Shown here: positions 1 to 64,000 of the stretch, piece by piece
Numbering within the stretch: the stretch's first letter is position 1
Layout of the letters: the number at the start of each line of letters is the position of its first letter
NCBI RefSeq assembly: GCF_014653785.1
Contig: NZ_BNAS01000001.1
Location: forward strand, 248,001-312,000
Direction of reading: 5' to 3'
Source of the DNA: Promicromonospora soli
GTDB lineage: Bacteria > Actinomycetota > Actinomycetes > Actinomycetales > Cellulomonadaceae
Length of the DNA: 64,000 bases
Notes under the pieces: model-generated
The model's database searches: none
What the model was told of the DNA's origin: nothing
Seen by the model: only the letters and a program-made list of their open reading frames with translations
Translations under genes and position numbers: made by a program

Positions 1-1292
1 TTCACCTCCGCCGGCGCCTGCTCGGGGGTCACGTAGGAGTGCGAGTCGTCCTGGGTCAGGCCGCGCACGCGGGTCAGGCCCTGCACGACGCCGGACTTCT
101 CGTACCGGTACACCGACCCGAACTCGAACAGGCGCAGCGGGAGCTCACGGTAGGAGCGGCCGCGCGAGGCGAAGATCAGGTTGTGCATCGGGCAGTTCAT
201 GGCCTTGAGCCGGTACTTGGACCCCTCGAGGTCCATCTCCGGGAACATGGTGTCCGCGTAGTAGGGCAGGTGGCCCGAGGTGTGGAACAGCCCGTCCTTG
301 GTGATGTGCGGCGTGCCGACGTAGGAGAAGCCCTCCTCGATGTGCCGCTGGCGGACGTAGTCCTCCATGACGCGCTTGATCACACCGCCCTTGGGGTGGA
401 ACAGCGGCAGCCCGGAGCCGACCTCGTCATGGAAGCTGAACAGGTCCATCTCCGAGCCGATGCGCCGGTGGTCGCGGCGCTCGGCCTCGGCCAGGCGCTC
501 GAGGTGCACCTTGAGCTCGTCCTTGCTGGGCCACGCCGTGCCGTAGATGCGCTGCAGCATCGGGTTCTTCTCGCTGCCGCGCCAGTACGCCGCGGCCGAG
601 CGCATGAGCTGAACGCCGTTGCCGATCAGCCTGGTGGACGGCAGGTGCGGCCCGCGGCACAGGTCCTTCCAGACCACGGCCTCGGTCTCGCGCCCGGCGC
701 CACGCACGTTGTCGTAGATGGTCAGCTCGCCGGCGCCGACCTCGACGTCGGCCCCCTCGCCCGCCTCCGCGGAGGAGCCCTTGAGGCCGATCAGCTCCAG
801 CTTGTAGGGCTCGCCCCCCAGCTCGGCGCGCGCCTCGTCCTCGGTGACGACCCGACGGCGGAACGTCTGGCCCTCCTTGATGATGCGGCCCATGATCTTG
901 TCGAGGGCCTTCAGGTCCTCGGGCGTGAACGGCGTCTCGACGTCGAAGTCGTAGTAGAAGCCGTCGGTCACGGGCGGGCCGATGCCCAGCTTCGCGTCCG
1001 GGTTGACCTGCTGCACCGCCTGCGCCAGCACGTGCGCGGCGCTGTGCCGCAGCACGGCCAGGCCGTCGGGCTCGCCGATGGTCACGGGCTCGACCTTGTG
1101 GCCTGCCGGGATCTCGCGGTCGAGGTCCCACAGCTCGCCGTCCACGCGGACGACGACCACGTCGCGGCGCTCGCCGTACAGCTCGACGCCCGTAGTCGTG
1201 GCCGTGGTCGTCGTCGCCTCGGTGGAGGCCTGCGCCAGGGTCTCGCCACCGGCGAGGTTGATGGGGCTGGGCGGCGATGCGACGTCGGACAC
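1..1292 (-). CDS. thrS: Threonyl-tRNA synthetase, N-terminal and central part (cut by window edge)
   Basis: Class II aminoacyl-tRNA synthetase that charges tRNA-Thr in the cytoplasm. The reverse-strand frame opens with a GTG ([10 protein letters not shown]) 7 nt after AAGGAG. A TGS-like N-terminal region is followed by the editing/SAD domain with HSAAHVLAQ and [11 protein letters not shown] (metal-binding His/Cys) and then the catalytic core with FHPKGG, MNCPMHN and the motif 2 region ([18 protein letters not shown]). About 430 codons are present, and the C-terminal part with motif 3 and the anticodon-binding domain lies outside the window. Order and motifs match ThrS throughout, so the function is not in doubt. 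A long hairpin sits in its leader. Confidence 0.97.
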
Positions 1293-1326
1293 AGGAGTGC
1301 TCCTTGGGGGGAAACGGGAAGAAACG

Positions 1327-1366
1327 GATCGAGGGGCCCCGTCCACTGAGACGGTGCCCCTCGATC
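1327..1366 (-). promoter_or_regulatory. Long hairpin in the thrS leader
   Basis: An inverted repeat pairs 11 bp (GATCGAGGGGC with GCCCCTCGATC), then one mismatch, then 5 more bp around a 6-nt loop. It ends 34 nt upstream of the thrS start, just before the ribosome-binding region. On the minus strand it is followed by a pyrimidine-rich stretch (GTTTCTTCCCGTTT). It could be an attenuator, a terminator for an upstream transcript, or a leader structure. No T-box sequence or Thr-codon leader peptide was seen. Confidence 0.45.
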
Positions 1367-1450
1367 GTACCGATTCAGTTCCGGTCCCGTGCCCGCCGGT
1401 CGCGCCGGTTGCCGACGGCGGCGAGGTCGGCGCCGGCGGCCGCCGTCTCG

Positions 1451-1456
1451 TAACGT
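1451..1456 (+). promoter_or_regulatory. Leaderless -10 box of the antiporter gene
   Basis: TAACGT ends 7 nt before the GTG at 1463, the spacing seen at many starts in this window, so transcription would begin at or next to the start codon. No Shine-Dalgarno sequence lies between. Confidence 0.5.
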
Positions 1457-1462
1457 CAGGCC

Positions 1463-3232
1463 GTGGAGTACGTGGAGTACCTGACCATCGCCGTCGTCGC
1501 GGCGATCCTCGTCATCGCCGTGACCGCGCTCGCGCCCCGGGCCGGGGTCGCCTCGCCCCTGGTCCTCGTGGTGCTCGGCGCCGGGGTGAGCCTGCTGCCG
1601 TGGGTCCCCGCCGTGGAGGTGCCCCCCGAGCTGATCCTCGGCGGCGTCCTGCCGCCCCTGCTGTACTCCGCGGCGGTCGGCCTGCCGTCGATGGACTTCC
1701 GGCGCGACTTCACGGCCATCGGCGGCCTCTCCGTGACGCTGGTGGTGATCAGCTCGGTGCTGGTCGGGCTGCTCTTCCGGCTGCTGGTCCCCGGGATCGA
1801 CCTGGCCACGGCGATCGCCCTGGGCGCGATAGTCAGCCCGACCGACGCCGTGGCGACCTCCATCGTGAAGCGGCTCGGTGCCTCCCCGCGCAGCGTCACG
1901 ATGCTCGAGGGCGAGTCCCTGCTCAACGACGCCTCCGCCCTGGTGCTGCTGCGGTCGGCGATCGCTGCGACGGCAGCCACGGTCAGCCTGTGGGAAGTCG
2001 TGGGCGACTTCGCGTACGCGGCGGCGGTGGCCGTCGCGATCGGCGTGCCCGTCGGCTGGGTGGGCCTGCGGGTGCGCAAGCGCCTGCGGCACGCCGCCCT
2101 CAGCACCGCCATGTCGTTCGTCGTCCCGTTCGTCGCGTACCTGCCCGCTGAGGAGCTGGGCGCGTCGGGACTGGTCGCCGTCGTCGCGGCGGGCCTCGTG
2201 ACCGGCAACGGGTCGGCGCGGCACCTGCGGCCGCAGGACCGCATCGCCGAACGGTCCAACTGGCAGACCGTCGAGCTCCTGCTCGAGGGCGCGGTCTTCC
2301 TCGCGATGGGGATCCAGCTGTTCGACCTCGTCGAGGACGCGGAGCGCGGCAGCGGCTCGGTCTGGCACGCCGCCGTCGTTGCGGCGATCGCGAGCGCGGC
2401 GGTGCTCCTGGTGCGGGCGGCGTTCGTGACCCCGCTGATCGGCATCCAGGGCCGCCGGGCGCGCCGCGGCGAGGCGGTGCGGGAGACCCTCACCGGCATC
2501 CAGGACCGCCTCGACGAGCGGGCCGCCGCGGCACCGCCCACGGGCATCGAGTCCACCGAGGGCACGGGCCGGCGCTCGCCCGCGGCCCGCCTGGAACGCA
2601 TCCAGGGCACGCTGCGACGCCGGAGGGCCGACATCGACTACGTCCTCGCCAAGCCGCTCGGATGGCGGGAGGGCACCCTGCTGGTGTGGGCGGGCATGCG
2701 CGGCGTCGTGACGCTCGCCGCCGCGCAGACCCTGCCCGCGGAGACGCCCGACCGGTCGTTCCTGGTCCTCGTCGCCTTCGGCGTCGCGTTCGGCACGCTC
2801 CTGGTCCAGGGCAGCACCCTGCCGTGGGTGGCGCGGCGGCTCGGGCTCGTCGGGCAGGACACGACCGGCGACCTGCCCGCGCTGCGCCGGGAGACCGAGC
2901 AGGCGGCCCGCGCCTTCCTCGCCGAGCCCCGCCGCCCCGACGGCACGCCGTACGACGCCGGGGTCGTCGCCCGGGTGCGCAAGGACACGTTCCGGGAGCA
3001 CGAGTCGCAGGACGAGGACGCGGTGCTCACCAGGGAGCGCTTCATCCAGTACCGGGAGCTGCGGCTGGCGACCATCGCCGCCCAGCGCACCGAGCTGCTC
3101 GCCGCCCGCTCCGCGGGCACCTACGACTCAGCCCAGCTCGGCAACGTCCTGGACCTGCTCGACGCCGAGCAGATAGCCGTCGAGATGCGCAAGGGCAAGA
3201 AACCGATACGCAACGACGAGCCGGAGCGCTAG
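1463..3232 (+). CDS. CPA1-family sodium/proton antiporter (NhaP type)
   Basis: Membrane exchanger that swaps cytoplasmic Na+ (or K+) for external H+. It has 589 residues. The first 300 or so are strongly hydrophobic with repeated helices. The CPA1 signatures [12 protein letters not shown] (ion-binding Asp) and [14 protein letters not shown] lie near residues 130-165, and [13 protein letters not shown] near 410. A charged cytoplasmic insert (about 325-395) precedes the last helices, and the roughly 130-residue tail is hydrophilic. The GTG start is chosen from the -10 box 7 nt upstream. A second GTG at 1472 is possible. The next gene begins 9 nt after its stop. Confidence 0.9.
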
Positions 3233-3235
3233 CCT
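3230..3235 (+). promoter_or_regulatory. Leaderless -10 box overlapping the antiporter stop
   Basis: TAGCCT contains the TAG stop codon of the antiporter gene and ends 7 nt before the GTG of the phosphatase gene. The downstream gene therefore probably has its own leaderless transcript, even though the genes look like an operon. Confidence 0.5.
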
Positions 3236-3241
3236 CCGGAC

Positions 3242-3946
3242 GTGACGGAATACATACCGCTCCACCTCGACTGGCCGGGCTGTCTCAACGTGCGTGACCT
3301 GGGCGGACTCCCGCTCACGGGCGGCGGCACAATCCGCGAGCGCGTCCTGGTCCGCTCCGACTGCCCCAGCTACCTGACCGACGACGGCGTCGTAGCCGCA
3401 ACCGACTACGGCCTGTCGCGGATCATCGACCTGCGCCGCCCGGACGAGATCGATCGGTGGCCGAGCAGGCTCGGCGGCCTCCCCGCCCACCTCCACCTCC
3501 CGGTCCAGGAGCCCGACGACCCCGAGGAAGGGCCGTGGGTCCACCTGTACGCGGGGCTGCTGGACCGGCGTCCGGAGCTGTTCGCGCGCGCGGTCGCGGC
3601 GGTCGCCGACGCGCCCGAAGGGCCTGTGCTGGTGCACTGCGCCGCCGGGAAGGACCGCACGGGTCTCGTGGTGGCGCTCGCGCTCACCCTCGTCGGGGCC
3701 GACGCCGACGCGCTCGCCGACGACTACGAGATCACCAACGAGCGGCTCGCTCCCCGGTACGCCCAGCTGGCGGACGAGCCCGACTACGACCGGCCCGTCG
3801 GCCGCCTCGTCCCGCCCACCCGGGAGGTCATCCTCGGGGCGCTGGAGCACCTGCGCACGCGGCACGGTTCGGTCGAGGCGTACCTGGCCCAGGGCGGGCT
3901 CACCCCGGGGCACGTGCGGGCACTGCGGACCCGGCTGGTCGGGTGA
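3242..3946 (+). CDS. Tyrosine-protein phosphatase (Y_phosphatase3 / MptpB-like)
   Basis: Cysteine-dependent phosphatase that removes phosphate from Tyr (and possibly Ser/Thr or lipid) substrates. The 234-residue protein carries the N-terminal LNVRDLGG motif typical of this family. The P-loop HCAAGKDRTG (CX5R, nucleophile Cys) lies near residues 130-140, followed by a helical C-terminus. Length and order match MptpB/LipA-type phosphatases. No signal peptide is evident, whereas some relatives are exported. The start is GTG, 7 nt after TAGCCT. Its last codons and stop lie inside a 13-bp tandem repeat, so the C-terminus may vary between strains. Confidence 0.88.
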   Translation: MTEYIPLHLDWPGCLNVRDLGGLPLTGGGTIRERVLVRSDCPSYLTDDGVVAATDYGLSRIIDLRRPDEIDRWPSRLGGLPAHLHLPVQEPDDPEEGPWVHLYAGLLDRRPELFARAVAAVADAPEGPVLVHCAAGKDRTGLVVALALTLVGADADALADDYEITNERLAPRYAQLADEPDYDRPVGRLVPPTREVILGALEHLRTRHGSVEAYLAQGGLTPGHVRALRTRLVG

Positions 3947-4025
3947 CCTGGTCGGGTGACCTGGTCGGGCGAGTTGGTCGGACGGTCGGATGTGACGGTC
4001 GGCTGTGACGGTCGGCTGTGACGCG
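3935..4025 (+). repeat. Minisatellite, seven 13-bp units across a stop codon
   Basis: Seven contiguous 13-nt units fill exactly 91 bp. They drift from CTGGTCGGGTGAC (units 1-2, exact copies) through intermediates to CGGCTGTGACGGT (units 6-7). The TGA stop of the phosphatase lies in unit 1, and the rest is non-coding. Because 13 is not a multiple of 3, gain or loss of units before the stop would change the frame. Confidence 0.85.
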
Positions 4026-4042
4026 AAGACCCCGAGAGTTCG

Positions 4043-4600
4043 TCATCTCACCGACGGCGCGCGCGACAGCACACGCACGACGGCCTTGATGCCGGCGGCT
4101 GCATCGTCCGTGTGCGCCCAGGCGGGATGCATCCGAGATGCTCGTTCGAGTATGAAGCGCTGCAGCGTGATGGCCTGCCACCCGATGCGACGCACCGCCG
4201 GTGTGATGTGACCGCGGATCTTGAGCTGCCCGATCGCGACACCGATCGCCGTCTGCGCCGCCGCGTCCACTATGTGGTCGACCTCGTCGGGCACCGCCTT
4301 GGCCCAGGCACGAGCGTCGTCGGAGTCCGCACTCCACAAGTCTGTCGGCACGTCGAATTCGTAAGCGACGAACGTCTCAGCAAGGAAGCGTGGTACGTCG
4401 TCGTCCCGTCCGCCGGCGACGTACCAGTCTTCGAGCGACCCGAGGATGTCGTGGCCGCTGTCGTTGCCGAAGGGCGCGAACTCGTCCGTCCCGGAGTAGA
4501 ACGACTCCGGAACGATGGCTACGTACGCCGGATGACTCGCCTCTGGCGCGAGTCCTTTGACGTAGATGCCGAACCTGCGCCAGTACGTCCAGGGATACAC
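4043..4600 (-). CDS. Hypothetical protein
   Basis: A 185-residue soluble protein that I do not recognise. The N-terminal half is aromatic and acidic (YVAIVPESFYSG, GSLEDWYVAGG) and the C-terminal half is mostly helical and basic. There are no membrane segments, signal peptide or obvious catalytic motif. The case for a real gene is the start: a GTG lies 7 nt after a minus-strand TAGGTT box (4607-4612), the same leaderless arrangement as its neighbours, and the residue composition is protein-like. It stands alone between a phosphatase gene (opposite strand) and a tRNA operon terminator. Confidence 0.65.
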   Translation of the reverse strand: MYPWTYWRRFGIYVKGLAPEASHPAYVAIVPESFYSGTDEFAPFGNDSGHDILGSLEDWYVAGGRDDDVPRFLAETFVAYEFDVPTDLWSADSDDARAWAKAVPDEVDHIVDAAAQTAIGVAIGQLKIRGHITPAVRRIGWQAITLQRFILERASRMHPAWAHTDDAAAGIKAVVRVLSRAPSVR

Positions 4601-4696
4601 AGCGAGAACCTACCGCCCTGCTCCAGACAATCAGGAACCCCTCCTTCTCGACCGGGCTCCTCCTGGCCACGTGCGTCACCAGCGCCAGACATGCAA

Positions 4697-4736
4697 AAGG
4701 CCCTCTGACCTGCGTTTCCGCTGGTCAGAGGGCCTT
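4697..4736 (-). terminator. Rho-independent terminator of the first tRNA operon
   Basis: A perfect 14-bp stem (AAGGCCCTCTGACC with its complement) around a 12-nt loop. On the minus strand it is followed by TTTTGC. It lies 11 nt beyond tRNA-Val in the direction of transcription. Confidence 0.85.
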
Positions 4737-4746
4737 GCCTTGCTGG

Positions 4747-4818
4747 TGGGCGATACTGGGATCGAACCAGTGACCTCTTCCGTGTCAGGGAAGCGCGCTA
4801 CCGCTGCGCCAATCGCCC
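4747..4818 (-). tRNA. tRNA-Val(GAC), copy 1
   Basis: Full cloverleaf on the minus strand with acceptor GGGCGAT/ATCGCCC and anticodon loop CTGACAC (anticodon GAC). The T-loop is TTCGATC and the discriminator is A. The CCA end is encoded (4744-4746). It is the last gene of the Gly-Cys-Val operon and is identical to the copy at 8501-8572. Confidence 0.97.
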
Positions 4819-4819
4819 G

Positions 4820-4890
4820 AGGTGGGTACGGGATTCGAACCCGTGTGTACGGCTTTGCAGGCCGCTGCCTCGCCTCTCGGCCAACCCACC
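4820..4890 (-). tRNA. tRNA-Cys(GCA), copy 1
   Basis: Minus-strand cloverleaf with acceptor GGTGGGT/ACCCACC, anticodon loop CTGCAAA (GCA) and the U73 discriminator expected for Cys. CCA is not encoded. Two bases differ from copy 2 at 8586-8656. Confidence 0.97.
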
Positions 4891-4917
4891 GTGCTCCCCA
4901 CCCAAAAGCGGGTATCG

Positions 4918-4989
4918 AGCGGATGACGGGACTTGAACCCGCGACCCTCACCTTGGCAAGGTGATGCTCTACCACTGAGCTACATCCGC
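4918..4989 (-). tRNA. tRNA-Gly(GCC), copy 1
   Basis: Minus-strand cloverleaf with acceptor GCGGATG, D-loop AGTGGTA, anticodon loop TTGCCAA (GCC), T-loop TTCAAGT and discriminator U. It is the first gene of the operon and is identical to the copy at 8722-8793. Confidence 0.97.
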
Positions 4990-5037
4990 GTTGCCACCAT
5001 CCTGGACCCTTTCGGACCCCCGTGGTGACGCTCCGGA

Positions 5038-5068
5038 AGAGTAGTTCACAAACGGCGTGCCGGTCCAA
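5038..5068 (-). promoter_or_regulatory. Promoter of tRNA operon 1
   Basis: On the minus strand TTGGAC (5063-5068), 19 nt, TACTCT (5038-5043), followed 48 nt later by tRNA-Gly. The second tRNA operon has the same -35 (ATTGGAC) and the same 19-nt spacing to TAATGT. Confidence 0.55.
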
Positions 5069-5178
5069 TCGAAAATGCCGTGCCACCTGCGCCATGCCCG
5101 AGGGCCCGGAGCAGAACGCGGGCGGTGCCCCGGAACTGTCCGGCGACACCGCCCGCGCAGGTCAGGCGCGGTCGGTCG

Positions 5179-6060
5179 TCAGTAGATCGACACGCCGTAC
5201 GCGCTCAGCGCCTCGGTGACGGGCTGGAAGAACGTGGTGCCGCCGGTGGTGCAGTTGCCGCTGCCGCCGGAGGTGATGCCGAGGGCGATGGTGCCGTCGT
5301 AGAGGGCGCCGCCGGAGTCGCCCGGCTCGGCGCAGACGTTGGTCTGGATCATCCCGCGCACGCGGCCGCTGCCCTGGTAGTTGACGCTGACGTTGAGCGC
5401 GGTGACGGTCCCGGAGTGCACGCCGGTGGTGGAGCCGTCACGGGTGACACGCTCGCCCACGTAGGCGTTTCCTGCGGTGTAGCCGCCGGGGTGGGTCAGC
5501 GAGGTGTTGTCGTACCGGACCAGTGCGTAGTCGTCGCCGGGGAAGCTGGAGGCCACGGTGGGGCCGATCAGGGTGCTCTGCGCCGAGTTGGCGTACCAGG
5601 TGGGAGCCACGTCGCCGCAGTGCCCGGCGGTGATGAAGTAGTACTGGCCGCCGCTCTGGACGTTGAAGCCCAGCGAGCAGCGGTACCCCGAGCCGTAGAT
5701 GGCGTCGCCCGACCCCAGCAACGGCTTGAAGACGCCGGAGGCGCGCTTGATGGTCAGGTCGTCGGCGTCGGCGCCGGCCGCCTTGCGGACCGCCTTCAGC
5801 TCGGCCGCGGAGACGGTCGAGTCGGCGGTCACCACCACCTTGCCGGTCGCGGTGTCGGTGTACCAGGCGACGCCGTCGACGTCCGCCTTGCCGACGGCGG
5901 CGTGCACCGTGGCGAGCTCGGCGGAGGTCGGCTTGTCGGGCGCGGCGGTGGCCGCAGGCCCCGCCATGGTGGATACCGCAAGCCCGAGGCCTGCTGCGAG
6001 TGCGATCAGACGGGCCCGCTTCGCGGAGCGGGGGCGGAGTGTGGTGCGAATGAACCTCAT
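5179..6060 (-). CDS. Secreted S1E serine protease, streptogrisin type (copy A)
   Basis: Extracellular chymotrypsin-fold protease made as a preproenzyme of 293 residues. Residues 1-40 are a signal peptide with a basic N-terminus and a PAATAA end. About 41-120 form the propeptide (the [20 protein letters not shown] region is typical of alpha-lytic/streptogrisin pro-segments), and mature enzyme follows. The catalytic triad is visible: His147 (TAGHCG), Asp177 (DDYALV) and Ser249 (GDSGG). Cys128/148 and Cys243/270 fit the two family disulfides. A GGAGGA site precedes the ATG. Copy B lies just upstream on the same strand, and even the 3' flanks match. Confidence 0.93.
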
Positions 6061-6292
6061 TGCATCCTCCTGGGGTGAGGGGCCCGCTGGCGGCAGACCC
6101 AGCTCGGCAAGGACGGGTCACGTCGCTCACCGTCTCGCTGGGCGCGAGTATTGCCCCTCCCCAATTCACCCCACAAGACCCCAAACCGAATGTAACCGAC
6201 CGGAAACGAAATTGGCTTCCTCAGAGCCGTTTCACCCGGCACGGCCCGACACCCTCGGGCCACTGCCCGCGCAGGTCAGGCGCAGCTGGTCG

Positions 6293-7207
6293 TCAGTAGA
6301 GCTTGACGCCGTATGCCTTGACCACCTCGGCGACGGGTTGGTAGAACGTGATGCCGCCGGAGGGGCAGTCGCCGGCGCCACCGGACGTGATGCCGATGGC
6401 CCTGCGGCCCCTGTACAGAGGGCCGCCCGAGTCGCCCGGCTCGGCGCAGATGTCGGCCTGGATCATGCCCCGCACCACGATGCCGCCCCCGTACCTGACG
6501 GTGACGTTGACCGCGGTGATCGTGCCGGAGTGCCGACCGGTCGTGGAGCCCTCACGGGTCACTCCCCGGCCCACCCAGGCATGCCCCAGGATGTATCCGC
6601 CGGGCCGCTTCAGCCCCGTGGGGTCGTACTTGACGAGCGCGTAGTCGTTGTTCGGGTACCAGGAGCCGACGGTGGGGCCGATCCGCTTGGTCTTGGACGA
6701 GTTGGCGTACCACATGGACACCTTGTTGCCGCAGTGTCCCGCGGTGATGAAGTAGTGCTTGGCGCCGCTGCGGACGTTGAAGCCCAGGGAGCAGCGTGTG
6801 CTCCGGCCGTAGACGGGGTTGCCGGAGTACATCGCCAGCATCGGCTTGAAGACACCGTCGACCCGCTTGATGGTCAGGTCGTCCGCTCCGGCCCCGGCCT
6901 CCTTGCGGACCGCGTTCCGCTCGGCCGCGGAGACGGTGGAGTCGGCCGTCACGACCACCTCGCCGGTGGCCGCGTCCGTGTACCAGGCGAGCCCGTCGAC
7001 CTCCGCCTCGCCGACGGCGGCGTGCACCTCGGCCAGCTCGGCGGCCGTCGGCTCGTCGGGCTCCGGCGAGCTTGTGCGGCCGTCGGGCTCTCGCGAGGCT
7101 GCCGGCCCGGTCATGGCCGACGTCACGAGCGCGACCAGCGCGACGAGAGTGATGAGACGGGCCGGTCTCGTGGCGACGGAGCCTGGCGTCGTGGGAATGA
7201 ACCTCAT
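6293..7207 (-). CDS. Secreted S1E serine protease, streptogrisin type (copy B)
   Basis: A 304-residue paralogue of the downstream protease with the same layout. A signal peptide ends near AAS (about 37), and a propeptide extended by some 10 Glu/Pro-rich residues follows. The mature domain has His158 (TAGHCG), Asp188 (NDYALV) and Ser260 (GDSGG), with four conserved Cys. The start is the ATG preceded by AAGGGG. A GTG 12 codons upstream lacks a ribosome-binding site. Compared with copy A, the mature domain is more basic (KVSMWYANSSKTKR), which suggests a different substrate or pH range. Both copies are probably nutritional exoenzymes. Confidence 0.92.
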   Translation of the reverse strand: MRFIPTTPGSVATRPARLITLVALVALVTSAMTGPAASREPDGRTSSPEPDEPTAAELAEVHAAVGEAEVDGLAWYTDAATGEVVVTADSTVSAAERNAVRKEAGAGADDLTIKRVDGVFKPMLAMYSGNPVYGRSTRCSLGFNVRSGAKHYFITAGHCGNKVSMWYANSSKTKRIGPTVGSWYPNNDYALVKYDPTGLKRPGGYILGHAWVGRGVTREGSTTGRHSGTITAVNVTVRYGGGIVVRGMIQADICAEPGDSGGPLYRGRRAIGITSGGAGDCPSGGITFYQPVAEVVKAYGVKLY

Positions 7208-7263
7208 GGCAACCCCTTCAGGTAGGCGAGTTCGGCCGTCCACGAGGGGCTATGTTCAGCGGC

Positions 7264-7662
7264 ATGAGTGCAACCGACATCATCCCCGCCCACCTGATCC
7301 CGCTCCTGGAAGCGCCGAACTACGCGTTCCTCGGCACCATCCGTCCGGACGACACGGTCCAGGTCAACCCCATGTGGTTCGATTTCGACGGCGAGACGCT
7401 GCGCTTCACACACACCACGTACCGCGCCAAGTACCGCAACCTGCAGCACAACCCGTCGATGAGCCTCGCGATCCTCGACGATAAGAACGTATTCAGTTAT
7501 GTCGAGGTCCGGGGCAAGCTGATCGAGGTGATCCCCGACCCGACCGGCGAGTTCTACGTGCATCTGGGCAAGCGGTACGGCAACCCCGACCAGCAGGCGC
7601 CGGCGGACAGCGCCGACCGCGTCATCCTGGTGATGAGCATCGAGCACTACACGGCGCAGTAG
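7264..7662 (+). CDS. PPOX-class FMN/F420-dependent oxidoreductase
   Basis: A small split-barrel flavin or F420-binding enzyme of 132 residues. The sequence fits the actinobacterial 'PPOX class F420-dependent' group: an early AFLGTIRPDDTVQVNP strand, WFDFDGETLRF, then RAKYRNLQHNPSMSLAI, where the cofactor phosphate is normally bound. The length matches the family. The substrate cannot be told. The ATG at 7264 is preferred over one at 7252 because TATGTT (7251-7256) is a good -10 box and itself covers the earlier ATG. The gene is transcribed divergently from protease B. Confidence 0.82.
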   Translation: MSATDIIPAHLIPLLEAPNYAFLGTIRPDDTVQVNPMWFDFDGETLRFTHTTYRAKYRNLQHNPSMSLAILDDKNVFSYVEVRGKLIEVIPDPTGEFYVHLGKRYGNPDQQAPADSADRVILVMSIEHYTAQ

Positions 7663-7860
7663 GCACACCTCGCGAGAACCGGGCAGAGTGCCACGTTCCA
7701 CGATCAACTACGCCAAATCACCAAGATCCTTGTTGTAATGCTCCCGCCAAATTTAACCCGCACGGCTCGCTTGAGCGACGTGGGAGCGACACGATGACTT
7801 TCCGTCTCGCCGTCGGTCACCACAGGTAGCGCACCCCGACGGAAGACAAGGGAGAGACCG

Positions 7861-8439
7861 ATGCCGAACCTCATGGTGGACTTCATCATCTCGCTCGACG
7901 GTTACGCGTCCGCGGAAGGCTGGCCCGGCTTCTGGGGCATGGAGGGGCCCGAGTACCTGGAGTGGGTCACCTCCGGACCCGAGTACGAGCACACCGCCCT
8001 CATGGGTGCGACGACGTACCGGCTGATGTCCGGGTTCGCCGCCAAGATGCCCGACGATCCTGGCATGGCCGCCATGAACGCACTGCCCAAGGTGGTGTTC
8101 TCCTCGACCCTGAAGGCACCACTCTCGTGGGCCAACACCGAGCTGGTCCGCGAGGACGCCGTCGAAGCCGTCCGGGACCTGAAGCAGAGCTCCTCGCGGC
8201 CCCTGCGCACGATCGGCAGCCTCAGCCTGTGCCGGTCACTGCTCGCAGCTGGCCTGGTGGACCGCTTCCGGGTGGGCGTGTTCCCGGTGATCACAGGCGC
8301 CACCGGGAAGGAGCGCATCTTCGACGGGTATCCCGACGTCGCCCTCGACCTGGTCGAGAGCCGCACGTTCGACGGTCGGATCCAGCTGCTCGAGTACGTG
8401 CCCCGGGTGCTGGAAGGACCGCCCGGCGCCAGTAGCTGA
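7861..8439 (+). CDS. DHFR-fold reductase family protein (RibD C-terminal type)
   Basis: 192-residue cytoplasmic protein with the dihydrofolate reductase fold found in the C-terminal domain of RibD. The N-terminal strand ends in SLDGYASAEG, GATTYRLM precedes the cofactor region, and TIGSLSLCRSLLAAGLVD matches the glycine-containing NADPH-binding loop (G-S/G-x-L) of the family. A ribosome-binding site AAGGGAGA precedes the ATG. Its reaction is unknown, and such proteins are often annotated only as deaminase/reductase-like. Two further members of the fold lie at 25248 and 27437, so this is one of three in the window. Confidence 0.8.
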   Translation: MPNLMVDFIISLDGYASAEGWPGFWGMEGPEYLEWVTSGPEYEHTALMGATTYRLMSGFAAKMPDDPGMAAMNALPKVVFSSTLKAPLSWANTELVREDAVEAVRDLKQSSSRPLRTIGSLSLCRSLLAAGLVDRFRVGVFPVITGATGKERIFDGYPDVALDLVESRTFDGRIQLLEYVPRVLEGPPGASS

Positions 8440-8463
8440 GCGCCGCCGCGCCGGAACACGGCG

Positions 8464-8491
8464 AAGGCCCGGACCGTCAGGTCCGGGCCTT
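8464..8491. terminator. Terminator between a convergent gene and tRNA operon 2
   Basis: A perfect 11-bp stem (AAGGCCCGGAC with GTCCGGGCCTT) around a 6-nt loop. It lies 24 nt after the reductase stop and 10 nt beyond tRNA-Val copy 2, so it can serve both strands. There is no long T-run on either side. Confidence 0.75.
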
Positions 8492-8500
8492 ACGCGCTGG

Positions 8501-8572
8501 TGGGCGATACTGGGATCGAACCAGTGACCTCTTCCGTGTCAGGGAAGCGCGCTACCGCTGCGCCAATCGCCC
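8501..8572 (-). tRNA. tRNA-Val(GAC), copy 2
   Basis: Identical to the copy at 4747-4818, including the encoded CCA (8498-8500). Anticodon GAC. Last gene of the second Gly-Cys-Val operon. Confidence 0.97.
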
Positions 8573-8585
8573 ATGCTGCACTGCG

Positions 8586-8656
8586 AGGTGGGTACGGGAT
8601 TCGAACCCGTGTATACGGCTTTGCAGGCCGCTGCCTCGCCACTCGGCCAACCCACC
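8586..8656 (-). tRNA. tRNA-Cys(GCA), copy 2
   Basis: Anticodon loop CTGCAAA (GCA), U73 discriminator. It differs from copy 1 at two positions, one in the anticodon-stem side and one in the D-region. The bases at its 5' end are repeated in tandem immediately upstream. Confidence 0.97.
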
Positions 8657-8674
8657 AACTCGGCCAACCTACGA
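8641..8674 (-). repeat. Tandem duplication of the tRNA-Cys 5' end
   Basis: Two adjacent 17-nt units (actcggccaacccacca and actcggccaacctacga, two mismatches). The first holds the 5' end of tRNA-Cys copy 2, and the second lies in the spacer towards tRNA-Gly. Copy 1 of the operon lacks it. Confidence 0.75.
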
Positions 8675-8721
8675 CCTTGGGGTGCTCTCTTCAGCCGAAG
8701 AATCACGAGAGCGGCGTTCCG

Positions 8722-8793
8722 AGCGGATGACGGGACTTGAACCCGCGACCCTCACCTTGGCAAGGTGATGCTCTACCACTGAGCTACATCCGC
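8722..8793 (-). tRNA. tRNA-Gly(GCC), copy 2
   Basis: Identical to the copy at 4918-4989. Anticodon loop TTGCCAA (GCC), discriminator U. First gene of the second operon, 47 nt downstream of its -10 box. Confidence 0.97.
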
Positions 8794-8840
8794 GAAGCCG
8801 GGCATCCTGGGGTTTCCCCCGGCGTTCCGGCGCGTTCTGA

Positions 8841-8871
8841 ACATTAATCGAACGGGGGGCGAACCGTCCAA
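8841..8871 (-). promoter_or_regulatory. Promoter of tRNA operon 2
   Basis: On the minus strand TTGGAC (8866-8871), 19 nt, TAATGT (8841-8846). Same -35 and spacing as operon 1, so promoter architecture was kept with the tRNAs. It fires away from pabB, whose own -10 box lies at 8888-8893. Confidence 0.6.
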
Positions 8872-8887
8872 TCGCGCACGCCGCCCG

Positions 8888-8893
8888 TACCGT
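8888..8893 (+). promoter_or_regulatory. Leaderless -10 box of pabB
   Basis: TACCGT ends 7 nt before the GTG at 8900. No Shine-Dalgarno sequence is present. Confidence 0.5.
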
Positions 8894-8899
8894 TGTCCC

Positions 8900-10087
8900 G
8901 TGTCCCCCAGTCCGGCTCATCCGCCCGCAAACCGCACTATCCCACCGGTTCCGTCCCGCCCCGGAGTCCCCACATCTCTTTCCGACGTGACAGGCGACAC
9001 CGGCTGGGCGAGCTTCGCGGGACGCATCGCCACGGACGCGGTCGAGTGCGTCGATGTCCTGGCCGAGCCCGAACGGCTCACGACGGGCACGTGGTTCGTC
9101 GTCGCCGACTTCGAAGCCGCGGCGGGGAACCGCTCCGGGACCGGCTCGCAGGGCCGCGCACGCGCCTGGCGGTTCGCCCAGGTGCACGACGCCGAGGCCC
9201 CGCCCGCCACCACCTGGAACGGACCGGCACCCGACGCATGGACCTCCTCCATGGACCAGACCACCTACGAGGCAGCCGTCGACCGGGTGCGCGCCTATGT
9301 CCGCGAGGGCGACGTCTACCAGGCCAACATCTGCCGGGTGCTGTCGGCGCCGCACGCCGGCCCGGCCGGCGCAGAACCCGACGCCTGGGCGCTCGCGGCC
9401 CGGCTCGCCGCGGGCAACCCGGCGCCGCACGCCGCCGCCGTCCACGTCCCCGCTGCTTCCGGGTTGGACCCCGTGTGGGTCGTGAGCGCGTCCCCCGAGC
9501 TGTACCTGTCCCTGCGGGACGAGCCGGGCGGGATCGGACGGGTCGTGGAGTCGGGCCCGATCAAGGGCACCGCGCGCGATCCCGACGGGCTCACGGACAA
9601 GGACCGGGCGGAGAACGTGATGATCACCGACCTCGTGCGCAACGACCTGCAGACCGTCTGCCGCCCGGGCACGGTCGAGGTCACCTCGCTGCTGGAGGTC
9701 GAGGTGCACCCGGGGCTGGTCCACCTGGTCTCGCGCGTGCGCGGCGTCCTGTCCGACGACGTCGCGCGCTCGGGTGAGCTGTGGCGGCGGCTGCTGGCCG
9801 GCACCTTCCCGCCGGGTTCGGTCTCGGGCGCGCCGAAGTCGAGCGCGCTGCGGATCATCCGCGAGCTGGAGCCCGTGCCGCGCGGCCCGTACTGCGGCGC
9901 CGTGGGGTGGGTGGCCGACGGCGAGGCCTCCCTCGCCGTCGGCATCCGCACGTTCTGGTGGGCCGACGGGGTGCTCCGGTTCGGCACGGGCGCCGGCATC
10001 ACCTGGGGCTCCGACCCGACGGCGGAGTGGCACGAGACGGAGCTCAAGGCGGAGCGGCTGGTCTCGCTGGCGTCGGAGCCCCGGTGA
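8900..10087 (+). CDS. pabB: Aminodeoxychorismate synthase component I
   Basis: Makes 4-amino-4-deoxychorismate from chorismate and ammonia for folate synthesis. The 395-residue protein has the chorismate-binding core: GDVYQANICRVL, then ESGPIKGTARD, ENVMITDLVRNDLQ, GSVSGAPKSSALRII and a C-terminal GTGAGITWGSDP. The PIKGT motif with Lys (anthranilate synthases have PIAGT) points to PabB over TrpE. It is shorter than E. coli PabB because the N-terminal region is reduced. Its usual downstream partner, the lyase PabC, is in the window but 15.8 kb away. The glutamine amidotransferase subunit is not present here. Confidence 0.9.
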   Translation: MSPSPAHPPANRTIPPVPSRPGVPTSLSDVTGDTGWASFAGRIATDAVECVDVLAEPERLTTGTWFVVADFEAAAGNRSGTGSQGRARAWRFAQVHDAEAPPATTWNGPAPDAWTSSMDQTTYEAAVDRVRAYVREGDVYQANICRVLSAPHAGPAGAEPDAWALAARLAAGNPAPHAAAVHVPAASGLDPVWVVSASPELYLSLRDEPGGIGRVVESGPIKGTARDPDGLTDKDRAENVMITDLVRNDLQTVCRPGTVEVTSLLEVEVHPGLVHLVSRVRGVLSDDVARSGELWRRLLAGTFPPGSVSGAPKSSALRIIRELEPVPRGPYCGAVGWVADGEASLAVGIRTFWWADGVLRFGTGAGITWGSDPTAEWHETELKAERLVSLASEPR

Positions 10088-10094
10088 CGTCAGA

Positions 10095-13000
10095 TCAGGA
10101 CTCCTCCAGTGCGGCCACGGCCGCTGCGAGCTCGTCGGTAGCGGCGTCCACCTCCTCCTGACCGGGGTCCGCGTCGTCCGCACGGAGCGCCAGGCCCGCA
10201 TCGCGGGCGGCGGCGAGGCGCTGCCACGACTCCGGGGTCCAGTCCGCGGCGACCAGGTCCGCGGTCTCCGCCAGGTACAGGTCGAGCCCCGAGCGGTCCA
10301 CGGTGCTGGTGACGAGCGCCACCTCGGCCACGTTCGTGTTGCCCGAGGTGGCCAGCACGCGGATCGCGCCCGTGTCGACGGGCTCGGGCAGGTCGATCTG
10401 GTTCCAGCCCGCCGCCGCGCCCTTGACCGTGGCGAAGGTCTGCCAGGTCTGGCCGCCGTCGGCGGATCCCTGGAACTGGATCCCCTCGGCGCGGCTCACA
10501 TGGGTGGACCGGGGCACGTACCGCACCGACTCGACGTGGAAGGCCGTGCCGTCGTCGGGAACGACCTGGACCCAGCCGCTGGCCAGCTTCGTGTCGGTGA
10601 AGGTGGCCGGGTCGCCGTCGAACATCGCCCAGCCGTTGCCTGCCGCGTCCCGGCTGCCGTCCCACGACGGCGTGCTCGCTGTCACCCACGCCTGCTCGAC
10701 GGAGGCGAGCTCGGGCGTCGGCGGTTCGAGCAGGTCCCAGGCGCCGAGAACGCGCTGAGCGAGGGCCGTCTCGTCCGCTCCCGGCTCCACGGCCGCACGG
10801 ACTGCCTCGACCTCCCGCGTGAACAGCACCACCGACCCACGGGAGTAGCCCGACAGGTCAGCGGCCTCCGCCTCGGTGAGCAGCATGTCCAGGCCGGCTT
10901 CGATCCGCTCACCGTCGATCCGGAAGTCCGCGAGAGTCCAGATGACAGCCGGGTACGCCGGATCCGTCGGCACGCCGGGCTCATCGATCTGGAGCTTGAG
11001 GTACCGGAAGGCACTGTCGCGCTCCTCCTCGCGCACCGCGACCTGCTCGATGTCGGTGTCGTCGCCCGCGTTGGGATGCTCGGTCAGCAGCGTCCAGGCC
11101 TGGCCGTCGGACGACCCGTAGACGTTCGTGCCCTCGGCCCGGTTGGGGAACGTGTCCCGAGCCAGGAACCCGAAGCCGTCGGCCCGGACGCGGTAGCCCG
11201 GTCCGAAGTCGAGCACGACGCTCGGCACCCGCAGGTCGCCCCAGGTGGACTGGCTGTCCCCGTCCGTCAGGGCCAGGAGGGTACTCGGCGTGATCTGGGC
11301 CGAGGAGACGATGCGGGAGAAGTCGAGCGTGTCGTCCGGCAGGCGCGGGTCGAGCAGCTCCAGGTCCGCGACGGCCAGCCGCAGACCCTCCAGCAGGACC
11401 CCGAACGCTGCCGGGCCGGCGCCGTCCACGGCGTCCAGCGCGGCGACCTGCGCCTCGGCGACCGGCGTCCAGCTCGCGGTCGTGTATGCCGCCGGTTCCG
11501 CCAGCCCGTCCAGGAGCGCGGCCACCGCGCCCGCCCGGTCCGGCGCGACGGTGAGGGAGACGGGCAGCGCCGTGTCGGCCTCGTCGTCGGAAGCGACGAC
11601 GACGAGGTCTTCCACGCCCCGCCTGCCGTCCGGCGTCCACGCGAACGTGCCGTCCGCCGAGACCGCCGCGCCGCGTGGCGCGTCCTGGAGCGCCAGCGAG
11701 AAGTCGCCGTCGGTGTCGGTCACCCCGAGGTCCCTGGTGTAGGGCTCGCCGGCCACGGCAACGGCGTCCAGCGACGCGCCGTCGGCGAACACTGGTGGGG
11801 CGAGGGTCCCGTTCGCGTCGGCGAGCAGGCCCGCGACGTCCACCTGGGTCTGACCCCCGGTCGCGCGGAGCACCACGAGGTTGGCGCCGGCGTTCGGCAC
11901 CTTCGCCAAGGCGACGTCGAACCAGACGTAGCGCCACCGTCCGTCGGTGTCGGGGAGCTGGACCGTGGTGAACGGCTCGTCGTACGAGGTCCGGGAGACC
12001 TCCAGGGTCGCGGTGGCCTGGGTGCGGACCCGCACCCCGACCAGCGCCGTGCTGCTGCGGTCGCGGTACACGACGCGACGCACGGCCACCTCGGCGTCGT
12101 CCTTCGTGGCGTCCAGCCGCACGAAGCTCTCGCCGGCGTCGTCGGTCAGCTGCTTGGCGCCCTTGCCGAGGGTGTGGCCGAACTGCTCCAGAGGGAGCTC
12201 TGGCCCATCACCCAACGGCGGGACGGTCACGTCCTGGTCGGCGAGCGCGGGTGGGAACGCCACCCAGTACTCGGCTCCGGTGAAGTCCGAGCCGGCCTCG
12301 TTCCAGAAGTTCGAGACTCCCGTGCCGTAGCGGTACAGGGGCCCGTCGCCATGCTCATACATCTCGGCGACGAACGGCGCTTCCTTCTCGACGTCCACGC
12401 CGGCGACGTACTTGTACTGGTAGTACAGCTCGTTCAGCGGCTCGCGCAGGCGTCCCCGGTAGGCCTCGGAGAGCTTCCCCGATCCGCCGGAGGTGTCGAT
12501 GTAGGGCGGCTCCTCGCCCATCATGTAGGCGGCGAAGACGTCGCCTCCTTCGAGGATGCGGTTGTCCAGGAACTCGTACGGGGTGACGGCGTCCGGCGCG
12601 GTCGAGACCGTCCCGTCCGCGGGGTCGATCTGGGTGCCCTGGTTGTGCACGATCCGGGCCAGGGCCGCCAGGAGGTCGACGTCGCCCTCGGCGTGCGCCT
12701 GGTCGCGGCCCATCTCCACGTGCTGGACGAAGTCCTTGCCGTACGGGTTGAGCGGGTCGTCCTCGTCGATGGTGCGGAAGAGCGCGGCCAGCGATCCGTT
12801 GACGTCCCCGCCGTTGATCGTGTGCTCGCTCTCGTAGCCCGCGTTGACGGTGAACCACTCGACGCGCTCGGCGTACAGCTCGGCGTCGTCGAGGAAGATC
12901 GCGGCGGCCACCATGCCGATCACGCCGTACAGGTGCTGGTTCCACAGGCGGTTCTGGGAGAACAGGAACGTGTCGAGCACCGGGCGGACGAGGTTGTCCT

Positions 13001-13643
13001 CGATCCGCTGCTGGTCGCGCTCGGTCCAGCGGAGGTCGTAGCCGTCGAGCTCGTCGTTCACCGGCTCCGTGGAGCGGATTATCTCGGCGGCGACCAGCGT
13101 CTGGTACAGCGGGACGCCCGTGTGGATGTGGGCGTCGGGGAAGTACTGGTACTTGGCCGGGTCCAGGCTGCTCCAGGTGCGGATCACGTGCAACGCGTTG
13201 GCCCGGTAGACCTCGTCGCCGGTGACGACATACAGCAGCGCCTGCGTCATCGCGCCGATGCTGTCGGCGTGCTGGCGGCTACGCATGCTCGCGGTGTTGT
13301 AGGCGACGGCCGTCGGCTGGTCGTCGGCCGGCCCCTGGATCGACGCCTTGAAGTCGACGGCAGCGAAGCGCGTCTGCTTCATGGCGTCGTAGTAGCTCGC
13401 CCACGGCTCGACGCCGGCGAGCACCTGGGTCCGCATGTTCTCGAGGTTGTCCGCCGTCAGCCCGACGCCGGGGTGCGCGAACCCCGCGTCGCTCAACGTC
13501 TCGTGGATCTCGACGGCCTGCCCGGCCGACGGGCCGACGTCGGCCACCGCCCCGGGTGCCGGGACCACCCCCGCGGCCAGGACGGCCGCCGTGCTGATCA
13601 GTGCCGCGGCCCTCGAGCGCAGCCTGGACGTGCGTTGCCTCAT
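10095..13643 (-). CDS. Secreted multidomain polysaccharide lyase-like protein
   Basis: 1182-residue exported protein. A signal peptide (about 1-35, ending APGAVA) is followed by an alpha-helical toroid resembling alginate-lyase-type lyases (about 55-380; RLWNQHLYGVIG, HADSIGAM, NNGG-like loops). Next come a CBM6-like beta-sandwich (about 505-625), a putative Ig/cadherin-like repeat, FIVAR-type helical linkers and two F5/8 type C (discoidin) domains (about 745-880 and 945-1085), with a last FIVAR-like stretch at the end. No LPXTG anchor is seen. It probably cleaves or binds an acidic plant or microbial polysaccharide outside the cell. The ATG is chosen because GAAAGGGAAC precedes it. An upstream in-frame GTG lacks a ribosome-binding site. 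Two tandem LacI-type operators lie upstream. Confidence 0.72.
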   Translation of the reverse strand: MRQRTSRLRSRAAALISTAAVLAAGVVPAPGAVADVGPSAGQAVEIHETLSDAGFAHPGVGLTADNLENMRTQVLAGVEPWASYYDAMKQTRFAAVDFKASIQGPADDQPTAVAYNTASMRSRQHADSIGAMTQALLYVVTGDEVYRANALHVIRTWSSLDPAKYQYFPDAHIHTGVPLYQTLVAAEIIRSTEPVNDELDGYDLRWTERDQQRIEDNLVRPVLDTFLFSQNRLWNQHLYGVIGMVAAAIFLDDAELYAERVEWFTVNAGYESEHTINGGDVNGSLAALFRTIDEDDPLNPYGKDFVQHVEMGRDQAHAEGDVDLLAALARIVHNQGTQIDPADGTVSTAPDAVTPYEFLDNRILEGGDVFAAYMMGEEPPYIDTSGGSGKLSEAYRGRLREPLNELYYQYKYVAGVDVEKEAPFVAEMYEHGDGPLYRYGTGVSNFWNEAGSDFTGAEYWVAFPPALADQDVTVPPLGDGPELPLEQFGHTLGKGAKQLTDDAGESFVRLDATKDDAEVAVRRVVYRDRSSTALVGVRVRTQATATLEVSRTSYDEPFTTVQLPDTDGRWRYVWFDVALAKVPNAGANLVVLRATGGQTQVDVAGLLADANGTLAPPVFADGASLDAVAVAGEPYTRDLGVTDTDGDFSLALQDAPRGAAVSADGTFAWTPDGRRGVEDLVVVASDDEADTALPVSLTVAPDRAGAVAALLDGLAEPAAYTTASWTPVAEAQVAALDAVDGAGPAAFGVLLEGLRLAVADLELLDPRLPDDTLDFSRIVSSAQITPSTLLALTDGDSQSTWGDLRVPSVVLDFGPGYRVRADGFGFLARDTFPNRAEGTNVYGSSDGQAWTLLTEHPNAGDDTDIEQVAVREEERDSAFRYLKLQIDEPGVPTDPAYPAVIWTLADFRIDGERIEAGLDMLLTEAEAADLSGYSRGSVVLFTREVEAVRAAVEPGADETALAQRVLGAWDLLEPPTPELASVEQAWVTASTPSWDGSRDAAGNGWAMFDGDPATFTDTKLASGWVQVVPDDGTAFHVESVRYVPRSTHVSRAEGIQFQGSADGGQTWQTFATVKGAAAGWNQIDLPEPVDTGAIRVLATSGNTNVAEVALVTSTVDRSGLDLYLAETADLVAADWTPESWQRLAAARDAGLALRADDADPGQEEVDAATDELAAAVAALEES

Positions 13644-13719
13644 GGTGTTCCCTTTCACGGCCGCAGCTCTGCGGGCCGAGCGCGACCTGGGGCCGCGCCG
13701 TCGTCACCTCGTCGTGATC

Positions 13720-13735
13720 GGGATATCGTTATCCC
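13720..13735. promoter_or_regulatory. LacI-type operator, lyase gene site 1
   Basis: gggatatcgttatccc matches the 16-bp palindrome GGGATAACGTTATCCC at 15 positions; the two 6-bp arms are perfect complements. It is 77 nt upstream of the lyase start and directly abuts site 2. Confidence 0.7.
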
Positions 13736-13751
13736 AGGAAGACGTTATCCC
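13736..13751. promoter_or_regulatory. LacI-type operator, lyase gene site 2
   Basis: aggaagacgttatccc matches the palindrome at 13 of 16 positions, with the right half (CGTTATCCC) perfect. It follows site 1 without a gap. Confidence 0.6.
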
Positions 13752-14002
13752 GATGCCACCGACGAGCACAAGGGGTCCTGGGACGCGTCCGCGCGACCTC
13801 TCAGGTGCTTGGAGAAGCTCAGCTCGGGTTGGTGATCCCTGTGGCACTGCCGAGGACGGTCACAGCTATCGCACAAGGTCAATCGTGCCTCGAAGAGTTA
13901 TCCACAGATTCCAGATAGCACTAGCAGGTCATACGAATGTTCGAGAGAATGGGGTCAGCGAATAACAAGGGATCAGCGGACAACGGGTGGGGGTGGTGAC
14001 TG

Positions 14003-15760
14003 GTGGAGCAGTCGACGAACGGCACGGCCAGTGGCATGCCGCCGGCGGAGTCGATCGAGGAGGCGCTGGCCCGGATCGAGAACGCGATGGACGATCTGGC
14101 GGACCTGACCGGTCCCGAGGTGCTGGACGGGTGGAACGTGCCGAGCGTCGCGCGTCTGGCCGAGGCGCACACGCGAATCCGTCGGGTGACGGGTCGTCTG
14201 GACGGGGTGCGGTACACCCTTCTACCGCGGATCGAAGCCGAGGGCTCGTGGCGTTCGGGCGGCATGGCCCGCACGTTCACGTCGTGGCTGCGGGTGCGTG
14301 AGGGAGTGTCGGCGTCGACCGCGAGCAAGGACATGACGATGGCACGCCGCCTGGCCACCGCACTCCCGGTGACCCGGGAGCGCATGGTCGCCGGAGACCT
14401 GGGTGTGGATCATGCCCGGGTGATGACGGAGGTCGCGCCCACCAGCGAGACGCGTACGGACGCGTTGGCCTGGCTGATCGACACCCGCACCGGAGAGACG
14501 ACCACACCGGAGCAGTTCGTGCAGACGGTCGCGGTGGACTTCCCCGACCCGGTCGAGGACCCGGACGGTGACCGCACCCGTGAACTGTTCACCGCGGTGC
14601 TGGAGGAGGCGGTGGCGGTGGGGACGTTGGTGACCGGGGAGGGCATGGTCCTGCGTGAGGCGACCGTGCTGAACGCGGACCAGTTCCGTATCGTGGCGCG
14701 CCGGTTCGCATCGGTGACCGACCCGGACACCGACGACGCCGAGGACGACAAGGCCGCGCAGGGCGAGTTCCTGGACCTGGCCAAGACCTTCGGCGGGTAT
14801 CACGTGGCGGGCTTCTTGACCGATGAGCACGGCCTGCTTTTGACTACCGCGATCACCGCGGTCATGGGTGCGCCCGCTGCCGAAGACACCCGTACGGCTG
14901 GGCAGCGTCGTGCGCAGGGGTTGGCGGACGTGGCCCGCGTGGTGCTGGACACCAACCAGGCTTCCCCCGGGGCGGCGATCGCGGCGCACCTGAACGTGAC
15001 GGTGTCCTGGACCGAGCTGGTCACCCAGGTCACGCGGACCCGGGACGGCCTGTGCCTGACCTGCGGACAGTCCACGCCCACACGCACGAACCAGGCAGGC
15101 ACGGCAGGCACGGCGGGCGCGGCAGGTGCCGCGGGCACGACCGGCGCGGCAGGCGCTGGCGGTACGACGACGGCGGGCTCGGATGTAGCAGGCTGGGGTG
15201 TGGCAGGCACGGCGGCGGTGTCCCGGTTGCTGTCAGCGGGCGGTCCGGTTTTCACCGAGACCGGTGGCCGGGCACCACGGGCGTTGCTGCGCAGGCTGGC
15301 GTGTGACAGTGCGGTCACCCGGATCGTGTTCGGGCCGGATGGTGCCGTGCTGGATGTCGGGCGTGCACAGCGGACGGTGTCGGGGCAGATGCGTCGTGCG
15401 GTGATCGCGCGGGATGAGCATTGTGTGTATCCGGGGTGTGATCAGCCGCCGTCACGGTGCGAGGTCCACCACGCGGTACGGCACTGGGCCGACGGCGGCC
15501 AGACGTCGGTGGCCAACAGCGCCCTGCTGTGCTGGTTCCATCATCAGCTCGTCGACGCGCGTGGCATCACCATGCACTGGACCGGCAAGCCTATGACCGG
15601 CACCGGGGCCGGGGTGCTGGTGGAGACCGGGTGGGTCTTCACCGATGCCCGCGGGCACCGCATCCGCCTGCCTGAAGCCATCGACGTCCTACCCCCGCCG
15701 GGCACCGACCTGCCCGCGGACCAGACCGCGGAGCCACCGCCGGCCGCCGAAGCCGCCTGA
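14003..15760 (+). CDS. DUF222 / 13E12-type HNH endonuclease domain protein
   Basis: 585-residue protein of the DUF222-HNH family, abundant and multicopy in actinobacteria. The helical DUF222 part covers roughly 10-340. About 355-400 is a low-complexity Gly/Ala/Thr linker made of short repeats (AGTAGTAGAAGAAG). The C-terminal HNH domain starts near 465, with CVYPGC, the paired Cys, EVHH, the Asn of NSALLC and WFHHQLVD as expected for a metal-dependent nuclease. The target is unknown; many members are thought of as mobile or damage-related nucleases. It breaks the run of carbohydrate genes and may have arrived separately. The start is GTG with a GGGGGTGGTG region just upstream. Confidence 0.88.
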   Translation: MEQSTNGTASGMPPAESIEEALARIENAMDDLADLTGPEVLDGWNVPSVARLAEAHTRIRRVTGRLDGVRYTLLPRIEAEGSWRSGGMARTFTSWLRVREGVSASTASKDMTMARRLATALPVTRERMVAGDLGVDHARVMTEVAPTSETRTDALAWLIDTRTGETTTPEQFVQTVAVDFPDPVEDPDGDRTRELFTAVLEEAVAVGTLVTGEGMVLREATVLNADQFRIVARRFASVTDPDTDDAEDDKAAQGEFLDLAKTFGGYHVAGFLTDEHGLLLTTAITAVMGAPAAEDTRTAGQRRAQGLADVARVVLDTNQASPGAAIAAHLNVTVSWTELVTQVTRTRDGLCLTCGQSTPTRTNQAGTAGTAGAAGAAGTTGAAGAGGTTTAGSDVAGWGVAGTAAVSRLLSAGGPVFTETGGRAPRALLRRLACDSAVTRIVFGPDGAVLDVGRAQRTVSGQMRRAVIARDEHCVYPGCDQPPSRCEVHHAVRHWADGGQTSVANSALLCWFHHQLVDARGITMHWTGKPMTGTGAGVLVETGWVFTDARGHRIRLPEAIDVLPPPGTDLPADQTAEPPPAAEAA

Positions 15761-15810
15761 CCTACGGGTCGGCGGCCCGGCAGCCTGACCAGGACAGCAG
15801 GTCCCGCGAG

Positions 15811-17517
15811 TCAGCCACCCGGCATGGCACTCCGGTGCCGGAGGGCCCAGTCGGAGAAGTCCGCGGTGAAGGCGCCGTCGACGAGGTCGACCACGCTGAT
15901 CCCGACGAAGGCGCCTGTGAACCGCAGGCTCGGGCCGAAGTCGTCGGAGAGCTCGCTGAAGTCGACGTCCGGCCCGACCTGTGCCCACGGCCCGCCGCCG
16001 CCCGCCGACCACAGGCTCGCCGTGGCGCCGTCGATCTGCGCCCGCAGGCGGACCGGCCCGCCGTCGAGGTCCACGGTGTCCAGCACCCGGGCGCCGTCCG
16101 GGTGCCCGTGCACGAGGACCAGCACGCGGCGGCCCCGGCCCCCCTGCCACTGCTGGCCCGCCTGGGGCTCGCCCTCCGGCTCGGCCCACGTCACGTGGAG
16201 CTGGTAGTACGACGCAGTGCCGTACCAGAGCATGAGCCCGGCGGACTGGGTGAACGTCGTGGGCTCGGCATCGACAGTGACCTCGACCTCGGCCCGGTGC
16301 TCGGTCAGCCGCTGGGCAAGGAGCGACTGCTGCCACAGCGACTCGGCGGACAGCCGGCCGCGCAGCCGCAGCGTGTCCGGTCGGCCAGGCACGTGCTCCA
16401 CCCAGTCCCCCGCCGGCTCACGCAGCGTCGACCAGGGCCACGCAGGCGCGACGTCGAGCCCGCCCGGCTGGTCGAGCTTCCGCTGGTCGAGCCTCCGCTG
16501 GTCGAGCTTGTCGAGACCCGGGTCTCGACCGGCCACCCCAGCGGGATCGAGACGGGCAGCGGCGACGTCCGGCACCTCGACCTCGGTCTCGGGATGCCAG
16601 CCGCCCTGCGCGAGCCGCGGCCAGCCGTCCGTCCAGACCACCCGCTGCACCGCCGTCTCGCGGCCGAGCGTGTTGCGAGGCCCGGCGGGCGTCTGCAGCG
16701 GCCGGGCCGCCAGGTGCGTCAGGTACCACTCGCCCGACGGCGCCTGGACCAGCTCGCCGTGCCCGGCCTTCTGCAGCGGGACCGCCGGGTCGTCCCTGGA
16801 GGTGAGCAGCGGGACGTCGTCCACGTCGTAGGGCCCGGTCAGCGAACGGCTCCGGGCGACGAGCACACCGTGCTCGACGCCGGTACCGCCCTGGGCGAGC
16901 AACAGGTAGAACCAGCTGTCCTTGACGGTGATCTTGGGCCCCTCGACCAGCTCGTCACGCTGGATCAGCAGGCGGGTGGGCCCCACGGCGCGGACGCGGT
17001 CGACGTCGGGCACGCCGCCGGTCAGCGGGACGTCGAGCTCGGTGAGCACTATCCCGTCGAACCGCCGTCCGCCGACCCGCGAGTCGTTCTGCAGGTTCAG
17101 CAGGTAGTGCCGGCCCTCGTGGTGCAGCAGCGACGGGTCGAACCCATGGCCGGGCAGGCGCACGGGCTCCGACCACGGGCCGCCGACGTCGGCCGCCGTG
17201 CACAGGTACGTCTCCAGGTCGAAGTGCCGCGTGCCGAGCGAGCGGACTATCGAGTACACGACCCAGAACACGCCGTCGGAGTGGCTCAGGGCGGGCGCCC
17301 AGATCCCGGCCGAGTCGGGCACCCCGAGCAGGGACCGGCCGGGGGCGGCGGTGTCGACCGCCCCGGCCGGCTCCCAGTCCGCGAGGTTCCGCGAGCGGTA
17401 CAGCGGGATGCTCGGGAACCATTCGAACGAGCTGGTGGCGAGGTAGTACCAGTCGCCCACGCGGATCACCGAGGGGTCGGGTGCAAATCCGCGCACCACG
17501 GGGTTGACGAGACGCAC
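15811..17517 (-). CDS. GH43 glycosidase with C-terminal beta-sandwich (beta-xylosidase / arabinofuranosidase type)
   Basis: 568 residues without a signal peptide, so probably intracellular and acting on imported oligosaccharides. The five-bladed GH43 domain spans about 5-320, with the catalytic base in FAPDPSV (Asp14), a pK-modulating Asp in GFDPSLL and the acid Glu in LVEGPKI. GHGELVQAPSGEWYLTHLA is typical of xylosidase-like subfamilies. A concanavalin-like C-terminal module (about 380-568) follows. The linker between them contains a REP-like repeat translated as KLDQRRLDQRKLDQ. GTG start after GAGGAGG, 9 nt behind the GH36 gene, so it is the last gene of the glycosidase operon. Confidence 0.87.
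   Translation of the reverse strand: MRLVNPVVRGFAPDPSVIRVGDWYYLATSSFEWFPSIPLYRSRNLADWEPAGAVDTAAPGRSLLGVPDSAGIWAPALSHSDGVFWVVYSIVRSLGTRHFDLETYLCTAADVGGPWSEPVRLPGHGFDPSLLHHEGRHYLLNLQNDSRVGGRRFDGIVLTELDVPLTGGVPDVDRVRAVGPTRLLIQRDELVEGPKITVKDSWFYLLLAQGGTGVEHGVLVARSRSLTGPYDVDDVPLLTSRDDPAVPLQKAGHGELVQAPSGEWYLTHLAARPLQTPAGPRNTLGRETAVQRVVWTDGWPRLAQGGWHPETEVEVPDVAAARLDPAGVAGRDPGLDKLDQRRLDQRKLDQPGGLDVAPAWPWSTLREPAGDWVEHVPGRPDTLRLRGRLSAESLWQQSLLAQRLTEHRAEVEVTVDAEPTTFTQSAGLMLWYGTASYYQLHVTWAEPEGEPQAGQQWQGGRGRRVLVLVHGHPDGARVLDTVDLDGGPVRLRAQIDGATASLWSAGGGGPWAQVGPDVDFSELSDDFGPSLRFTGAFVGISVVDLVDGAFTADFSDWALRHRSAMPGG
16468..16529. repeat. In-frame REP-like repeat inside the GH43 gene
   Basis: Three 15-bp units (ctggtcgagcttccg and variants, starting at 16468, 16483 and 16498) run into GTCGAGACCCGGGTCTCGAC, a perfect 20-bp palindrome (16510-16529). 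The whole block sits in the linker between the two domains and keeps the reading frame. Confidence 0.8.
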
Positions 17518-17526
17518 GGGTCCTCC

Positions 17527-19704
17527 TCAGCGTGGGGTGACGGTGACGCGCAGGAGTCGCGCCGTCATCGGGGCGGGCAGCTTGATCTCGAGCGAGCAGC
17601 CGTCGTCGGCAACGGCGATCGAGTCGTCGTGCCAGGCCGGGTAGAGCACCTGGACCTCGCCGACCGCGCGCAGCCCGGGCAGCGCCAGCCGGACGACGTC
17701 GGCGCCGCCCGGCTCGGTGCCACGCCGGCTGACGGCGAGGTAGAGGTCCGTGCCGTCGAGGGCGCCCAGGACGACCCACGGGTCCCGCCAGCCGGGCAGG
17801 CCGAGCGGCCAGACCGGTACGGATCGGGCAATCGCGGGCCGGACCGTCCGGTAGACGGTGAGGGCGTCGCGGACGACGGCGCGCTGCGGCTCGTCGAGGG
17901 TGTCGATGCGTCCCGTGAGGTGGACCCGCGACAGCATCGCGGTGACGAGGGAGAAGGCAAGCTCCTCCTGGCTCATCGACCCCTCGACCGAGGCCCACAC
18001 GCCGGACTGCTCCGGCGTGATGGCGAGCGGCGCCGCCGCAGCCACCGGTGGCACGAGCCGGAAGTCCTGCTGGTCGGTGAGCGACTGGACCGGGAACACC
18101 GACCCGCTCGCCGCGTCCATGCGTGACCCGCCGGCGGCGCAGCCCTCGACCACCAGGCCGGGGTGCCGGTCCATGACGTCCGCCGCCCAGGCCAGATGCG
18201 CGCGGCTGTGCCCGAGGAGCCCGGCGCCCACCGCCTCTCCCGAGCCGCCGTCGGTCCCGGGGCCGGTGTCGACGTTGTAGTCGAGCTTGAGGTACTCGAG
18301 GCCGAACCGGCCGACGAGGCGGTCCACGACAGTGTCGACGTGGGCACGGGCCGCGGGGTGGCGCAGGTCGAGCTGGTAGCGGCCCCACTCGGCGACCCGC
18401 CGGCCGCCGCGCTGGAAGAACGCCTCGTCGGGCAGCTCGTCCGCAACCGGGCTACGCACCCCGACGACTTCGGGCTCGAGCCAGAGCCCGGGCTTCATGC
18501 CGAGCTCGCGGATGCGGCCGATGACGGCGTCGAGCCCGCCGCCGGGGAACCTGCTCGTGGACGGCTCCCACGCGCCGACGGAGTCCCACCAGCCACCGGA
18601 CTCGTCGTCGTACCAGCCCGCGTCGATCACGAAGTACTCGGCTCCGAGGTCCGCGGCCGCCTCGATGAGCGGCAGCTCGCGCTCCGTCGTCGGGTCGGAC
18701 ATCAGCGCGTTGAGGAAGTCGTTGTAGATCACGGGGAGCCCCGTGTGGTCCGGGTGCGGACGCCGGGCTCGCCGGCGGTGCGCTGTCAGCGCCGCCGCCA
18801 GCGCACCGAGGGTCGTGTCGACGTCGCCCGCTCCGGGAACTACCGCGAACGCGACCGGGACGGTGGTGAAGGTGTCACCCGGAATCAGCTCGGCGGCCCA
18901 CTGGTGCTCGTGCGACGTCGGGCCGAGCACAGCGAGGTAGACGTCCCCGTACCGGTCCCCCAGCTCCGCGTGCCAAGCGGAGCTCGACTCGATCTGCCAG
19001 CCCAGCATGCGGCCGGTCCGCAAGTCCTCGACGATGCCCAGCGGAAGGTGCTCCGACGTCGACCAGGCCCCGGTCGACGTGAGGCTGACGCGGTTCTTCG
19101 AACCGACCTGGTTGAACCGGGTCATACCCACGTCGTAGAGGCCACGCTCGGACAGGGTCGAGCGCCGCCAGCGGAACTCGCCGCTCCAGGGGTTGGCCGC
19201 CTCCCAGACGGCGAGCTCGTCCTCCCACCGGGCGCCGTGGCCCAGGCCGGACACGACCCCGGTCGTGGCGTAGTCGACCGCCACCCCGCGATCCGAGGAC
19301 AGCTCCGCCCAGGAGCGCAGCACGGGGATCCCGTCGGCCAGCTCGAGGTGGACCACAGCGTGCAGGCCCGACGTCTCGTCCGTGAGCTCCAGGCGCAGCC
19401 GCCGCAGCGTCTTCTCCCGGTCCTCCGCGATGCCGGTGAGCCGCATCCGCTGCGCGGCCGCGCCGTCGACGTGCCGCTTGCCCGAGGTGCCGACCCGGCC
19501 GTCGCCGGCAAGGGCGACCTCGAGCACGGGCAGCGCGGACCGGCGCAGGCCGAGCTGGTCCGGCCCGTCCTCGGCCGTGTGCCACAGCGCCACCAGACGC
19601 GGGGTCGTGTGCGGCCCGTGGGCGATCAGGAGCCGCAGGACGTCGTTGCCCCACTCGACGTTGCTCTCGGTGTCGTCCGCCAGGCCCGGAAGGGTGACGC
19701 TCAT
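17527..19704 (-). CDS. Alpha-galactosidase, GH36
   Basis: Retaining glycosidase that releases terminal alpha-galactosyl residues from oligosaccharides. The 725-residue protein has the N-terminal beta-supersandwich of GH36, then a TIM barrel with FVIDAGWYDD and WLEPEVV, the nucleophile in LKLDYN (Asp475) and the acid/base region VEGCAAGGSRMD. A C-terminal beta domain with YPAWHDDSI completes it. Full length for the family, and no signal peptide, so it acts in the cytoplasm. Its ATG overlaps the stop of the upstream gene (ATGA), which indicates translational coupling. The LKLDYN variant of the usual LKWDxN may alter specificity. Confidence 0.9.
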   Translation of the reverse strand: MSVTLPGLADDTESNVEWGNDVLRLLIAHGPHTTPRLVALWHTAEDGPDQLGLRRSALPVLEVALAGDGRVGTSGKRHVDGAAAQRMRLTGIAEDREKTLRRLRLELTDETSGLHAVVHLELADGIPVLRSWAELSSDRGVAVDYATTGVVSGLGHGARWEDELAVWEAANPWSGEFRWRRSTLSERGLYDVGMTRFNQVGSKNRVSLTSTGAWSTSEHLPLGIVEDLRTGRMLGWQIESSSAWHAELGDRYGDVYLAVLGPTSHEHQWAAELIPGDTFTTVPVAFAVVPGAGDVDTTLGALAAALTAHRRRARRPHPDHTGLPVIYNDFLNALMSDPTTERELPLIEAAADLGAEYFVIDAGWYDDESGGWWDSVGAWEPSTSRFPGGGLDAVIGRIRELGMKPGLWLEPEVVGVRSPVADELPDEAFFQRGGRRVAEWGRYQLDLRHPAARAHVDTVVDRLVGRFGLEYLKLDYNVDTGPGTDGGSGEAVGAGLLGHSRAHLAWAADVMDRHPGLVVEGCAAGGSRMDAASGSVFPVQSLTDQQDFRLVPPVAAAAPLAITPEQSGVWASVEGSMSQEELAFSLVTAMLSRVHLTGRIDTLDEPQRAVVRDALTVYRTVRPAIARSVPVWPLGLPGWRDPWVVLGALDGTDLYLAVSRRGTEPGGADVVRLALPGLRAVGEVQVLYPAWHDDSIAVADDGCSLEIKLPAPMTARLLRVTVTPR

Positions 19705-20657
19705 GCGATCACGCCGGTGACGGTGTCGATCGTCCACTCGTCCCGCCACTCGAGCTCGGCGGCGCCGCCCCCGATCCGCACCGGCAGCCACACCGGCGCG
19801 GAGTGGAACAGGTCGTCCCTGTCCCACCTGTCGCCGACATAGACGTGGCTCGTGGTCTGCGAACCCTGGACGGTCACAATCGTCGAGATCTGCGAGTCGT
19901 ACGTGGCCGACCCGGGCGGCGCGATGTCCGCCCAGTCGCTCCACGGCCCGGCGAGCGCCGACGCCGTCGCCACCTTGTTGTCGTTCGTGGACCAGCCCGT
20001 CAGGTCCGAGCCGAACAGGTAGTAGAGGCCGTCCACCTTCACCAGCGCCGGCGACTCGTACCCGTGCGGGCCCGCCGGGTGGTCGCTCGGCGGCGTGAGC
20101 GTCGTCGAGACGATCTCCTCGACGGCCAGGTAGTCCGCGGACAGCCGGTAGATGTGCAGGCCGTGCTCACGGTCCTCCGAAAGCAGGTACCCCGTGCCGT
20201 CGTCGTCCGCGAAGACGCCGATGTCCCGGCTGATGTTGCCCAGCGGGCGCTCGCTGCGCAGGTAGGTGTACGGGCCTTCGGGCCGGTCGGCCACCGCCCA
20301 GCCCACGCGGGCGTAGGAGTAGTCCTCGGACTCGACGTGCAGGAACATCACGTACGTCCCGGCCGGGTTGCGCAGCACCTTCGGCCGCTCGATCACCCGC
20401 CCGGGCGCGAGGTCGGGGACGTCCGGCGAGACCGGCAGGGCGTGCCCGTGTGCGGTCCACGTGGCGAGGTCCGTCGACGAGTAGCAGGCCACTCCCCCGA
20501 ACTTCCCCGCGTTGGTCTTGTCCTCGCCCCAGGCGTAGAACCTCCTCCCGAACTTCTGGATGCCGACGCCGTGCAGCTGGGCGACGGCGCCCTGGTCGTC
20601 GACGAAGAGCCGTCCTGGTGCGATGACTTCACGTGCGGCTCGCGGATGGGTGGACAC
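19701..20657 (-). CDS. GH43 subfamily 24-like glycosidase (exo-beta-1,3-galactanase-like)
   Basis: 318-residue five-bladed propeller enzyme. The run GVGIQKFGRRFYAWGED, VIERPKVLRNPAGTYVMFLH, YLRSERPLGNISRDIG and LSEDREHGLHIYRLS matches GH43_24, whose characterised members remove galactose from the beta-1,3-galactan backbone of type II arabinogalactan. There is no signal peptide. The start is GTG at 20657 with AGGAGA 4 nt upstream. It is first in the glycosidase operon and its promoter region shares an operator with the divergent lacI-type gene. Other GH43/GH117-like activities cannot be excluded by eye. Confidence 0.78.
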   Translation of the reverse strand: MSTHPRAAREVIAPGRLFVDDQGAVAQLHGVGIQKFGRRFYAWGEDKTNAGKFGGVACYSSTDLATWTAHGHALPVSPDVPDLAPGRVIERPKVLRNPAGTYVMFLHVESEDYSYARVGWAVADRPEGPYTYLRSERPLGNISRDIGVFADDDGTGYLLSEDREHGLHIYRLSADYLAVEEIVSTTLTPPSDHPAGPHGYESPALVKVDGLYYLFGSDLTGWSTNDNKVATASALAGPWSDWADIAPPGSATYDSQISTIVTVQGSQTTSHVYVGDRWDRDDLFHSAPVWLPVRIGGGAAELEWRDEWTIDTVTGVIA

Positions 20658-20674
20658 ACAGTCTCCTAGATCGG

Positions 20675-20690
20675 GGGAAAACGTTATCAT
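20675..20690. promoter_or_regulatory. LacI-type operator between the regulator and glycosidase genes
   Basis: gggaaaacgttatcat matches the palindrome at 13 of 16 positions including the central AACGTTATC. Its last six bases (TATCAT) are the probable -10 box of the regulator gene, so bound repressor would block both divergent promoters. Confidence 0.65.
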
Positions 20691-20697
20691 CTGAAGT

Positions 20698-21729
20698 ATG
20701 CTCGGCCTTATGGCCAGTCCGAAGCCGTACCGCGCACCCGTCCTCGCCGATGTCGCCAGGGCGGCGGACGTCTCAGTGCCCACCGTGTCCCGAGTCCTCA
20801 ACGGCTCGAAGTACGTGGCGCCCGACCTGGCGCAGCGGGTGAACGAGGCAGTGCAGGCGCTCGGGTACCGCCCGAACGGCGCAGCCCGCTCGATGCGGTC
20901 CGGCCGGCGGACACTCGTGTCGGTCCTGGCCGGGGCGACCGCCAACTACGGCTACGCGCGCACGCTCCAGGGCGTCGAGACCGCCGCCCGCCGTGCGGGC
21001 ATGTCGGTCTCGATCACCGTCGTGGAGTCCGGTGAAGACGAGCACGTCCGCGCTGCGATCGACCTCACGCTGGCGCAGCCGACGGCGGGCGTGATCGTCC
21101 TCGAGTTCGACCGCGCGGGCATCAACGCCGCCAAGGCGCTGCCCGAGGGCCTGCCCGTCGTCGTCGCCGGCGGGGGTTCGCGGCGCACCGGCCAGGTCCC
21201 GGCCGCCCTGATCGACGAGCGCGCGGCGGGCCGCCAGGCCACCGAGTACCTGCTCCACCTCGGCCACCGGACGGTCCACCACATCGCGGGACCCACCGAG
21301 GGCAAGCACTCGGGCCGCACCGACGGCTGGCGCGCGGCCCTCACCGCCGCCGGCGCCCCGGCCCCGCAGATCATGCGGGCCGACTGGGACGCGAGCGCCG
21401 GCTACCGCTGGGGCGAACGGATCGCCGGGATGAGCGACGTCACCGCGGTCTTCTGCGCCAACGACGACATAGCGCTCGGCCTCATGCGCGCCCTGTCCGA
21501 CCGCGGCATCGACGTCCCGAGGGACATCTCCGTGATCGGCTTCGACGACCAGCCGCTGGTCGCCCTGTGGCGCCCCTCCCTGACCACCGTGGACCAGGAC
21601 TTCGAGGACCTCGGCGCCCGCGCGTTCGGCCTCCTGTCCCAGGTGATCGGCGGGGAGCCGGACGCGGCGTCGTCGGTCAAGGCGCCGCAGCTGGTCGTGC
21701 GGGAGTCGACCGCTCCGCCGAAGGGCTGA
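20698..21729 (+). CDS. LacI-family transcriptional regulator
   Basis: 343-residue repressor. The N-terminal helix-turn-helix and hinge are clear (ADVARAADVSVPTVSRVLNG, then YRPNGAARSM near residues 60-68), followed by a periplasmic-binding-protein-like effector domain ending with VIGFDDQPL and LTTVDQDF motifs. It lies divergent from the glycosidase operon and next to the sugar importer, with its binding palindrome in its own promoter, so it very likely controls this locus in response to a sugar derived from the substrate polymer. ATG at 20698, 8 nt after TATCAT; a second ATG at 20710 is possible. Confidence 0.9.
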   Translation: MLGLMASPKPYRAPVLADVARAADVSVPTVSRVLNGSKYVAPDLAQRVNEAVQALGYRPNGAARSMRSGRRTLVSVLAGATANYGYARTLQGVETAARRAGMSVSITVVESGEDEHVRAAIDLTLAQPTAGVIVLEFDRAGINAAKALPEGLPVVVAGGGSRRTGQVPAALIDERAAGRQATEYLLHLGHRTVHHIAGPTEGKHSGRTDGWRAALTAAGAPAPQIMRADWDASAGYRWGERIAGMSDVTAVFCANDDIALGLMRALSDRGIDVPRDISVIGFDDQPLVALWRPSLTTVDQDFEDLGARAFGLLSQVIGGEPDAASSVKAPQLVVRESTAPPKG

Positions 21730-21737
21730 GCGGCCCA

Positions 21738-22679
21738 CTACTTGAGGCTTCCGAGCGTGACGCCCGAGCGCCAGTAGCGCTGCATCGCGATCATGAGGAC
21801 GACCATCGGGATCGTCGAGATGAGCGATCCCGTCAGGACCAGGCTGGTGAGGTCGACGGTGCTGTCGGTGCCGCGCTGCAGCCACGAGTACATGCCGAGC
21901 ATCACGGGCCACTTCTCGGCCCCCTTGAGGAACACCAGCGGCCACATGAACGTGTTCCACGACGCCACGAAGTGCAGCAGGAAGATCGTCGCACCCGCCG
22001 TGGAAAGCAGGCGCAGACCCATGGAGAAGAAGATCCGGTACTCGCCGGCGCCGTCGATGCGGGCGGCCTCCATGAGCTCGGTCGGGACCGCGCCCTCGGC
22101 GTAGACCTTGGCGAGGTAGACCGAGAACGACCCGAACATCCCGGGCAGGATCATTGCCCAGATGGTGTCGTACAGGCCGAGGTTGACGAAGAGGATGAAG
22201 GACGGCACGACCATCAGCGAGCCGGGGATCAGGAACGACGCGATGATCAGGCCCATCGTCAGCCCACGCCCGCGGTACCGGTACTTGGCGATGCCGTAGC
22301 CGGCCGCCAGCGCGACCAGCGTCAGCCCGAGCGAACCGAGCCCCGCGTACACGACGGTGTTCCACAGCCATCGGCTGAAGATCCCGTCCTGGTAGGTGAA
22401 CAGGTCGCCCAGGTTCTGCCACAGGTTGAACTGGCTGAACCAGAGCCCGTTGGTCGTGTACAGCTCGCGCTGGTTCTTCGTCACTGCGACGAGCAGCCAC
22501 CACAGCGGCCCGACGGCGTACAGCGCCAGGGCGACCAGCACCCCCAGGACCACCCAGCGGGAGGCGCCGCGGGCTTCCGCGACGGAGGAGTACTCGTCGG
22601 CCCGTCGACGACGTCGTCCTGGCTTGCGCGCGGTCTCGCCGACGGCGGCGGCATCGGGCACCAGTGTCGTGTCGCTCAT
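21738..22679 (-). CDS. Sugar ABC transporter permease, MalG type
   Basis: Inner subunit of a carbohydrate importer, 313 residues with six predicted membrane helices. An unusually long basic N-terminal tail (GRRRRRADEYSS) precedes the first helix. The cytoplasmic coupling (EAA) loop is TELMEAARIDGAGEYRIFFS. The C-terminal LQRGTDSTVDLTSLVL...QRYWRSGVTLGSLK pattern is that of MalG-like permeases. The ATG overlaps the stop of the upstream permease gene by 4 nt. It ends 8 nt from the convergent lacI stop. No ATPase gene follows, as usual for actinobacterial sugar importers that share an MsiK-type ATPase. Confidence 0.92.
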   Translation of the reverse strand: MSDTTLVPDAAAVGETARKPGRRRRRADEYSSVAEARGASRWVVLGVLVALALYAVGPLWWLLVAVTKNQRELYTTNGLWFSQFNLWQNLGDLFTYQDGIFSRWLWNTVVYAGLGSLGLTLVALAAGYGIAKYRYRGRGLTMGLIIASFLIPGSLMVVPSFILFVNLGLYDTIWAMILPGMFGSFSVYLAKVYAEGAVPTELMEAARIDGAGEYRIFFSMGLRLLSTAGATIFLLHFVASWNTFMWPLVFLKGAEKWPVMLGMYSWLQRGTDSTVDLTSLVLTGSLISTIPMVVLMIAMQRYWRSGVTLGSLK

Positions 22680-23680
22680 GGCTCTTCCCTGTTGATGAAG
22701 CGGTAGATGATCGCGGAGGCGACGCCGACGACGAGGGCGAGGATGACCGACAGAGCCGTGGCGTAGTTGAGGTTGCCCACCTTGAACGCCTGGTCGTAGA
22801 TCATCATGGCCGGCGTGAAGTCCCGCGTGATGGTCTCGGGGGTGACCGCCCGGAACAGCAGGGGCTGGTCGAAGAGCTGCAGCGTGCCGATGATCGAGAG
22901 CAGCGACGTCAGCACCAGCGACGCGCGCACGAACGGGACCTTGATGGACCACGCGATCCGCAGCTCGGACGCGCCGTCGAGCCGCGCCGCCTCGAAGATC
23001 TCGTGGGGCACCGACTGGAGCGCCCCGTAGAGGATCAGCATGGTGAACCCGAGCGAGCCCCAGACCGCAAGGTTGCCCATCGACACCCAGACCATCGAGC
23101 TCGAGAAGAAGTTGACGTCGAGGCCGAAGATCTCGAAGAACGGGGTCAGCGGCCCGACCGTCGGGCTGTACTGGAAGATCCAGACCATCGTGCCGACGAC
23201 GCCCGGCACCATGTAGGGAAGCAGCAGCGCAATCCGGAACCGGGCAGCGGCGCGGCGGCGCGCGGCGTCGAGCAGGAGGGCGAGGGCGAGGCTCAGCACC
23301 TGGGTCAGCGGGACCACGACCAGGGCGTACAGGAACACCCTGAGCATCCCGGTCCAGAAGGAGCCGTCGACGAGGCCGGCGGCGAAGTTGTCCAGCCCGG
23401 CGAAGGAGACGGTCTGCCCGCCGAAGCCCAGGCCGCCCGTGGACTTCGTGGTGTAGACGCTCTCCCGCAGGGCCATCCCGACCGGCACGAGCACAAAGAG
23501 TGCGAAGCCGGCCAGGAACGGGAAGGTGAGCGAAGCGCCCTTGACGCTCTGTGCGGTGCGCCAGTTCCAGAGCGGGGTACGCCCACGAGGGGAGGAGCCG
23601 CTCCTGGCACGCCCGCCAGGTGGCGAGCCGGGGACCGGCTCGCGCGCGGTGGTGTGGTGGTCTTGCGTGTTGACGGACAT
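22676..23680 (-). CDS. Sugar ABC transporter permease, MalF type
   Basis: 334-residue partner permease. About 45 polar N-terminal residues are followed by the first helix (LTFPFLAGFALFVLVPVG), a periplasmic region with the family signature FAGLDNFAAGL, four central helices and the EAA loop EIFEAARLDGASELRIAW. The last helix is ILALVVGVASAIIYRF. It forms the channel heterodimer with the downstream MalG-like subunit. It lies 28 nt behind the binding-protein gene, so the three form one operon. Confidence 0.92.
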   Translation of the reverse strand: MSVNTQDHHTTAREPVPGSPPGGRARSGSSPRGRTPLWNWRTAQSVKGASLTFPFLAGFALFVLVPVGMALRESVYTTKSTGGLGFGGQTVSFAGLDNFAAGLVDGSFWTGMLRVFLYALVVVPLTQVLSLALALLLDAARRRAAARFRIALLLPYMVPGVVGTMVWIFQYSPTVGPLTPFFEIFGLDVNFFSSSMVWVSMGNLAVWGSLGFTMLILYGALQSVPHEIFEAARLDGASELRIAWSIKVPFVRASLVLTSLLSIIGTLQLFDQPLLFRAVTPETITRDFTPAMMIYDQAFKVGNLNYATALSVILALVVGVASAIIYRFINREEP

Positions 23681-23708
23681 CGGCGTCCTCCCCTCGTGGA
23701 TCAGTGGG

Positions 23709-25034
23709 TCACTCGGCCACGGTGTAGGAGATGCCCTTGCTCTCCAGGTCGGAGGCGACGAACTCCTCCACGGCGGTCATGGCCTCCTCGAGCGTGATCT
23801 TGCCCGCGACGGCCTTGCCCCACTGGTCCTGGAGCTCCGGGAACCAGGCGTCGTAGTTCGGGCCGAGCTCGAACTTGCCGATCACGGTCTCCTGGGCGGC
23901 GACGATCTCCTCGCCCGCGGCCTTCTCGTCGGCGAAGAAGTCCTTCGGGATGACCTCTTCGACGTAGGGAGCCGGGTCCTGAATCTGCGTCGGGAAGCCG
24001 ATGGCGCCCGTCTCCGCGTTCCGGCCGGCCTCGACGGCCTCGGGAGTAGTGAGCCAGTCCGTGTAGGCCATGACCGCGTCGGGCTCCTCGCAGCCCTCCG
24101 GCACGAACGACGGAGCCGTGCGCCCCGGCGTCACGGGCGCGGCCGCGTCCGCGAACTGCGGGATCGGGTGCGCCGACCAGTCACCCGCCGAGTCGGTGAA
24201 GCCGACCTGGTAGCCGCCAAGCGACCACCACTGCGTGGTCACGGACGCCATCTTGCCCGAGTCGAAGTACTTGAGAAGTGCGGGCTTGTCCATGTAGGTC
24301 TGGTTCGATACCAGGTCCTCGTCGATGAGCTGCTGGAACACGTCGGCTGCGGCCAGCGTGCCGTCGTCAGTGAAGTTGACGACCCACTGGTCGCCGTCGA
24401 TGGCGAACCACTCGGCGCCCGCCTGCTGGGCCAGGTTCATCAGGCTGCTCGGGTCCTCGCCGGCCAGGTTCGTGATGTCGACGCCGTGCGGCTTGAGCTC
24501 GCGGCCCGCGTCGACGAACTCGTCCCAGGTGGTCGGCACCTCGACGTCGTACTTGTCGAACGTCTTCTGGTTCACGATGTAGAACTGGCCGTCCGACCCG
24601 GACGGCAGGCCGTAGTACCGGCCGTCGACCTGGGCCGCGGCGAGCGCGCCCTCGTTGTACAGGTCGGCGGAGCCCTCGACCTGCTCGGTGATGTCCTGCG
24701 CCCAGCCGTTGACGACCATGGTGGTCAGCGGCGCGAAGCCCTGCACCAGGCACGGCACTCCGGAGCCGGCCTCCATCGCGTTCTGGAAGTTGGTCTGCGT
24801 GGCGACGTTGCTGGCCTGCAGCACGTACTTCACCTCGACGTCGTCCTGTGCCTCGTTGAACGCGTCGACGATCTGCTCGCCGGTCTCGGCGTTCCAGCCC
24901 CAGATCTCGATCGTGACCGGGCCTTCGGCCTCGGCCGGGCCGGCGGACGCTCCGGTCGACGAACAGGCGGTCAGGCCAGTCAGCGCCGTGACGGCCAGCC
25001 CTGCGGTCGCCCAGCGTGCGCGTGATCGCATCAT
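23709..25034 (-). CDS. Extracellular sugar-binding lipoprotein of the ABC importer
   Basis: Solute-binding protein of the family-1 type, 441 residues. The lipoprotein signal ends in the lipobox LTGLTAC, so Cys24 would be lipidated and the protein tethered outside the membrane. The mature part has the usual IWGWNAETGEQIVDAFN start, ALAAAQVDGRYYGLPSGSD and PTTWDEFVDAGREL motifs and Trp-rich ligand region (TTQWWSLGGY). It captures an oligosaccharide and delivers it to the two permeases. ATG start after AAGGGAGAG. Two LacI-type operators lie 53-68 and 145-160 nt upstream, so expression should be substrate-inducible. Confidence 0.93.
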   Translation of the reverse strand: MMRSRARWATAGLAVTALTGLTACSSTGASAGPAEAEGPVTIEIWGWNAETGEQIVDAFNEAQDDVEVKYVLQASNVATQTNFQNAMEAGSGVPCLVQGFAPLTTMVVNGWAQDITEQVEGSADLYNEGALAAAQVDGRYYGLPSGSDGQFYIVNQKTFDKYDVEVPTTWDEFVDAGRELKPHGVDITNLAGEDPSSLMNLAQQAGAEWFAIDGDQWVVNFTDDGTLAAADVFQQLIDEDLVSNQTYMDKPALLKYFDSGKMASVTTQWWSLGGYQVGFTDSAGDWSAHPIPQFADAAAPVTPGRTAPSFVPEGCEEPDAVMAYTDWLTTPEAVEAGRNAETGAIGFPTQIQDPAPYVEEVIPKDFFADEKAAGEEIVAAQETVIGKFELGPNYDAWFPELQDQWGKAVAGKITLEEAMTAVEEFVASDLESKGISYTVAE

Positions 25035-25086
25035 GACTCTCTCCCTTGAGATTTACTCTCCCTTGAGCCGCGCCGCGGTCCGGCGC

Positions 25087-25102
25087 AGGAAAACGTTCTC
25101 AG
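25087..25102. promoter_or_regulatory. LacI-type operator near the importer promoter
   Basis: aggaaaacgttctcag keeps the AAAACGTT core of the motif but matches only 11 of 16 positions overall. It is 53 nt upstream of the binding-protein start, a normal place for repression. Confidence 0.5.
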
Positions 25103-25178
25103 ATTAACGGACTGACCCCATGTGTCAAGCAACGGTCTCATAACAGGCATCGGAGCCTTGGTCTCGCCCACGGGCTGG

Positions 25179-25194
25179 CGGACAACGTTATCCC
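25179..25194. promoter_or_regulatory. LacI-type operator, distal importer site
   Basis: cggacaacgttatccc matches the 16-bp palindrome at 14 positions. It lies 145 nt upstream of the importer operon and 54 nt upstream of the divergent reductase gene, so it may act with the proximal site by looping or also control the reductase gene. Confidence 0.65.
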
Positions 25195-25247
25195 GCGCGA
25201 AGGGTCACCCACCGATGAGTTCGCAGCGCCCTCGTCGTCGGACAGGA

Positions 25248-25838
25248 ATGGGAATCGTCAAGGCAGACATGGCAGTTTCGCTCGACGGCTACTCGGCCGG
25301 CCACGACCAGACTCTCGAGCACCCGTTCGGACCGCTCGCCGGCGAACGCCTGCACACCTGGATGTTCGAGTACGGGGACAAGCACAAGGCGGAGGTAGAC
25401 GCCATCGTCGGCGCCGGCGCGTACATCATGGGGCGCAACATGTTCTCCCCCGGGCGCGGACCGTTGGACCCGGAATGGAAGGGCTGGTGGGGCGACAATC
25501 CGCCGTACCACGGACCCGTCTTCGTACTCACCCACCACGCACGTGACCCGATCCCGATGGACGGCGGCACCACGTTCCACTTCGTCACCGAAGGCCTGGA
25601 GAGCGCGATGGAGCAGGCACTGGCGGCTGCAGGGGACAACGACATCTCCATCACGGGCGGGGCCACGACACTCAACGAGTACCTCGCCGCGGGGTACGTC
25701 GACGAGCTCCGGCTGCACATCGTGCCCTTCACGCTCGGCTCGGGCACGCGGGTGTTCGACGGCGTTCCGCCCATCGAGTTCTCCTCCACCACCGTGCGGC
25801 ACACGCCCGAGGTCACGCACATGACGCTGCGCCGGTGA
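25248..25838 (+). CDS. DHFR-fold reductase family protein (RibD C-terminal type)
   Basis: 196-residue soluble protein with the RibD C-terminal/DHFR fold. The first strand is ADMAVSLDGYSAG, followed by GAGAYIMGRNMF, GPVFVLTHHARDPI and the NADPH-binding GDNDISITGGATTLNEYL. These proteins reduce pterin or pyrimidine-like substrates in a few known cases, and no specific reaction can be given. The ATG at 25248 is chosen because the fold begins within a few residues of it and GGA lies 5 nt upstream. ATG codons at 25122 and 25215 would add poorly conserved residues. It ends 13 nt before pabC and could be cotranscribed with it. Confidence 0.78.
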   Translation: MGIVKADMAVSLDGYSAGHDQTLEHPFGPLAGERLHTWMFEYGDKHKAEVDAIVGAGAYIMGRNMFSPGRGPLDPEWKGWWGDNPPYHGPVFVLTHHARDPIPMDGGTTFHFVTEGLESAMEQALAAAGDNDISITGGATTLNEYLAAGYVDELRLHIVPFTLGSGTRVFDGVPPIEFSSTTVRHTPEVTHMTLRR

Positions 25839-25851
25839 CAGACTGGAAGGC

Positions 25852-26700
25852 ATGACGGTCATCTGGACAGAGGGGCGCATGGTCGCGCCCGACGAGGCCG
25901 CGCTCAGCGCGGTCGACCACGGCATCACGGTCGGCGACGGCGTCTTCGAGACCTGCGCCGTCCTCGACGGTCAGGCGTTCGCCCTGACGCGACATCTCGC
26001 GCGGCTGGAGCGGTCGGCGTCCGGCATGGGCATGGCGCGCCCGGACCTGCAGAAGGTGCACGACGGCGTGGCCGCCGTGCTCGCCGCCGCACCCGACGCC
26101 GGGCGGCTGCGGATCACCGTGACCGACGGCGTCGGGCCGCTCGGCTCCGGACGCTCGGTCGGACCGCAGACGGTGGTCGTCGCCGCGTCCGCCGCCGTCG
26201 TCGTGCCGATCGGGCGCGCCGCCCGGTCCCCCTGGACGCGCAACGAGCGCAGCGCGGTCGCCGGGCTGAAGACGACGTCCTACGCCGAGAACGTCGTGGC
26301 CCTCGCGAACGCGATCAAGAAGGGCGCCGACGAGTCCGTGTTCGCGAACACCAAGGGCGACCTGTGCGAGGGCACCGGCTCGAACGTGTTCATCGAGCTC
26401 GACGGCGAGCTCGTCACTCCCCCGCTCAGCTCGGGCTGCCTCGCCGGGATCACGCGTGAGCTGCTGCTCGAGTGGGGCACCGAGGAGGGGCTGCCCGTTC
26501 GCGAGGCGAAGGACGGGGAACTGCCGTTCTCGGTGCTCGACCAGGTAGCCGCTGGTGAGGCGCGGATGCTGCTGACCGGCTCCGTGCGGAACGTGCAGCC
26601 GACGGTGTGGCTCGACGGCGTCGACCTGCCGATCGGCGAGCTCTCCGCCGCCGCGCGCGACGTGTTCGAGCGGTTCATGCGCGAGCGACTGGATCCCTGA
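25852..26700 (+). CDS. pabC: Aminodeoxychorismate lyase
   Basis: PLP-dependent fold-type IV enzyme that splits 4-amino-4-deoxychorismate into p-aminobenzoate and pyruvate. The 282-residue protein has DHGITVGDGVFET, the PLP-Lys motif LKTTSYAENVVA, then EGTGSNVFIELDGEL and SSGCLAGITRELLLEW, all typical of PabC. Branched-chain or D-amino acid aminotransferase is the alternative, but the presence of pabB in the window and actinobacterial gene order favour PabC. ATG after GGAAGG. A tRNA-Val gene follows it. Confidence 0.87.
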   Translation: MTVIWTEGRMVAPDEAALSAVDHGITVGDGVFETCAVLDGQAFALTRHLARLERSASGMGMARPDLQKVHDGVAAVLAAAPDAGRLRITVTDGVGPLGSGRSVGPQTVVVAASAAVVVPIGRAARSPWTRNERSAVAGLKTTSYAENVVALANAIKKGADESVFANTKGDLCEGTGSNVFIELDGELVTPPLSSGCLAGITRELLLEWGTEEGLPVREAKDGELPFSVLDQVAAGEARMLLTGSVRNVQPTVWLDGVDLPIGELSAAARDVFERFMRERLDP

Positions 26701-26743
26701 CCCGACGGGGCGATTGGATTTCGCATCCGCGCTCGAACCAGGC

Positions 26744-26749
26744 TAATAT
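26744..26749 (+). promoter_or_regulatory. -10 box of the tRNA-Val(CAC) gene
   Basis: TAATAT lies 32 nt before the tRNA, a normal leader length. A convincing -35 hexamer at 17-19 nt is not visible. Confidence 0.5.
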
Positions 26750-26781
26750 CGTCCACGCACGCCCTAGCGGGCATGCAGCAC

Positions 26782-26853
26782 GGGCGATTGGCGCAGGGGT
26801 AGCGCGCTTCGTTCACACCGAAGAGGTCACTGGTTCGATCCCAGTATCGCCCA
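26782..26853 (+). tRNA. tRNA-Val(CAC)
   Basis: Cloverleaf with acceptor GGGCGAT/ATCGCCC, anticodon loop TTCACAC (CAC), T-loop TTCGATC and discriminator A. CCA is not encoded. It shares most of its body with the two Val(GAC) genes. Confidence 0.97.
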
Positions 26854-26860
26854 CCGTGTC

Positions 26861-26905
26861 GAAGGGCCCTCCGGCCAGCGGAAACGCTGACGCGGGGGGC
26901 CTTTC
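26861..26905 (+). terminator. Terminator of tRNA-Val(CAC)
   Basis: A 12-bp stem (GAAGGGCCCTCC with GGGGGGCCTTTC, two G-U pairs) is capped by a second perfect hairpin CAGCG-gaaa-CGCTG with a GNRA-type loop. It starts 8 nt after the tRNA. Confidence 0.75.
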
Positions 26906-26962
26906 GCGTTGCGCCAAACCCGCCCGGGCGAGAGGTCGGGTGGACAAAGTGGGTGACATGTA

Positions 26963-27343
26963 TCAACCGGTCATGGCCGTCATCCGGATTGAGACCAGGA
27001 CGTCTGGAAGCACGGCACCGAGCTTGGCGACGTAGCGAGCCGGCGGGTCAGCGGCGAAGAGTTCGGCCCATGCCTCGTTCAGGCCCGCAAAGTCATCAGG
27101 GTCCGCGAGGAGCACACCAACCTCCAGCACGTCTTCGAGCGTTGCGCCTCCGGCCCCGAGTACTGCCGAGCAGTTCGCTACGGCTTGGCGGGTCTGTTCT
27201 TGAACGGTCGGGCCCGCGAGGGCGCCCGTGACCGGGTCGATGCCCACCATGCCGGACACAACGATGAATTGACCGTTCTTGGTGCCTTGCGCGTACAGCG
27301 CAGAGCTCGGCGCCGCGTCGGTCCGCAACACATCTCTGCCCAT
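26963..27343 (-). CDS. RidA family protein (YjgF/UK114)
   Basis: 126-residue protein of the trimeric RidA/YjgF family, which hydrolyses reactive enamine/imine intermediates released by PLP enzymes, or has related deaminase roles. The sequence shows LYAQGTKNGQFIVVSGMVGIDP, the QTRQAVANCSAVL helix, VLLADPDDFAGLNEAW and PARYVAKL with the conserved substrate Arg. The length is normal. The ATG at 27343 is preferred over an upstream one because GGAGG lies 8 nt before it. It lies 93 nt downstream of the reductase gene on the same strand and may belong to that unit. Confidence 0.87.
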   Translation of the reverse strand: MGRDVLRTDAAPSSALYAQGTKNGQFIVVSGMVGIDPVTGALAGPTVQEQTRQAVANCSAVLGAGGATLEDVLEVGVLLADPDDFAGLNEAWAELFAADPPARYVAKLGAVLPDVLVSIRMTAMTG

Positions 27344-27436
27344 CCCCAGGCCTCCGTCCGTGTGGTTTCCACTGCCTCCGAGGGAGTGCACTGTCTGCCT
27401 CGAAGACTAAAGGCTGCCGTCCAAGCGTGTACCCGC

Positions 27437-28018
27437 TCAGCGCCGCACGGGGTACCTGAGGTGCAGGGCACGGCGGCCCTGGACGACCACCGGGTCCTCC
27501 AGGAGCTGGTGGCCGCCCAGGTTGGCGAAGTAGGGGATCCCCTCGCCGAACAGCACCGGCACGAGGCTGACGCACACCTCGTCCACAAGGCCGAGCTTGA
27601 CCGCCTGCTGGGCCACGTTCGCGCTCGCGATCGTCACGTCCTTGCCGTCCGCGATCTCCCTGGCACGGGCGATCGCCGTGCCGACGTCGTCGACGAACGT
27701 AGTCCTCGGCCACTTGTCGGCGTCCTCGGGCGGGCGGTGAGTGACCACGACGACGGGGGCGCCCACCGGATGGTTGTCGCCCCACCCGTCGGCGATGTCG
27801 AACAGACGCCGGCCCGCGACGAGCGCACCGGTGTTCGTGAGGATGTCGCGCAGCACGCCCGCGCTGGCCTCGTCGACCTTCATGGTGACCTGCTCGTTCG
27901 GGTTCGGCACGGTCACGTCCCCGGCCTGATACCACTCGAAGAGCTCTCCGATCTCGTTGTTCGGTTCGGCGATGAATCCGTCCAGCGACATCGTCATGTG
28001 CGTGAAGACCTTGCTCAT
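27437..28018 (-). CDS. DHFR-fold reductase family protein (RibD C-terminal type)
   Basis: Third member of this fold in the window, 193 residues. It has MTMSLDGFIAEPN at the N-terminus, LVAGRRLFDIADGWG, PVVVVTHRPPE, and the cofactor loop VTIASANVAQQAVKLGLVD, with Ala/Asn replacing the usual Gly-Gly. LVPVLFGEGIPYF near the C-terminus is typical. AAGGAG precedes the ATG. Unlike the 25248 copy it keeps the FGEGIPYF signature of the deaminase/reductase group. Substrate unknown. It is divergent from the small phosphatase gene across an 84-bp spacer. Confidence 0.82.
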   Translation of the reverse strand: MSKVFTHMTMSLDGFIAEPNNEIGELFEWYQAGDVTVPNPNEQVTMKVDEASAGVLRDILTNTGALVAGRRLFDIADGWGDNHPVGAPVVVVTHRPPEDADKWPRTTFVDDVGTAIARAREIADGKDVTIASANVAQQAVKLGLVDEVCVSLVPVLFGEGIPYFANLGGHQLLEDPVVVQGRRALHLRYPVRR

Positions 28019-28090
28019 TGCCGGCTCCTTCCGGTTTCCACAACTGTCCGACGGCGGAAGACCCCAGTACTCATCGGTGCGCGGCCCAAA

Positions 28091-28096
28091 TAGCCT
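28091..28096 (+). promoter_or_regulatory. Leaderless -10 box of the small phosphatase gene
   Basis: TAGCCT ends 7 nt before the ATG at 28103. Confidence 0.5.
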
Positions 28097-28102
28097 GGAG
28101 CG

Positions 28103-28540
28103 ATGGACCATTGGGACATGACCTACGGCGTTGTTGAGCTTCCCGACGGCCGCCGCGTCCGCGGCACCGGGCTGCGGCGTCGGCGGCGGGACGCCCCCGT
28201 CCCGGACTTCGCCGTCTACCTGCTCGGCCGGGACCCACGGGTTCCCGACCGGGAGTACCAGTGGGTCCGCTGGCGCGACTTCCGCCTGCCCGACTCGACG
28301 GACCAAGCACTGGCAGCGCTCCGGGAAGTCCACACGCGCGCGGAGTCCGAGCGGGTCGAGATCGCCTGCGGCGGCGGGATCGGCCGGACCGGCACCGCGC
28401 TGGCGGTCCTCGCGATCATGAGCGGCGTCGCGCCCGACGGCGCCGTGGCCTGGGTCCGCGCGCACTACCACCCGCGCGCGGTGGAGACCCGGGCCCAGAA
28501 GCGCTGGGTCGAGACCGTCGCGGCTTCTCTCTCCAGCTGA
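28103..28540 (+). CDS. Small dual-specificity-like protein phosphatase
   Basis: 145-residue protein carrying a CX5R phosphatase P-loop, ACGGGIGRTG (near residues 94-103), followed by a hydrophobic helix (ALAVLAIMSG) as in protein-tyrosine phosphatases. An upstream Asp in the WRDFRLPDSTD segment could be the general acid. It is compact compared with classical PTPs. The start is fixed by TAGCCT 7 nt upstream. Substrate unknown. It is unrelated in sequence to the larger phosphatase at 3242, so the window has two distinct Cys-phosphatases. Confidence 0.78.
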   Translation: MDHWDMTYGVVELPDGRRVRGTGLRRRRRDAPVPDFAVYLLGRDPRVPDREYQWVRWRDFRLPDSTDQALAALREVHTRAESERVEIACGGGIGRTGTALAVLAIMSGVAPDGAVAWVRAHYHPRAVETRAQKRWVETVAASLSS

Positions 28541-28578
28541 CGTGCTGGCCGGAGCTCGACACCACGCGTGAAGTGCGA

Positions 28579-29334
28579 CTACAGCAAGAAGGCGAGCGCG
28601 TCAGGAGCGAAGCGCTTGTCGTTGAACGTGCCGCTGTGGCTTCGGCCCGCATAGACGACGAGTCTGGCGTCAGGGATGCCCTCGACCGTCTGCCTGGCCC
28701 GCTCCATCGGATAGACCAGGTCCTTGTCGCCCTGGATCAGCAGCGTGGGTGCCTTGATGTCGTGCAGCCGTCCACGGAGGTCGAAGCCGTCCTCGGCATT
28801 GAGCACGGTGACGGCGTCGGTGTGGTCCTCGTTGCCGCCGTCCGACATCCAGAGAAGGCCGCTGAGCAGTCTCCGGCCGGTGGCCGATTCCGTGACGACC
28901 TCGGCCAGCGCGGGGCTTGGCCGCTTGCCCTGGCGCGCGCGTTCGATGTAGGCGCGCTGGGCTCGTCTGCCGACAGGGCCGAGAGTGCAGGCCGCACCTC
29001 CCAGGACAAGACGGTCGACCAGGTCGGGATGGTCCGCGGCAAGCTGGAGGGCAATGGATCCGCCCGTGGAGATGGCCAGCACGTTCACCGGCCCTTCAAA
29101 GGTCGTCTTGATCGCTGCCGCGAAGAGGGCCGCGAGGTCGGCCATCGTCGTTGTCGGCGGCAGCCCCGGTGGGCGGTTGACGATATAGACGGTGAAGTGC
29201 TCGGTGAACGGACGCAGCATCCGCATCGTCGACCAGCGAGCCAGACCAGTCGGGTTGGCAGCTCGCGGCGTGTAGAGGAGAACCACCAGGGGCGGGCCCT
29301 TACCAGCCGAGAAGTACGGCAGGCCGTTCATCAT
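28579..29334 (-). CDS. Alpha/beta hydrolase
   Basis: 251-residue alpha/beta-hydrolase-fold protein. The nucleophile elbow is LAISTGGSIAL, with Ser followed by Thr-Gly-Gly in place of a strict GxSxG. The acid lies in LLIQGDKDLVYP and a probable catalytic His in AGRSHSGTF. An early Arg/Pro-rich loop (VNRPPGLPP) forms the lid side. The reaction (esterase, peptidase or C-C hydrolase) cannot be told. ATG preceded by GGAAGGGAAA at a somewhat long spacing; the next codon is also ATG. It follows the GAPDH gene on the same strand by 68 nt. Confidence 0.8.
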   Translation of the reverse strand: MMNGLPYFSAGKGPPLVVLLYTPRAANPTGLARWSTMRMLRPFTEHFTVYIVNRPPGLPPTTTMADLAALFAAAIKTTFEGPVNVLAISTGGSIALQLAADHPDLVDRLVLGGAACTLGPVGRRAQRAYIERARQGKRPSPALAEVVTESATGRRLLSGLLWMSDGGNEDHTDAVTVLNAEDGFDLRGRLHDIKAPTLLIQGDKDLVYPMERARQTVEGIPDARLVVYAGRSHSGTFNDKRFAPDALAFLL

Positions 29335-29402
29335 GAGGCGATTTCCCTTCCGTGGCCTTGACCCCCGACCAGCAGGAATGCCGGTCGAGGGCCCGGGGTC
29401 GC

Positions 29403-30401
29403 TCAGTCGCGCGCGAGCAGCTCCAGCGTGTCGATGACCCGGTTGGAGAAGCCCCACTCGTTGTCGTACCAGGCCACCACCTTGACGTGCTTGCCCTCGA
29501 CGCGGACCAGCGCGGCGTCGAAGATCGCGGACGCCGGCTCGCCGGTGATGTCGCTGGAGACCAGCGGCTCGTCGGAGTAGTCGAGGATGCCCTTGAGCCC
29601 GCCGTCGGCCGCTGCGCGGTAGGCCGCGAGCACTTCGTCGCGGGTGACCTCGCGCGAGACCGCGGTGTTCAGCTCCACGAGGGAGCCCACCGGGACCGGC
29701 ACCCGGATCGAGTCGCCGGACAGCTTGCCGTTGAGGTTGGGCAGCACCAGGCCGATGGCCTTGGCCGCGCCAGTGGTGGTCGGCGCGATGTTGACGGCGG
29801 CGGCACGGGCCCGACGCAGGTCCCGATGCGGGCCGTCCTGCAGGTTCTGCTCCTGGGTGTAGGCGTGCACCGTCGTCATGAAGCCGTGCTCGATGCCGGC
29901 CAGATCGTCCAGGACGGATGCCAGCGGAGCCAGCGCGTTCGTGGTGCACGAGGCGTTCGAGACGATCACGTGCTGGGTCGGGTCGTAGGCATCGGTGTTG
30001 ACGCCGTAGGCGAGCGTCACGTCGGCGCCGGCAGAGGGGGCGCTGACCAGCACCCGCCTTGCCCCGGCGTCGAGGTGCGCGCGGGCGGCGTCGGCCGAGG
30101 TGAAGCGTCCGGTGGACTCCAGCACGATGTCGACGCCGAGCTCCGCCCACGGCAGCTTGGCGGGCTCGCGCTCACCGAGCACCTTGATCCGGCGACCGTC
30201 GACCACGAGCTCGGTCCCGTCGACCTCGACCGAACGGCCGAGGCGGCCGAGCGCGCTGTCGTACTTGAGCAGGTGGGCGAGTGCGTCCGGGGCGGTGAGG
30301 TCGTTGATCGCGACCACTTCGAGGTCGCTGTCGCGCTCGAGCAGAGCGCGGAGGGAGTTGCGGCCGATGCGGCCGAAGCCATTGATGGCGATGCGAGTCA
30401 T
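29403..30401 (-). CDS. gap: Glyceraldehyde-3-phosphate dehydrogenase
   Basis: Glycolytic/gluconeogenic enzyme that oxidises glyceraldehyde 3-phosphate with NAD(P)+ and phosphate. The 332-residue protein is complete: NGFGRIGRNSLR Rossmann start, NDLTAPDALAHLLKYD, the active-site ASCTTN with catalytic Cys near 150, HRDLRRARAAAVNI and the C-terminal WYDNEWGFSNR. ATG after AAAGGA. It is not next to pgk/tpi, so it is probably a second isoform, not the one in the main glycolytic operon. It lies between an alpha/beta hydrolase gene and a regulator gene on the same strand. Cofactor preference cannot be read safely. Confidence 0.94.
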   Translation of the reverse strand: MTRIAINGFGRIGRNSLRALLERDSDLEVVAINDLTAPDALAHLLKYDSALGRLGRSVEVDGTELVVDGRRIKVLGEREPAKLPWAELGVDIVLESTGRFTSADAARAHLDAGARRVLVSAPSAGADVTLAYGVNTDAYDPTQHVIVSNASCTTNALAPLASVLDDLAGIEHGFMTTVHAYTQEQNLQDGPHRDLRRARAAAVNIAPTTTGAAKAIGLVLPNLNGKLSGDSIRVPVPVGSLVELNTAVSREVTRDEVLAAYRAAADGGLKGILDYSDEPLVSSDITGEPASAIFDAALVRVEGKHVKVVAWYDNEWGFSNRVIDTLELLARD

Positions 30402-30529
30402 GGAGGTTCCTTTCTCTCGCCTCAATGCTCGGCGCCTGGGCGGCGGCCCGAAAGCGGCTTGAACGCCATGGTGCGCAAGTATTCCGCCAGACCTTTCGCC
30501 ACTACCCGCAAGGATCCGGCCACTCCGGC

Positions 30530-31486
30530 TCAGGCAGAGAACGTGTGCCGGTACTCCGTCGGTGACGTACCGAGGATCCGATGGAAGTGCAGACGCAGGT
30601 TGGCGGCGGTGCCCAGCCCCACCCGGTGCGCGATCTGCTCGACGCTCAGGTCACTGCGCTCCAGCAGCTCCCGCGCCAGGTCCACCCGCGCCCGGAGCAC
30701 CCACTGCATCGGCGTGTACCCGGTGTCCTCCACGAATCGCCGCGAGAACGTGCGCGCCGAGACCCGCGCGTTGCGCGCGAGCGCTTCGAGGGTCAGCGGT
30801 TCGGCGAGGTGCTCCAGCGCCCACGCGCGCGTGTCCGCGAACAGGTCGCCGAGCGGCTCGGGCACGCTGCGCGGTACGTACTGCGCCTGCCCCCCGCTGC
30901 GGTACGGCGCCGCGACCAGCCTGCGGGCCACGTGGTTGGACAGGCCGACGCCGTGATCGCGCCTCACCAGGTGCAGGCAGAGGTCGATGCCAGACGCCGC
31001 TCCCGCCGACGTGAGCACGCCGCCCTCGTCCACGAACAGAACGTTCTCGTCCACCTGCACGCGCGGATGCCGTTCCCGGAGCACCTTGGTGTAGTGCCAG
31101 TGGGTGGTCGCCCGCTTGCCGTCGAGCAGGCCCGTCGCGGCCAGAGCGAAGGCCCCGGTCGAGATGGCGGCGAGACGCGCCCCCCGTGCGTGTGCGGTCT
31201 TGAGCGCGTCGACCACCACGGCCGGCGGGTCGGCGGCCGCCGGCGTCCGATAGCCGGGGATGAATACGGTGTCGGCGCGTTCGAGGGCGTCCAGCCCCTC
31301 GGCCACGTGGTACGAGAGGCCGTCGCCACCGGTCACGAGTCCGGGCGCGGCGCCGCAGACCCGCACCTCGTACGGCATGCTCGGCCGGTTGGAGAACACC
31401 TGCGCGGGGATGCCGACGTCGAGCGGCTTGGCGCCCTCGAGCACCAGCACGGCGATCTGGTGGTTCTTCCGGCGAGACGCACTCAC
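30530..31486 (-). CDS. GlxA-type transcriptional regulator (DJ-1/PfpI + AraC HTH)
   Basis: 318-residue regulator. The N-terminal half is a DJ-1/PfpI-like ligand domain (IAVLVLEGAKPLDVGIPAQV, FIPGYRTP). The nucleophile elbow reads AISTGAF, with Ser where DJ-1 has Cys, as in non-enzymatic sensor domains. The C-terminal half (about 215-318) has two helix-turn-helix motifs (LEALARNARVSARTFSRRF and VEQIAHRVGLGTAANLRLHF). The start is GTG, preceded at 9 nt by a minus-strand TATCAT. It is divergent from another AraC-type gene. The target is unknown; the GAPDH gene downstream is a candidate. Confidence 0.88.
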   Translation of the reverse strand: MSASRRKNHQIAVLVLEGAKPLDVGIPAQVFSNRPSMPYEVRVCGAAPGLVTGGDGLSYHVAEGLDALERADTVFIPGYRTPAAADPPAVVVDALKTAHARGARLAAISTGAFALAATGLLDGKRATTHWHYTKVLRERHPRVQVDENVLFVDEGGVLTSAGAASGIDLCLHLVRRDHGVGLSNHVARRLVAAPYRSGGQAQYVPRSVPEPLGDLFADTRAWALEHLAEPLTLEALARNARVSARTFSRRFVEDTGYTPMQWVLRARVDLARELLERSDLSVEQIAHRVGLGTAANLRLHFHRILGTSPTEYRHTFSA

Positions 31487-31582
31487 GGGACGTGATGATA
31501 GGCCGCCGTCGGCCGGAAGGTCCGCTTCCGCCGACCCCATGCGCACCCTGATGGTGCGACACCGGCTCTCAGGTCCGCGTCG

Positions 31583-31588
31583 TAGGCT
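31583..31588 (+). promoter_or_regulatory. Leaderless -10 box of the AraC-type gene
   Basis: TAGGCT ends 7 nt before the GTG at 31595. The divergent GlxA-type gene has its own box (TATCAT, minus strand, 31495-31500). Confidence 0.5.
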
Positions 31589-31594
31589 GACCGC

Positions 31595-32026
31595 GTGACG
31601 TCCAGCACGATGAGCCGCCCGGCGTCGGGCCGCATGATGTCCCCACGAGAGCGAGACAATCGTCGGCTCCTGCGGGCCAGGGACGCCATCGACCGCGACT
31701 ACGGCCGGCCGCTCGACGTACCCGCGCTGGCCCGTATCGCTCATGTCTCGCCGTCACACTTCAGCCGGAGCTTCCGGGCGACGTTCGGGGAGACACCGCA
31801 CCGCTACCTGCAGCGGCGCCGGATCGAGCGCGCGATGGCGCTGCTGCGCGACACCGCGGACCCGGTGACCGACGTCGCACTGATGGTCGGGTCCAACAGC
31901 CTCGGGACGTTCAGCCGCACCTTCCGGGACATCGTCGGCGTCTCGCCGAGCGAGTACCGGCGCCGGGCGCGCCGGGTAGCAGCCCCCGTCTGCTTCACGA
32001 AGAGCTGGATGCGGCCTGCCGGCTGA
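31595..32026 (+). CDS. AraC-family transcriptional regulator (HTH domain only)
   Basis: 143-residue regulator that is almost entirely an AraC DNA-binding domain. Two helix-turn-helix units are visible (VPALARIAHVSPSHFSRSF and VTDVALMVGSNSLGTFSRTF), then GVSPSEYRRR, and a short tail (CFTKSWMRPAG). There is no separate ligand domain. Small AraC proteins of this kind are often paired with a VOC-fold protein in actinobacteria, and one follows here 49 nt downstream. The gene probably controls that partner. GTG start 7 nt after TAGGCT. Confidence 0.88.
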   Translation: MTSSTMSRPASGRMMSPRERDNRRLLRARDAIDRDYGRPLDVPALARIAHVSPSHFSRSFRATFGETPHRYLQRRRIERAMALLRDTADPVTDVALMVGSNSLGTFSRTFRDIVGVSPSEYRRRARRVAAPVCFTKSWMRPAG

Positions 32027-32075
32027 GCAGTTTCGGAGAAGCGCGCCCTGCGGGAGCCGCCGTAGCGTGGTCGAC

Positions 32076-32546
32076 ATGTTCAAGAACATCTCCATCACCG
32101 CCGTGTACGTCATCGATCAGGACGAGGCCCTCGACTTCTACGTCGGCAAGCTCGGGTTCGACGTCAGCAACGACGTCGACATGGGTTTCATGCGCTGGCT
32201 GACCATCTCCCTGCCGGCCGATCCCGACCGCCACCTGCTCCTCGAGGTGCCGGGACCTCCAGCGCTGAGCGAGGAAGTCGCGGCACAGGTCAGGGACCTG
32301 CTGACCAAGGGCGCGCTCGGGGTCGCGTGCATCCTCACCACCGACGACTGTCGCCGTACCTACGCCGAGCTCAGCGCCAAGGGCGTCGAGTTCACCGAGG
32401 AGCCGGTCGAGCAGCCGTACGGGATCGACTGCGCCCTGCGCGACCCGTTCGGCAACCACATCCGGATCACCCAGCCGGCCACCGGTCCGGTAGAGGTGAC
32501 CGACGAGGACATCGCACGCTGGAGCAGCTCGGCGCGGGAAGTCTGA
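32076..32546 (+). CDS. VOC-family (glyoxalase/bleomycin-resistance fold) protein
   Basis: 156-residue protein with the paired beta-alpha-beta-beta-beta units of the VOC superfamily. ITAVYVIDQDEALDFYVGKL starts the first half, DDCRRTYAELSAKGVEFTEE starts the second, and ALRDPFGNHIRI near the C-terminus is the classic metal-side strand with Glu/His candidates. Members include glyoxalases, dioxygenases and antibiotic-binding proteins, and no substrate can be assigned. ATG at 32076 is preferred over a GTG at 32067 because TAGCGT (32063-32068) would overlap the GTG. It pairs with the AraC-type regulator upstream. Confidence 0.85.
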   Translation: MFKNISITAVYVIDQDEALDFYVGKLGFDVSNDVDMGFMRWLTISLPADPDRHLLLEVPGPPALSEEVAAQVRDLLTKGALGVACILTTDDCRRTYAELSAKGVEFTEEPVEQPYGIDCALRDPFGNHIRITQPATGPVEVTDEDIARWSSSAREV

Positions 32547-32554
32547 GGCGGGCC

Positions 32555-33409
32555 TCAGGGCCGGGGCGGCCCGGCCTCCACCCGGCGCAGCACCGGCCCG
32601 AGCGAGTACAGGTCCGGTGAGGCGTACAGCCCGCGCTCGTCCCACCAGGTCGCCCCGGCCTCGGCCAGCGGCCCGACGACGTCGGCCGCCGCCTCCGGCG
32701 TCGTCAGGCCACCGACGACGACGTCGTACGGGCCGTCCGACGTGCGGTGCTCCGCGACGTAGCCGGCCACCTCGCGCACCTCGTCCGGTGTCGGCGGGGT
32801 GCCATGTCCGGACGCGAACAGCGGCACGACGCCGTCCCACTGGGCCGCGCGCCGGAACGGCCGGCGGTTCGGCCAGAAGCCGCCCACCCAGACCGGTGGC
32901 CGTGGCCGCTGCACCGTCGGCGGGAGAATCTCCACGTCCCGCACCCAGTAGTGCTCCCCGTCGTGGTCGACGCGCTCGCCCGCCCAGTAGCGGCCGAGCA
33001 GGCCGAGCCCCTCGTCCAGCTTCTCCGCGAGCACCACCGGGTCGGTCTCGTCACCGAAGCTGCCGAACTCGTCCTCGACCGGCCCGCCCAGGCCCGCGCC
33101 GAAGACCACGCGGCCGCCACTGACGGCGTCGAGCGTCGCCACCTGCCGGGCGAGCTGCTCCGGGCGGCGCCGCGCCACCGGGGTGACCAGGGTGCCCAGC
33201 CGGAGGCTCGACGTCGCGAGCGCCGCGGCGGTCAGCAGCATCCACGGGTCGCCGAAGGGCTGGCCGCGGCGCATCTCCTTGCTGTGCACCACGTGGTCCC
33301 AGACGAACAGCCCGTCCCAGCCGGCGTCCTCGGCGGCCCGGGCGACGTTCGCGACGGCACGGGGATCGGCGAAGTCGCCGAAGTTGGGGACGTTCACGGA
33401 GAAACGCAT
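32555..33409 (-). CDS. LLM-class flavin/F420-dependent oxidoreductase
   Basis: 284-residue TIM-barrel protein of the bacterial luciferase-like group. Seen are FSVNVPNFGDFADPRAV, LFVWDHVV, the RLGTLVTPVARRRPEQLARQ stretch and a GRVVFGAGLG loop, all standard for LLM enzymes, many of which use F420 in actinobacteria. The length is somewhat short but intact. Its ATG comes 1 nt after the acetyltransferase stop, so the two are translationally coupled and follow the MarR gene as a possible three-gene unit. Substrate unknown. Confidence 0.85.
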   Translation of the reverse strand: MRFSVNVPNFGDFADPRAVANVARAAEDAGWDGLFVWDHVVHSKEMRRGQPFGDPWMLLTAAALATSSLRLGTLVTPVARRRPEQLARQVATLDAVSGGRVVFGAGLGGPVEDEFGSFGDETDPVVLAEKLDEGLGLLGRYWAGERVDHDGEHYWVRDVEILPPTVQRPRPPVWVGGFWPNRRPFRRAAQWDGVVPLFASGHGTPPTPDEVREVAGYVAEHRTSDGPYDVVVGGLTTPEAAADVVGPLAEAGATWWDERGLYASPDLYSLGPVLRRVEAGPPRP

Positions 33410-33410
33410 C

Positions 33411-33980
33411 TCAGGCGCCCGTCCCGTTCTCGAGGGCGGCGTCGCCGGCGGGCTCGACCGCAGGCCGGCCCAGGTCGCGCCACATGATCCGGAGCCCGAC
33501 GTCGCCCAGCTCGGGGTGCCGGAACGCGCCGGGCGCGATGCCGAGCGTCACGAAGCCGAGGCTCTCGTACAGGTGCACCGCGGCGGCGTTCGTGTCGACG
33601 ACGGCGTTGAACTGGATGGCCGCGTACCCCTGCCGGCCCGCCCAGTCGATCATGTCCTCGACGAGCGCTCGGCCGGCGCCGGTGCCGCGGACCGCGCGGT
33701 CGACCATGATGCTGCCCGAGGCGATGTGGCTACCCGGGCCTGGCCGGTTGGGGTACATGTTGGCCGTGCCGACCACGACGTCGTCGCGCACCGCGACCAC
33801 CACGCGCTCGGGCGCGTCCAGCCACACCGACCTGGCCTGTTCTTCGGTCATGGTGGGTTCGTAGGCGAACGTGTCGGCCGCGCGCACGACCTCCTCCACG
33901 ATCGGCCAGATGTTTGGCCAGTCCTCCGCGCGGGCCTCCCGCACGGTGGTCACGGAAAGGGTCTCGGCGGCTGCGCTCAT
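33411..33980 (-). CDS. GNAT-family N-acetyltransferase
   Basis: 189-residue acetyltransferase using acetyl-CoA. It shows VREARAEDWPNIWPIVEEVV at the N-terminus, the motif A strand and pyrophosphate loop VDRAVRGTGAGRALVEDMI (R/Q-x-x-G-x-G/A), and AAVHLYESLGFVTLG in motif B. This resembles phosphinothricin/streptothricin acetyltransferase-like GNATs, but the acceptor is not evident. ATG with GGGTGG upstream. It lies between the MarR gene (80 nt upstream) and the LLM oxidoreductase gene (1-nt gap). Confidence 0.88.
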   Translation of the reverse strand: MSAAAETLSVTTVREARAEDWPNIWPIVEEVVRAADTFAYEPTMTEEQARSVWLDAPERVVVAVRDDVVVGTANMYPNRPGPGSHIASGSIMVDRAVRGTGAGRALVEDMIDWAGRQGYAAIQFNAVVDTNAAAVHLYESLGFVTLGIAPGAFRHPELGDVGLRIMWRDLGRPAVEPAGDAALENGTGA

Positions 33981-34060
33981 GCGGCCACCCTGCCGCACGG
34001 CCCGACTCGTTCGCCAGCCGATCGGGTCGTCCTGCTCCCGGCCTGCTGCCCGCACACGGC

Positions 34061-34519
34061 TCACGGCCGCGGCCAGCGCCGACCCGACCGTTCCTCGACC
34101 ACCCGGTTGTAGCGGCCGAGCAGCTCCGCGAGCTGGACCCGGTCCTCCTCCGGCCAGTCGGCGAGCAGGTCGGCGAGCAGCGCCTGGCTCGCCTCGCGCT
34201 CCTCGGTGAGCAGACGGCGTCCGACGTCGGACAGCCGGAGCTTGCGCGCCTGACCGCCGTCGGGGTCCTCGAAGCGCTCCGCGAGACCCTCCCGCCGCAG
34301 CGCCGCGGTCTGCCGGTTCAGCGTGGACACGTCCAGGCCGGTAGCGACGGCGAGCTCGGCCAGGCTGGCCGGTCCCCCGGCGTCGAGGAGGCTGAGCAGG
34401 GTGTACGCGCTCTGGTCGAGGCGCCCGCCCTTGCGCCGTGAGCGGCCGGCGGGCAACGTCGCCAGGTGCCGACCGAACAGCATGGCCTCGTACTCGATCC
34501 GGTTGATCGGGGACGACAT
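34061..34519 (-). CDS. MarR-family transcriptional regulator
   Basis: 152-residue winged-helix regulator. A helical dimer region (RIEYEAMLFGRHLATL) is followed by the recognition segment LAELAVATGLDVSTLNRQT and the wing RFEDPDGGQARKLRLSDVG, and ends with the second dimerisation helix. GGAGGTAG precedes the ATG. It heads a minus-strand group with an acetyltransferase and a luciferase-like oxidoreductase gene, which it may control together with itself. A short palindrome in the divergent promoter region (34557-34567) is a candidate operator. Confidence 0.9.
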   Translation of the reverse strand: MSSPINRIEYEAMLFGRHLATLPAGRSRRKGGRLDQSAYTLLSLLDAGGPASLAELAVATGLDVSTLNRQTAALRREGLAERFEDPDGGQARKLRLSDVGRRLLTEEREASQALLADLLADWPEEDRVQLAELLGRYNRVVEERSGRRWPRP

Positions 34520-34556
34520 CGTCTACCTCCGGTCCGGCGCCGCCGGTCGGCGTCTA

Positions 34557-34567
34557 TGCATCATGCA
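34557..34567. promoter_or_regulatory. Candidate MarR operator
   Basis: TGCAT-c-ATGCA, an 11-bp palindrome in an A/T-rich patch 38 nt upstream of the marR-type start and in the region shared with the divergent DUF2277 gene. One site only. Confidence 0.4.
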
Positions 34568-34649
34568 CAACGTACGCCATCCCGAGCGTCGCCACGGCCC
34601 CGTGAGGTTGGCCCTGCAGGAGGACCACCGAGCAGCGTACGGTCGGAGC

Positions 34650-34973
34650 ATGTGCCGGAACATCACCACGCTACGCGGGCTCGAACCGCCCGCCACCGAC
34701 GAGGAGATCATGGCCGCGGCCCTGCAGTTCGTGCGCAAGGTCACGGGTGTGACGAAGGTCAGCGACGCCACCCGCGAACCGGTGGAGCAGGCCACGCAGG
34801 AGATCGCGGACATCGTGACGCGCCTGCTCGACACGCTGCCTGAACGCCGTCAGCCACCGAAGAACGTGCCGCCGCTGCGCCGCGCGGAGGTCCAGGCGCG
34901 CATCGCGCAGCGCATCAAGGAGCGCGAGGAGCATGAGCGCATGCACGAGCTGGGGATCGCGCACTCGCACTGA
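34650..34973 (+). CDS. DUF2277 protein
   Basis: 107-residue protein of unknown function that begins MCRNITTLRGLEPPATDEEI and continues AAALQFVRKVTGVTKVS, the conserved pattern of DUF2277. The C-terminal half is highly charged and helical (RRAEVQARIAQRIKEREEHE), ending HELGIAHSH. The N-terminal Cys and the His cluster at the end might bind metal, but this is a guess. The start is fixed by TACGGT (34638-34643) 7 nt upstream. No clear operon partner: the Cys-codon leader of the next operon begins 27 nt later. Confidence 0.82.
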   Translation: MCRNITTLRGLEPPATDEEIMAAALQFVRKVTGVTKVSDATREPVEQATQEIADIVTRLLDTLPERRQPPKNVPPLRRAEVQARIAQRIKEREEHERMHELGIAHSH

Positions 34974-34987
34974 GCGGGCCGCGCCGT

Positions 34988-34993
34988 TACAGT
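34988..34993 (+). promoter_or_regulatory. Leaderless -10 box of the Cys-codon leader ORF
   Basis: TACAGT ends 7 nt before the GTG of the leader ORF at 35000, so the transcript should begin at that GTG. Confidence 0.65.
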
Positions 34994-34999
34994 TGCGGC

Positions 35000-35032
35000 G
35001 TGCTCGCCCGCCTCGCCTGTTGCTGTCGCTGA
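35000..35032 (+). CDS. Leaderless poly-Cys leader peptide (uORF)
   Basis: GTG CTC GCC CGC CTC GCC TGT TGC TGT CGC TGA encodes the 10-residue peptide MLARLACCCR. Three Cys codons in a row are highly unusual in so short a frame. The TACAGT box places the transcript 5' end at its GTG. Leaderless small ORFs with consecutive Cys codons are an established cysteine sensor in mycobacteria, and here the next gene is a cysteine-metabolism gene. Ribosomes stalling on the Cys codons when Cys-tRNA is scarce would change folding of the RNA downstream (see the attenuator). The peptide itself probably has no function. Confidence 0.8.
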   Translation: MLARLACCCR

Positions 35033-35082
35033 CCCCGGACCCGTCCGTAGTCCGCGCGCACTGCTGCGCGCACAGCAACAGG
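35016..35082 (+). promoter_or_regulatory. Cysteine-responsive translational attenuator
   Basis: The Cys-codon segment CCTGTTGCTGT (35016-35026) is a perfect 11-bp complement of ACAGCAACAGG (35072-35082), which runs into the AGGAAGAG ribosome-binding site of the beta-synthase gene. A second perfect 7-bp hairpin (GCGCGCA-ctgc-TGCGCGC, 35054-35071) fills the loop. When cysteine is plentiful the uORF is finished and the long stem can mask the ribosome-binding site. A ribosome stalled on the Cys codons covers the left arm and frees it. The pairing is seen in the sequence; the mechanism is inferred from the mycobacterial precedent. Confidence 0.75.
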
Positions 35083-35093
35083 AAGAGAAACAG

Positions 35094-36461
35094 GTGCAGT
35101 ACGTCAACTCTGTCGTAGACCTGGTCGGCAACACGCCCCTCGTCCGGCTCCACCGGGTGACCGAGGGCGTGACGCGTGCGACCGTGCTCGTCAAGCTCGA
35201 GTACCTCAACCCCGGCGGGTCCGCGAAGGACCGCATAGCGGCCCGCATCATCGAGGCGGCCGAGCGCGAGGGCAAGCTCCGGCCGGGCGGGACCATCGTG
35301 GAGCCCACGTCGGGCAACACCGGTGTCGGCCTCGCGCTCGTCGCCCAGCAGCGCGGCTACCGGTGCGTCTTCGTGCTGCCCGACAAGGTGGGCGAGGACA
35401 AGCGCAACGTGCTCACGGCGTACGGCGCAGAGATAGTGGTGACCCCGACGGCGGTGGCGCCGGACAGCCCCGAGTCGTACTACTCGGTGAGCGACCGGCT
35501 GGTGCGCGAGATCCCCGGCGCCTTCAAGCCGGACCAGTACTCGAACCCCAACGGTCCCCGCTCCCACTACGAGACCACCGGTCCCGAGATCTGGCGGGAC
35601 ACCGACGGCCGGGTGACGCACTTCGTCGCGGGCGTCGGCACTGGCGGCACGATCACGGGCGCGGGCCGCTATCTGCGCGAGGTCTCGGGCGACCGGGTGC
35701 GTATAGTCGGCGCCGACCCCGAGGGGTCGGTCTACTCCGGCGGCACCGGCCGCCCGTACCTGGTCGAAGGTGTCGGCGAGGACTTCTGGCCGTCCGCCTA
35801 CGACCCGAGCGTGCCGCACGAGGTCATCGCGGTGAGCGACGCCGAGTCGTTCGCGATGACCCGGCGCCTCGCCCGCGAGGAGGGCATCCTCGTGGGCGGG
35901 TCGAGCGGCATGGCAGTCGTCGCAGCCCTGCGTGCCGCGCGGGACGCGAGCCCGGACGACGTCGTCGTGGTCCTGCTGCCCGACGGCGGCCGCGGCTACC
36001 TCGGCAAGATCTTCAACGACACCTGGATGCGGTCCTACGGGTTCTCGCCCGCCGTCGAGAGCCACACGGTCGCCGACGTGCTGGCCGCCAGGGCGGACCG
36101 CACCCCGCCGCTGGTCTACGTGTACAAGACCGACACCGTGCGGGACGCGATCGACCGGATGACGCGCACCGGCGTCTCGCAGCTGCTCGTGCTCACCGCG
36201 GAACCGCCGGTGGTGCTCGGGGAGATCACCGGGGCTGTGCACGAGGAGGACCTGCTCGACGGGGTGTTCACGGGCAAGGTGAACCTCTCCGACGAGGTCG
36301 GCGGGCTCATCGGCCGGCCCCTGCCGCTCGTGGGCGTCAACGAGCCGGTCGGGACGCTCCGCGCCGCCCTCGCCGACGAGACCGCCCTGCTGGTGACCGA
36401 CGGCGGCAAGGCCCTCGGTGTGGTCTCCCGCTCCGACCTGCTCGACTACCTCGCGGTCTGA
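35094..36461 (+). CDS. cbs: Cystathionine beta-synthase
   Basis: PLP enzyme that condenses homocysteine and serine to cystathionine, the first step of reverse transsulfuration. The 455-residue protein has NTPLVRLHRV, the PLP-Lys motif NPGGSAKDRIA, PTSGNTGVGLAL and GVGTGGTITGAG. A C-terminal pair of CBS domains (about 330-455) marks beta-synthase and not a plain cysteine synthase. GTG start with AGGAAGAG upstream, which is the sequence masked by the leader stem. A gamma-synthase/lyase gene follows at 46 nt, so both would come under the cysteine attenuator. Confidence 0.92.
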   Translation: MQYVNSVVDLVGNTPLVRLHRVTEGVTRATVLVKLEYLNPGGSAKDRIAARIIEAAEREGKLRPGGTIVEPTSGNTGVGLALVAQQRGYRCVFVLPDKVGEDKRNVLTAYGAEIVVTPTAVAPDSPESYYSVSDRLVREIPGAFKPDQYSNPNGPRSHYETTGPEIWRDTDGRVTHFVAGVGTGGTITGAGRYLREVSGDRVRIVGADPEGSVYSGGTGRPYLVEGVGEDFWPSAYDPSVPHEVIAVSDAESFAMTRRLAREEGILVGGSSGMAVVAALRAARDASPDDVVVVLLPDGGRGYLGKIFNDTWMRSYGFSPAVESHTVADVLAARADRTPPLVYVYKTDTVRDAIDRMTRTGVSQLLVLTAEPPVVLGEITGAVHEEDLLDGVFTGKVNLSDEVGGLIGRPLPLVGVNEPVGTLRAALADETALLVTDGGKALGVVSRSDLLDYLAV

Positions 36462-36507
36462 CCGCACCACAACGCCGAAACGCCCAGAACGCCGAAGAGA
36501 GGCGACC

Positions 36508-37671
36508 ATGAACGACGCACGGACGAGCCGTTTCGACACGCTCGCGATCCACGCAGGACAGCACCCCGACCCCACGACCGGCGACGCGATCCCCGCCATC
36601 CACGTCACCTCCACCTACGTGCAGGACGGCATCGGCGGGCTGCGCGGCGGGTACGAGTACTCCCGCGGCGGCAACCCCTCGCGCACCGCCCTCGAGGAGC
36701 AGCTCGCGGCGATCGAGGGTGGCGCGCAGGGCATCTCGTTCGCGTCCGGCCTCGCCGCGGAGGACGCCCTCCTGCGGGCCGTGCTCTCGCCCGGCGACCA
36801 CGTGCTCGTGCCGAACGACGTCTACGGTGGCACGCACCGGCTCGTGCGCACGATCCACGGACGCGCGGGCGTGGAGCACACGACTGTGGACACGGCCGAC
36901 CTCGACGCCGTGCGCGCGGCTGTCCGGCCCGAGTCGAAGGTGCTGTGGGTCGAGACGCCGTCGAACCCGCTGATGAAGATCAGTGACATCGCCGCGCTGG
37001 CCGGCCTCGCCGACGACGCGGGCCTGCTGCTGGTCGTCGACAACACGTTCGCGTCGCCCGCCCTCCAGCGCCCCCTCGACCTCGGGGCCGGCGTCGTCGT
37101 GCACTCCACGACGAAGTACCTCGGCGGGCACTCGGACGTCGTCGGCGGCGCCGTCGTCGTGGGGAACGGCAACGACGAGCTCGCGGACCAGGTGCGGTTC
37201 GTGCAGTTCGCCGCGGGCGCCGTGTCCAGCCCGTTCGACGCGTTCCTTACCACGCGCGGCATCAAGACCCTCGCGGTTCGGATGCAGCGCCACTCCGAGA
37301 ACGCCCAGACGCTCGCCGAGCGCCTGGTCGGCCACCCGGCGGTGGCCCGTGTGCTGTACCCAGGCCTGCCCGATCACCCGGGCCACAAGACCGCCGCGCA
37401 CCAGATGTCGCGCTTCGGCGGCATGATCTCGCTCGACCTCGCGGGCGGCGAGCGCGCCGCGCGCACGTTCGCCGAGTCGATGCGGGTCTTCCTGCTCGCC
37501 GAGTCGCTCGGCGGCGTGGAGTCGCTGGTCAACTACCCGAGCGAGATGACGCACGCGTCGGTGCGTGGCACGGAGGCCGAGGTCTCGCCGTCGATCGTGC
37601 GGCTGTCGGTGGGGCTCGAGGACGTCACCGACCTGCTCGACGACGTGCTGCAAGCGCTGGACCGGATCTGA
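36508..37671 (+). CDS. Cystathionine gamma-lyase or gamma-synthase
   Basis: Cys/Met-metabolism PLP enzyme of 387 residues. It shows YVQDGIGGLRGGYEYSRGGNP, ASGLAAEDALL, VVDNTFASP and the PLP-Lys motif HSTTKYLGGHSD, and is complete. Gamma-synthases (methionine direction) and gamma-lyases (cysteine direction) cannot be separated by eye. The pairing with cystathionine beta-synthase under a Cys-codon leader favours the lyase, which would finish homocysteine-to-cysteine conversion, whereas many pipelines would name it metB. ATG after AGAGAGG. Confidence 0.88.
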   Translation: MNDARTSRFDTLAIHAGQHPDPTTGDAIPAIHVTSTYVQDGIGGLRGGYEYSRGGNPSRTALEEQLAAIEGGAQGISFASGLAAEDALLRAVLSPGDHVLVPNDVYGGTHRLVRTIHGRAGVEHTTVDTADLDAVRAAVRPESKVLWVETPSNPLMKISDIAALAGLADDAGLLLVVDNTFASPALQRPLDLGAGVVVHSTTKYLGGHSDVVGGAVVVGNGNDELADQVRFVQFAAGAVSSPFDAFLTTRGIKTLAVRMQRHSENAQTLAERLVGHPAVARVLYPGLPDHPGHKTAAHQMSRFGGMISLDLAGGERAARTFAESMRVFLLAESLGGVESLVNYPSEMTHASVRGTEAEVSPSIVRLSVGLEDVTDLLDDVLQALDRI

Positions 37672-37729
37672 ACCACGTCACCGCGGCGCACCGCTGGTCG
37701 CGCGGGTCGAGCCCGTTAGCCTGGCCCGC

Positions 37730-38005
37730 GTGACAGAACACTCCCCCGTGAGCGCAGCGATGCACCGCGCCAAGGCCGATGCCCGCGCCTCCCACGTCAC
37801 CGTGGGCCTGGTGCGGCATCTGCCGGGCAACCGCGAGGAGATCGACTGCTCCTGCGGCATGACGCTGACGAACGGACCGCAGTGGTCGCTCGACGAGCAC
37901 ATCCGCCTGCACCGGGCTGAGGCGCGCTACCTGGCGCTCAGCCGCGTTGCGCCGGCGGGCATGCCGCGCATCATCCCCGTGGACCCCGGGCGGCTGCCCC
38001 GCTGA
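37730..38005 (+). CDS. Small hypothetical protein with CxC...HxxxH motif
   Basis: 91-residue protein. The central segment EIDCSCGMTLTNGP followed by LDEHIRLHRAEARY offers two Cys and two His in zinc-finger-like order (CxC, about 20 residues, HxxxH), and a basic start and tail flank it. It could be a small metal-binding or nucleic-acid-binding protein. The start is GTG, 8 nt after TAGCCT (37717-37722), the same leaderless arrangement as neighbours, which supports a real gene. I do not recognise the family. Confidence 0.65.
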   Translation: MTEHSPVSAAMHRAKADARASHVTVGLVRHLPGNREEIDCSCGMTLTNGPQWSLDEHIRLHRAEARYLALSRVAPAGMPRIIPVDPGRLPR

Positions 38006-38017
38006 ACGGGCGGGGCG

Positions 38018-38263
38018 TCAGAGCTCGTCCGGGTCGTCCCAGGACACGCCGCTCGAGGCCCCTGAGATCGGGTCGAGCTCGCAGTCGGTGAGGTTGCGCG
38101 GCGCCTTGGAGACGTCTCCGCCGCCGAGCAGGCCTCGGCGGGTTGCGGCGCGGCGGACGGCCGGCGGCGCGATGCTTGCATAGAAAGCATTCGACTCGTC
38201 GATCAGATCGGTCGGGACCGAATCGTCAGGGTCGGTGGCGGGCTGGGGTTCCCCCGTGATCAT
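38018..38263 (-). CDS. Small acidic hypothetical protein
   Basis: 81 residues, acidic at both ends (PDDSVPTDLIDESNAF and SWDDPDEL) with a basic middle (AVRRAATRRGLLGGGD). No known domain, membrane segment or signal peptide. It starts at an ATG with only a weak GAGA upstream; an in-frame upstream ATG at 38299 is possible. It is convergent with the CxC protein and divergent from glgX. Composition looks coding, but nothing else supports it. Confidence 0.45.
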   Translation of the reverse strand: MITGEPQPATDPDDSVPTDLIDESNAFYASIAPPAVRRAATRRGLLGGGDVSKAPRNLTDCELDPISGASSGVSWDDPDEL

Positions 38264-38404
38264 GGTCTCATTCTCGCAGCAAAACGGACCTCGGCGCACC
38301 CGCTTGGCACAGTATTTCTAATCGGCGCCAAGCCTCCACGACGACGGCACGCCCAGCACGCAGATCTCCCCCCACCTACCCCGCAGGAGTGTGATGATCG
38401 TGCG

Positions 38405-40543
<2,139 letters not shown>

Positions 40544-40553
40544 GCTGTCCGGC

Positions 40554-42374
40554 GTGACCGGACCGAGGAGTGGAACCGGGGGAACCACGCCACCGCCCCG
40601 ACCAGGGCCTGACATGCCTGTTCCCGGGCCCAGGCCGGTGGTATGGGCCCCGCGCGCCCGCATCATCGAGGTGGTCGTGCCCTACGACCAGTACGAGGAG
40701 CCGGAGCACATGCCGCTGCGCCTCGTGGGCGCCGGCGAGCCCGGGTACTGGGGCGCCGACAGCGTGCTCGGGCACGGCACCGACTACGGCTACTCGATAG
40801 ACGGCGGGCCCATGCTGCCCGACCCGCGCAGCGTGTGGCTGCCGCAGGGCATCCACGGGCCCACCCGGGTCTTCGACCCGGCCTTCGAGTGGACCGACGG
40901 CACCTGGTCGCCTCCCGACCTCTCCACGAGCGTGCTCATGCACGTCGACGTCGAGACGTTCACACCGGAGGGCACCCTGGACGCCGCGGCGGCGCTGCTG
41001 CCCACGCTCGCGGAGCTCGGCATGCACGGCGTCGAGCTCGCGCCGGTCGCGGCGTTCGACCCCGCGCTCGGCCCCGCGCGGGGCGTGCGCCTCTACTCCG
41101 TGCACGAGCCGTACGGCGGCCCGCGGGCGCTGCAGCGGTTCGTCGACGCCGCGCACGCCGCCGGCCTCGCCGTCGTGCTGGACATCCCGTACCGATGGTC
41201 CGTGGCCGACGAGCTCGGCCTGGAGGCCTACGGGCCGTACCTGACGGGCGGCGGCGGCCGGTCGCGCACGCCGCGCCCTGACGTCGGCGACGCGGGCGAG
41301 CACGCCCTGCAGGCGATGCGCCCACGGACCGGGCAGGTCCCCCTGGACCGGCCGCGCACCGGCCCTATCCAGCTGCGTACCGGCCAGGTCCCGGCGATCG
41401 GCACGCGGGCCGGCAAGGTCCCGTCCGCGCCGACGGTCCGCACCGACTACGTGGGCGACCGCATCAACCTCGACGGCAGCGGCAGCCGGGGCCCGCGCGA
41501 CTTCCTCGTGGACGACGCCCGGCACTGGCTGCGCGAGTACCACGTGGACGGCCTGGTGCTCGACGTCGACGCGCTCGTGGACCGCTCGCCCAACCCTTTC
41601 CTCGGCGAGCTGGCGGACTACGTGGTCGGGATGGGCGAACAGCTCGACCGCCGCTTCAGCCTCCTCGTGGACGGTCCTGGCCGGAGCGACCGGCTCACCA
41701 CGATCCTGCTCCGCATCCTGTCCGGCCCCGGCCGGTCCGAGGACATCCAGGCGCTGCAGATGCTCGCCGACCTGGTGCACCCGTCGGTGCGCCGGGCCAC
41801 CCGCCAGAGCGGCGGGCGGCGCAACCGGGTCCGGGCCGGAGCGAGCGTGGTCGAGGACATCACCCGGCTCCCCGGCACCCAGCTCACGGTTCCGTGGGCT
41901 GGCGAGGAGAGCCCCGCCACTGCGCTTCTCGGCGTGGACGACGTCGACATCCGGTCCAGCGTGCTCGCCGCCGTCATCCTCGCGGGCAACCCGCTGGTCC
42001 TGGACACCGTGCACGTCCCGGTGGTCCCGCACAACGACAACGACCGGCGCCTGGTCCGCTGGGCGCACGAGCTGATCACCATCCGGCTCAGCATCGCCGA
42101 CGAGCTGGACCTCCCGCTGGAGGTCCGGTCCACCGCCGACCGTTCCGTCATCGCGGTGCTGCGCGGCAGCCTGGCATTTGTGCTGAACACCGGCCACGGC
42201 CTCGCCGCCCTGCGCCTCGGGAGCCTGCTGCGGCCCGCCGAGGGCGCCGTCAAGGCGCCGCTGCCCGCTGCGTTCAGGCTCGCGGCCGCCTGGGAGCCGG
42301 GCGCGACGCGCCTGGTCGGCGACACCCTGACGGTCCCGCCGCGGATGACCGCCGTGCTGCGCGCGGGCACCTGA
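40554..42374 (+). CDS. TreZ-like (maltooligosyltrehalose trehalohydrolase) protein, probably inactive
   Basis: 606 residues resembling TreZ in the CBM48-like start (VVWAPRARIIEVVVP) and barrel (VDVETFTPEGTLDAA, GMHGVELAPVAAF, YSVHEPYGGPRALQRFVDAAH). However, the GH13 metal/His strand reads DIPYRW in place of DVVYNH. The nucleophile Asp survives (DGLVLD, Asp337), but the acid Glu strand reads LLVDGPG, and no NHD motif is found near the third acid. A repeated RTGQVP insert occupies about 256-290. It is probably a non-catalytic or strongly changed relative. GTG start 8 nt after TAGGCT, which overlaps the glgX stop. Confidence 0.75.
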   Translation: MTGPRSGTGGTTPPPRPGPDMPVPGPRPVVWAPRARIIEVVVPYDQYEEPEHMPLRLVGAGEPGYWGADSVLGHGTDYGYSIDGGPMLPDPRSVWLPQGIHGPTRVFDPAFEWTDGTWSPPDLSTSVLMHVDVETFTPEGTLDAAAALLPTLAELGMHGVELAPVAAFDPALGPARGVRLYSVHEPYGGPRALQRFVDAAHAAGLAVVLDIPYRWSVADELGLEAYGPYLTGGGGRSRTPRPDVGDAGEHALQAMRPRTGQVPLDRPRTGPIQLRTGQVPAIGTRAGKVPSAPTVRTDYVGDRINLDGSGSRGPRDFLVDDARHWLREYHVDGLVLDVDALVDRSPNPFLGELADYVVGMGEQLDRRFSLLVDGPGRSDRLTTILLRILSGPGRSEDIQALQMLADLVHPSVRRATRQSGGRRNRVRAGASVVEDITRLPGTQLTVPWAGEESPATALLGVDDVDIRSSVLAAVILAGNPLVLDTVHVPVVPHNDNDRRLVRWAHELITIRLSIADELDLPLEVRSTADRSVIAVLRGSLAFVLNTGHGLAALRLGSLLRPAEGAVKAPLPAAFRLAAAWEPGATRLVGDTLTVPPRMTAVLRAGT

Positions 42375-42433
42375 CCTGGGAACCTGAGATCCTGGGACCG
42401 GTGCCGACCGGTCGCGCGGAGGAGGCACCCCAG

Positions 42434-43291
42434 ATGGCGAACAAGCCCGATTTGTGGAAGACCCCGGCACAGGAGGCCCTGCGGTGGGTGCGCGGCACCG
42501 ATCTCGACGGTCTGGACCAGGGCGCCAAGCCCGGCTGGGCCGGCAAGCGGAGCGACGGCAAGGCGCTCCAGGAGGCCCTGGCCCCGGAGCTCGCCGACCT
42601 GCAGGAACGCCTCTTCGCACACGGCCGCACCGGCGGTGACCGCGCCGTGCTGCTCGTGCTGCAGGGCCTGGACACGGCGGGCAAGGGCGGGATCGTGCGG
42701 CACGTCGTGGGCATGGTGGACCCGCAGGGCGTGATGCACCGGGGGTTCGGCGTGCCCACCGAGGAGGAGCGGGAGCACGGCTACCTGTGGCGGATCCGCA
42801 ACGCGCTCCCCCGCCCCGGCTACCTCGGCGCCTTCGACCGGTCGCACTACGAGCAGGTCCTGGTGGTCCGGGTGGACGGGCTCGAACCGGAGAAGACCTG
42901 GCGCGAGCACTACCGCGAGCTGAACGAGTTCGAGGCCGAGGTGGCCGCTGCGGGCACCGTGATCGTGAAGGTGGCGCTCTTCGTGTCGGCCGACGAGCAG
43001 AAGAAGCGCCTGGCCGCGCGGCTCGAGCGACCGGACAAGCACTGGAAGTACGACCCGGGCGACATCGAGGTGCTCCGGAAGCGCGCGCAGTACCTGGCGG
43101 CGTACCAGGAGATGCTGGACCGCACCTCAACGGAGGTGGCGCCCTGGTACGCCGTTCCGGCGGACCGGAAGTGGTACGCGCGCCTGGCCGTCACCGAGCT
43201 GCTCACCGGCGCGCTCCGGTCGCTGGACCTGGGCTGGCCGCCCGCGGGCTTCGACGTAGAGGCGGAGAAGAAACGCCTGGCGGCCAGCTGA
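42434..43291 (+). CDS. ppk2: Polyphosphate kinase 2 family protein
   Basis: Transfers phosphate between polyphosphate and nucleoside di- or monophosphates. The 285-residue protein has Walker A GLDTAGKGG, the lid RGFGVPTEEEREHGYLWR, GYLGAFDRSHYEQVLVVRV and PDKHWKYDPGD, the core of single-domain PPK2 enzymes. The class (ADP, GDP or AMP phosphorylating) cannot be set from this. GGAGGAGG lies about 8 nt upstream of the ATG. It follows the glycogen genes, and polyphosphate and glycogen stores are often handled together in actinobacteria. Confidence 0.9.
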   Translation: MANKPDLWKTPAQEALRWVRGTDLDGLDQGAKPGWAGKRSDGKALQEALAPELADLQERLFAHGRTGGDRAVLLVLQGLDTAGKGGIVRHVVGMVDPQGVMHRGFGVPTEEEREHGYLWRIRNALPRPGYLGAFDRSHYEQVLVVRVDGLEPEKTWREHYRELNEFEAEVAAAGTVIVKVALFVSADEQKKRLAARLERPDKHWKYDPGDIEVLRKRAQYLAAYQEMLDRTSTEVAPWYAVPADRKWYARLAVTELLTGALRSLDLGWPPAGFDVEAEKKRLAAS

Positions 43292-43300
43292 CCGGATCCT

Positions 43301-43363
43301 GGTTGTGGGCGCGACCGTTGCGACTATCCGTCCGGTTTAGGCGCAACGATCGCGCCCACAACC
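43301..43363. terminator. Large inverted repeat between convergent genes
   Basis: Two 22-nt arms (ggttgtgggcgcg... and its complement) pair with one mismatch around a 19-nt loop. It lies just after the ppk2 stop and just before the zapE stop, so it can end both transcripts. No T-run follows, and it may instead be an intergenic palindromic repeat. Confidence 0.65.
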
Positions 43364-43369
43364 AAGGGG

Positions 43370-44410
43370 TCAGACCAGGCGGCGCCCCTCCTCGGCGAGG
43401 GAGCCCAGGCGGGACAGCGCGCGGTAGTACTTCTTGCGGTACCCGCCGGCGAGCATCTCGGCGGTGAACAGGCTGTCCTCGGTGCCGCTGAGCAGCACGG
43501 GCACGTCCCGGTCGTAGAGGCGGTCCACGAGCACCACCAGGCGCAGCGCCACGTCCTGCGCCGTCACCGGGTGCACACCGGTCAGGGCGACGGCGGAGAC
43601 GCCGTCGAGCAGCGCGCCGTAGCGGCTGGGGTGCACCGTGGCGAGGTGCGCGAGCAGGTCGTCGAACGCGTCGAGCGTGGCGCCCGGGTGGGCCGCGGCG
43701 GCCGCCACCGCGTCAGCGGTCAGCGGCTCGGGGTCGGTCACCACGTCGCGGTGGCGGTAGTCCTCGCCGTCGACCCGCAGGGTCTCGAAGCGGTCGGACA
43801 GGGCCTTGATCTCGCGCTGAAAGTCCTGGGCGGCGAAGCGGCCCTCGCCGAGCGCGCCGGGCAGCGTGTTCGACGTCGCCGCGAGCGCCACGCCCCGGTC
43901 CGCGAGCTCGCGCATGAGCCGGGACATGAGGGTCGTGTCGCCCGCGTCGTCGAGCTCGAACTCGTCGATGCAGACCAGCTTCTTGGCGGCGAGCGCCTCG
44001 ACGGTCGGGAGGAAGCCGAGCGCCCCGACGAGGTTCGTGTACTCGACGAACGTGCCGTATGCGGCCTTGTCCCGGCCCAGCGCCTCGCCGACGGCGTGGG
44101 CGAGCGAGGTGAGCAGGTGGGTCTTGCCGACGCCGAAGCCGCCGTCGAGGTAGACCGCGGGAGCTGCCTGGCGGCGGGCGAACAGGCCGCGCTTCGGGGC
44201 CGCGATCTGCTGCGCGATCTCCTGGAGGCGGGCGAGCGCTCGGCCCTGGCTGGGGTGCACCGGGTTGGCGCGGTAGGTGGCAAACCGGGCCTGCGCAAAG
44301 TGGCGCGGCGGCACCAGGTCGGTGACGAGCCGGTCGACAGGCACCTGCGGTCGGACGGCGCACAGGGCTGTCGTCGCGGTCTGGCTGTCGGTCGAGGTAG
44401 CGGCTGTCAC
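43370..44410 (-). CDS. zapE: Cell division protein ZapE (AFG1-like ATPase)
   Basis: 346-residue AAA-like P-loop ATPase. The Walker A is GGFGVGKTHLL, Walker B LVCIDEFELDD, then TLMSRLMRELADRGVALAATSN (sensor 1) and SDRFETLRVDGEDYRHRD. This matches the ZapE/AFG1 family: ZapE binds FtsZ in E. coli and mitochondrial AFG1 works in protein quality control. In actinobacteria the role is not well established. The GTG start is preceded by a minus-strand TAATCT box. It is probably its own unit. Confidence 0.9.
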   Translation of the reverse strand: MTAATSTDSQTATTALCAVRPQVPVDRLVTDLVPPRHFAQARFATYRANPVHPSQGRALARLQEIAQQIAAPKRGLFARRQAAPAVYLDGGFGVGKTHLLTSLAHAVGEALGRDKAAYGTFVEYTNLVGALGFLPTVEALAAKKLVCIDEFELDDAGDTTLMSRLMRELADRGVALAATSNTLPGALGEGRFAAQDFQREIKALSDRFETLRVDGEDYRHRDVVTDPEPLTADAVAAAAAHPGATLDAFDDLLAHLATVHPSRYGALLDGVSAVALTGVHPVTAQDVALRLVVLVDRLYDRDVPVLLSGTEDSLFTAEMLAGGYRKKYYRALSRLGSLAEEGRRLV

Positions 44411-44463
44411 GAAGCAAAAGATTACCGGCGGGTCGGCTCACCGGGCGTGCCGGGAGAGCAACG

Positions 44464-45138
44464 TCACACGTGCACGACGACGGGCGCGCCGGGGTGGTCG
44501 AGGAGCTCGCCGAGGGCGCTGACCACCTGGGCCGGGGTCCTGGTCTGGGCCGGGTCCTCGTTGCGGTCGTCGCCGGAGACCGCGTGGTCGATGACGAGCT
44601 CGTGGAAGCGCACGGGCGGCCCGGCTTCCGGTGGTCGAGCCTGTCGGGACTCGAGGCGCAGCACCTGGACGAGCATCGCCAGCCCGGCGCCGGTGACGCT
44701 GATCGCGCCGGACCCGGCCATGGCCTCGCGGGACGCGGCGCCGTTGAGCACGATGTAGGGGTCGCCCGGCTCCAGCAGCGGCACGAGCGCGCGTGCGGCT
44801 TCGAGGTGCGCGGTGAGGTGGGAGGCCAGCGTCGCGGACCACTCGGACGCGTCCACGTCCAGGAGCGGGGCGCCCTTGTGCCAGCCGCCGATCGACGCCA
44901 CGACGGCCCCGGGCAGCGGTGCGCCGGCCTGCGCGCAGGCGGCGCGGACGGCGCCGGGCAGTGCGGTCACCTCGGTGCTGAGGACGGGGATCACCCCGGG
45001 CTGGGCGATGAACCACTCGGGCAGCGGACGGCGCGCGGCCGCGAGCACCGGCCGACCGCCGGCAGCCAGGCCGCGAGCGACCCGGCTGCCGACGAACCCG
45101 CTCGCCCCGACGACGAGGACGGGGCGGGGGCTGTTCAC
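44464..45138 (-). CDS. NAD(P)-binding Rossmann oxidoreductase (SDR/NmrA-like)
   Basis: 224-residue Rossmann protein. The dinucleotide loop is VLVVGASGFVGSRVARGL at the very N-terminus, followed by ARRPLPEW, VVASIGGWHKG and LVPLLEPGDPYIVLNGAAS where short-chain dehydrogenases place Ser. No clear YxxxK is visible, so catalysis is uncertain. A REP-like repeat (44633-44650) is translated in frame as part of LRLESRQARP. The start is GTG, 7 nt after a minus-strand TAGCCT (45145-45150). It lies between zapE and two DUF805 genes. Confidence 0.8.
   Translation of the reverse strand: MNSPRPVLVVGASGFVGSRVARGLAAGGRPVLAAARRPLPEWFIAQPGVIPVLSTEVTALPGAVRAACAQAGAPLPGAVVASIGGWHKGAPLLDVDASEWSATLASHLTAHLEAARALVPLLEPGDPYIVLNGAASREAMAGSGAISVTGAGLAMLVQVLRLESRQARPPEAGPPVRFHELVIDHAVSGDDRNEDPAQTRTPAQVVSALGELLDHPGAPVVVHV
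44633..44650. repeat. REP-like repeat inside the oxidoreductase gene
   Basis: ggtcgagcctgtcgggac, a diverged form of the ggtcgagcttgtcgagacc element in the GH43 gene (16500-16518). It lies in frame. Confidence 0.5.
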
Positions 45139-45144
45139 TGGCTC

Positions 45145-45150
45145 AGGCTA
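45145..45150 (-). promoter_or_regulatory. Leaderless -10 box of the oxidoreductase gene
   Basis: Minus-strand TAGCCT ends 7 nt before the GTG at 45138. Confidence 0.5.
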
Positions 45151-45152
45151 GA

Positions 45153-45590
45153 TCAGACGGCAGACGTCTGCTCCACTGCCTTGGGGTCCGCGCCGAAGCG
45201 GTTGGGCCCCTGGGTGCCTTCGGTCGCCTCCCAGACGATCAGCATGATCGGACCGACGACCGGAACGAACGCGAAGAAGTACCAGAAGCCGGAGCGGTCG
45301 GTGTCGTGCAGGCGACGGACCAGGACACCCAGGCTCGGCAGGAACAGCGCGAGGCCGACGACCGACACGATGAGGTAGCCGGTCATCACGGAGCCGGGCA
45401 TCTGCGCCGCCGGGTCAGCCATGAGGTCCGCCGTGTAGGCGGTGAGGCCGGGCACGACCAGGGCGAAATAGAGGATCGACATGACGATCGTGTAGGCCAG
45501 GGCGAACCACCAGTACTCGGAGCGGCGGGCGCGGCCGCTGAAGACCGCGTACTTCGACAGCACTGTGCGGATCGATTCGATGAACGACAT
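45153..45590 (-). CDS. DUF805 membrane protein, copy A
   Basis: 145-residue integral membrane protein of the DUF805 family. It has SGRARRSEYWWFALAY near the start, helices around residues 27-50, 70-90 and 105-122, and the family motif LGVLVRRLHDTDRSGFWYFF. The tail is GPNRFGADPKA. Function unknown. The start is the ATG of MSFIESIR, with GAGAGG about 9 nt upstream. It is a paralogue of the next gene and shares its N-terminal MSF(I/L)(E/D)S(I/V)RT pattern. Confidence 0.88.
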   Translation of the reverse strand: MSFIESIRTVLSKYAVFSGRARRSEYWWFALAYTIVMSILYFALVVPGLTAYTADLMADPAAQMPGSVMTGYLIVSVVGLALFLPSLGVLVRRLHDTDRSGFWYFFAFVPVVGPIMLIVWEATEGTQGPNRFGADPKAVEQTSAV

Positions 45591-45741
45591 CGGAGGAAAA
45601 CCTCTCTCAGGTGTTGTGCCGGAGATCTCCGGCAACTGCGCACATAGTCTCCTGATTTGGAGAACTCTGCACAAGGTTGAAATGGGGCAGAAGGGGCGGT
45701 CCACTCCGAAGGTATGAATCGCCCCGCCCCAGGTGTGTTCG

Positions 45742-46179
45742 TCAGTACGCGATCGCGGGCTGCGCGGGCGCCGTCTGCTGCCCCTTGGGGTCCGGCCCGA
45801 ACCGGTTGGGCCCGGGCTCGCCGCCCGCCGCGAGCAGCACGATGCCGATGATGCCGCCGGCGAACGGGATGAAGGTCAGGAGGAAGAACCAGCCGGACTT
45901 GCCCGTGTCGTGCAGGCGGCGGACCGCTGCCGAGATCATCGGCACGACGGTCCCGAGCGCGAGGATCGTCCAGAGGATCATCCCGATCGTGCCGAGCACC
46001 CCGGGCTCCTCGGTGACCGGGTCCATCGTGATCAGGGCCGGGATCATGAACGCCACGAAGACGACGACGTACGCGGCCGACACCGCGAGGTACCAGAACC
46101 AGTACTCGGAGGGGCGCGCACGCCCGCTGAAGTCGCCGTATTTGCGCAGGCAGGTCCGGACGGAGTCCAAGAACGACAT
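45742..46179 (-). CDS. DUF805 membrane protein, copy B
   Basis: 145-residue paralogue of the gene that follows it on the minus strand: SGRARPSEYWFWYLAV, three to four hydrophobic helices, AAVRRLHDTGKSGWFF and GPNRFGPDPKGQQ. Same length and motif order, moderate identity, so the duplication is not recent. GGGAAC lies upstream at a long spacing. 151 nt separate the two, enough for separate promoters. Confidence 0.88.
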   Translation of the reverse strand: MSFLDSVRTCLRKYGDFSGRARPSEYWFWYLAVSAAYVVVFVAFMIPALITMDPVTEEPGVLGTIGMILWTILALGTVVPMISAAVRRLHDTGKSGWFFLLTFIPFAGGIIGIVLLAAGGEPGPNRFGPDPKGQQTAPAQPAIAY

Positions 46180-46328
46180 GTGTTGGAAGTTCCCTATTGT
46201 CTTGTGGGTCGGGCCGGAGGACCCGGTTGTCCAGGACACCTCCGGCGATGTGCCCACAGTGTCTCGGCGCGTCGTGCGACGGACAAGCCGGGGACCTGGG
46301 CAGAAGTACCCATGGCCCGGCCCGGACA

Positions 46329-46370
46329 TGTCAGACGCTCAGGTCACCTGGGCGACCTGAGCGTCTGACA
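46329..46370. terminator. Perfect 17-bp hairpin after the ATP-grasp gene
   Basis: tgtcagacgctcaggtc and its exact complement flank an 8-nt loop (acctgggc). It begins 20 nt beyond the ATP-grasp stop codon on the minus strand. No T-run, so it may act as a processing or retroregulatory hairpin or a weak terminator. Confidence 0.7.
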
Positions 46371-46390
46371 CGTCGGCGGGACTGCCCGCC

Positions 46391-47695
46391 TCAGTAGCCC
46401 GTAGCGGTCGGCTCCGGGTAGTACTGCGAGTACTTGCGGCGGTAGTTCTGCGTGATCGCCTCGACGATGAGCCGGCGCCTGAGACCGGAGTCGGCGTCGT
46501 ACTTGAGGGGGTTGACCACGTCGCCGCTGGACTTGAGCGCCTTGAGCCGGGCCTTGAGCTCGGGGTCCAGGACGTACCTCGACAGCAGGCCGAACGGCAC
46601 CACCGTGTACAGCACCTCACGCACCGCCCGCACCGGGCGGATCGGGCGGTGCAGGATCCAGTCCTCGACGAGCACGCGGGCCACGTTGGCCCCGCCCGCC
46701 GTCACGTAGTAGTTGTTCCGCCCGATGCGCGGGTTGACCTCGAAGTACACGTGCCGGCCCGTGCGCGGGTCCAGCTTGTAGTCGAAGTTGGCGAAGCCCA
46801 CGTAGCCGGTCGTGTCGAGGAACCGGGTGGCGGCGTCCATGGCGTCGTCGTACGCCTCCACCAGGATCGCCGCCGGGATGCCGAGCGTGCCCGGCGTGTG
46901 CTCCTCCAGGAGCACCCGCCCGGTGGCCAGGAGCGTCACCTCGCCCGACGTGTCGCGGTACGCGGTCAGGGACCGCATCTGCGTCTCGTCGCCCGGGATG
47001 AACTCCTGCACCAAGAACGTGCCCGGGTACTTCGCGTCCGCGAGGTTGCCCAGCAGCTCGTCCAGCTCTGCGCGGGAGTCGATGTGGTGGATCTTCGCCT
47101 TGCCGGGGAAGTCCACGTAGTACCACTCGGCGCTGTTCGACGGCTTGCCCACCACGGGGTACTGCAGGTCCACCTCGAGGGTGGGCACGGCGGCACGGCC
47201 GCCTTCGGCCACCAGCTTGGCGACGTCGACCGCCACCGTGCGCGGCGTCGGGATGCCGAGCCGGTCGCAGACCTGCGCGAAGCCCTCCTTGCTGCTCACC
47301 TGCTCCAGGACGGGCAGCGACGGGTACGGCAGCACGTAACCCGCCGCCTCCAGGCGCTCCCGGTTCAGGATGACGGTGCGCACGTGCCAGTCCGCGTTCG
47401 TCAGCAGGATCAGCACCTTGTCCCTGTGCTGCTGCGCGATGCCCTCGAGCGTCGCGAGGAACACGTCCACCTCGTCCAGGCCGGGCACCACGAGGTTCTC
47501 TGCGATCGCCGAGTCCTGCATCGCGCGGGTGGCGACCTTGGAGAGCACGACGGCGTGGGTGCGGTACTGCTCGTGGAACGCGCGCACCAGGGCGTACATC
47601 CCGACGTCGCCGCCGATCCCCACCACCATCATCTCGGGGACCGGGCTCTCCCCGCCGCCACCTGCCAGCCCCTTGTCCGCGGGGAAACCCCTCAC
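46391..47695 (-). CDS. ATP-grasp carboxylate-amine ligase (D-aspartate ligase-like)
   Basis: 434-residue ATP-grasp enzyme. The pre-ATP-grasp domain starts VVGIGGDVGMYALVRAFHEQ, and the ATP-binding region has YPVVGKPSNSAEWY, TFLVQEFIPGDETQM and the metal-binding FEVNPRIGRNNYYV. The layout resembles D-aspartate ligases, which add D-Asp to peptidoglycan precursors, although other amine ligases look alike. A FemX-like bridge enzyme at 51255 supports a wall role. The GTG start overlaps the gnd stop (GTGA); an ATG 21 codons later is an alternative start. Confidence 0.75.
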   Translation of the reverse strand: MRGFPADKGLAGGGGESPVPEMMVVGIGGDVGMYALVRAFHEQYRTHAVVLSKVATRAMQDSAIAENLVVPGLDEVDVFLATLEGIAQQHRDKVLILLTNADWHVRTVILNRERLEAAGYVLPYPSLPVLEQVSSKEGFAQVCDRLGIPTPRTVAVDVAKLVAEGGRAAVPTLEVDLQYPVVGKPSNSAEWYYVDFPGKAKIHHIDSRAELDELLGNLADAKYPGTFLVQEFIPGDETQMRSLTAYRDTSGEVTLLATGRVLLEEHTPGTLGIPAAILVEAYDDAMDAATRFLDTTGYVGFANFDYKLDPRTGRHVYFEVNPRIGRNNYYVTAGGANVARVLVEDWILHRPIRPVRAVREVLYTVVPFGLLSRYVLDPELKARLKALKSSGDVVNPLKYDADSGLRRRLIVEAITQNYRRKYSQYYPEPTATGY

Positions 47696-49128
47696 GCCTC
47701 GGCCTCCGTGCGGTCCCCGGACCACTCGGTGTGGAACGTTCCCTCGCGGTCGACCCGCTTGTAGGTGTGCGCCCCGAAGAAGTCGCGCTGCGCCTGCACC
47801 AGGGCGGCGGGCAGCCGCTCGGCGCGGACGCCGTCGTAGTACGCGAGCGAGGAGGAGAACGCCGGCGTCGGCACGCCGTTCTGGGCCGCACCGGCCACGA
47901 TGCGGCGCCACGCGGGCAGACCGCTCGCGACGGCGTCGGTGAAGTACTGGTCCGCGAGCAGCAGGGGCAGGTCCTGGTCGCGCTCGTACGCCTCGGTGAT
48001 CCGGTTCAGGAACCGGGCACGGATGATGCAGCCGCCGCGCCAGATGCGGGCCATCGCGCCACGGTCGATGTCCCACCCGAACTCGGTGGCGGCCGCCGCG
48101 ATCTGGTCGAAGCCCTGCGAGTAGGCGACGACCTTGGAGGCGTACAGGGCCTGGCGGACGTCCTCGATGAACGCTGCCCGGTCCTTGACCTCCCAGCTCG
48201 CGGCGTGCGCGGGCAGAGCCGCGCGGCCGGCGGCGCGCTGCGGCACCGAGCCGGACAGAGCGCGGGCGAACGTGGCCTCCGCGATGCCCGTGATCGGCAC
48301 GCCCAGGTCCAGGCCGTTCTGCACGGTCCAGCGGCCCGTGCCCTTCTGCTCCGCCTGGTCCAGCACGATGTCGACGAACGCCTTGCCGGTCTCCGCGTCG
48401 ACGTGCTGCAGCACGTCGGCGGTGATCTCGATGAGGAACGACTCCAGGTCGCCGGTGTTCCACTGCGCGAAGATCTCGCCGATCTCCGCCGCGGAAGCCC
48501 CGAGCCCCTGGCGCAGCAGGTCGTACGCCTCGGCGATGAGCTGCATGTCGGCGTACTCGATGCCGTTGTGCACCATCTTGACGAAGTGCCCGGCGCCGTC
48601 GGAGCCCACGTAGGTGCAGCACGGGACGCCGTCCACCTTCGCGGAGATGTCCTCCAGGATGGGGCCGAGCGACTCGTACGACTCGGGCGTGCCGCCCGGC
48701 ATGATGGACGGGCCGTTCAGCGCGCCCTCCTCCCCGCCGGACACGCCGCTGCCGACGAAGTGCAGTCCGTGCTTCTTCAGGGCGGCCTCGCGCCGGATGG
48801 TGTCCGGGAAGTGCGCGTTACCGGCGTCGACCACGATGTCGCCCTCCTCCAGGAGGGGCACCAGCTCGTCGATGACCGCGTCCGTGGGACCGCCGGCCTT
48901 GACCATGATGACCACCTTGCGCGGCCGCTCGAGCGACGCGACGAAGTCCGCCATCGACTTGGCCGGGACGAACTCGCCGTCGCTGCCGTGCTCCGCGACC
49001 AGCGACTCGGTCTTGGCGTACGAGCGGTTGTGGACCGCCACCGTGTAGCCGTGACGTGCGAAGTTCCGCGCGAGGTTGCGACCCATCACCGCCAGCCCGG
49101 TGACGCCGATCTGTGCTGTGCCTGACAC
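47692..49128 (-). CDS. gnd: 6-phosphogluconate dehydrogenase (decarboxylating)
   Basis: Oxidative pentose phosphate enzyme: 6-phosphogluconate + NADP+ to ribulose 5-phosphate + CO2 + NADPH. The 478-residue protein is full length for the long (dimeric) form: GVTGLAVMGRNLARNFARHG, the NADP motif HNRSYAKT, GSGVSGGEEGALNGPS (substrate loop), HNGIEYADMQLIAEAYDLL and a C-terminal tail IAYYDGVRAERLPAALVQAQRDFFGAHTYKR type segment. GTG start 8 nt after AAGGAG. Its stop overlaps the start of the ATP-grasp ligase gene, so the two are translationally coupled. Confidence 0.95.
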   Translation of the reverse strand: MSGTAQIGVTGLAVMGRNLARNFARHGYTVAVHNRSYAKTESLVAEHGSDGEFVPAKSMADFVASLERPRKVVIMVKAGGPTDAVIDELVPLLEEGDIVVDAGNAHFPDTIRREAALKKHGLHFVGSGVSGGEEGALNGPSIMPGGTPESYESLGPILEDISAKVDGVPCCTYVGSDGAGHFVKMVHNGIEYADMQLIAEAYDLLRQGLGASAAEIGEIFAQWNTGDLESFLIEITADVLQHVDAETGKAFVDIVLDQAEQKGTGRWTVQNGLDLGVPITGIAEATFARALSGSVPQRAAGRAALPAHAASWEVKDRAAFIEDVRQALYASKVVAYSQGFDQIAAAATEFGWDIDRGAMARIWRGGCIIRARFLNRITEAYERDQDLPLLLADQYFTDAVASGLPAWRRIVAGAAQNGVPTPAFSSSLAYYDGVRAERLPAALVQAQRDFFGAHTYKRVDREGTFHTEWSGDRTEAEA

Positions 49129-49278
49129 GTTCTTGCTCCTTCTCCGTGGGAACGGGCCGGCACACGCGCAGCGCGCCGTGACCCTCGGTCAGCCTAGTAG
49201 GGCCCGTGAACACAGGGCGACGCAGGTCACGATCCGGCGACAGCCGCGCGCCTCCGCCTGGAGGCACCGGCCCGGACG

Positions 49279-49284
49279 TACCGT
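49279..49284 (+). promoter_or_regulatory. Leaderless -10 box of the DUF3000 gene
   Basis: TACCGT ends 7 nt before the GTG at 49291. Confidence 0.5.
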
Positions 49285-49290
49285 GAAGAA

Positions 49291-49959
49291 GTGACCAGCG
49301 GCCCGCCCACCGGCGTTCCCGTCGACTTCGCAGCAGCCCTCGCCGACCTGCGACGGCAGGCCCTGCGCGCCGAGGTGCGCCTCACCGAGATCCCCGCGCC
49401 CCGCCGGGTGGCACCGTTCAGCGTGGCGCTCTCGGGCGACGTCCTGCCCGGCGCGCCGCAGGGCCGGCCCGACCGGGGCGGTGACAAGGACCACGACCAC
49501 TCCGATGAGCCGCTCGCGACCGGCCGGTTCGTCGTCCTGCACGACCCGGCCGGGCAGGAGGCCTGGCACGGCACCTTCCGCGTGGTGACGCTGGTCCGCG
49601 CCACGCTCGAGCCCGAGATGGCCGCCGACCCGATGCTGGCCGACGTCGCCTGGTCCTGGGTCCACGAGTGCCTCGAGTCCGCAGGGCTCGCCCCGGGCAC
49701 GGACACCGTTGCCGACGGCGGCACGGTCACCCGGGTGCTGTCCCAGAGCTACGGCGCCCTCGACGGCACGCCCGACGCGGTGGACCTCGAGATCCGAGCG
49801 TCGTGGACACCGCTGGACACGCTGCTGGGCAGGCACCTGAGCGCGTGGGCGGCGCTGCTCACCATGGCCGCGGGAGTGCCCCCGCTTCCCGAGGGCGTCG
49901 CTACCCTCACCAGGCGGTTTACCGACAGGTCCAGGCAACGCCATACGGTAGGTCCATGA
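49291..49959 (+). CDS. DUF3000 protein
   Basis: 222-residue actinobacterial protein of unknown function. It starts FAAALADLRRQALRAEVRLTEIPAPRR, continues with LVRATLEPEMAADPMLADVAW and ends with SAWAALLTMAAGVPPLPEGV, which is the DUF3000 pattern. A charged loop (GGDKDHDHSDEP) interrupts it near 65. It is soluble, with no signal. The stop overlaps the RNase D start (ATGA), an arrangement widespread in actinobacteria, so a link to RNA processing is plausible but unproven. Confidence 0.88.
   Translation: MTSGPPTGVPVDFAAALADLRRQALRAEVRLTEIPAPRRVAPFSVALSGDVLPGAPQGRPDRGGDKDHDHSDEPLATGRFVVLHDPAGQEAWHGTFRVVTLVRATLEPEMAADPMLADVAWSWVHECLESAGLAPGTDTVADGGTVTRVLSQSYGALDGTPDAVDLEIRASWTPLDTLLGRHLSAWAALLTMAAGVPPLPEGVATLTRRFTDRSRQRHTVGP
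49944..49949 (+). promoter_or_regulatory. Leaderless -10 box inside the DUF3000 gene
   Basis: TACGGT ends 7 nt before the RNase D ATG at 49956, so the downstream gene could also have its own leaderless transcript. Confidence 0.45.
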
Positions 49960-51221
49960 CCACCACGGAGCGAGGCGTCCCTGCGGAGACATCGACGCCC
50001 GTGCCGGCCCCCGTCACACCACTGACCGAGCCCGCCGACGGACTGCCTGACGTCGTGGCCACCGAGAGTGCTTTCGCGCGCGTCGTCGAGGCGTTCGCCG
50101 CCGGCTCGGGGCCGGTCGCCGCCGACGCCGAGCGCGCCTCCGGGTACCGGTACGGCCAGGCGACCTACCTGATCCAGGTGCGGCGCGCGGGCGCGGGCAC
50201 CGCGCTGATCGACCCCGTCGGCGTCCCCGACCTCTCGCCGCTGGGCGAGGCCGTGGGCGACGCCGAGTTCGTGCTGCACGCCGCCTCGCAGGACCTGCCG
50301 GGGTTCGCCGCGCACGGGCTGCGCCCCGCCCGGGTCTTCGACACCGAGCTCGCCGCGCGGCTGCTCGGCATGGAGCGCGTGGGCCTCGCCGCCGTCGTCG
50401 CCGACGTGCTGGGGCTGGGGCTGGCGAAGGAGCACTCCGCCGTCGACTGGTCCACCCGCCCGCTGCCGGAGGACTGGCTGCGGTACGCGGCGCTCGACGT
50501 CGAGGTGCTCGTCGAGCTGCGCGACCGGCTCGCCGAGCGGCTCGAGGCCGCCGGGAAGGCCGAGTGGGCGGCACAGGAGTTCGAGGCGGTGCGCACCGCC
50601 GCCCCGCCGGCGCCGCGGGTCGACCCGTGGCGGCGCACGTCCGGCATGCACGTGCTGCGCAACCCGCGCCAGGTCGCCGCGGTGCGGGCGATGTGGTTCG
50701 CGCGGGACGCCAGCGCCCAGGCGCGGGACATCTCGCCCGGCCGGGTCCTGCCCGACCGCGCGATAGTCGCAGCCGCCAAGGCCATGCCGAAGACCGCCGG
50801 CCAGCTCGTGCTGCTGCCGGAGTTCGCCGGCAAGGGCACCAGGCGCCGGGCCGCCTACTGGCAGAGTGCGATCGACCAGGCACGCGCCCTGCCCGACGCC
50901 GAGCTGCCCAGCGTGCGCGGCCCGCGCACCGACGGCCCGCCGCCCCCGCGCACCTGGGGCGACCGGGACGCCACGGCGGCGCGCCGCCTCACGGCGGCCC
51001 GCGAGCTCGTGACGGCGCTGTCCGAGGACCTGAGCATCCCGGTCGAGAACCTGCTGCAGCCCGACGCGCTGCGCCGCCTGTGCTGGACGCCGCCGTCGCC
51101 CGCCGACGCCGGCGCGATCACCGAGTTCCTGCGGAGCCGTGGCGCCCGCGAGTGGCAGCTCGGCCTCCTGGTGGAGGGCCTGGAGCGGGCGTTCGCCGAG
51201 GTGACACGGGAACAGGTGTGA
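49956..51221 (+). CDS. rnd: Ribonuclease D (DEDD exonuclease with HRDC domain)
   Basis: 3'-5' exoribonuclease probably trimming tRNA or other stable RNA 3' ends. 421 residues: an N-terminal DEDDy exonuclease domain with VAADAERASGYRY (DxE), LHAASQDLPGF, FDTELAARLLG and YAALDVEVL (YxxxD). The HRDC-type helical domain (about 235-310) has ARDASAQARDISPGRVLPD, and a C-terminal extension with EFLRSRGAREWQLGLL follows. Complete. The ATG overlaps the DUF3000 stop. Confidence 0.9.
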   Translation: MTTTERGVPAETSTPVPAPVTPLTEPADGLPDVVATESAFARVVEAFAAGSGPVAADAERASGYRYGQATYLIQVRRAGAGTALIDPVGVPDLSPLGEAVGDAEFVLHAASQDLPGFAAHGLRPARVFDTELAARLLGMERVGLAAVVADVLGLGLAKEHSAVDWSTRPLPEDWLRYAALDVEVLVELRDRLAERLEAAGKAEWAAQEFEAVRTAAPPAPRVDPWRRTSGMHVLRNPRQVAAVRAMWFARDASAQARDISPGRVLPDRAIVAAAKAMPKTAGQLVLLPEFAGKGTRRRAAYWQSAIDQARALPDAELPSVRGPRTDGPPPPRTWGDRDATAARRLTAARELVTALSEDLSIPVENLLQPDALRRLCWTPPSPADAGAITEFLRSRGAREWQLGLLVEGLERAFAEVTREQV

Positions 51222-51254
51222 AAGCCCCGCGTCGACCCCAGTAGAGTCGTCCCC

Positions 51255-52310
51255 ATGCCAGCCCTGTCGGAGCCCATCACGCTCGCCGTCGACGTCGTCA
51301 CCGAACCTTCGACCTGGGACCGCGAGGTGCTCGCCCTGGGCGGGCACCCGCTCCAGCTGTGGGGATGGGGCGAGGTCAAGGCGGCCGGCAACTGGCGCGC
51401 GCACCGCCTGCGGGTGACTGAGGACGGCGCCACCGTCGGCCTGGCGCAGCTGCTCGTGCGGCCGCTGCCCGCCCAGTTCAAGGCTCTCTCGTACGTGCCG
51501 CGCGGCCCCGTCGTCGCGCACCACGACGGCGAGACGGCCCAGGCCGTCTTCGGCGTCGGCGACACCGCCACCCGTAACGCCGTGACGAACACCGTCGTGG
51601 AGTGGGCGCGCGAGAACGTGGGCGGCGTCGGTATCACCATCGAGCCGGACTGGCCCGCCGGCACCCAGCTCGACCTGGCCGGACGGCGGTACGCGCCGAA
51701 CCAGATCCTCATCCCCAGCACGCTGATCCTGGACCTCACCCAGTCCGCCGACGAGCTGCTGGCGGACATGCGCAAGTCCACCCGGTACGAGATCCGCAAG
51801 GGCAGCCGGGCGGGCCTCGACATCCGCCGGGTCACGGAGGACGCGGAGGTGCTGCGCGTGCTCGACGTCTACAAGGAGACCGCCGAGCGCGCGGGCTTCG
51901 CCATCCACTCCGACGAGTACTACCTCGACGTCAACCGGTCGCTCGGCGACAAGTCGGTGCTCGTGGCCACCTACATCGACGACGCGCCCGCATGCTTCGC
52001 GTGGTGCGTGAACTCGGCCAGCACCTCGTTCCTGCTGTACGGGGGCGGCAACGACGCCGGCCGCAAGGCCACGGCCACCGCGCCGACCTACTGGCGCACC
52101 ATCGAGATCGCCCGGGAGCAGGGCCTCGTGCGGTACGACATGAACGGCCTGCTCAACGACGGCATCAGCGACTTCAAGAAGAGCTTCGCCAAGCACACCG
52201 ACGAGCTCGTGGGCTCGATCGACGTCGCGTTCTCGCGCTGGTACAACACCTGGAACACCGCGCTGCCGACGGCCAAGAAGGTAGTCCGCAAGCTCCGCGG
52301 CAACGGCTGA
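51255..52310 (+). CDS. FemX/FemAB-type peptidoglycan bridge aminoacyltransferase
   Basis: tRNA-dependent aminoacyltransferase that adds the first bridge amino acid(s) to the Lys (or equivalent) of peptidoglycan precursors. 351 residues, with two GNAT-like halves: HPLQLWGWGEVKAAGNWRAHRL and LSYVPRGPVV in the first, then the helical MRKSTRYEIRKGSRAGLDIR and SDEYYLDVNRSLG, and YDMNGLLNDGISDFKKSF at the end, all classic FemAB signatures. The ATG is 8 nt after TAGAGT (51242-51247). With the ATP-grasp ligase it could build a dipeptide bridge of the L-aa-D-Asp/Glu type. Confidence 0.88.
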   Translation: MPALSEPITLAVDVVTEPSTWDREVLALGGHPLQLWGWGEVKAAGNWRAHRLRVTEDGATVGLAQLLVRPLPAQFKALSYVPRGPVVAHHDGETAQAVFGVGDTATRNAVTNTVVEWARENVGGVGITIEPDWPAGTQLDLAGRRYAPNQILIPSTLILDLTQSADELLADMRKSTRYEIRKGSRAGLDIRRVTEDAEVLRVLDVYKETAERAGFAIHSDEYYLDVNRSLGDKSVLVATYIDDAPACFAWCVNSASTSFLLYGGGNDAGRKATATAPTYWRTIEIAREQGLVRYDMNGLLNDGISDFKKSFAKHTDELVGSIDVAFSRWYNTWNTALPTAKKVVRKLRGNG

Positions 52311-52659
52311 GTTCGGTCCCCCGCACGCCACATCACGGTGACTTCGGTCCCCCGCACGCCACATCACGCTGACTTCGGTCGCTTGCCTTGAGATCGGTCG
52401 TTCAACGGACCGATCTCAAGGCAGGCGACCGAACTCATGCCAGCGCCGGTAGCCACTGACCGAACTCACGGCAGCGCCGCCGTCGTCGTCCGACGCGCCG
52501 CAGTGGCTCCCGCACCGCCATCCGAGACTCGGTGTCACGTTCCACCGAACCGGGTCTCACTTCGTGCGTGCTTTTTACCGGTACTCGCGGTAGCGTGTAT
52601 CTCGATCCAGCGGCGCCGCTCAACGGACGCCGCCGTCCCCAAAACCAGGAGTTCTGCTG
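52311..52659. other. 350-bp repeat-rich intergenic region
   Basis: It starts with two tandem 31-bp units (ttcggtcccccgcacg..., 52312-52342 and 52343-52373), continues into a large hairpin (52374-52433), then a 22-bp unit found twice (52427-52448 and 52458-52479). The last 180 bases, up to the fadA ribosome-binding site, contain an A/T-richer promoter-like patch (TTTTTACC, TAGCGT, TGTATC, about 52570-52600), and no gene. Confidence 0.7.
52374..52433. repeat. 26-bp inverted repeat (large hairpin)
   Basis: Arms of 26 nt (TTCGGTCGCTTGCCTTGAGA... and its complement) pair with a single mismatch around the loop gttcaacg. It lies 63 nt after the femX-type stop and may terminate that gene or be an intergenic repeat element. 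Confidence 0.8.
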
Positions 52660-53910
52660 ATGACCGCAGCCCCGGAAACACCGCGTGCCCGCCGTGCGGT
52701 ACGCGACGTCGTCTTTGTCGACGGCGCCCGCACGCCCTTCGGCAAGGCCAAGCCCGACGGCCTCTACGCCGAGACGCGCGCCGACGACCTCATCGTGAAG
52801 GTGGTACGCGAGCTGCTGCGGCGCCACCCCGAGCTCCCGCCGGAGCGGATCGACGAGGTGGCCATCGCCGCCACGACCCAGCAGGGCGACCAGGGGCTCA
52901 CGCTCGGCCGCACGGTAGGCATGCTCGCCGGCCTCCCCCAGTCCGTGCCGGGCTACGCCATCGACCGCATGTGTGCCGGCGCCCTGACCGCCGCCACGAC
53001 GACCGCCGCCGGCATCGCCATGGGCGCCATCGACATCGCGATCGCGGGCGGCGTGGAGCACATGGGCCGCCACCCGATGGGCTTCGACGCCGACGTCAAC
53101 CCCCGCTTCGTCGCCGAGAAGCTCGTGGACCCCCAGTCCCTGAACATGGGCGTCACAGCGGAGAACCTGCACGACAAGTTCCCGCACCTCACCAAGGAGC
53201 GCGCGGACCGGTTCGCCGTCGAGTCGCAGACCAAGTACGCCAAGGCGCTGGCCAACGGCAACATCGACCCGGACCTCGTCCCGGTGGCCATCCGCTCCTC
53301 CGAGCAGGGCTGGGGCCTGGCCACCACCGACGAGCTCCCCCGCCCCGAGACCACCTTCGAGTCCATCCAGGGCCTCAAGACGCCGTTCCGCGTGGGCGGC
53401 CGGGTCACCCCCGCGACGTCGTCCCCGCTGACCGACGGCGCGACAGGCGCCATCCTCGCGGCCGGCGACGTCGCCGCCGAGCTGGGCCTGCCGGCCAAGA
53501 TGCGCATGGTGTCGTACGGCTTCGCCGGCGTGCCCCCGGAGATCATGGGCTACGGCCCGGTGCCCTCCACCGACAAGGCCCTGAAGACCGCCGGCCTGAC
53601 CATCGGCGACATCGGCCTGTTCGAGCTGAACGAGGCGTTCGCGGTGCAGGTCCTGTCCTTCCTGGACCACTACGGCATCGCCGACGACGACCCGCGGGTC
53701 AACCCGTACGGCGGCGCCATCGCGATGGGCCACCCCCTGGCAGGCTCCGGCGTGCGCCTCATGACGCAGCTCGCCCGCGAGTTCGAGCAGCACCCCGAGG
53801 TCCGCTACGGCCTCACCGCCATGTGCGTGGGTCTCGGCCAGGGCGGCAGCGTCATCTGGGAGAACCCGCACAACGCCGACTACTCCGGCCACACGGACGA
53901 GGAGAACTGA
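52660..53910 (+). CDS. fadA: Acetyl-CoA C-acyltransferase (thiolase)
   Basis: Last step of fatty-acid beta-oxidation: 3-ketoacyl-CoA + CoA to acetyl-CoA and a shortened acyl-CoA. 416 residues, full thiolase fold: FVDGARTPFGKAKPDG at the start, the nucleophile motif DRMCAGALTA (Cys near 106), NEAFAVQVL, GGAIAMGHPLAGSG (catalytic His) and MCVGLGQGG (second Cys). ATG after CAGGAG. 3 nt before the fadB-type gene, so the trifunctional pair is one operon, as in many actinobacteria. Confidence 0.93.
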   Translation: MTAAPETPRARRAVRDVVFVDGARTPFGKAKPDGLYAETRADDLIVKVVRELLRRHPELPPERIDEVAIAATTQQGDQGLTLGRTVGMLAGLPQSVPGYAIDRMCAGALTAATTTAAGIAMGAIDIAIAGGVEHMGRHPMGFDADVNPRFVAEKLVDPQSLNMGVTAENLHDKFPHLTKERADRFAVESQTKYAKALANGNIDPDLVPVAIRSSEQGWGLATTDELPRPETTFESIQGLKTPFRVGGRVTPATSSPLTDGATGAILAAGDVAAELGLPAKMRMVSYGFAGVPPEIMGYGPVPSTDKALKTAGLTIGDIGLFELNEAFAVQVLSFLDHYGIADDDPRVNPYGGAIAMGHPLAGSGVRLMTQLAREFEQHPEVRYGLTAMCVGLGQGGSVIWENPHNADYSGHTDEEN

Positions 53911-53913
53911 CCC

Positions 53914-56058
53914 GTGCCTGAGACCCCTTCGACGTTCAGCGAGCGCGTCACCCACTCGCTGGTGCGTGATGTGCAGATGCCCGGCGGTGCCGGCGTCCTC
54001 GCGCTGGTCACGCTCGACAACGGCCTGGACCACACCAAGCCCAACACCCTCGGTCCGGCCGGCATCGCCGAGCTCAAGGCGGCCCTGGAGGTCGTCCGCA
54101 CCCGCGCCGAGGCCGGCGAGATCGCCGCCGTCGGCGTGACCGGCAAGCCCTACTTCGTCGCCGCCGGCGCCGACCTCAAGGGCATCACCTCCGTGCGCAG
54201 CCACGACGAGGCGGTCGAGCTGGGCCGCATGGGCCACGCCGCGTACACGATCCTCGGCGACCTGCGCGCGGCCACCGGCGTGCCGACCTTCGCGTTCGTG
54301 AACGGCCTCGCCCTCGGCGGCGGCCTCGAGGTCGCCCTCAACTGCGACTACCGCACCGTGGCGTCCGACGCCGCCGCGCTCGGCCTGCCCGAGACCGGCA
54401 TCGGCCTGGTGCCCGGCTGGGGCGGCGCGTACCTGGTCCCGCGCCTGGTCGGTGTCGAGAAGGCCGTCGAGGTCATCCTCACGCGCCCGGCGGCGAACAA
54501 GCCGTACAAGCCCGCCGAGGCCCTGCAGATCGGCCTGGTCGACGCGCTGTTCGAGGCCGCCGACTTCCTGGAGCAGTCCATCATCTGGGCCGCCAAGGTC
54601 GTCACCGGCGAGATCGAGGTGCCCCGCCGCGAGCTCGACCCGCAGCCGGTGTGGGACGGCGTCGTCGCCGCCGCGAAGGCGCAGGTCGACACCCTGGTCG
54701 GCGCGTCACGCCCCGCGCCGCACCGCGCGCTGGAGCTCATCGCCGCCGCCGGCAACGCGACCAAGGCGGACGCGTTCGCGGCGGAGGACCAGGCCCTGGC
54801 GGACCTGATCATGTCCGACGAGATGCGCGCCAGCATCTACGCGTTCAACCTCGTGGGCGGCGGCAAGAAGCCGCAGGGCGCCCCGGACCCCCAGCTCGCC
54901 CGGCCCGTCACCCGGGTCGGCGTCGTGGGCGCCGGCCTGATGGCCGCCCAGATGGCCTTCCTCTTCGCGCAGCGCCTCGGCGTCCCCGTCGTCATGCGCG
55001 ACCTGGACCAGGAGCGCGTGGACAAGGGCCTGGCCTTCGTCCGCGAGACGGCCGAGAAACTGGCCGGCCGCGGGCGCCTCTCACCCGACGCCGCTGCTCG
55101 CATCGTCGCCTCCGTGTCCGGCACCACGGACCTCAACGAGTTCGCCTCCTGCGACTTCGTGATCGAGGCCGTCACCGAGGTCATGGGCCTCAAGAAGAAG
55201 GTCTTCGCCGAGCTGGAGGGCGTCATCACCCCCGAGACGGTGCTCGCGACCAACACCTCGGCGCTGTCCGTCACCGAGATGGCGGCGGACCTGCAGCACC
55301 CCGAGCGCGTGGTCGGCATCCACTTCTTCAACCCGGTGGCCCAGATGCCGCTGGTCGAGGTGATCAACGCCGAGCGGACCTCCGACGAGGCCCTCGCCAC
55401 GGCGTTCGCCATCACGAAGAAGCTCCGCAAGACGGCGATCATGTCGGCCGACCGCCCGGGCTTCATCGTGAACCGCCTGCTGCTGCTCGTGATGGGCCAG
55501 GTGATGGAGGCGATCGAGGGCGGGACCCCCGTCGAGGTCGCCGACCGGGCGCTCGCACCCCTCGGCCTCCCGATGCCGACGTTCGAGCTGACCGACCTGG
55601 TCGGCCCCGCCGTCGCGCAGCACGTGCTCACGTCGCTGCGGGAGAACCTCGGCGACCGCATCCCGGCGTCGGCGGGCCTCGCCAAGATCGTCGAGGACGG
55701 CACCCGGGTGGTGCTGGACGCCCCGGCCAAGGGCCTGCCCAAGCCCGTCAACCCGGCCATCCAGGAGTACTTCGGCCCTGCGCTCAGCCCGGGCGAGCCC
55801 GGCAGGAGCGGGCAGAGCGTGCTCGATGCCGACGGCGTGCTCGACTCGGTGCTCAGCGCCCTGACCGTCGAGATCGGTCTCATGCTGGACGAGGGCGTGG
55901 TGCCCGGCCCGGAGCAGATCGACCTCGCCATGATCCTCGGCGCCGGCTGGGGCTTCCACACGGGCGGCATCACGCCGTACCTGGACCGCACCGGCTACAG
56001 CGAGAAGATCCTGGGCAGGCGGTTCCTGCCCGACGGCGTGGCGAACGTCCCCTCCTGA
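53914..56058 (+). CDS. fadB: 3-hydroxyacyl-CoA dehydrogenase / enoyl-CoA hydratase
   Basis: Fatty-acid oxidation complex alpha subunit. 714 residues: an N-terminal crotonase (about 1-300) with VGVTGKPYFVAAGADLKG and NGLALGGGLEVALNCDYR, then the dehydrogenase NAD domain (about 335-515) with VGVVGAGLMAAQMAF and GIHFFNPVAQMPLVEV (catalytic His-Asn pair), then the C-terminal dimer domain (about 515-714) with RPGFIVNRLL. It hydrates enoyl-CoA and oxidises the product to ketoacyl-CoA for the thiolase encoded just upstream. GTG start after GAGGAG. No sign of damage. Confidence 0.93.
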   Translation: MPETPSTFSERVTHSLVRDVQMPGGAGVLALVTLDNGLDHTKPNTLGPAGIAELKAALEVVRTRAEAGEIAAVGVTGKPYFVAAGADLKGITSVRSHDEAVELGRMGHAAYTILGDLRAATGVPTFAFVNGLALGGGLEVALNCDYRTVASDAAALGLPETGIGLVPGWGGAYLVPRLVGVEKAVEVILTRPAANKPYKPAEALQIGLVDALFEAADFLEQSIIWAAKVVTGEIEVPRRELDPQPVWDGVVAAAKAQVDTLVGASRPAPHRALELIAAAGNATKADAFAAEDQALADLIMSDEMRASIYAFNLVGGGKKPQGAPDPQLARPVTRVGVVGAGLMAAQMAFLFAQRLGVPVVMRDLDQERVDKGLAFVRETAEKLAGRGRLSPDAAARIVASVSGTTDLNEFASCDFVIEAVTEVMGLKKKVFAELEGVITPETVLATNTSALSVTEMAADLQHPERVVGIHFFNPVAQMPLVEVINAERTSDEALATAFAITKKLRKTAIMSADRPGFIVNRLLLLVMGQVMEAIEGGTPVEVADRALAPLGLPMPTFELTDLVGPAVAQHVLTSLRENLGDRIPASAGLAKIVEDGTRVVLDAPAKGLPKPVNPAIQEYFGPALSPGEPGRSGQSVLDADGVLDSVLSALTVEIGLMLDEGVVPGPEQIDLAMILGAGWGFHTGGITPYLDRTGYSEKILGRRFLPDGVANVPS

Positions 56059-56070
56059 CCTGGAGTCCCC

Positions 56071-56122
56071 CGGGCCCTCCGGCGACCAGCCCACACATTC
56101 GTGGGAGTTGTCGGAGGGCCCG
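56071..56122 (+). terminator. Terminator of the fad operon
   Basis: CGGGCCCTCCG pairs perfectly with CGGAGGGCCCG (11 bp), and a second 5-bp stem (CCCAC/GTGGG) lies inside the loop. It starts 12 nt after the fadB stop and touches the -10 box of the next gene. Confidence 0.7.
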
Positions 56123-56138
56123 GCTACGCTCTGCCACC

Positions 56139-57950
56139 ATGACGGATGCCGTACCGGGCACGAACGCGCACTACATAGTCGTCGGTGACAATCCCCTCGC
56201 CTATCGCCTCACCCGCGCCCTCAGCACGCGGTTCCGGGGCACGGTGACCGTCGTGGTCCCGGACCGCACCTCCCGGTACGCGCAGGACATGCTCAACCTC
56301 AACCTCGACGACGACGGCAAGCCCAAGCGCGACGGCGACGGCAAACTCCTCGAACTCGTCAGCCTGTTCGAGACCGAACGGGTCGACGAGGGGGCGCTCA
56401 AGGAGGCCGGCGCGGACCGCGCCGCGGCGGCCGCCCTCGTGAACCAGGACGACGGCGGGAACGTCGCCCTGGCGCTCCTGCTCCGCGAGACCTGGCCGAG
56501 GCTGCACGTGGTGGTCCGGATCTTCGACGAGTCGCTCGGCCGGCACCTGCAGCGCGACCACTGCACCGTGCTGTCGTCGTCGGCGTTCGCCGCGCCGGAG
56601 ATCGTCGGCGCCGCCCTGCGCCGGCAGATCAGCCTGCCGGTGCGCGGCGGGCGGCGCCTGGTCGCCGTGTCCGACGAGGTCACGTCCCTGCGCCCGCACA
56701 TGGTGCTGTTCGCGACCGACCGGGACGGCGCCGTCACCGCGCTCCCCAGCGACAAGGAGATCGCGAACGGCCTCACCCCGAAGGTCCTCCTGGCGGAAGC
56801 CGCCGAGGACGACGTGCTGCCGGAGGTCAAGGCGGACCTGGAGCCCGACGAGGACGAGGTGGACCCGCACCGCCGGCGCCGGGTGGGCGAGTACCTGCGC
56901 ACCCTCGCGATCACGTCCGGGCGGAACCTGCTGCTCGCCGCCGGCGTCCTCCTCGTGGTCGTGCTGATCGGCGCAGTGACCATGCAGCTCGCCACGGGCT
57001 CGTCCTTCGCCGGGGCGCTGTACGAGGCGGTGCTGCCCTCCCTGGCCGGCAGCGACCCGGACCACGACGCGAGCCCCCTGGTCAAGGCCACCCAGGTGGT
57101 CCTGACGATCGTCAGCGTCGCCGTCATCCCGTGGGTCACCGGTGTGGTGGTCGACGGCGTGGTGCGCACCCAGCGCCTGCTCGACGCGGGCTCGCCGCGG
57201 CGCCCGATGGCCGGCCACGTGGTCGTCGTCGGGCTCGGCGACCTCGGCACCCGCATCGTGCGCTCCCTCGACCGGCGCAGCGTGCCGGTGGTCGCCGTCG
57301 ATATCGACGAGTCGGCGCGCGGTATCGCCGTCGCGCGGTCCCGGGACGTGCCCGTCGTGATCGGCGACGCCCGCCGGGCGGCGACCCTGAGCGCCGCGTA
57401 CGTGGACGCCGCCCAGGCGATAGTGGTCGTCACGAGCGGCGGGGCGATCACCATCGGCATCGGCTTCGCGGCACGCTCGATCCCCCGGTCCAAGGACGCC
57501 CCGGCGCTGCGGACCGTCCTGCGGGTCTTCGACAAGGACCTGTCGCGGCGCATCCGGCGCGAGATCCCCGACTCAGCGGGGCTCAGCTCCTCGTTCCTCG
57601 CCGCGCCGTCGTTCGCCGCCGCGATGATCGGCCAGGACGTCACGGCCACCGTCCCCTACCTGGACCGGGTGCTCGTGCTCGCCGAGGTACTCATCTTGGA
57701 CGGCAGCCCGATGGCCCGCATGCGCCCCGACGACGTCGACCTCGACGGGTCCGGGGAGCACGGCGACGATGACGCCAAGAGCCGGCTCCTGGCGATCCGG
57801 ACAAGGAGCCATCCCAGTGGCGGCGGCGGGGTCACCATCGAGCCGTCGGAGGGCCGGTACCTGAACGCGGGCGACACGGTGGTCGTCATCGCCACCACCG
57901 CTGGGCTGAGCCGGGTGCGCGAGATGGCGCGGCCACCGCTGCGGATGTAG
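56139..57950 (+). CDS. Membrane protein with two TrkA-N (RCK) domains
   Basis: 603 residues in the order Rossmann - two membrane helices - Rossmann. The first TrkA-N-like domain (about 5-215) starts HYIVVGDNPLAYRLTRAL. Helices are NLLLAAGVLLVVVLIGAVTM (about 265) and a second near 325 (TQVVLTIVSVAVIPWV). The second TrkA-N (about 360-590) starts HVVVVGLGDLGTRIVRSL with an acidic ribose-binding VDID. The segment between the helices (SSFAGALYEAVLPSLAGSD) does not contain a TVGYG-type filter, so this is not a plain K+ channel; it may be a channel-like regulator or a divergent pore. The ATG is 9 nt after TACGCT. Confidence 0.8.
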   Translation: MTDAVPGTNAHYIVVGDNPLAYRLTRALSTRFRGTVTVVVPDRTSRYAQDMLNLNLDDDGKPKRDGDGKLLELVSLFETERVDEGALKEAGADRAAAAALVNQDDGGNVALALLLRETWPRLHVVVRIFDESLGRHLQRDHCTVLSSSAFAAPEIVGAALRRQISLPVRGGRRLVAVSDEVTSLRPHMVLFATDRDGAVTALPSDKEIANGLTPKVLLAEAAEDDVLPEVKADLEPDEDEVDPHRRRRVGEYLRTLAITSGRNLLLAAGVLLVVVLIGAVTMQLATGSSFAGALYEAVLPSLAGSDPDHDASPLVKATQVVLTIVSVAVIPWVTGVVVDGVVRTQRLLDAGSPRRPMAGHVVVVGLGDLGTRIVRSLDRRSVPVVAVDIDESARGIAVARSRDVPVVIGDARRAATLSAAYVDAAQAIVVVTSGGAITIGIGFAARSIPRSKDAPALRTVLRVFDKDLSRRIRREIPDSAGLSSSFLAAPSFAAAMIGQDVTATVPYLDRVLVLAEVLILDGSPMARMRPDDVDLDGSGEHGDDDAKSRLLAIRTRSHPSGGGGVTIEPSEGRYLNAGDTVVVIATTAGLSRVREMARPPLRM

Positions 57951-58046
57951 CTGGACGACCAGGCCGGCCGGCCTGCCGAACCGGCCTGAACAACTGGCCC
58001 AGGATCGGCCCGTTCGCCGGTCCACCGGGCGCATAGCGTCAGGGTC

Positions 58047-59345
58047 ATGCAGAACGGACTCAGCGTCCCTCAGGGCGCGGCGCTCACCCTCGGCGCGATG
58101 CTCGGCACCGGCGTCATCTCGCTCCCGGCCCTCGCCGCGGGCGTGGCCGGCCCGGCGTCCCTGGTGGCGTGGGCGGCGCTCGTCCTCCTGTCCATCCCGC
58201 TCGCCACGACGTTCGCGGCCCTCGGCGCCCGCCACCCCGACGGCGGCGGTGTGGCCACCTACGCGCGCCTCGCGTTCGGCGAGCGGGCGTCCACCATGGT
58301 GGGCTGGGCGTTCTACGCCACCATCCCGGTGGGCGCCCCCGCCGCGGCGGGCTTCGCCGGCGCCTACGTCGCGGACGCGACGGGCGGCGGTACGGGCACC
58401 GCGCTGGCCACCACCGTCGCCATCATCGCGGTGTGCGCGGTCATGAACTGGTTCGACCTGCGGGTATCCGGCACCGCGCAGCTGGTCATCGCGGGGGTGG
58501 TGGCGCTCCTGCTGACCGTCGCCGTGGTGGTGGCGCTGCCGCACGCGCAGGTCGGCAGCCTCACGCCGTTCGCGCCGCACGGCTGGGGCGCGGTCGGCTC
58601 CGCGGCGGCCCTGCTGGTCTGGGCGTTCGCCGGCTGGGAGATCCTGGGCTCGCTGTCCGCCGAGTACCGCAACCCCGCCCGGGACATCCCGCGGGCCACG
58701 GCGATAGCGGTGGCCGTGGTCGGCGTGCTGTACCTGGGCGTCGCGTTCGCGACGGTCGCGGTGCTCGGCCCGACGCCCGGCCCCGCGCCCCTCTCGGACC
58801 TGCTCGTGCTCGGGTTCGGGGAGCAGGCGCGGCCGGTCACCACGGTCGTGGCCGTGCTGCTGACCGTCGGGGCCATCAACGTCTACTTCGCGGGCGGCAG
58901 CCGGATGGGCGCTGCCCTCGCGCGCGACGGCGCGCTCCCGGCGTGGCTCGCGACCCGGCCGGGCCGCACGCCCCGCCGCTCCCTGGCGCTCATCACCGCT
59001 GTCGCCCTCGGCACGACGGCGGTGCTCGCCGCCCTGCACCTGTCCACCGACGCGATCCTCCTCATGGCGACGGCGACGTTCTCTCTGCTCTACGTGGTGG
59101 GCACGGCCGCGGCGCTGCGCCTCCTGCCGCGGTGGGGCGCGGCCTGGTGGTGCGCGGCCTTCTCGCTCGTGGCCGCGCTCGGCCTCCTCGTGATGACCGG
59201 GGCGCACATGACCGGCCCGGTCGTCGCCGCGCTGGGCGGGCTCGCCTGGGCGACCTGGCGACGGCGACGGGCACGGGCGGCGGCGGCCGTCACGGCGCCA
59301 GCAGACGCCCCAGCGCCTGAATTCCTGGCCGGATCGAGCTCGTGA
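58047..59345 (+). CDS. APC-superfamily amino acid permease (YjeH-like)
   Basis: 432-residue transporter with about 12 hydrophobic helices. The first helix region GAMLGTGVISLPALAAGVAG has the unwound GTGVI motif of APC transporters, followed by WAFAGWEILGSLSAEYRNPARDIPRA in the region of helix 6. Members like YjeH export neutral amino acids; import is also possible. The ATG is 8 nt after TAGCGT (58034-58039). Its last 56 nt overlap the end of a convergent MocR gene, which could regulate it. Confidence 0.88.
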   Translation: MQNGLSVPQGAALTLGAMLGTGVISLPALAAGVAGPASLVAWAALVLLSIPLATTFAALGARHPDGGGVATYARLAFGERASTMVGWAFYATIPVGAPAAAGFAGAYVADATGGGTGTALATTVAIIAVCAVMNWFDLRVSGTAQLVIAGVVALLLTVAVVVALPHAQVGSLTPFAPHGWGAVGSAAALLVWAFAGWEILGSLSAEYRNPARDIPRATAIAVAVVGVLYLGVAFATVAVLGPTPGPAPLSDLLVLGFGEQARPVTTVVAVLLTVGAINVYFAGGSRMGAALARDGALPAWLATRPGRTPRRSLALITAVALGTTAVLAALHLSTDAILLMATATFSLLYVVGTAAALRLLPRWGAAWWCAAFSLVAALGLLVMTGAHMTGPVVAALGGLAWATWRRRRARAAAAVTAPADAPAPEFLAGSSS

Positions 59346-60732
59346 CCGCGCCGCCGATCCCGAGCACCATCCCGTCCCGGTGGGGACCCACCGCGAAGGC
59401 GGCGAGGGAGTCCAGGGCGACCGACCGGCGTCGGGCACGGGCGACGAGGGCCGGCGAACCCACCGGGGCGTCAGCGGGCAGGTAGGCCGCCACGTGCAGG
59501 CCCGCCGCCGACGGGACGGGCTCGACGGGCAGGTCCGCCAGCGCGTCCAGCAGGATCTCGTGCCGCTCCGTGTAGAGCGCCGAGGCCTTCCGCACGTGCC
59601 GGGCGAGCAGGCCGTCGTCGATGAAGCGCGCGAGCGCGGCCTGCACGTGCACGGCCCCGTGGCCGTCGGTGAGCTGGCGCGCCGCGAGCAGCGCCTCGCG
59701 CAGCGACGGCGGCGCGACCAGGTAGCCGACGCGCAGGCCGGGCAGCAGCGACTTCGAGAAGGTGCCGACGTAGACCACGCGGCCGTCCCGGTCGAGGGCC
59801 TGCAGGGACTCCAGCGGGCGGCGGGCGCGGCGGAACTCGCTGTCGTAGTCGTCCTCGATCACCGCCGCGCCGTGGCGTGCGGCATGCGCCAGGAGGGCCC
59901 GGCGCCGGGCGAGCGACAACGGCATCCCGAGCGGGAACTGGTGCGACGGCGTGGTGTAGATCAGGCGGGCGCGCGCCGGGATCTCGCCGACGACCAGGCC
60001 CTCCGCGTCGACGGGCACCGGCACCACCCGGGCCCCGTGCAGCGCGAAGAGCTCCCGCGCCTCGGGATACCCCGGATCCTCCATCGCGACGACGTCCCCC
60101 GGCTCGAGGAGGACCCGCGACACGAGATCGAGCGCTTGCTGGGCGCCCGTGGTGGCGATGACGTCGTCGGGCCCGGCGCGGACCCCGCGGGAGCCGGCAA
60201 CGTAGCGGGCCACTGCCTCGCGGAACCGCGGCAGGCCCGCCGGACCGGCGTAGGAGCCGGCCGCGGGGCCGCCCGCGCGCGACTCGGCGGCCAGGAGCCG
60301 CCGCCACGTGTCGAAGGGAAAGAGGCTCGCGTCCGGGATGCCGACGCGGAAGTCGTGCGCCGGGACGGGCGCGTCGCCGCTGGCGGGATGCACCGCCCAG
60401 CGCCAGCCCGCCCGCGGGCGCAGAGCGCCCGGGCTACGGTGCCGCACGGGTGGCGCGTCGCTCGCCGCCGTGGTGGCGAAGGTGCCCGCGCCGGTCCGGG
60501 TCTCCAGGAAGCCTTCGGCGATGAGCCGTTCGTACGCCGTGGCGACGCTCGCGCGCGAGACGCCGAGATCGCGGGCGAGGTCACGCGTCGAGGGGAGCCG
60601 CTCCCCTGCGGGCAGGCGGCCCGTGGTGAGGGCCGCGTGCAGGGCGCGGTAGATGGCGTCGGTGCGCCCGGTGCGGCTGCTGAGATCGACGGCGAGGTCC
60701 ACCAGCCGATCATGGCGCATCGCGTCGCTCAT
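59290..60732 (-). CDS. MocR-family transcriptional regulator (GntR HTH + aminotransferase-like)
   Basis: 480-residue MocR/PdxR-like regulator. A GntR winged helix (about 15-90: RLPAGERLPSTRDLARDLGV, RTGAGTFA) is fused to a fold-type I aminotransferase domain with TTGAQQALDLVSRVL, DDYDSEFR and the PLP-Lys motif YVGTFSKSLLPGLRVGY, so it probably binds PLP. Effector and target cannot be set. Its 3' end overlaps the APC permease gene, and upstream lies the membrane-anchored hypothetical. ATG at 60732; a second ATG four codons later is possible. Confidence 0.9.
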   Translation of the reverse strand: MSDAMRHDRLVDLAVDLSSRTGRTDAIYRALHAALTTGRLPAGERLPSTRDLARDLGVSRASVATAYERLIAEGFLETRTGAGTFATTAASDAPPVRHRSPGALRPRAGWRWAVHPASGDAPVPAHDFRVGIPDASLFPFDTWRRLLAAESRAGGPAAGSYAGPAGLPRFREAVARYVAGSRGVRAGPDDVIATTGAQQALDLVSRVLLEPGDVVAMEDPGYPEARELFALHGARVVPVPVDAEGLVVGEIPARARLIYTTPSHQFPLGMPLSLARRRALLAHAARHGAAVIEDDYDSEFRRARRPLESLQALDRDGRVVYVGTFSKSLLPGLRVGYLVAPPSLREALLAARQLTDGHGAVHVQAALARFIDDGLLARHVRKASALYTERHEILLDALADLPVEPVPSAAGLHVAAYLPADAPVGSPALVARARRRSVALDSLAAFAVGPHRDGMVLGIGGAVTSSIRPGIQALGRLLAP

Positions 60733-60821
60733 TACAGTTCAGACTCATCGGGGCAATTCACCCGGCTTGATACAGCTTTTTGGCTCCTTTCGGGGCGATA
60801 CCGGCCCTAGCATCGCGGCTC

Positions 60822-62438
60822 ATGAGCAGTGAACCCGCGCCGACGGCGACCCCACCCGCGGAGCCGGCCGACGCGGCCGTCGACACCCCCGTCGGGCCCC
60901 TCCTCGGGACCACCGGCGAGACGCCCGAGGCGACGGAGGAGACTGGGGCGCCCGAGACGTCCGAGGCACCCGACGAGGTCCCGGCCGACCCCCCGCCGTC
61001 GGCCCGCCCGCTGACCGCAGCCCTGCTCAACCTGAGCGGCTTCGGACTGGGCTACCTGCACCTGCGGGCGTGGGTCCGGCTGGTCGTCGCGCTCGCCGCG
61101 ACGGCCGGGCTCGCGTGGGTCGCGCTGCCGATCGGGCGCGAGCCGATCGACCTCTGGTGGGCGGTGGGCTACCTGGGCGCGCTCGCCCTGTTCGCGCTGG
61201 ACGCGGCACTCCTCACCCGACGCCGGGCACGGCGCCCGGCGCGGCGCCGCACCGTCTGGTCGCCCCGCGCCGCCGGCCGTGCCGCCTGGGCGACCCTCGC
61301 CGTCGTGCCGCTCCTGGGCGCCGCGTACGTGGTGACGCAGCACGAGGTGCTGGAGCAGCACCTCGCCTACGACCTGGACGAGGCCGAGGAGAGCCTGAAG
61401 TCCATCGGCACCTCGTTCGGCACGTTCACCAACACGTACGACGACGCGTACGCAACCTACGTGCAGACGGCGGCCGACCACCCCGACACACGCGCCGCCG
61501 ACCGGGTCCCCGAGCTCATCGACGGCCTGTACGCGCAGGCCAAGGACGAGGACGAGTGCAAGACGCTCATCGCAGTGCGGCACTTCGCGAAGCCCAAGAC
61601 GCCCGGCCCTCTGCAGCTGGTTGCGGAGGACGAGCTGCCCGGCGCGCTGCACGACTGCGGTATGCGCTCCACCGAGGACGGCGACTTCAACAACGCGCGG
61701 CCCACGCTCGAGGAGCTGCTTGCGAACCACCCGGCCAGCGAGCCTGCCGCTGCCCTGCCCGAAGACCTCGCGACATGGCGTGACCGCCTGCTCAAGAAGC
61801 TCGCGGCCAAGGGCGGCTGCACCGACACGGAGGACGCGAGGGACTCGGTGCACTTCCTCGGGGGGTTCGACTCCGGCAAGGTCAGCGCCTTGGCCGACGA
61901 GGTACGCAAGCAGGTGCCGGCCGGCATGCTCAAGTGCGCGGAGCGGCAGTTTCAGAACCAGCAGTATCTTGCGGCGCTGGAGAACCTGGACGGTCTCCTC
62001 AACTCGTACCCGAGGGCCAAGGAGACCGGCTACGCCGAGCGGCTCCAGATCGCCGCGGGGATCGCGAATGTGGACCCGAAGGCAGGCGTCAAGCTCCCCG
62101 CCCGCACCGAGCCCGAGGCAACGATCACGCTGACCGTCTACAACTACAGCCCCGACGATTTCGAGATGGTCTACACCGGCCCAGCGACGGGGGTGGTCAC
62201 GATCGACCCGTGCGACGACTGCACGTACTACGCGGAGGGCGACGCGCCGGAGTGCACCGGCTACTCCCTGACCGTCCCGAGCACGAAGGTCACGGTCCCC
62301 GCCGGCAGCTACCTCACGGCTGTCCGGCGCGACGGAGTCGTGACCGGCTGGATGGACGACGGTGGTCAGGAGAGTGTTGAGAAGGCGGACTTCAGCATTG
62401 ACGGCACCTGGTACTGCACCTGGATCTACAAGCCCTGA
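60822..62438 (+). CDS. Membrane-anchored hypothetical protein with periodic helical region
   Basis: 538 residues. About 65 residues of Pro/Ala/Glu/Thr-rich N-terminus (no signal) are followed by three hydrophobic segments (LNLSGFGLGYLHL..., GLAWVALPI, LGALALFALDAALL) and, after a basic stretch, a fourth (AAWATLAVVPLLGAAYVV). The last 340 residues are probably outside the membrane, with Cys pairs (CKTL, CGM, CTD, CAE) and helical repeats (about 190-430) like TPR units. A Cys-rich C-terminal beta-like domain follows (DPCDDCTYY, CTWIYKP). No family recognised. The ATG at 60822 is 9 nt after TAGCAT. Confidence 0.75.
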   Translation: MSSEPAPTATPPAEPADAAVDTPVGPLLGTTGETPEATEETGAPETSEAPDEVPADPPPSARPLTAALLNLSGFGLGYLHLRAWVRLVVALAATAGLAWVALPIGREPIDLWWAVGYLGALALFALDAALLTRRRARRPARRRTVWSPRAAGRAAWATLAVVPLLGAAYVVTQHEVLEQHLAYDLDEAEESLKSIGTSFGTFTNTYDDAYATYVQTAADHPDTRAADRVPELIDGLYAQAKDEDECKTLIAVRHFAKPKTPGPLQLVAEDELPGALHDCGMRSTEDGDFNNARPTLEELLANHPASEPAAALPEDLATWRDRLLKKLAAKGGCTDTEDARDSVHFLGGFDSGKVSALADEVRKQVPAGMLKCAERQFQNQQYLAALENLDGLLNSYPRAKETGYAERLQIAAGIANVDPKAGVKLPARTEPEATITLTVYNYSPDDFEMVYTGPATGVVTIDPCDDCTYYAEGDAPECTGYSLTVPSTKVTVPAGSYLTAVRRDGVVTGWMDDGGQESVEKADFSIDGTWYCTWIYKP

Positions 62439-62448
62439 GCGCCCGACA

Positions 62449-62493
62449 CGCTCCCGCACCGCCGGATTCAGTTCCCCCGGCGGCGCGGGAGCG
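62449..62493 (+). terminator. Terminator after the membrane-anchored hypothetical
   Basis: A 9-bp stem (CGCTCCCGC/GCGGGAGCG), one mismatch, then 7 bp (CCGCCGG/CCGGCGG) around an 11-nt loop, starting 11 nt after the stop. Confidence 0.75.
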
Positions 62494-62572
62494 GTTGAAT
62501 GCGTTCTGACATGACTACGCCAGGTGAGCTGGAGCCCTCGAGCTGGGCGTGACATGAGGCGGGACATGACAA

Positions 62573-62605
62573 GAGCGCACGTTCGGAGGTGATGAACGTG
62601 CGCTC
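62573..62605 (-). terminator. Terminator of the small HTH gene
   Basis: A perfect 12-bp stem (GAGCGCACGTTC/GAACGTGCGCTC) around a 9-nt loop, followed on the minus strand by TTGTC. It lies 88 nt beyond the stop of the small HTH gene and 180 nt after the hypothetical gene on the other strand. Between the two terminators nothing else is seen. Confidence 0.65.
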
Positions 62606-62692
62606 AGGCGTCAGGGTGCGTGGCTTCGTCGGTTCGCGGGGCCGACGCACTGCGTCAGCGGAAGCGCCAGAGCGCCTGCCGCCGCGCGGGGG

Positions 62693-62923
62693 TCATGCGG
62701 ATACGAGTGCCTCCGCGTCGCGGTGCTCGCGGTCCGACTTGTAGGACTCGATCTCCGCGGCGTTGAACATGACGTCCGCCCCGACCATGTGGTAGTCGAT
62801 CTCACCAGCCTCGAGAAGGTCGATCACGTGCAGCTTCGAGACGCCCAGCAGCCGCGCGGCTTCGAGCGCAGTGAGGTCTTGGTGCGGCCTGTTGACTTCT
62901 GCTTCCAATGTGATTTCGTTCAC
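62693..62923 (-). CDS. Small excisionase-type helix-turn-helix protein
   Basis: 76-residue protein with a MerR/excisionase-like HTH: TALEAARLLGVSKLHVIDLL followed by a wing with GEIDYHMVGADVMFNAAEI and an acidic helical tail. This is the architecture of many actinobacterial antitoxins paired with PIN-domain toxins, and also of phage excisionases. No toxin or integrase gene is adjacent, so its role is open. GTG start; a minus-strand AAGACT ends 7 nt upstream and could be the -10 box. A terminator hairpin lies downstream. Confidence 0.75.
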   Translation of the reverse strand: MNEITLEAEVNRPHQDLTALEAARLLGVSKLHVIDLLEAGEIDYHMVGADVMFNAAEIESYKSDREHRDAEALVSA

Positions 62924-63137
62924 ACAACCAGTCTTGCGCGTCGAGGTGGCCGAAGTCCAGTCGAATCGGTCCGAGTTTCGCTATCCGGCCGGTGATTCTT
63001 TTCTCCGGGAGGTAGAGTGTCGCGGCAATTGCCCACTCACCACGTCGAACGCCTGAAAGCAGCGCCACGCAAGATGTGACACGATAAGCGCCATTCGGCC
63101 GATCGCGATTGCAGATCGGCGATTTCCTGTCAACTGG

Positions 63138-63154
63138 CGGATCGGAACGATCCG
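63138..63154. promoter_or_regulatory. Palindrome upstream of the methyltransferase gene
   Basis: CGGATCG-gaa-CGATCCG, perfect 7-bp arms, 19 nt before the start codon. Another inverted repeat (GCCGATC/GATCGGC) lies about 40 nt farther upstream. Possible operator or leader structure. The 62924-63173 spacer holds nothing else recognisable. Confidence 0.35.
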
Positions 63155-63173
63155 TCGCGCGCGAGGGGGATGG

Positions 63174-63944
63174 ATGGCCGCGCCGTCCGCAGTGCCCACA
63201 CTCATTCCAGCCGTTAGCAGCGCCCCTCCCGATCTCCTGTCCATTCTTGATATCAATCGCGCCGCTTACGACATCCTCGCGAGAACGTACAAAGGCACGG
63301 CCGCGGTGCGTCAAGAGAACGCCAAGAAGTGGCTCATTCAGCGACTGCCGGAGATCACCACCGCGGGGCAACGGACGGCGCTGGACGTCGGATGTGCGGA
63401 CGGCACTCACTCCCGCGTCCTGTCCGCCCTCGGGTACACGGTCACGGGCGTCGACTTCTCGGCGCAGATGATCTCCGCCGCGCGCGAGCTCACGGACGAC
63501 CCGACACTCCCGAACAAGCCGTCCCTGCTGCACGGCGAGTTCCTGGCCGGACGGTACGTCGACGAGGACGGTACGCGCGCCCGGATCGACGGCGCGCGTT
63601 TCGACCTGGTGCTCGCCACCGCCTTCGTCCACCTCTTCCCGCCGGACGCCGACGATGACGCCGTCCGCAAGGTGCTGAGCCATGTCGCCCCCGGCGGCAC
63701 GGCACTGCTCTCGACGACGGCCGCGATGTCGAACCGGCGGGGCCTCGAGCTCAAGGTCGGAGCGGGCGGGCAGGTCGCCCGCCGCTGGCGGAACCACTAC
63801 ACGCTCGAATACTTCGTGTGGCTCGTTCGCGAAGCCGCCCGCGACGTGTTCGGCGTCAAGGTTCCGGTGCGGCCCTGGGTCGTCGTGGACCCGGACTCCG
63901 AAGGAAAGCTCTGGGTCGACGTCGTCGTGACCCGACCGGCCTGA
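63174..63944 (+). CDS. SAM-dependent methyltransferase
   Basis: 256-residue class I methyltransferase. Motif I is ALDVGCADGTHSRVL, followed by the acidic loop VTGVDFSAQMI. FDLVLATAFVHLFPPD is motif II and LSHVAPGGTALLSTT motif III. The N-terminal 30 residues are extra and Pro/Ala-rich. C-terminal strands (RPWVVVDPD, WVDVVVTRPA) are normal. The substrate is unknown; the group includes small-molecule and phenol/sugar methylases. ATG after GAGGGGGATGG. The 5' spacer is less G/C-rich than its neighbours, which may indicate recent arrival. Confidence 0.85.
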   Translation: MAAPSAVPTLIPAVSSAPPDLLSILDINRAAYDILARTYKGTAAVRQENAKKWLIQRLPEITTAGQRTALDVGCADGTHSRVLSALGYTVTGVDFSAQMISAARELTDDPTLPNKPSLLHGEFLAGRYVDEDGTRARIDGARFDLVLATAFVHLFPPDADDDAVRKVLSHVAPGGTALLSTTAAMSNRRGLELKVGAGGQVARRWRNHYTLEYFVWLVREAARDVFGVKVPVRPWVVVDPDSEGKLWVDVVVTRPA

Positions 63945-64000
63945 TCACATCCCCTGAGACCCGCGGTACACGGCCGTCCGCAGCTCCACCGCGTACGGTT
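63945..64000 (-). CDS. C-terminal end of an unidentified gene (cut by window edge)
   Basis: On the minus strand one frame is open from the window edge and reads PYAVELRTAVYRGSQGM before a TGA whose complement (63945-63947) directly abuts the methyltransferase stop. The tail-to-tail layout and the protein-like sequence suggest the last 17 codons of a convergent gene. Too short to identify. Confidence 0.4.
   Translation of the reverse strand, partial: PYAVELRTAVYRGSQGM

Follow-up and report, generated by a model that had tools for sequence, protein, structure and literature searches.

A predicted cysteine-responsive leader with a stem over the ribosome-binding site of cystathionine beta-synthase in Promicromonospora soli

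In a stretch of 64,000 nucleotides from Promicromonospora soli (hereafter the window), the gene for cystathionine beta-synthase (cbs) is preceded by a leaderless-type short ORF with three consecutive Cys codons, and the RNA of these codons is complementary to the ribosome-binding site (RBS) of cbs. We consider that this element is very probably a cysteine-responsive translational attenuator of the cbs-metB pair; the words complete and cysteine-responsive, which the initial annotation of the locus had used, stand as predictions of the model. The reading is supported in silico by the anatomy of the leader, its conservation, the pairing of the two arms, and the relief of this pairing by a modelled ribosome footprint. 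The features of the locus are collected in Table 1.

Table 1. Features of the cbs leader and of the genes that follow it, in positions of the window
Feature	Position	Strand	Remarks
-10-like hexamer TACAGT	34988..34993	+	6 nt 5' of the leader start codon (leaderless geometry); without -35 match
Putative leaderless leader ORF MLARLACCCR	35000..35032	+	GTG...TGA, 10 codons + stop
Three Cys codons TGT TGC TGT (candidate sensor codons)	35018..35026	+	identical in 11/11 Promicromonospora
Masking stem, 5' arm CCTGTTGCTGT	35016..35026	+	over the Cys codons
Inner hairpin 1, leader stop codon region	35031..35052	+	single-sequence fold only
Inner G+C-rich hairpin 2	35054..35071	+	7 bp, adjoins the masking stem; without T run after it
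Masking stem, 3' arm ACAGCAACAGG	35072..35082	+	overlaps the Shine-Dalgarno
cbs Shine-Dalgarno region AGGAAGAG	35080..35087	+	read from the sequence
Cystathionine beta-synthase (cbs)	35094..36461	+	GTG start, 455 residues; TIGR01137 592.4 bits, cut-off 510.25; PALP + CBS domains
Cys/Met-metabolism PLP enzyme, cystathionine gamma-synthase/lyase type	36508..37671	+	second gene of the pair; NF005871, PF01053

The TACAGT hexamer, the GTG and the 10-codon ORF with Cys-Cys-Cys that the initial annotation had described are all in place in the Promicromonospora genome. The leader codons are GTG CTC GCC CGC CTC GCC TGT TGC TGT CGC TGA, with the GTG at 35000-35002 and the TGA at 35030-35032. Between the leader stop and the cbs start lie 61 nt, which contain two predicted hairpins and have ACAGCAACAGGAAGAGAAACAG as their 3' end. 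Since only 6 nt separate TACAGT from the GTG, there is no room for a Shine-Dalgarno sequence of the leader if transcription begins there. No two-hexamer sigma-70 promoter and no -35 match were found in 34900-35200, and the placing of the transcript start is therefore derived from the spacing of the -10 hexamer and its conservation. Among 90 distinct leaders, which had been selected by a TANNNT at 5-7 nt, this spacing amounts to 6 nt in 62, 7 nt in 28, and 5 nt in none. From the sequence we infer a transcript 5' end at position 35000 and a leaderless start. A gap of 14 nt separates TACAGT from the stop codon of the upstream gene (34323-34973), which carries DUF2277 (PF10041). Read-through from this gene could therefore give a longer, leadered transcript, and it would bury the leader start in a longer RNA without Shine-Dalgarno.

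The gene directly downstream of the leader belongs to cysteine metabolism, as cbs scores above the TIGR01137 cut-off. For the second gene, the NCBIfam assignment is cystathionine gamma-synthase (NF005871, 607 bits, cut-off 513), and its ATG at 36508 is our choice inside the ORF 36418-37671. The two had been annotated as a reverse-transsulfuration pair: this holds for the identity of cbs (TIGR01137), and with the second gene called a cystathionine gamma-synthase the pair is not proven, although cbs makes a role of the pair in reverse transsulfuration likely. The two genes are adjacent in 11 of the 13 genomes of the genus, which are the same 11 that have a close cbs; close homologues of both are absent from the same two genomes (G002 and G004). 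Two cbs loci under the titles Vibrio cholerae 35D (L095) and Sporosarcina beigongshangi (L096) are 68% identical to this actinobacterial protein, and these titles or assemblies look mislabelled.

In the loci scanned, such leaders are concentrated upstream of cbs. The one described here is the sole ORF on either strand of the 64 kb window that has a TANNNT 5-8 nt before its start, at most 20 codons and two adjacent Cys within the final six residues. Both strands of 110 cbs loci, at least two of them second copies of others, were put through a strict scan (TANNNT 5-7 nt before the start, at most 20 codons, Cys-Cys in the last six residues, 300-nt upstream regions), which gave 30 leaders in 32,796 bases upstream of cbs versus 0 in 914,354 bases elsewhere. 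With a looser definition (two Cys anywhere, fewer than 40 codons), 33 of the 110 loci carry one. In Promicromonospora, all 11 distinct cbs loci have TACAGT and, 6-7 nt further on, a GTG that opens a 9-10-codon ORF containing TGT TGC TGT, located 94-103 nt before cbs. A random loss of the Cys codons or of the arm among relatives, on which the initial annotation had staked its model, is thus not seen in the genus, where TACAGT, GTG and Cys-Cys-Cys are kept in every one of these loci and the arm CCTGTTGCTGTC is invariant. Judged from the sequences, the leader and its pairing are not a matter of chance.

Beyond the genus, 55 of 59 Agromyces cbs loci have an ORF of leaderless type that is no longer than 16 codons and contains two or more Cys; the assignment to Agromyces follows from several leaders that are identical to those of named Agromyces records. 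Leaders were also found in 15 of the 48 loci read from other Microbacteriaceae, in 1 of 18 from other members of the family or order, and in 18 of 78 named-genome loci outside Promicromonospora, these three sets overlapping in part. No leader turned up among the cbs loci that were read from Arthrobacter (7), Blastococcus (3), Curtobacterium (7) and Microbacterium (5). The conservation centres on the Cys codons near the stop, and the other leader residues vary. The loci come from a family draw of 83 genomes with cbs, of which 50 were read (2 of genus g45 and 48 others; the remaining 33 are nearly all lower-scoring), from a search with 37 cbs-type matches (full length or long partial), of which 30 loci were read, and from a set of related loci that was limited to the 80 best among 590 or more confirmed stretches. 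In total, 102 of 216 loci have a leader, and merging of identical leader sequences left 90 distinct ones. The four Agromyces loci without a leader of at least two Cys are L156 and L166, where the leader is gone, and L170 and L207, with one Cys codon each (by eye, MSAPMLCRRR in L170 and MSSSLLC followed by TGA in L207). In L156, L166 and a further Agromyces locus, L035, the cbs RBS follows almost immediately on a -10 box, TAGGCT; no leader ORF is left, and the 3' arm GAACACGGC remains. From their sequences, these three loci are apparent natural deletions of the leader.

The perfect pairing over 11 bp between the Cys-codon stretch and the cbs RBS, which had been noted from the sequence at the outset, is present in the window: CCTGTTGCTGT and ACAGCAACAGG form 11 Watson-Crick pairs. 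When the RBS zone is shuffled with its dinucleotides kept, an 11-bp match arises about once in 300 shuffles, and 1% of them equal the duplex energy. The RNA of 35000-35110 folds with -51.5 kcal/mol (z -4.25), a value that 1 of 200 shuffles reaches, and the folds of the 11 Promicromonospora leaders have z values from -2.5 to -5.8. Alignment of these 11 leaders shows no variation in the Cys arm CCTGTTGCTGTC or in the block AACAGGAAG; the segment between the arms diverges in sequence and length. The named 12-pair helix is formed in 92.9% of cells in Promicromonospora, versus 30-56% for slid registers. The uninterrupted 11-bp pairing, as originally described, is a property of the window that recurs in part: the number of uninterrupted pairs is 11 in the window and in L003, 8 in L010, and 7 in the other eight, which have a CTG/CAG extension past a bulge or mismatch, so that the full length is reached in only 2 of 11 species and at least 8 pairs in 3 of 11. 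Taken as a simple duplex of Cys arm and RBS, the pairing beats dinucleotide shuffles at 0.03 or below in 4 of the 11 (L001, L003, L007 and L010) and at 0.09-0.34 in the other seven; over 31 loci the mean z of this simple duplex is only -0.66.

We modelled a ribosome footprint on the leader and computed the cost of opening the cbs region from -16 to +3. In all 11 Promicromonospora leaders, a footprint on the Cys codons lowers this cost, which is 15.7-30.8 kcal/mol without it and 3.4-7.8 kcal/mol with it, an in silico relief of 7.8-26.0 kcal/mol. An equally large footprint positioned behind the stop codon gives a change of -1.7 to 3.4 kcal/mol. For the window, opening costs 22.2 kcal/mol in the free RNA, or 17.4 if 60 nt of cbs are added; of the 22.2 kcal/mol, 3.3-8.1 remain when the A site is set on a Cys codon (nine placements). 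Opening of the Shine-Dalgarno alone (GGAAGAG) costs 10.6 kcal/mol in the free RNA and 0.3-2.6 with the A site on a Cys codon. When the A site is set on the Arg or the stop codon (six placements), 7.0-10.3 of 22.2 kcal/mol remain for the whole region and 2.1-3.9 of 10.6 for the Shine-Dalgarno. A ribosome at these codons would thus also relieve much of the masking, so that discrimination must come from dwell time. In these computations, an RBS-sequestering structure exists and a ribosome on the Cys codons blocks it.

Synonymous leaders were drawn under three schemes, 60 each: with the codon usage of the window, flat, and flat with the Cys codons fixed. None of the 180 synonymous window leaders masks as well as the native one, and for each of the remaining Promicromonospora species no scheme yields more than 3 of 60 that equal the respective native leader. 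With all three Cys codons set to TGC, the RBS of the window is still largely masked (16.0 versus 22.2 kcal/mol). Among 13 masking leaders of Agromyces and Leifsonia, the native leader is matched by 0-3 of 60 (codon usage), 0-6 (flat) and 0-21 (Cys codons fixed); in six non-masking leaders, 10-45 of 60 synonymous leaders match. These 13 and 6 leaders were chosen after the masking results were known, and the Promicromonospora set (11/11) was taken whole. The masking of the RBS, proposed on the first inspection of the locus, and its relief by a ribosome are reproduced in silico and exceed the synonymous controls.

The co-variation of the two arms differs between the genera. Covarying arms had been put forward as a check of the stem in related genomes; they are seen in one Agromyces group and not in Promicromonospora. 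In the latter, no pair has a two-sided change and shuffling of the partners among species has no effect; the lack of compensatory change follows from a leader arm that never varies, and the Promicromonospora stem is thus a case of conservation, not of covariation. The Agromyces leaders of the ...CCRR and ...CCCR type reach the RBS via a different sequence than Promicromonospora: the leader segment CATGCCGTGTT pairs with AACACGGCATG in L034, CATGTTGTGTT with AACACAGCATG in L036, TGCTGTGTTG with CAACACAGCA in L220, and CCGGTGTT with AACACCGG in L172. The arms change together, with a leader CGG-TGT facing ACACCGG and a CCG/CTG/TTG-TGT facing ACACGG or ACACAG. In the selected Agromyces group, which was delimited once the masking leaders were known and consists of the peptides ending in CCRR together with three named peptides of the CCCR type, cognate arms reach -14.09 versus -12.74 kcal/mol for exchanged arms (23 distinct pairs; p 0.0031 in a permutation that ignores phylogeny). 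The same permutation, again ignoring phylogeny, gives p 0.028 for all 49 Agromyces pairs and p 0.00005 for all 82 distinct pairs; a cognate advantage is absent from the other 26 Agromyces pairs (p 0.92) and from Promicromonospora (8 pairs, p 0.50). In a MAFFT alignment of the 23 Agromyces sequences, a column-wise count finds standard pairs in 8-22 of 23 sequences per position and in 6 at one position. This count is blurred because the register of the RBS shifts relative to the start codon, and we therefore relied on the permutation test of the best duplexes.

Beyond Promicromonospora, the codon-to-RBS stem is found less widely than the poly-Cys leader itself. Over the 90 distinct leaders, the relief by the footprint is at least 5 kcal/mol in 35, 3-5 in 12 and below 3 in 43; the first class holds 11 of 11 Promicromonospora leaders, 21 of 52 from Agromyces and 3 of 27 others. 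With 43 of 90 leaders relieved by less than 3 kcal/mol, masking is not a necessary companion of the leader. A codon-to-RBS stem as a universal rule was rejected on this ground and because the cognate advantage does not extend beyond the selected Agromyces group. Among the 43 non-masking leaders, the main pairing partner of the Cys codons is the 30-nt segment behind the stop codon in 19 cases and the RBS zone in 10.

The Cys codons of the leaders are mainly TGT (199 TGT versus 32 TGC in the 90 distinct leaders), and the genes of the window, 34 by heuristic prediction, use 8 TGT versus 63 TGC, i.e. TGT in 8 of 71. The share of TGT is alike in masking (72 of 86) and non-masking leaders (101 of 118), so that the stem by itself does not account for the bias. 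The view that TGT was selected solely for pairing was rejected, given this same bias and the all-TGC window leader that still masks. One joint reading, which we offer tentatively and hold to be possible rather than probable, is that the poly-Cys leader before cbs may be an old, widely kept sensor of the Micrococcales whose attached switch was rebuilt more than once, with the UGU preference reflecting slow decoding and not pairing. As parts of that same tentative reading, the sensor codons would have become a stem arm in Promicromonospora and in Agromyces/Leifsonia, in differing registers and with co-changing arms in Agromyces, and the UGU-rich leaders without a stem in other lineages would have to be read by another route.

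For the locus in the window, we infer a start of transcription, translation of the leader, stalling, a response to cysteine and a physiological output that would be linked as follows. Transcription would begin at the G of the GTG at 35000, as the -10 spacing suggests, and ribosomes would start directly on that 5' end. With plentiful cysteine, they would pass Cys-Cys-Cys and leave at the TGA; the freed CCTGTTGCTGT would then pair with ACAGCAACAGG and, according to the computed stem and fold, hide the cbs Shine-Dalgarno and, to a lesser extent, the GTG start. When cysteinyl-tRNA is scarce, the footprint model predicts that a ribosome waiting on the Cys codons covers the 5' arm, so that the stem does not form and the cbs RBS is open. 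As their enzyme families suggest, cystathionine beta-synthase and its partner would then turn the sulfur of homocysteine into cysteine. In the mycobacterial system, stalled ribosomes are reported to prevent the formation of structures that would hide the RBS of the downstream gene.

Alternatively, the ribosome on the leader could determine whether transcription reads through into cbs or ends at a terminator, either intrinsic or Rho-dependent. Such transcription attenuation is a common route among amino-acid leaders, and Rho has been suggested for Cys leaders of Mycobacterium and P. acnes and for the B. longum cbs leader in the excerpted text of Seliverstov 2005 (PMC1262725). We consider it unlikely here: a search of 34900-35200 for trp-type intrinsic terminators (G+C hairpin + T run) yielded no terminator-like site, and the Cys codons pair precisely with the Shine-Dalgarno region, an arrangement that a terminator would not need. 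Termination was rejected as a candidate on the lack of such sites at the locus together with the T runs of the 43 non-masking leaders, the longest of which between leader stop and cbs start is 4. The distance of 61 nt between leader stop and cbs start is also compatible with coupling or reinitiation, where leader translation would feed cbs and the stem would set basal expression only, with no sensing of cysteine. A ribosome at the leader stop codon relieves the masking too, and there is little masking in 43 of the 90 distinct leaders; however, it is the Cys codons near the stop that are conserved (30 of 110 loci in the strict scan) and not merely a short ORF, and we judge coupling without sensing to be very unlikely.

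The strong fold of the leader (z -4.25) might also be that of a riboswitch-like element binding a ligand or a protein directly, with Cys-Cys-Cys present by happenstance. This is extremely improbable in our view, as the interior between the arms, unlike a ligand pocket, is unconserved in sequence and length, and no Rfam family lies above chance in 34500-36000, the two Rfam matches there being far below their gathering scores and outside the leader. Equally little weight is given to a chance complementarity of the G+C-rich upstream region. For the eight relatives with 7 bp, 7-bp matches do occur here in 4-21% of shuffles, and the duplex energies are mostly unremarkable; the empty 914 kb of background in the strict scan, the synonymous controls and the slid registers speak against chance.

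A translational attenuator at cbs would have a known working principle. By analogy, this principle is already that of mycobacterial cysteine attenuation, and what is new is another lineage and a stem that can be read directly. According to passages in three papers (PMC9094748, PMC9031893 and PMC13236596) that cite Canestrari et al. 2020 (Mol Microbiol 114:93-108), polycysteine leaderless short ORFs regulate downstream genes in M. smegmatis by cysteine-dependent attenuation, in agreement with the view of the initial annotation that leaderless poly-Cys leaders are known from mycobacteria. As far as those passages describe it, the leader studied here shares with the mycobacterial ORFs the short frame, here putatively leaderless, the contiguous Cys codons and the position before a cysteine-metabolism gene. 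In the system they portray, translation of the downstream gene is regulated by the cysteine supply, a response that is predicted here. By the same accounts, our leaders differ in lineage (Promicromonospora, Agromyces and other Microbacteriaceae), in their target, cbs-metB, and in a length of about 10 codons. The 5' arm of the stem over the Cys codons, read from the sequence, and the co-changing arms of one Agromyces group are found here.

In its excerpted text, Seliverstov 2005 (PMC1262725) predicts a Cys leader before cbs in Bifidobacterium (B. longum). Like ours, the candidates it describes in that text are short ORFs of Actinobacteria with a run of Cys codons near the stop, before cys operons or cbs; in the same excerpts no other attenuator element is given for them, their mode of regulation is called unknown and Rho is suggested, whereas a codon-to-RBS stem is present here. 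The LEU element of actinobacterial leuA, as portrayed in these parts of that source, senses leucine through a proposed pseudoknot, and classical attenuation by leader translation is deemed unlikely for it; in place of its run of Leu codons before leuA, our locus has Cys codons before cbs. A small leaderless ORF that ends in Cys codons and is occupied by ribosomes precedes mycobacterial cysA2, according to the passages on it in Shell et al. 2015 (PMC4633059). As described there, it resembles our leader in its terminal Cys cluster before a cysteine-related gene; the gene is another one, and those passages mention no RBS-masking stem. No report of such a leader in Promicromonospora, Agromyces or other Microbacteriaceae was found among titles and abstract openings of the open-licence PMC literature. 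If the attenuator is real, cysteine attenuation would extend from mycobacteria to environmental Micrococcales and would be tied to the conversion of homocysteine to cysteine, and the stem would provide the downstream half of a Cys leader in front of cbs, which the 2005 survey had not detected in the species it covered. Within about 100 nt, sensor and switch would share the same nucleotides, and Agromyces offers natural variants (two leader-less and two single-Cys genomes).

The P. soli genome contains another ORF of leaderless type that is rich in Cys. It lies on the minus strand of L113 (G000:C3:183000-194000), where, from position 7879, TAACGT is followed by 7 nt and an ATG that opens MTKAARILLVTTRHEMRMCAMPTCACDGCRSCQI. 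Its peptide belongs to no family in the NCBIfam scan, and no such leader was found around the second PF01507 match (C7) or the PALP gene (C4) of the same genome. This ORF has 34 codons with five Cys, four of them TGT, and precedes the gene of a nitrite/sulfite reductase, after which comes that of a PAPS reductase (PF01077, PF01507). From its stop, the reductase is reached after 84 nt at the first in-frame GTG, or after about 160 nt at a later ATG. It is possibly a second cysteine leader, in which case, besides the one of cbs, the genome may hold a small set of them.
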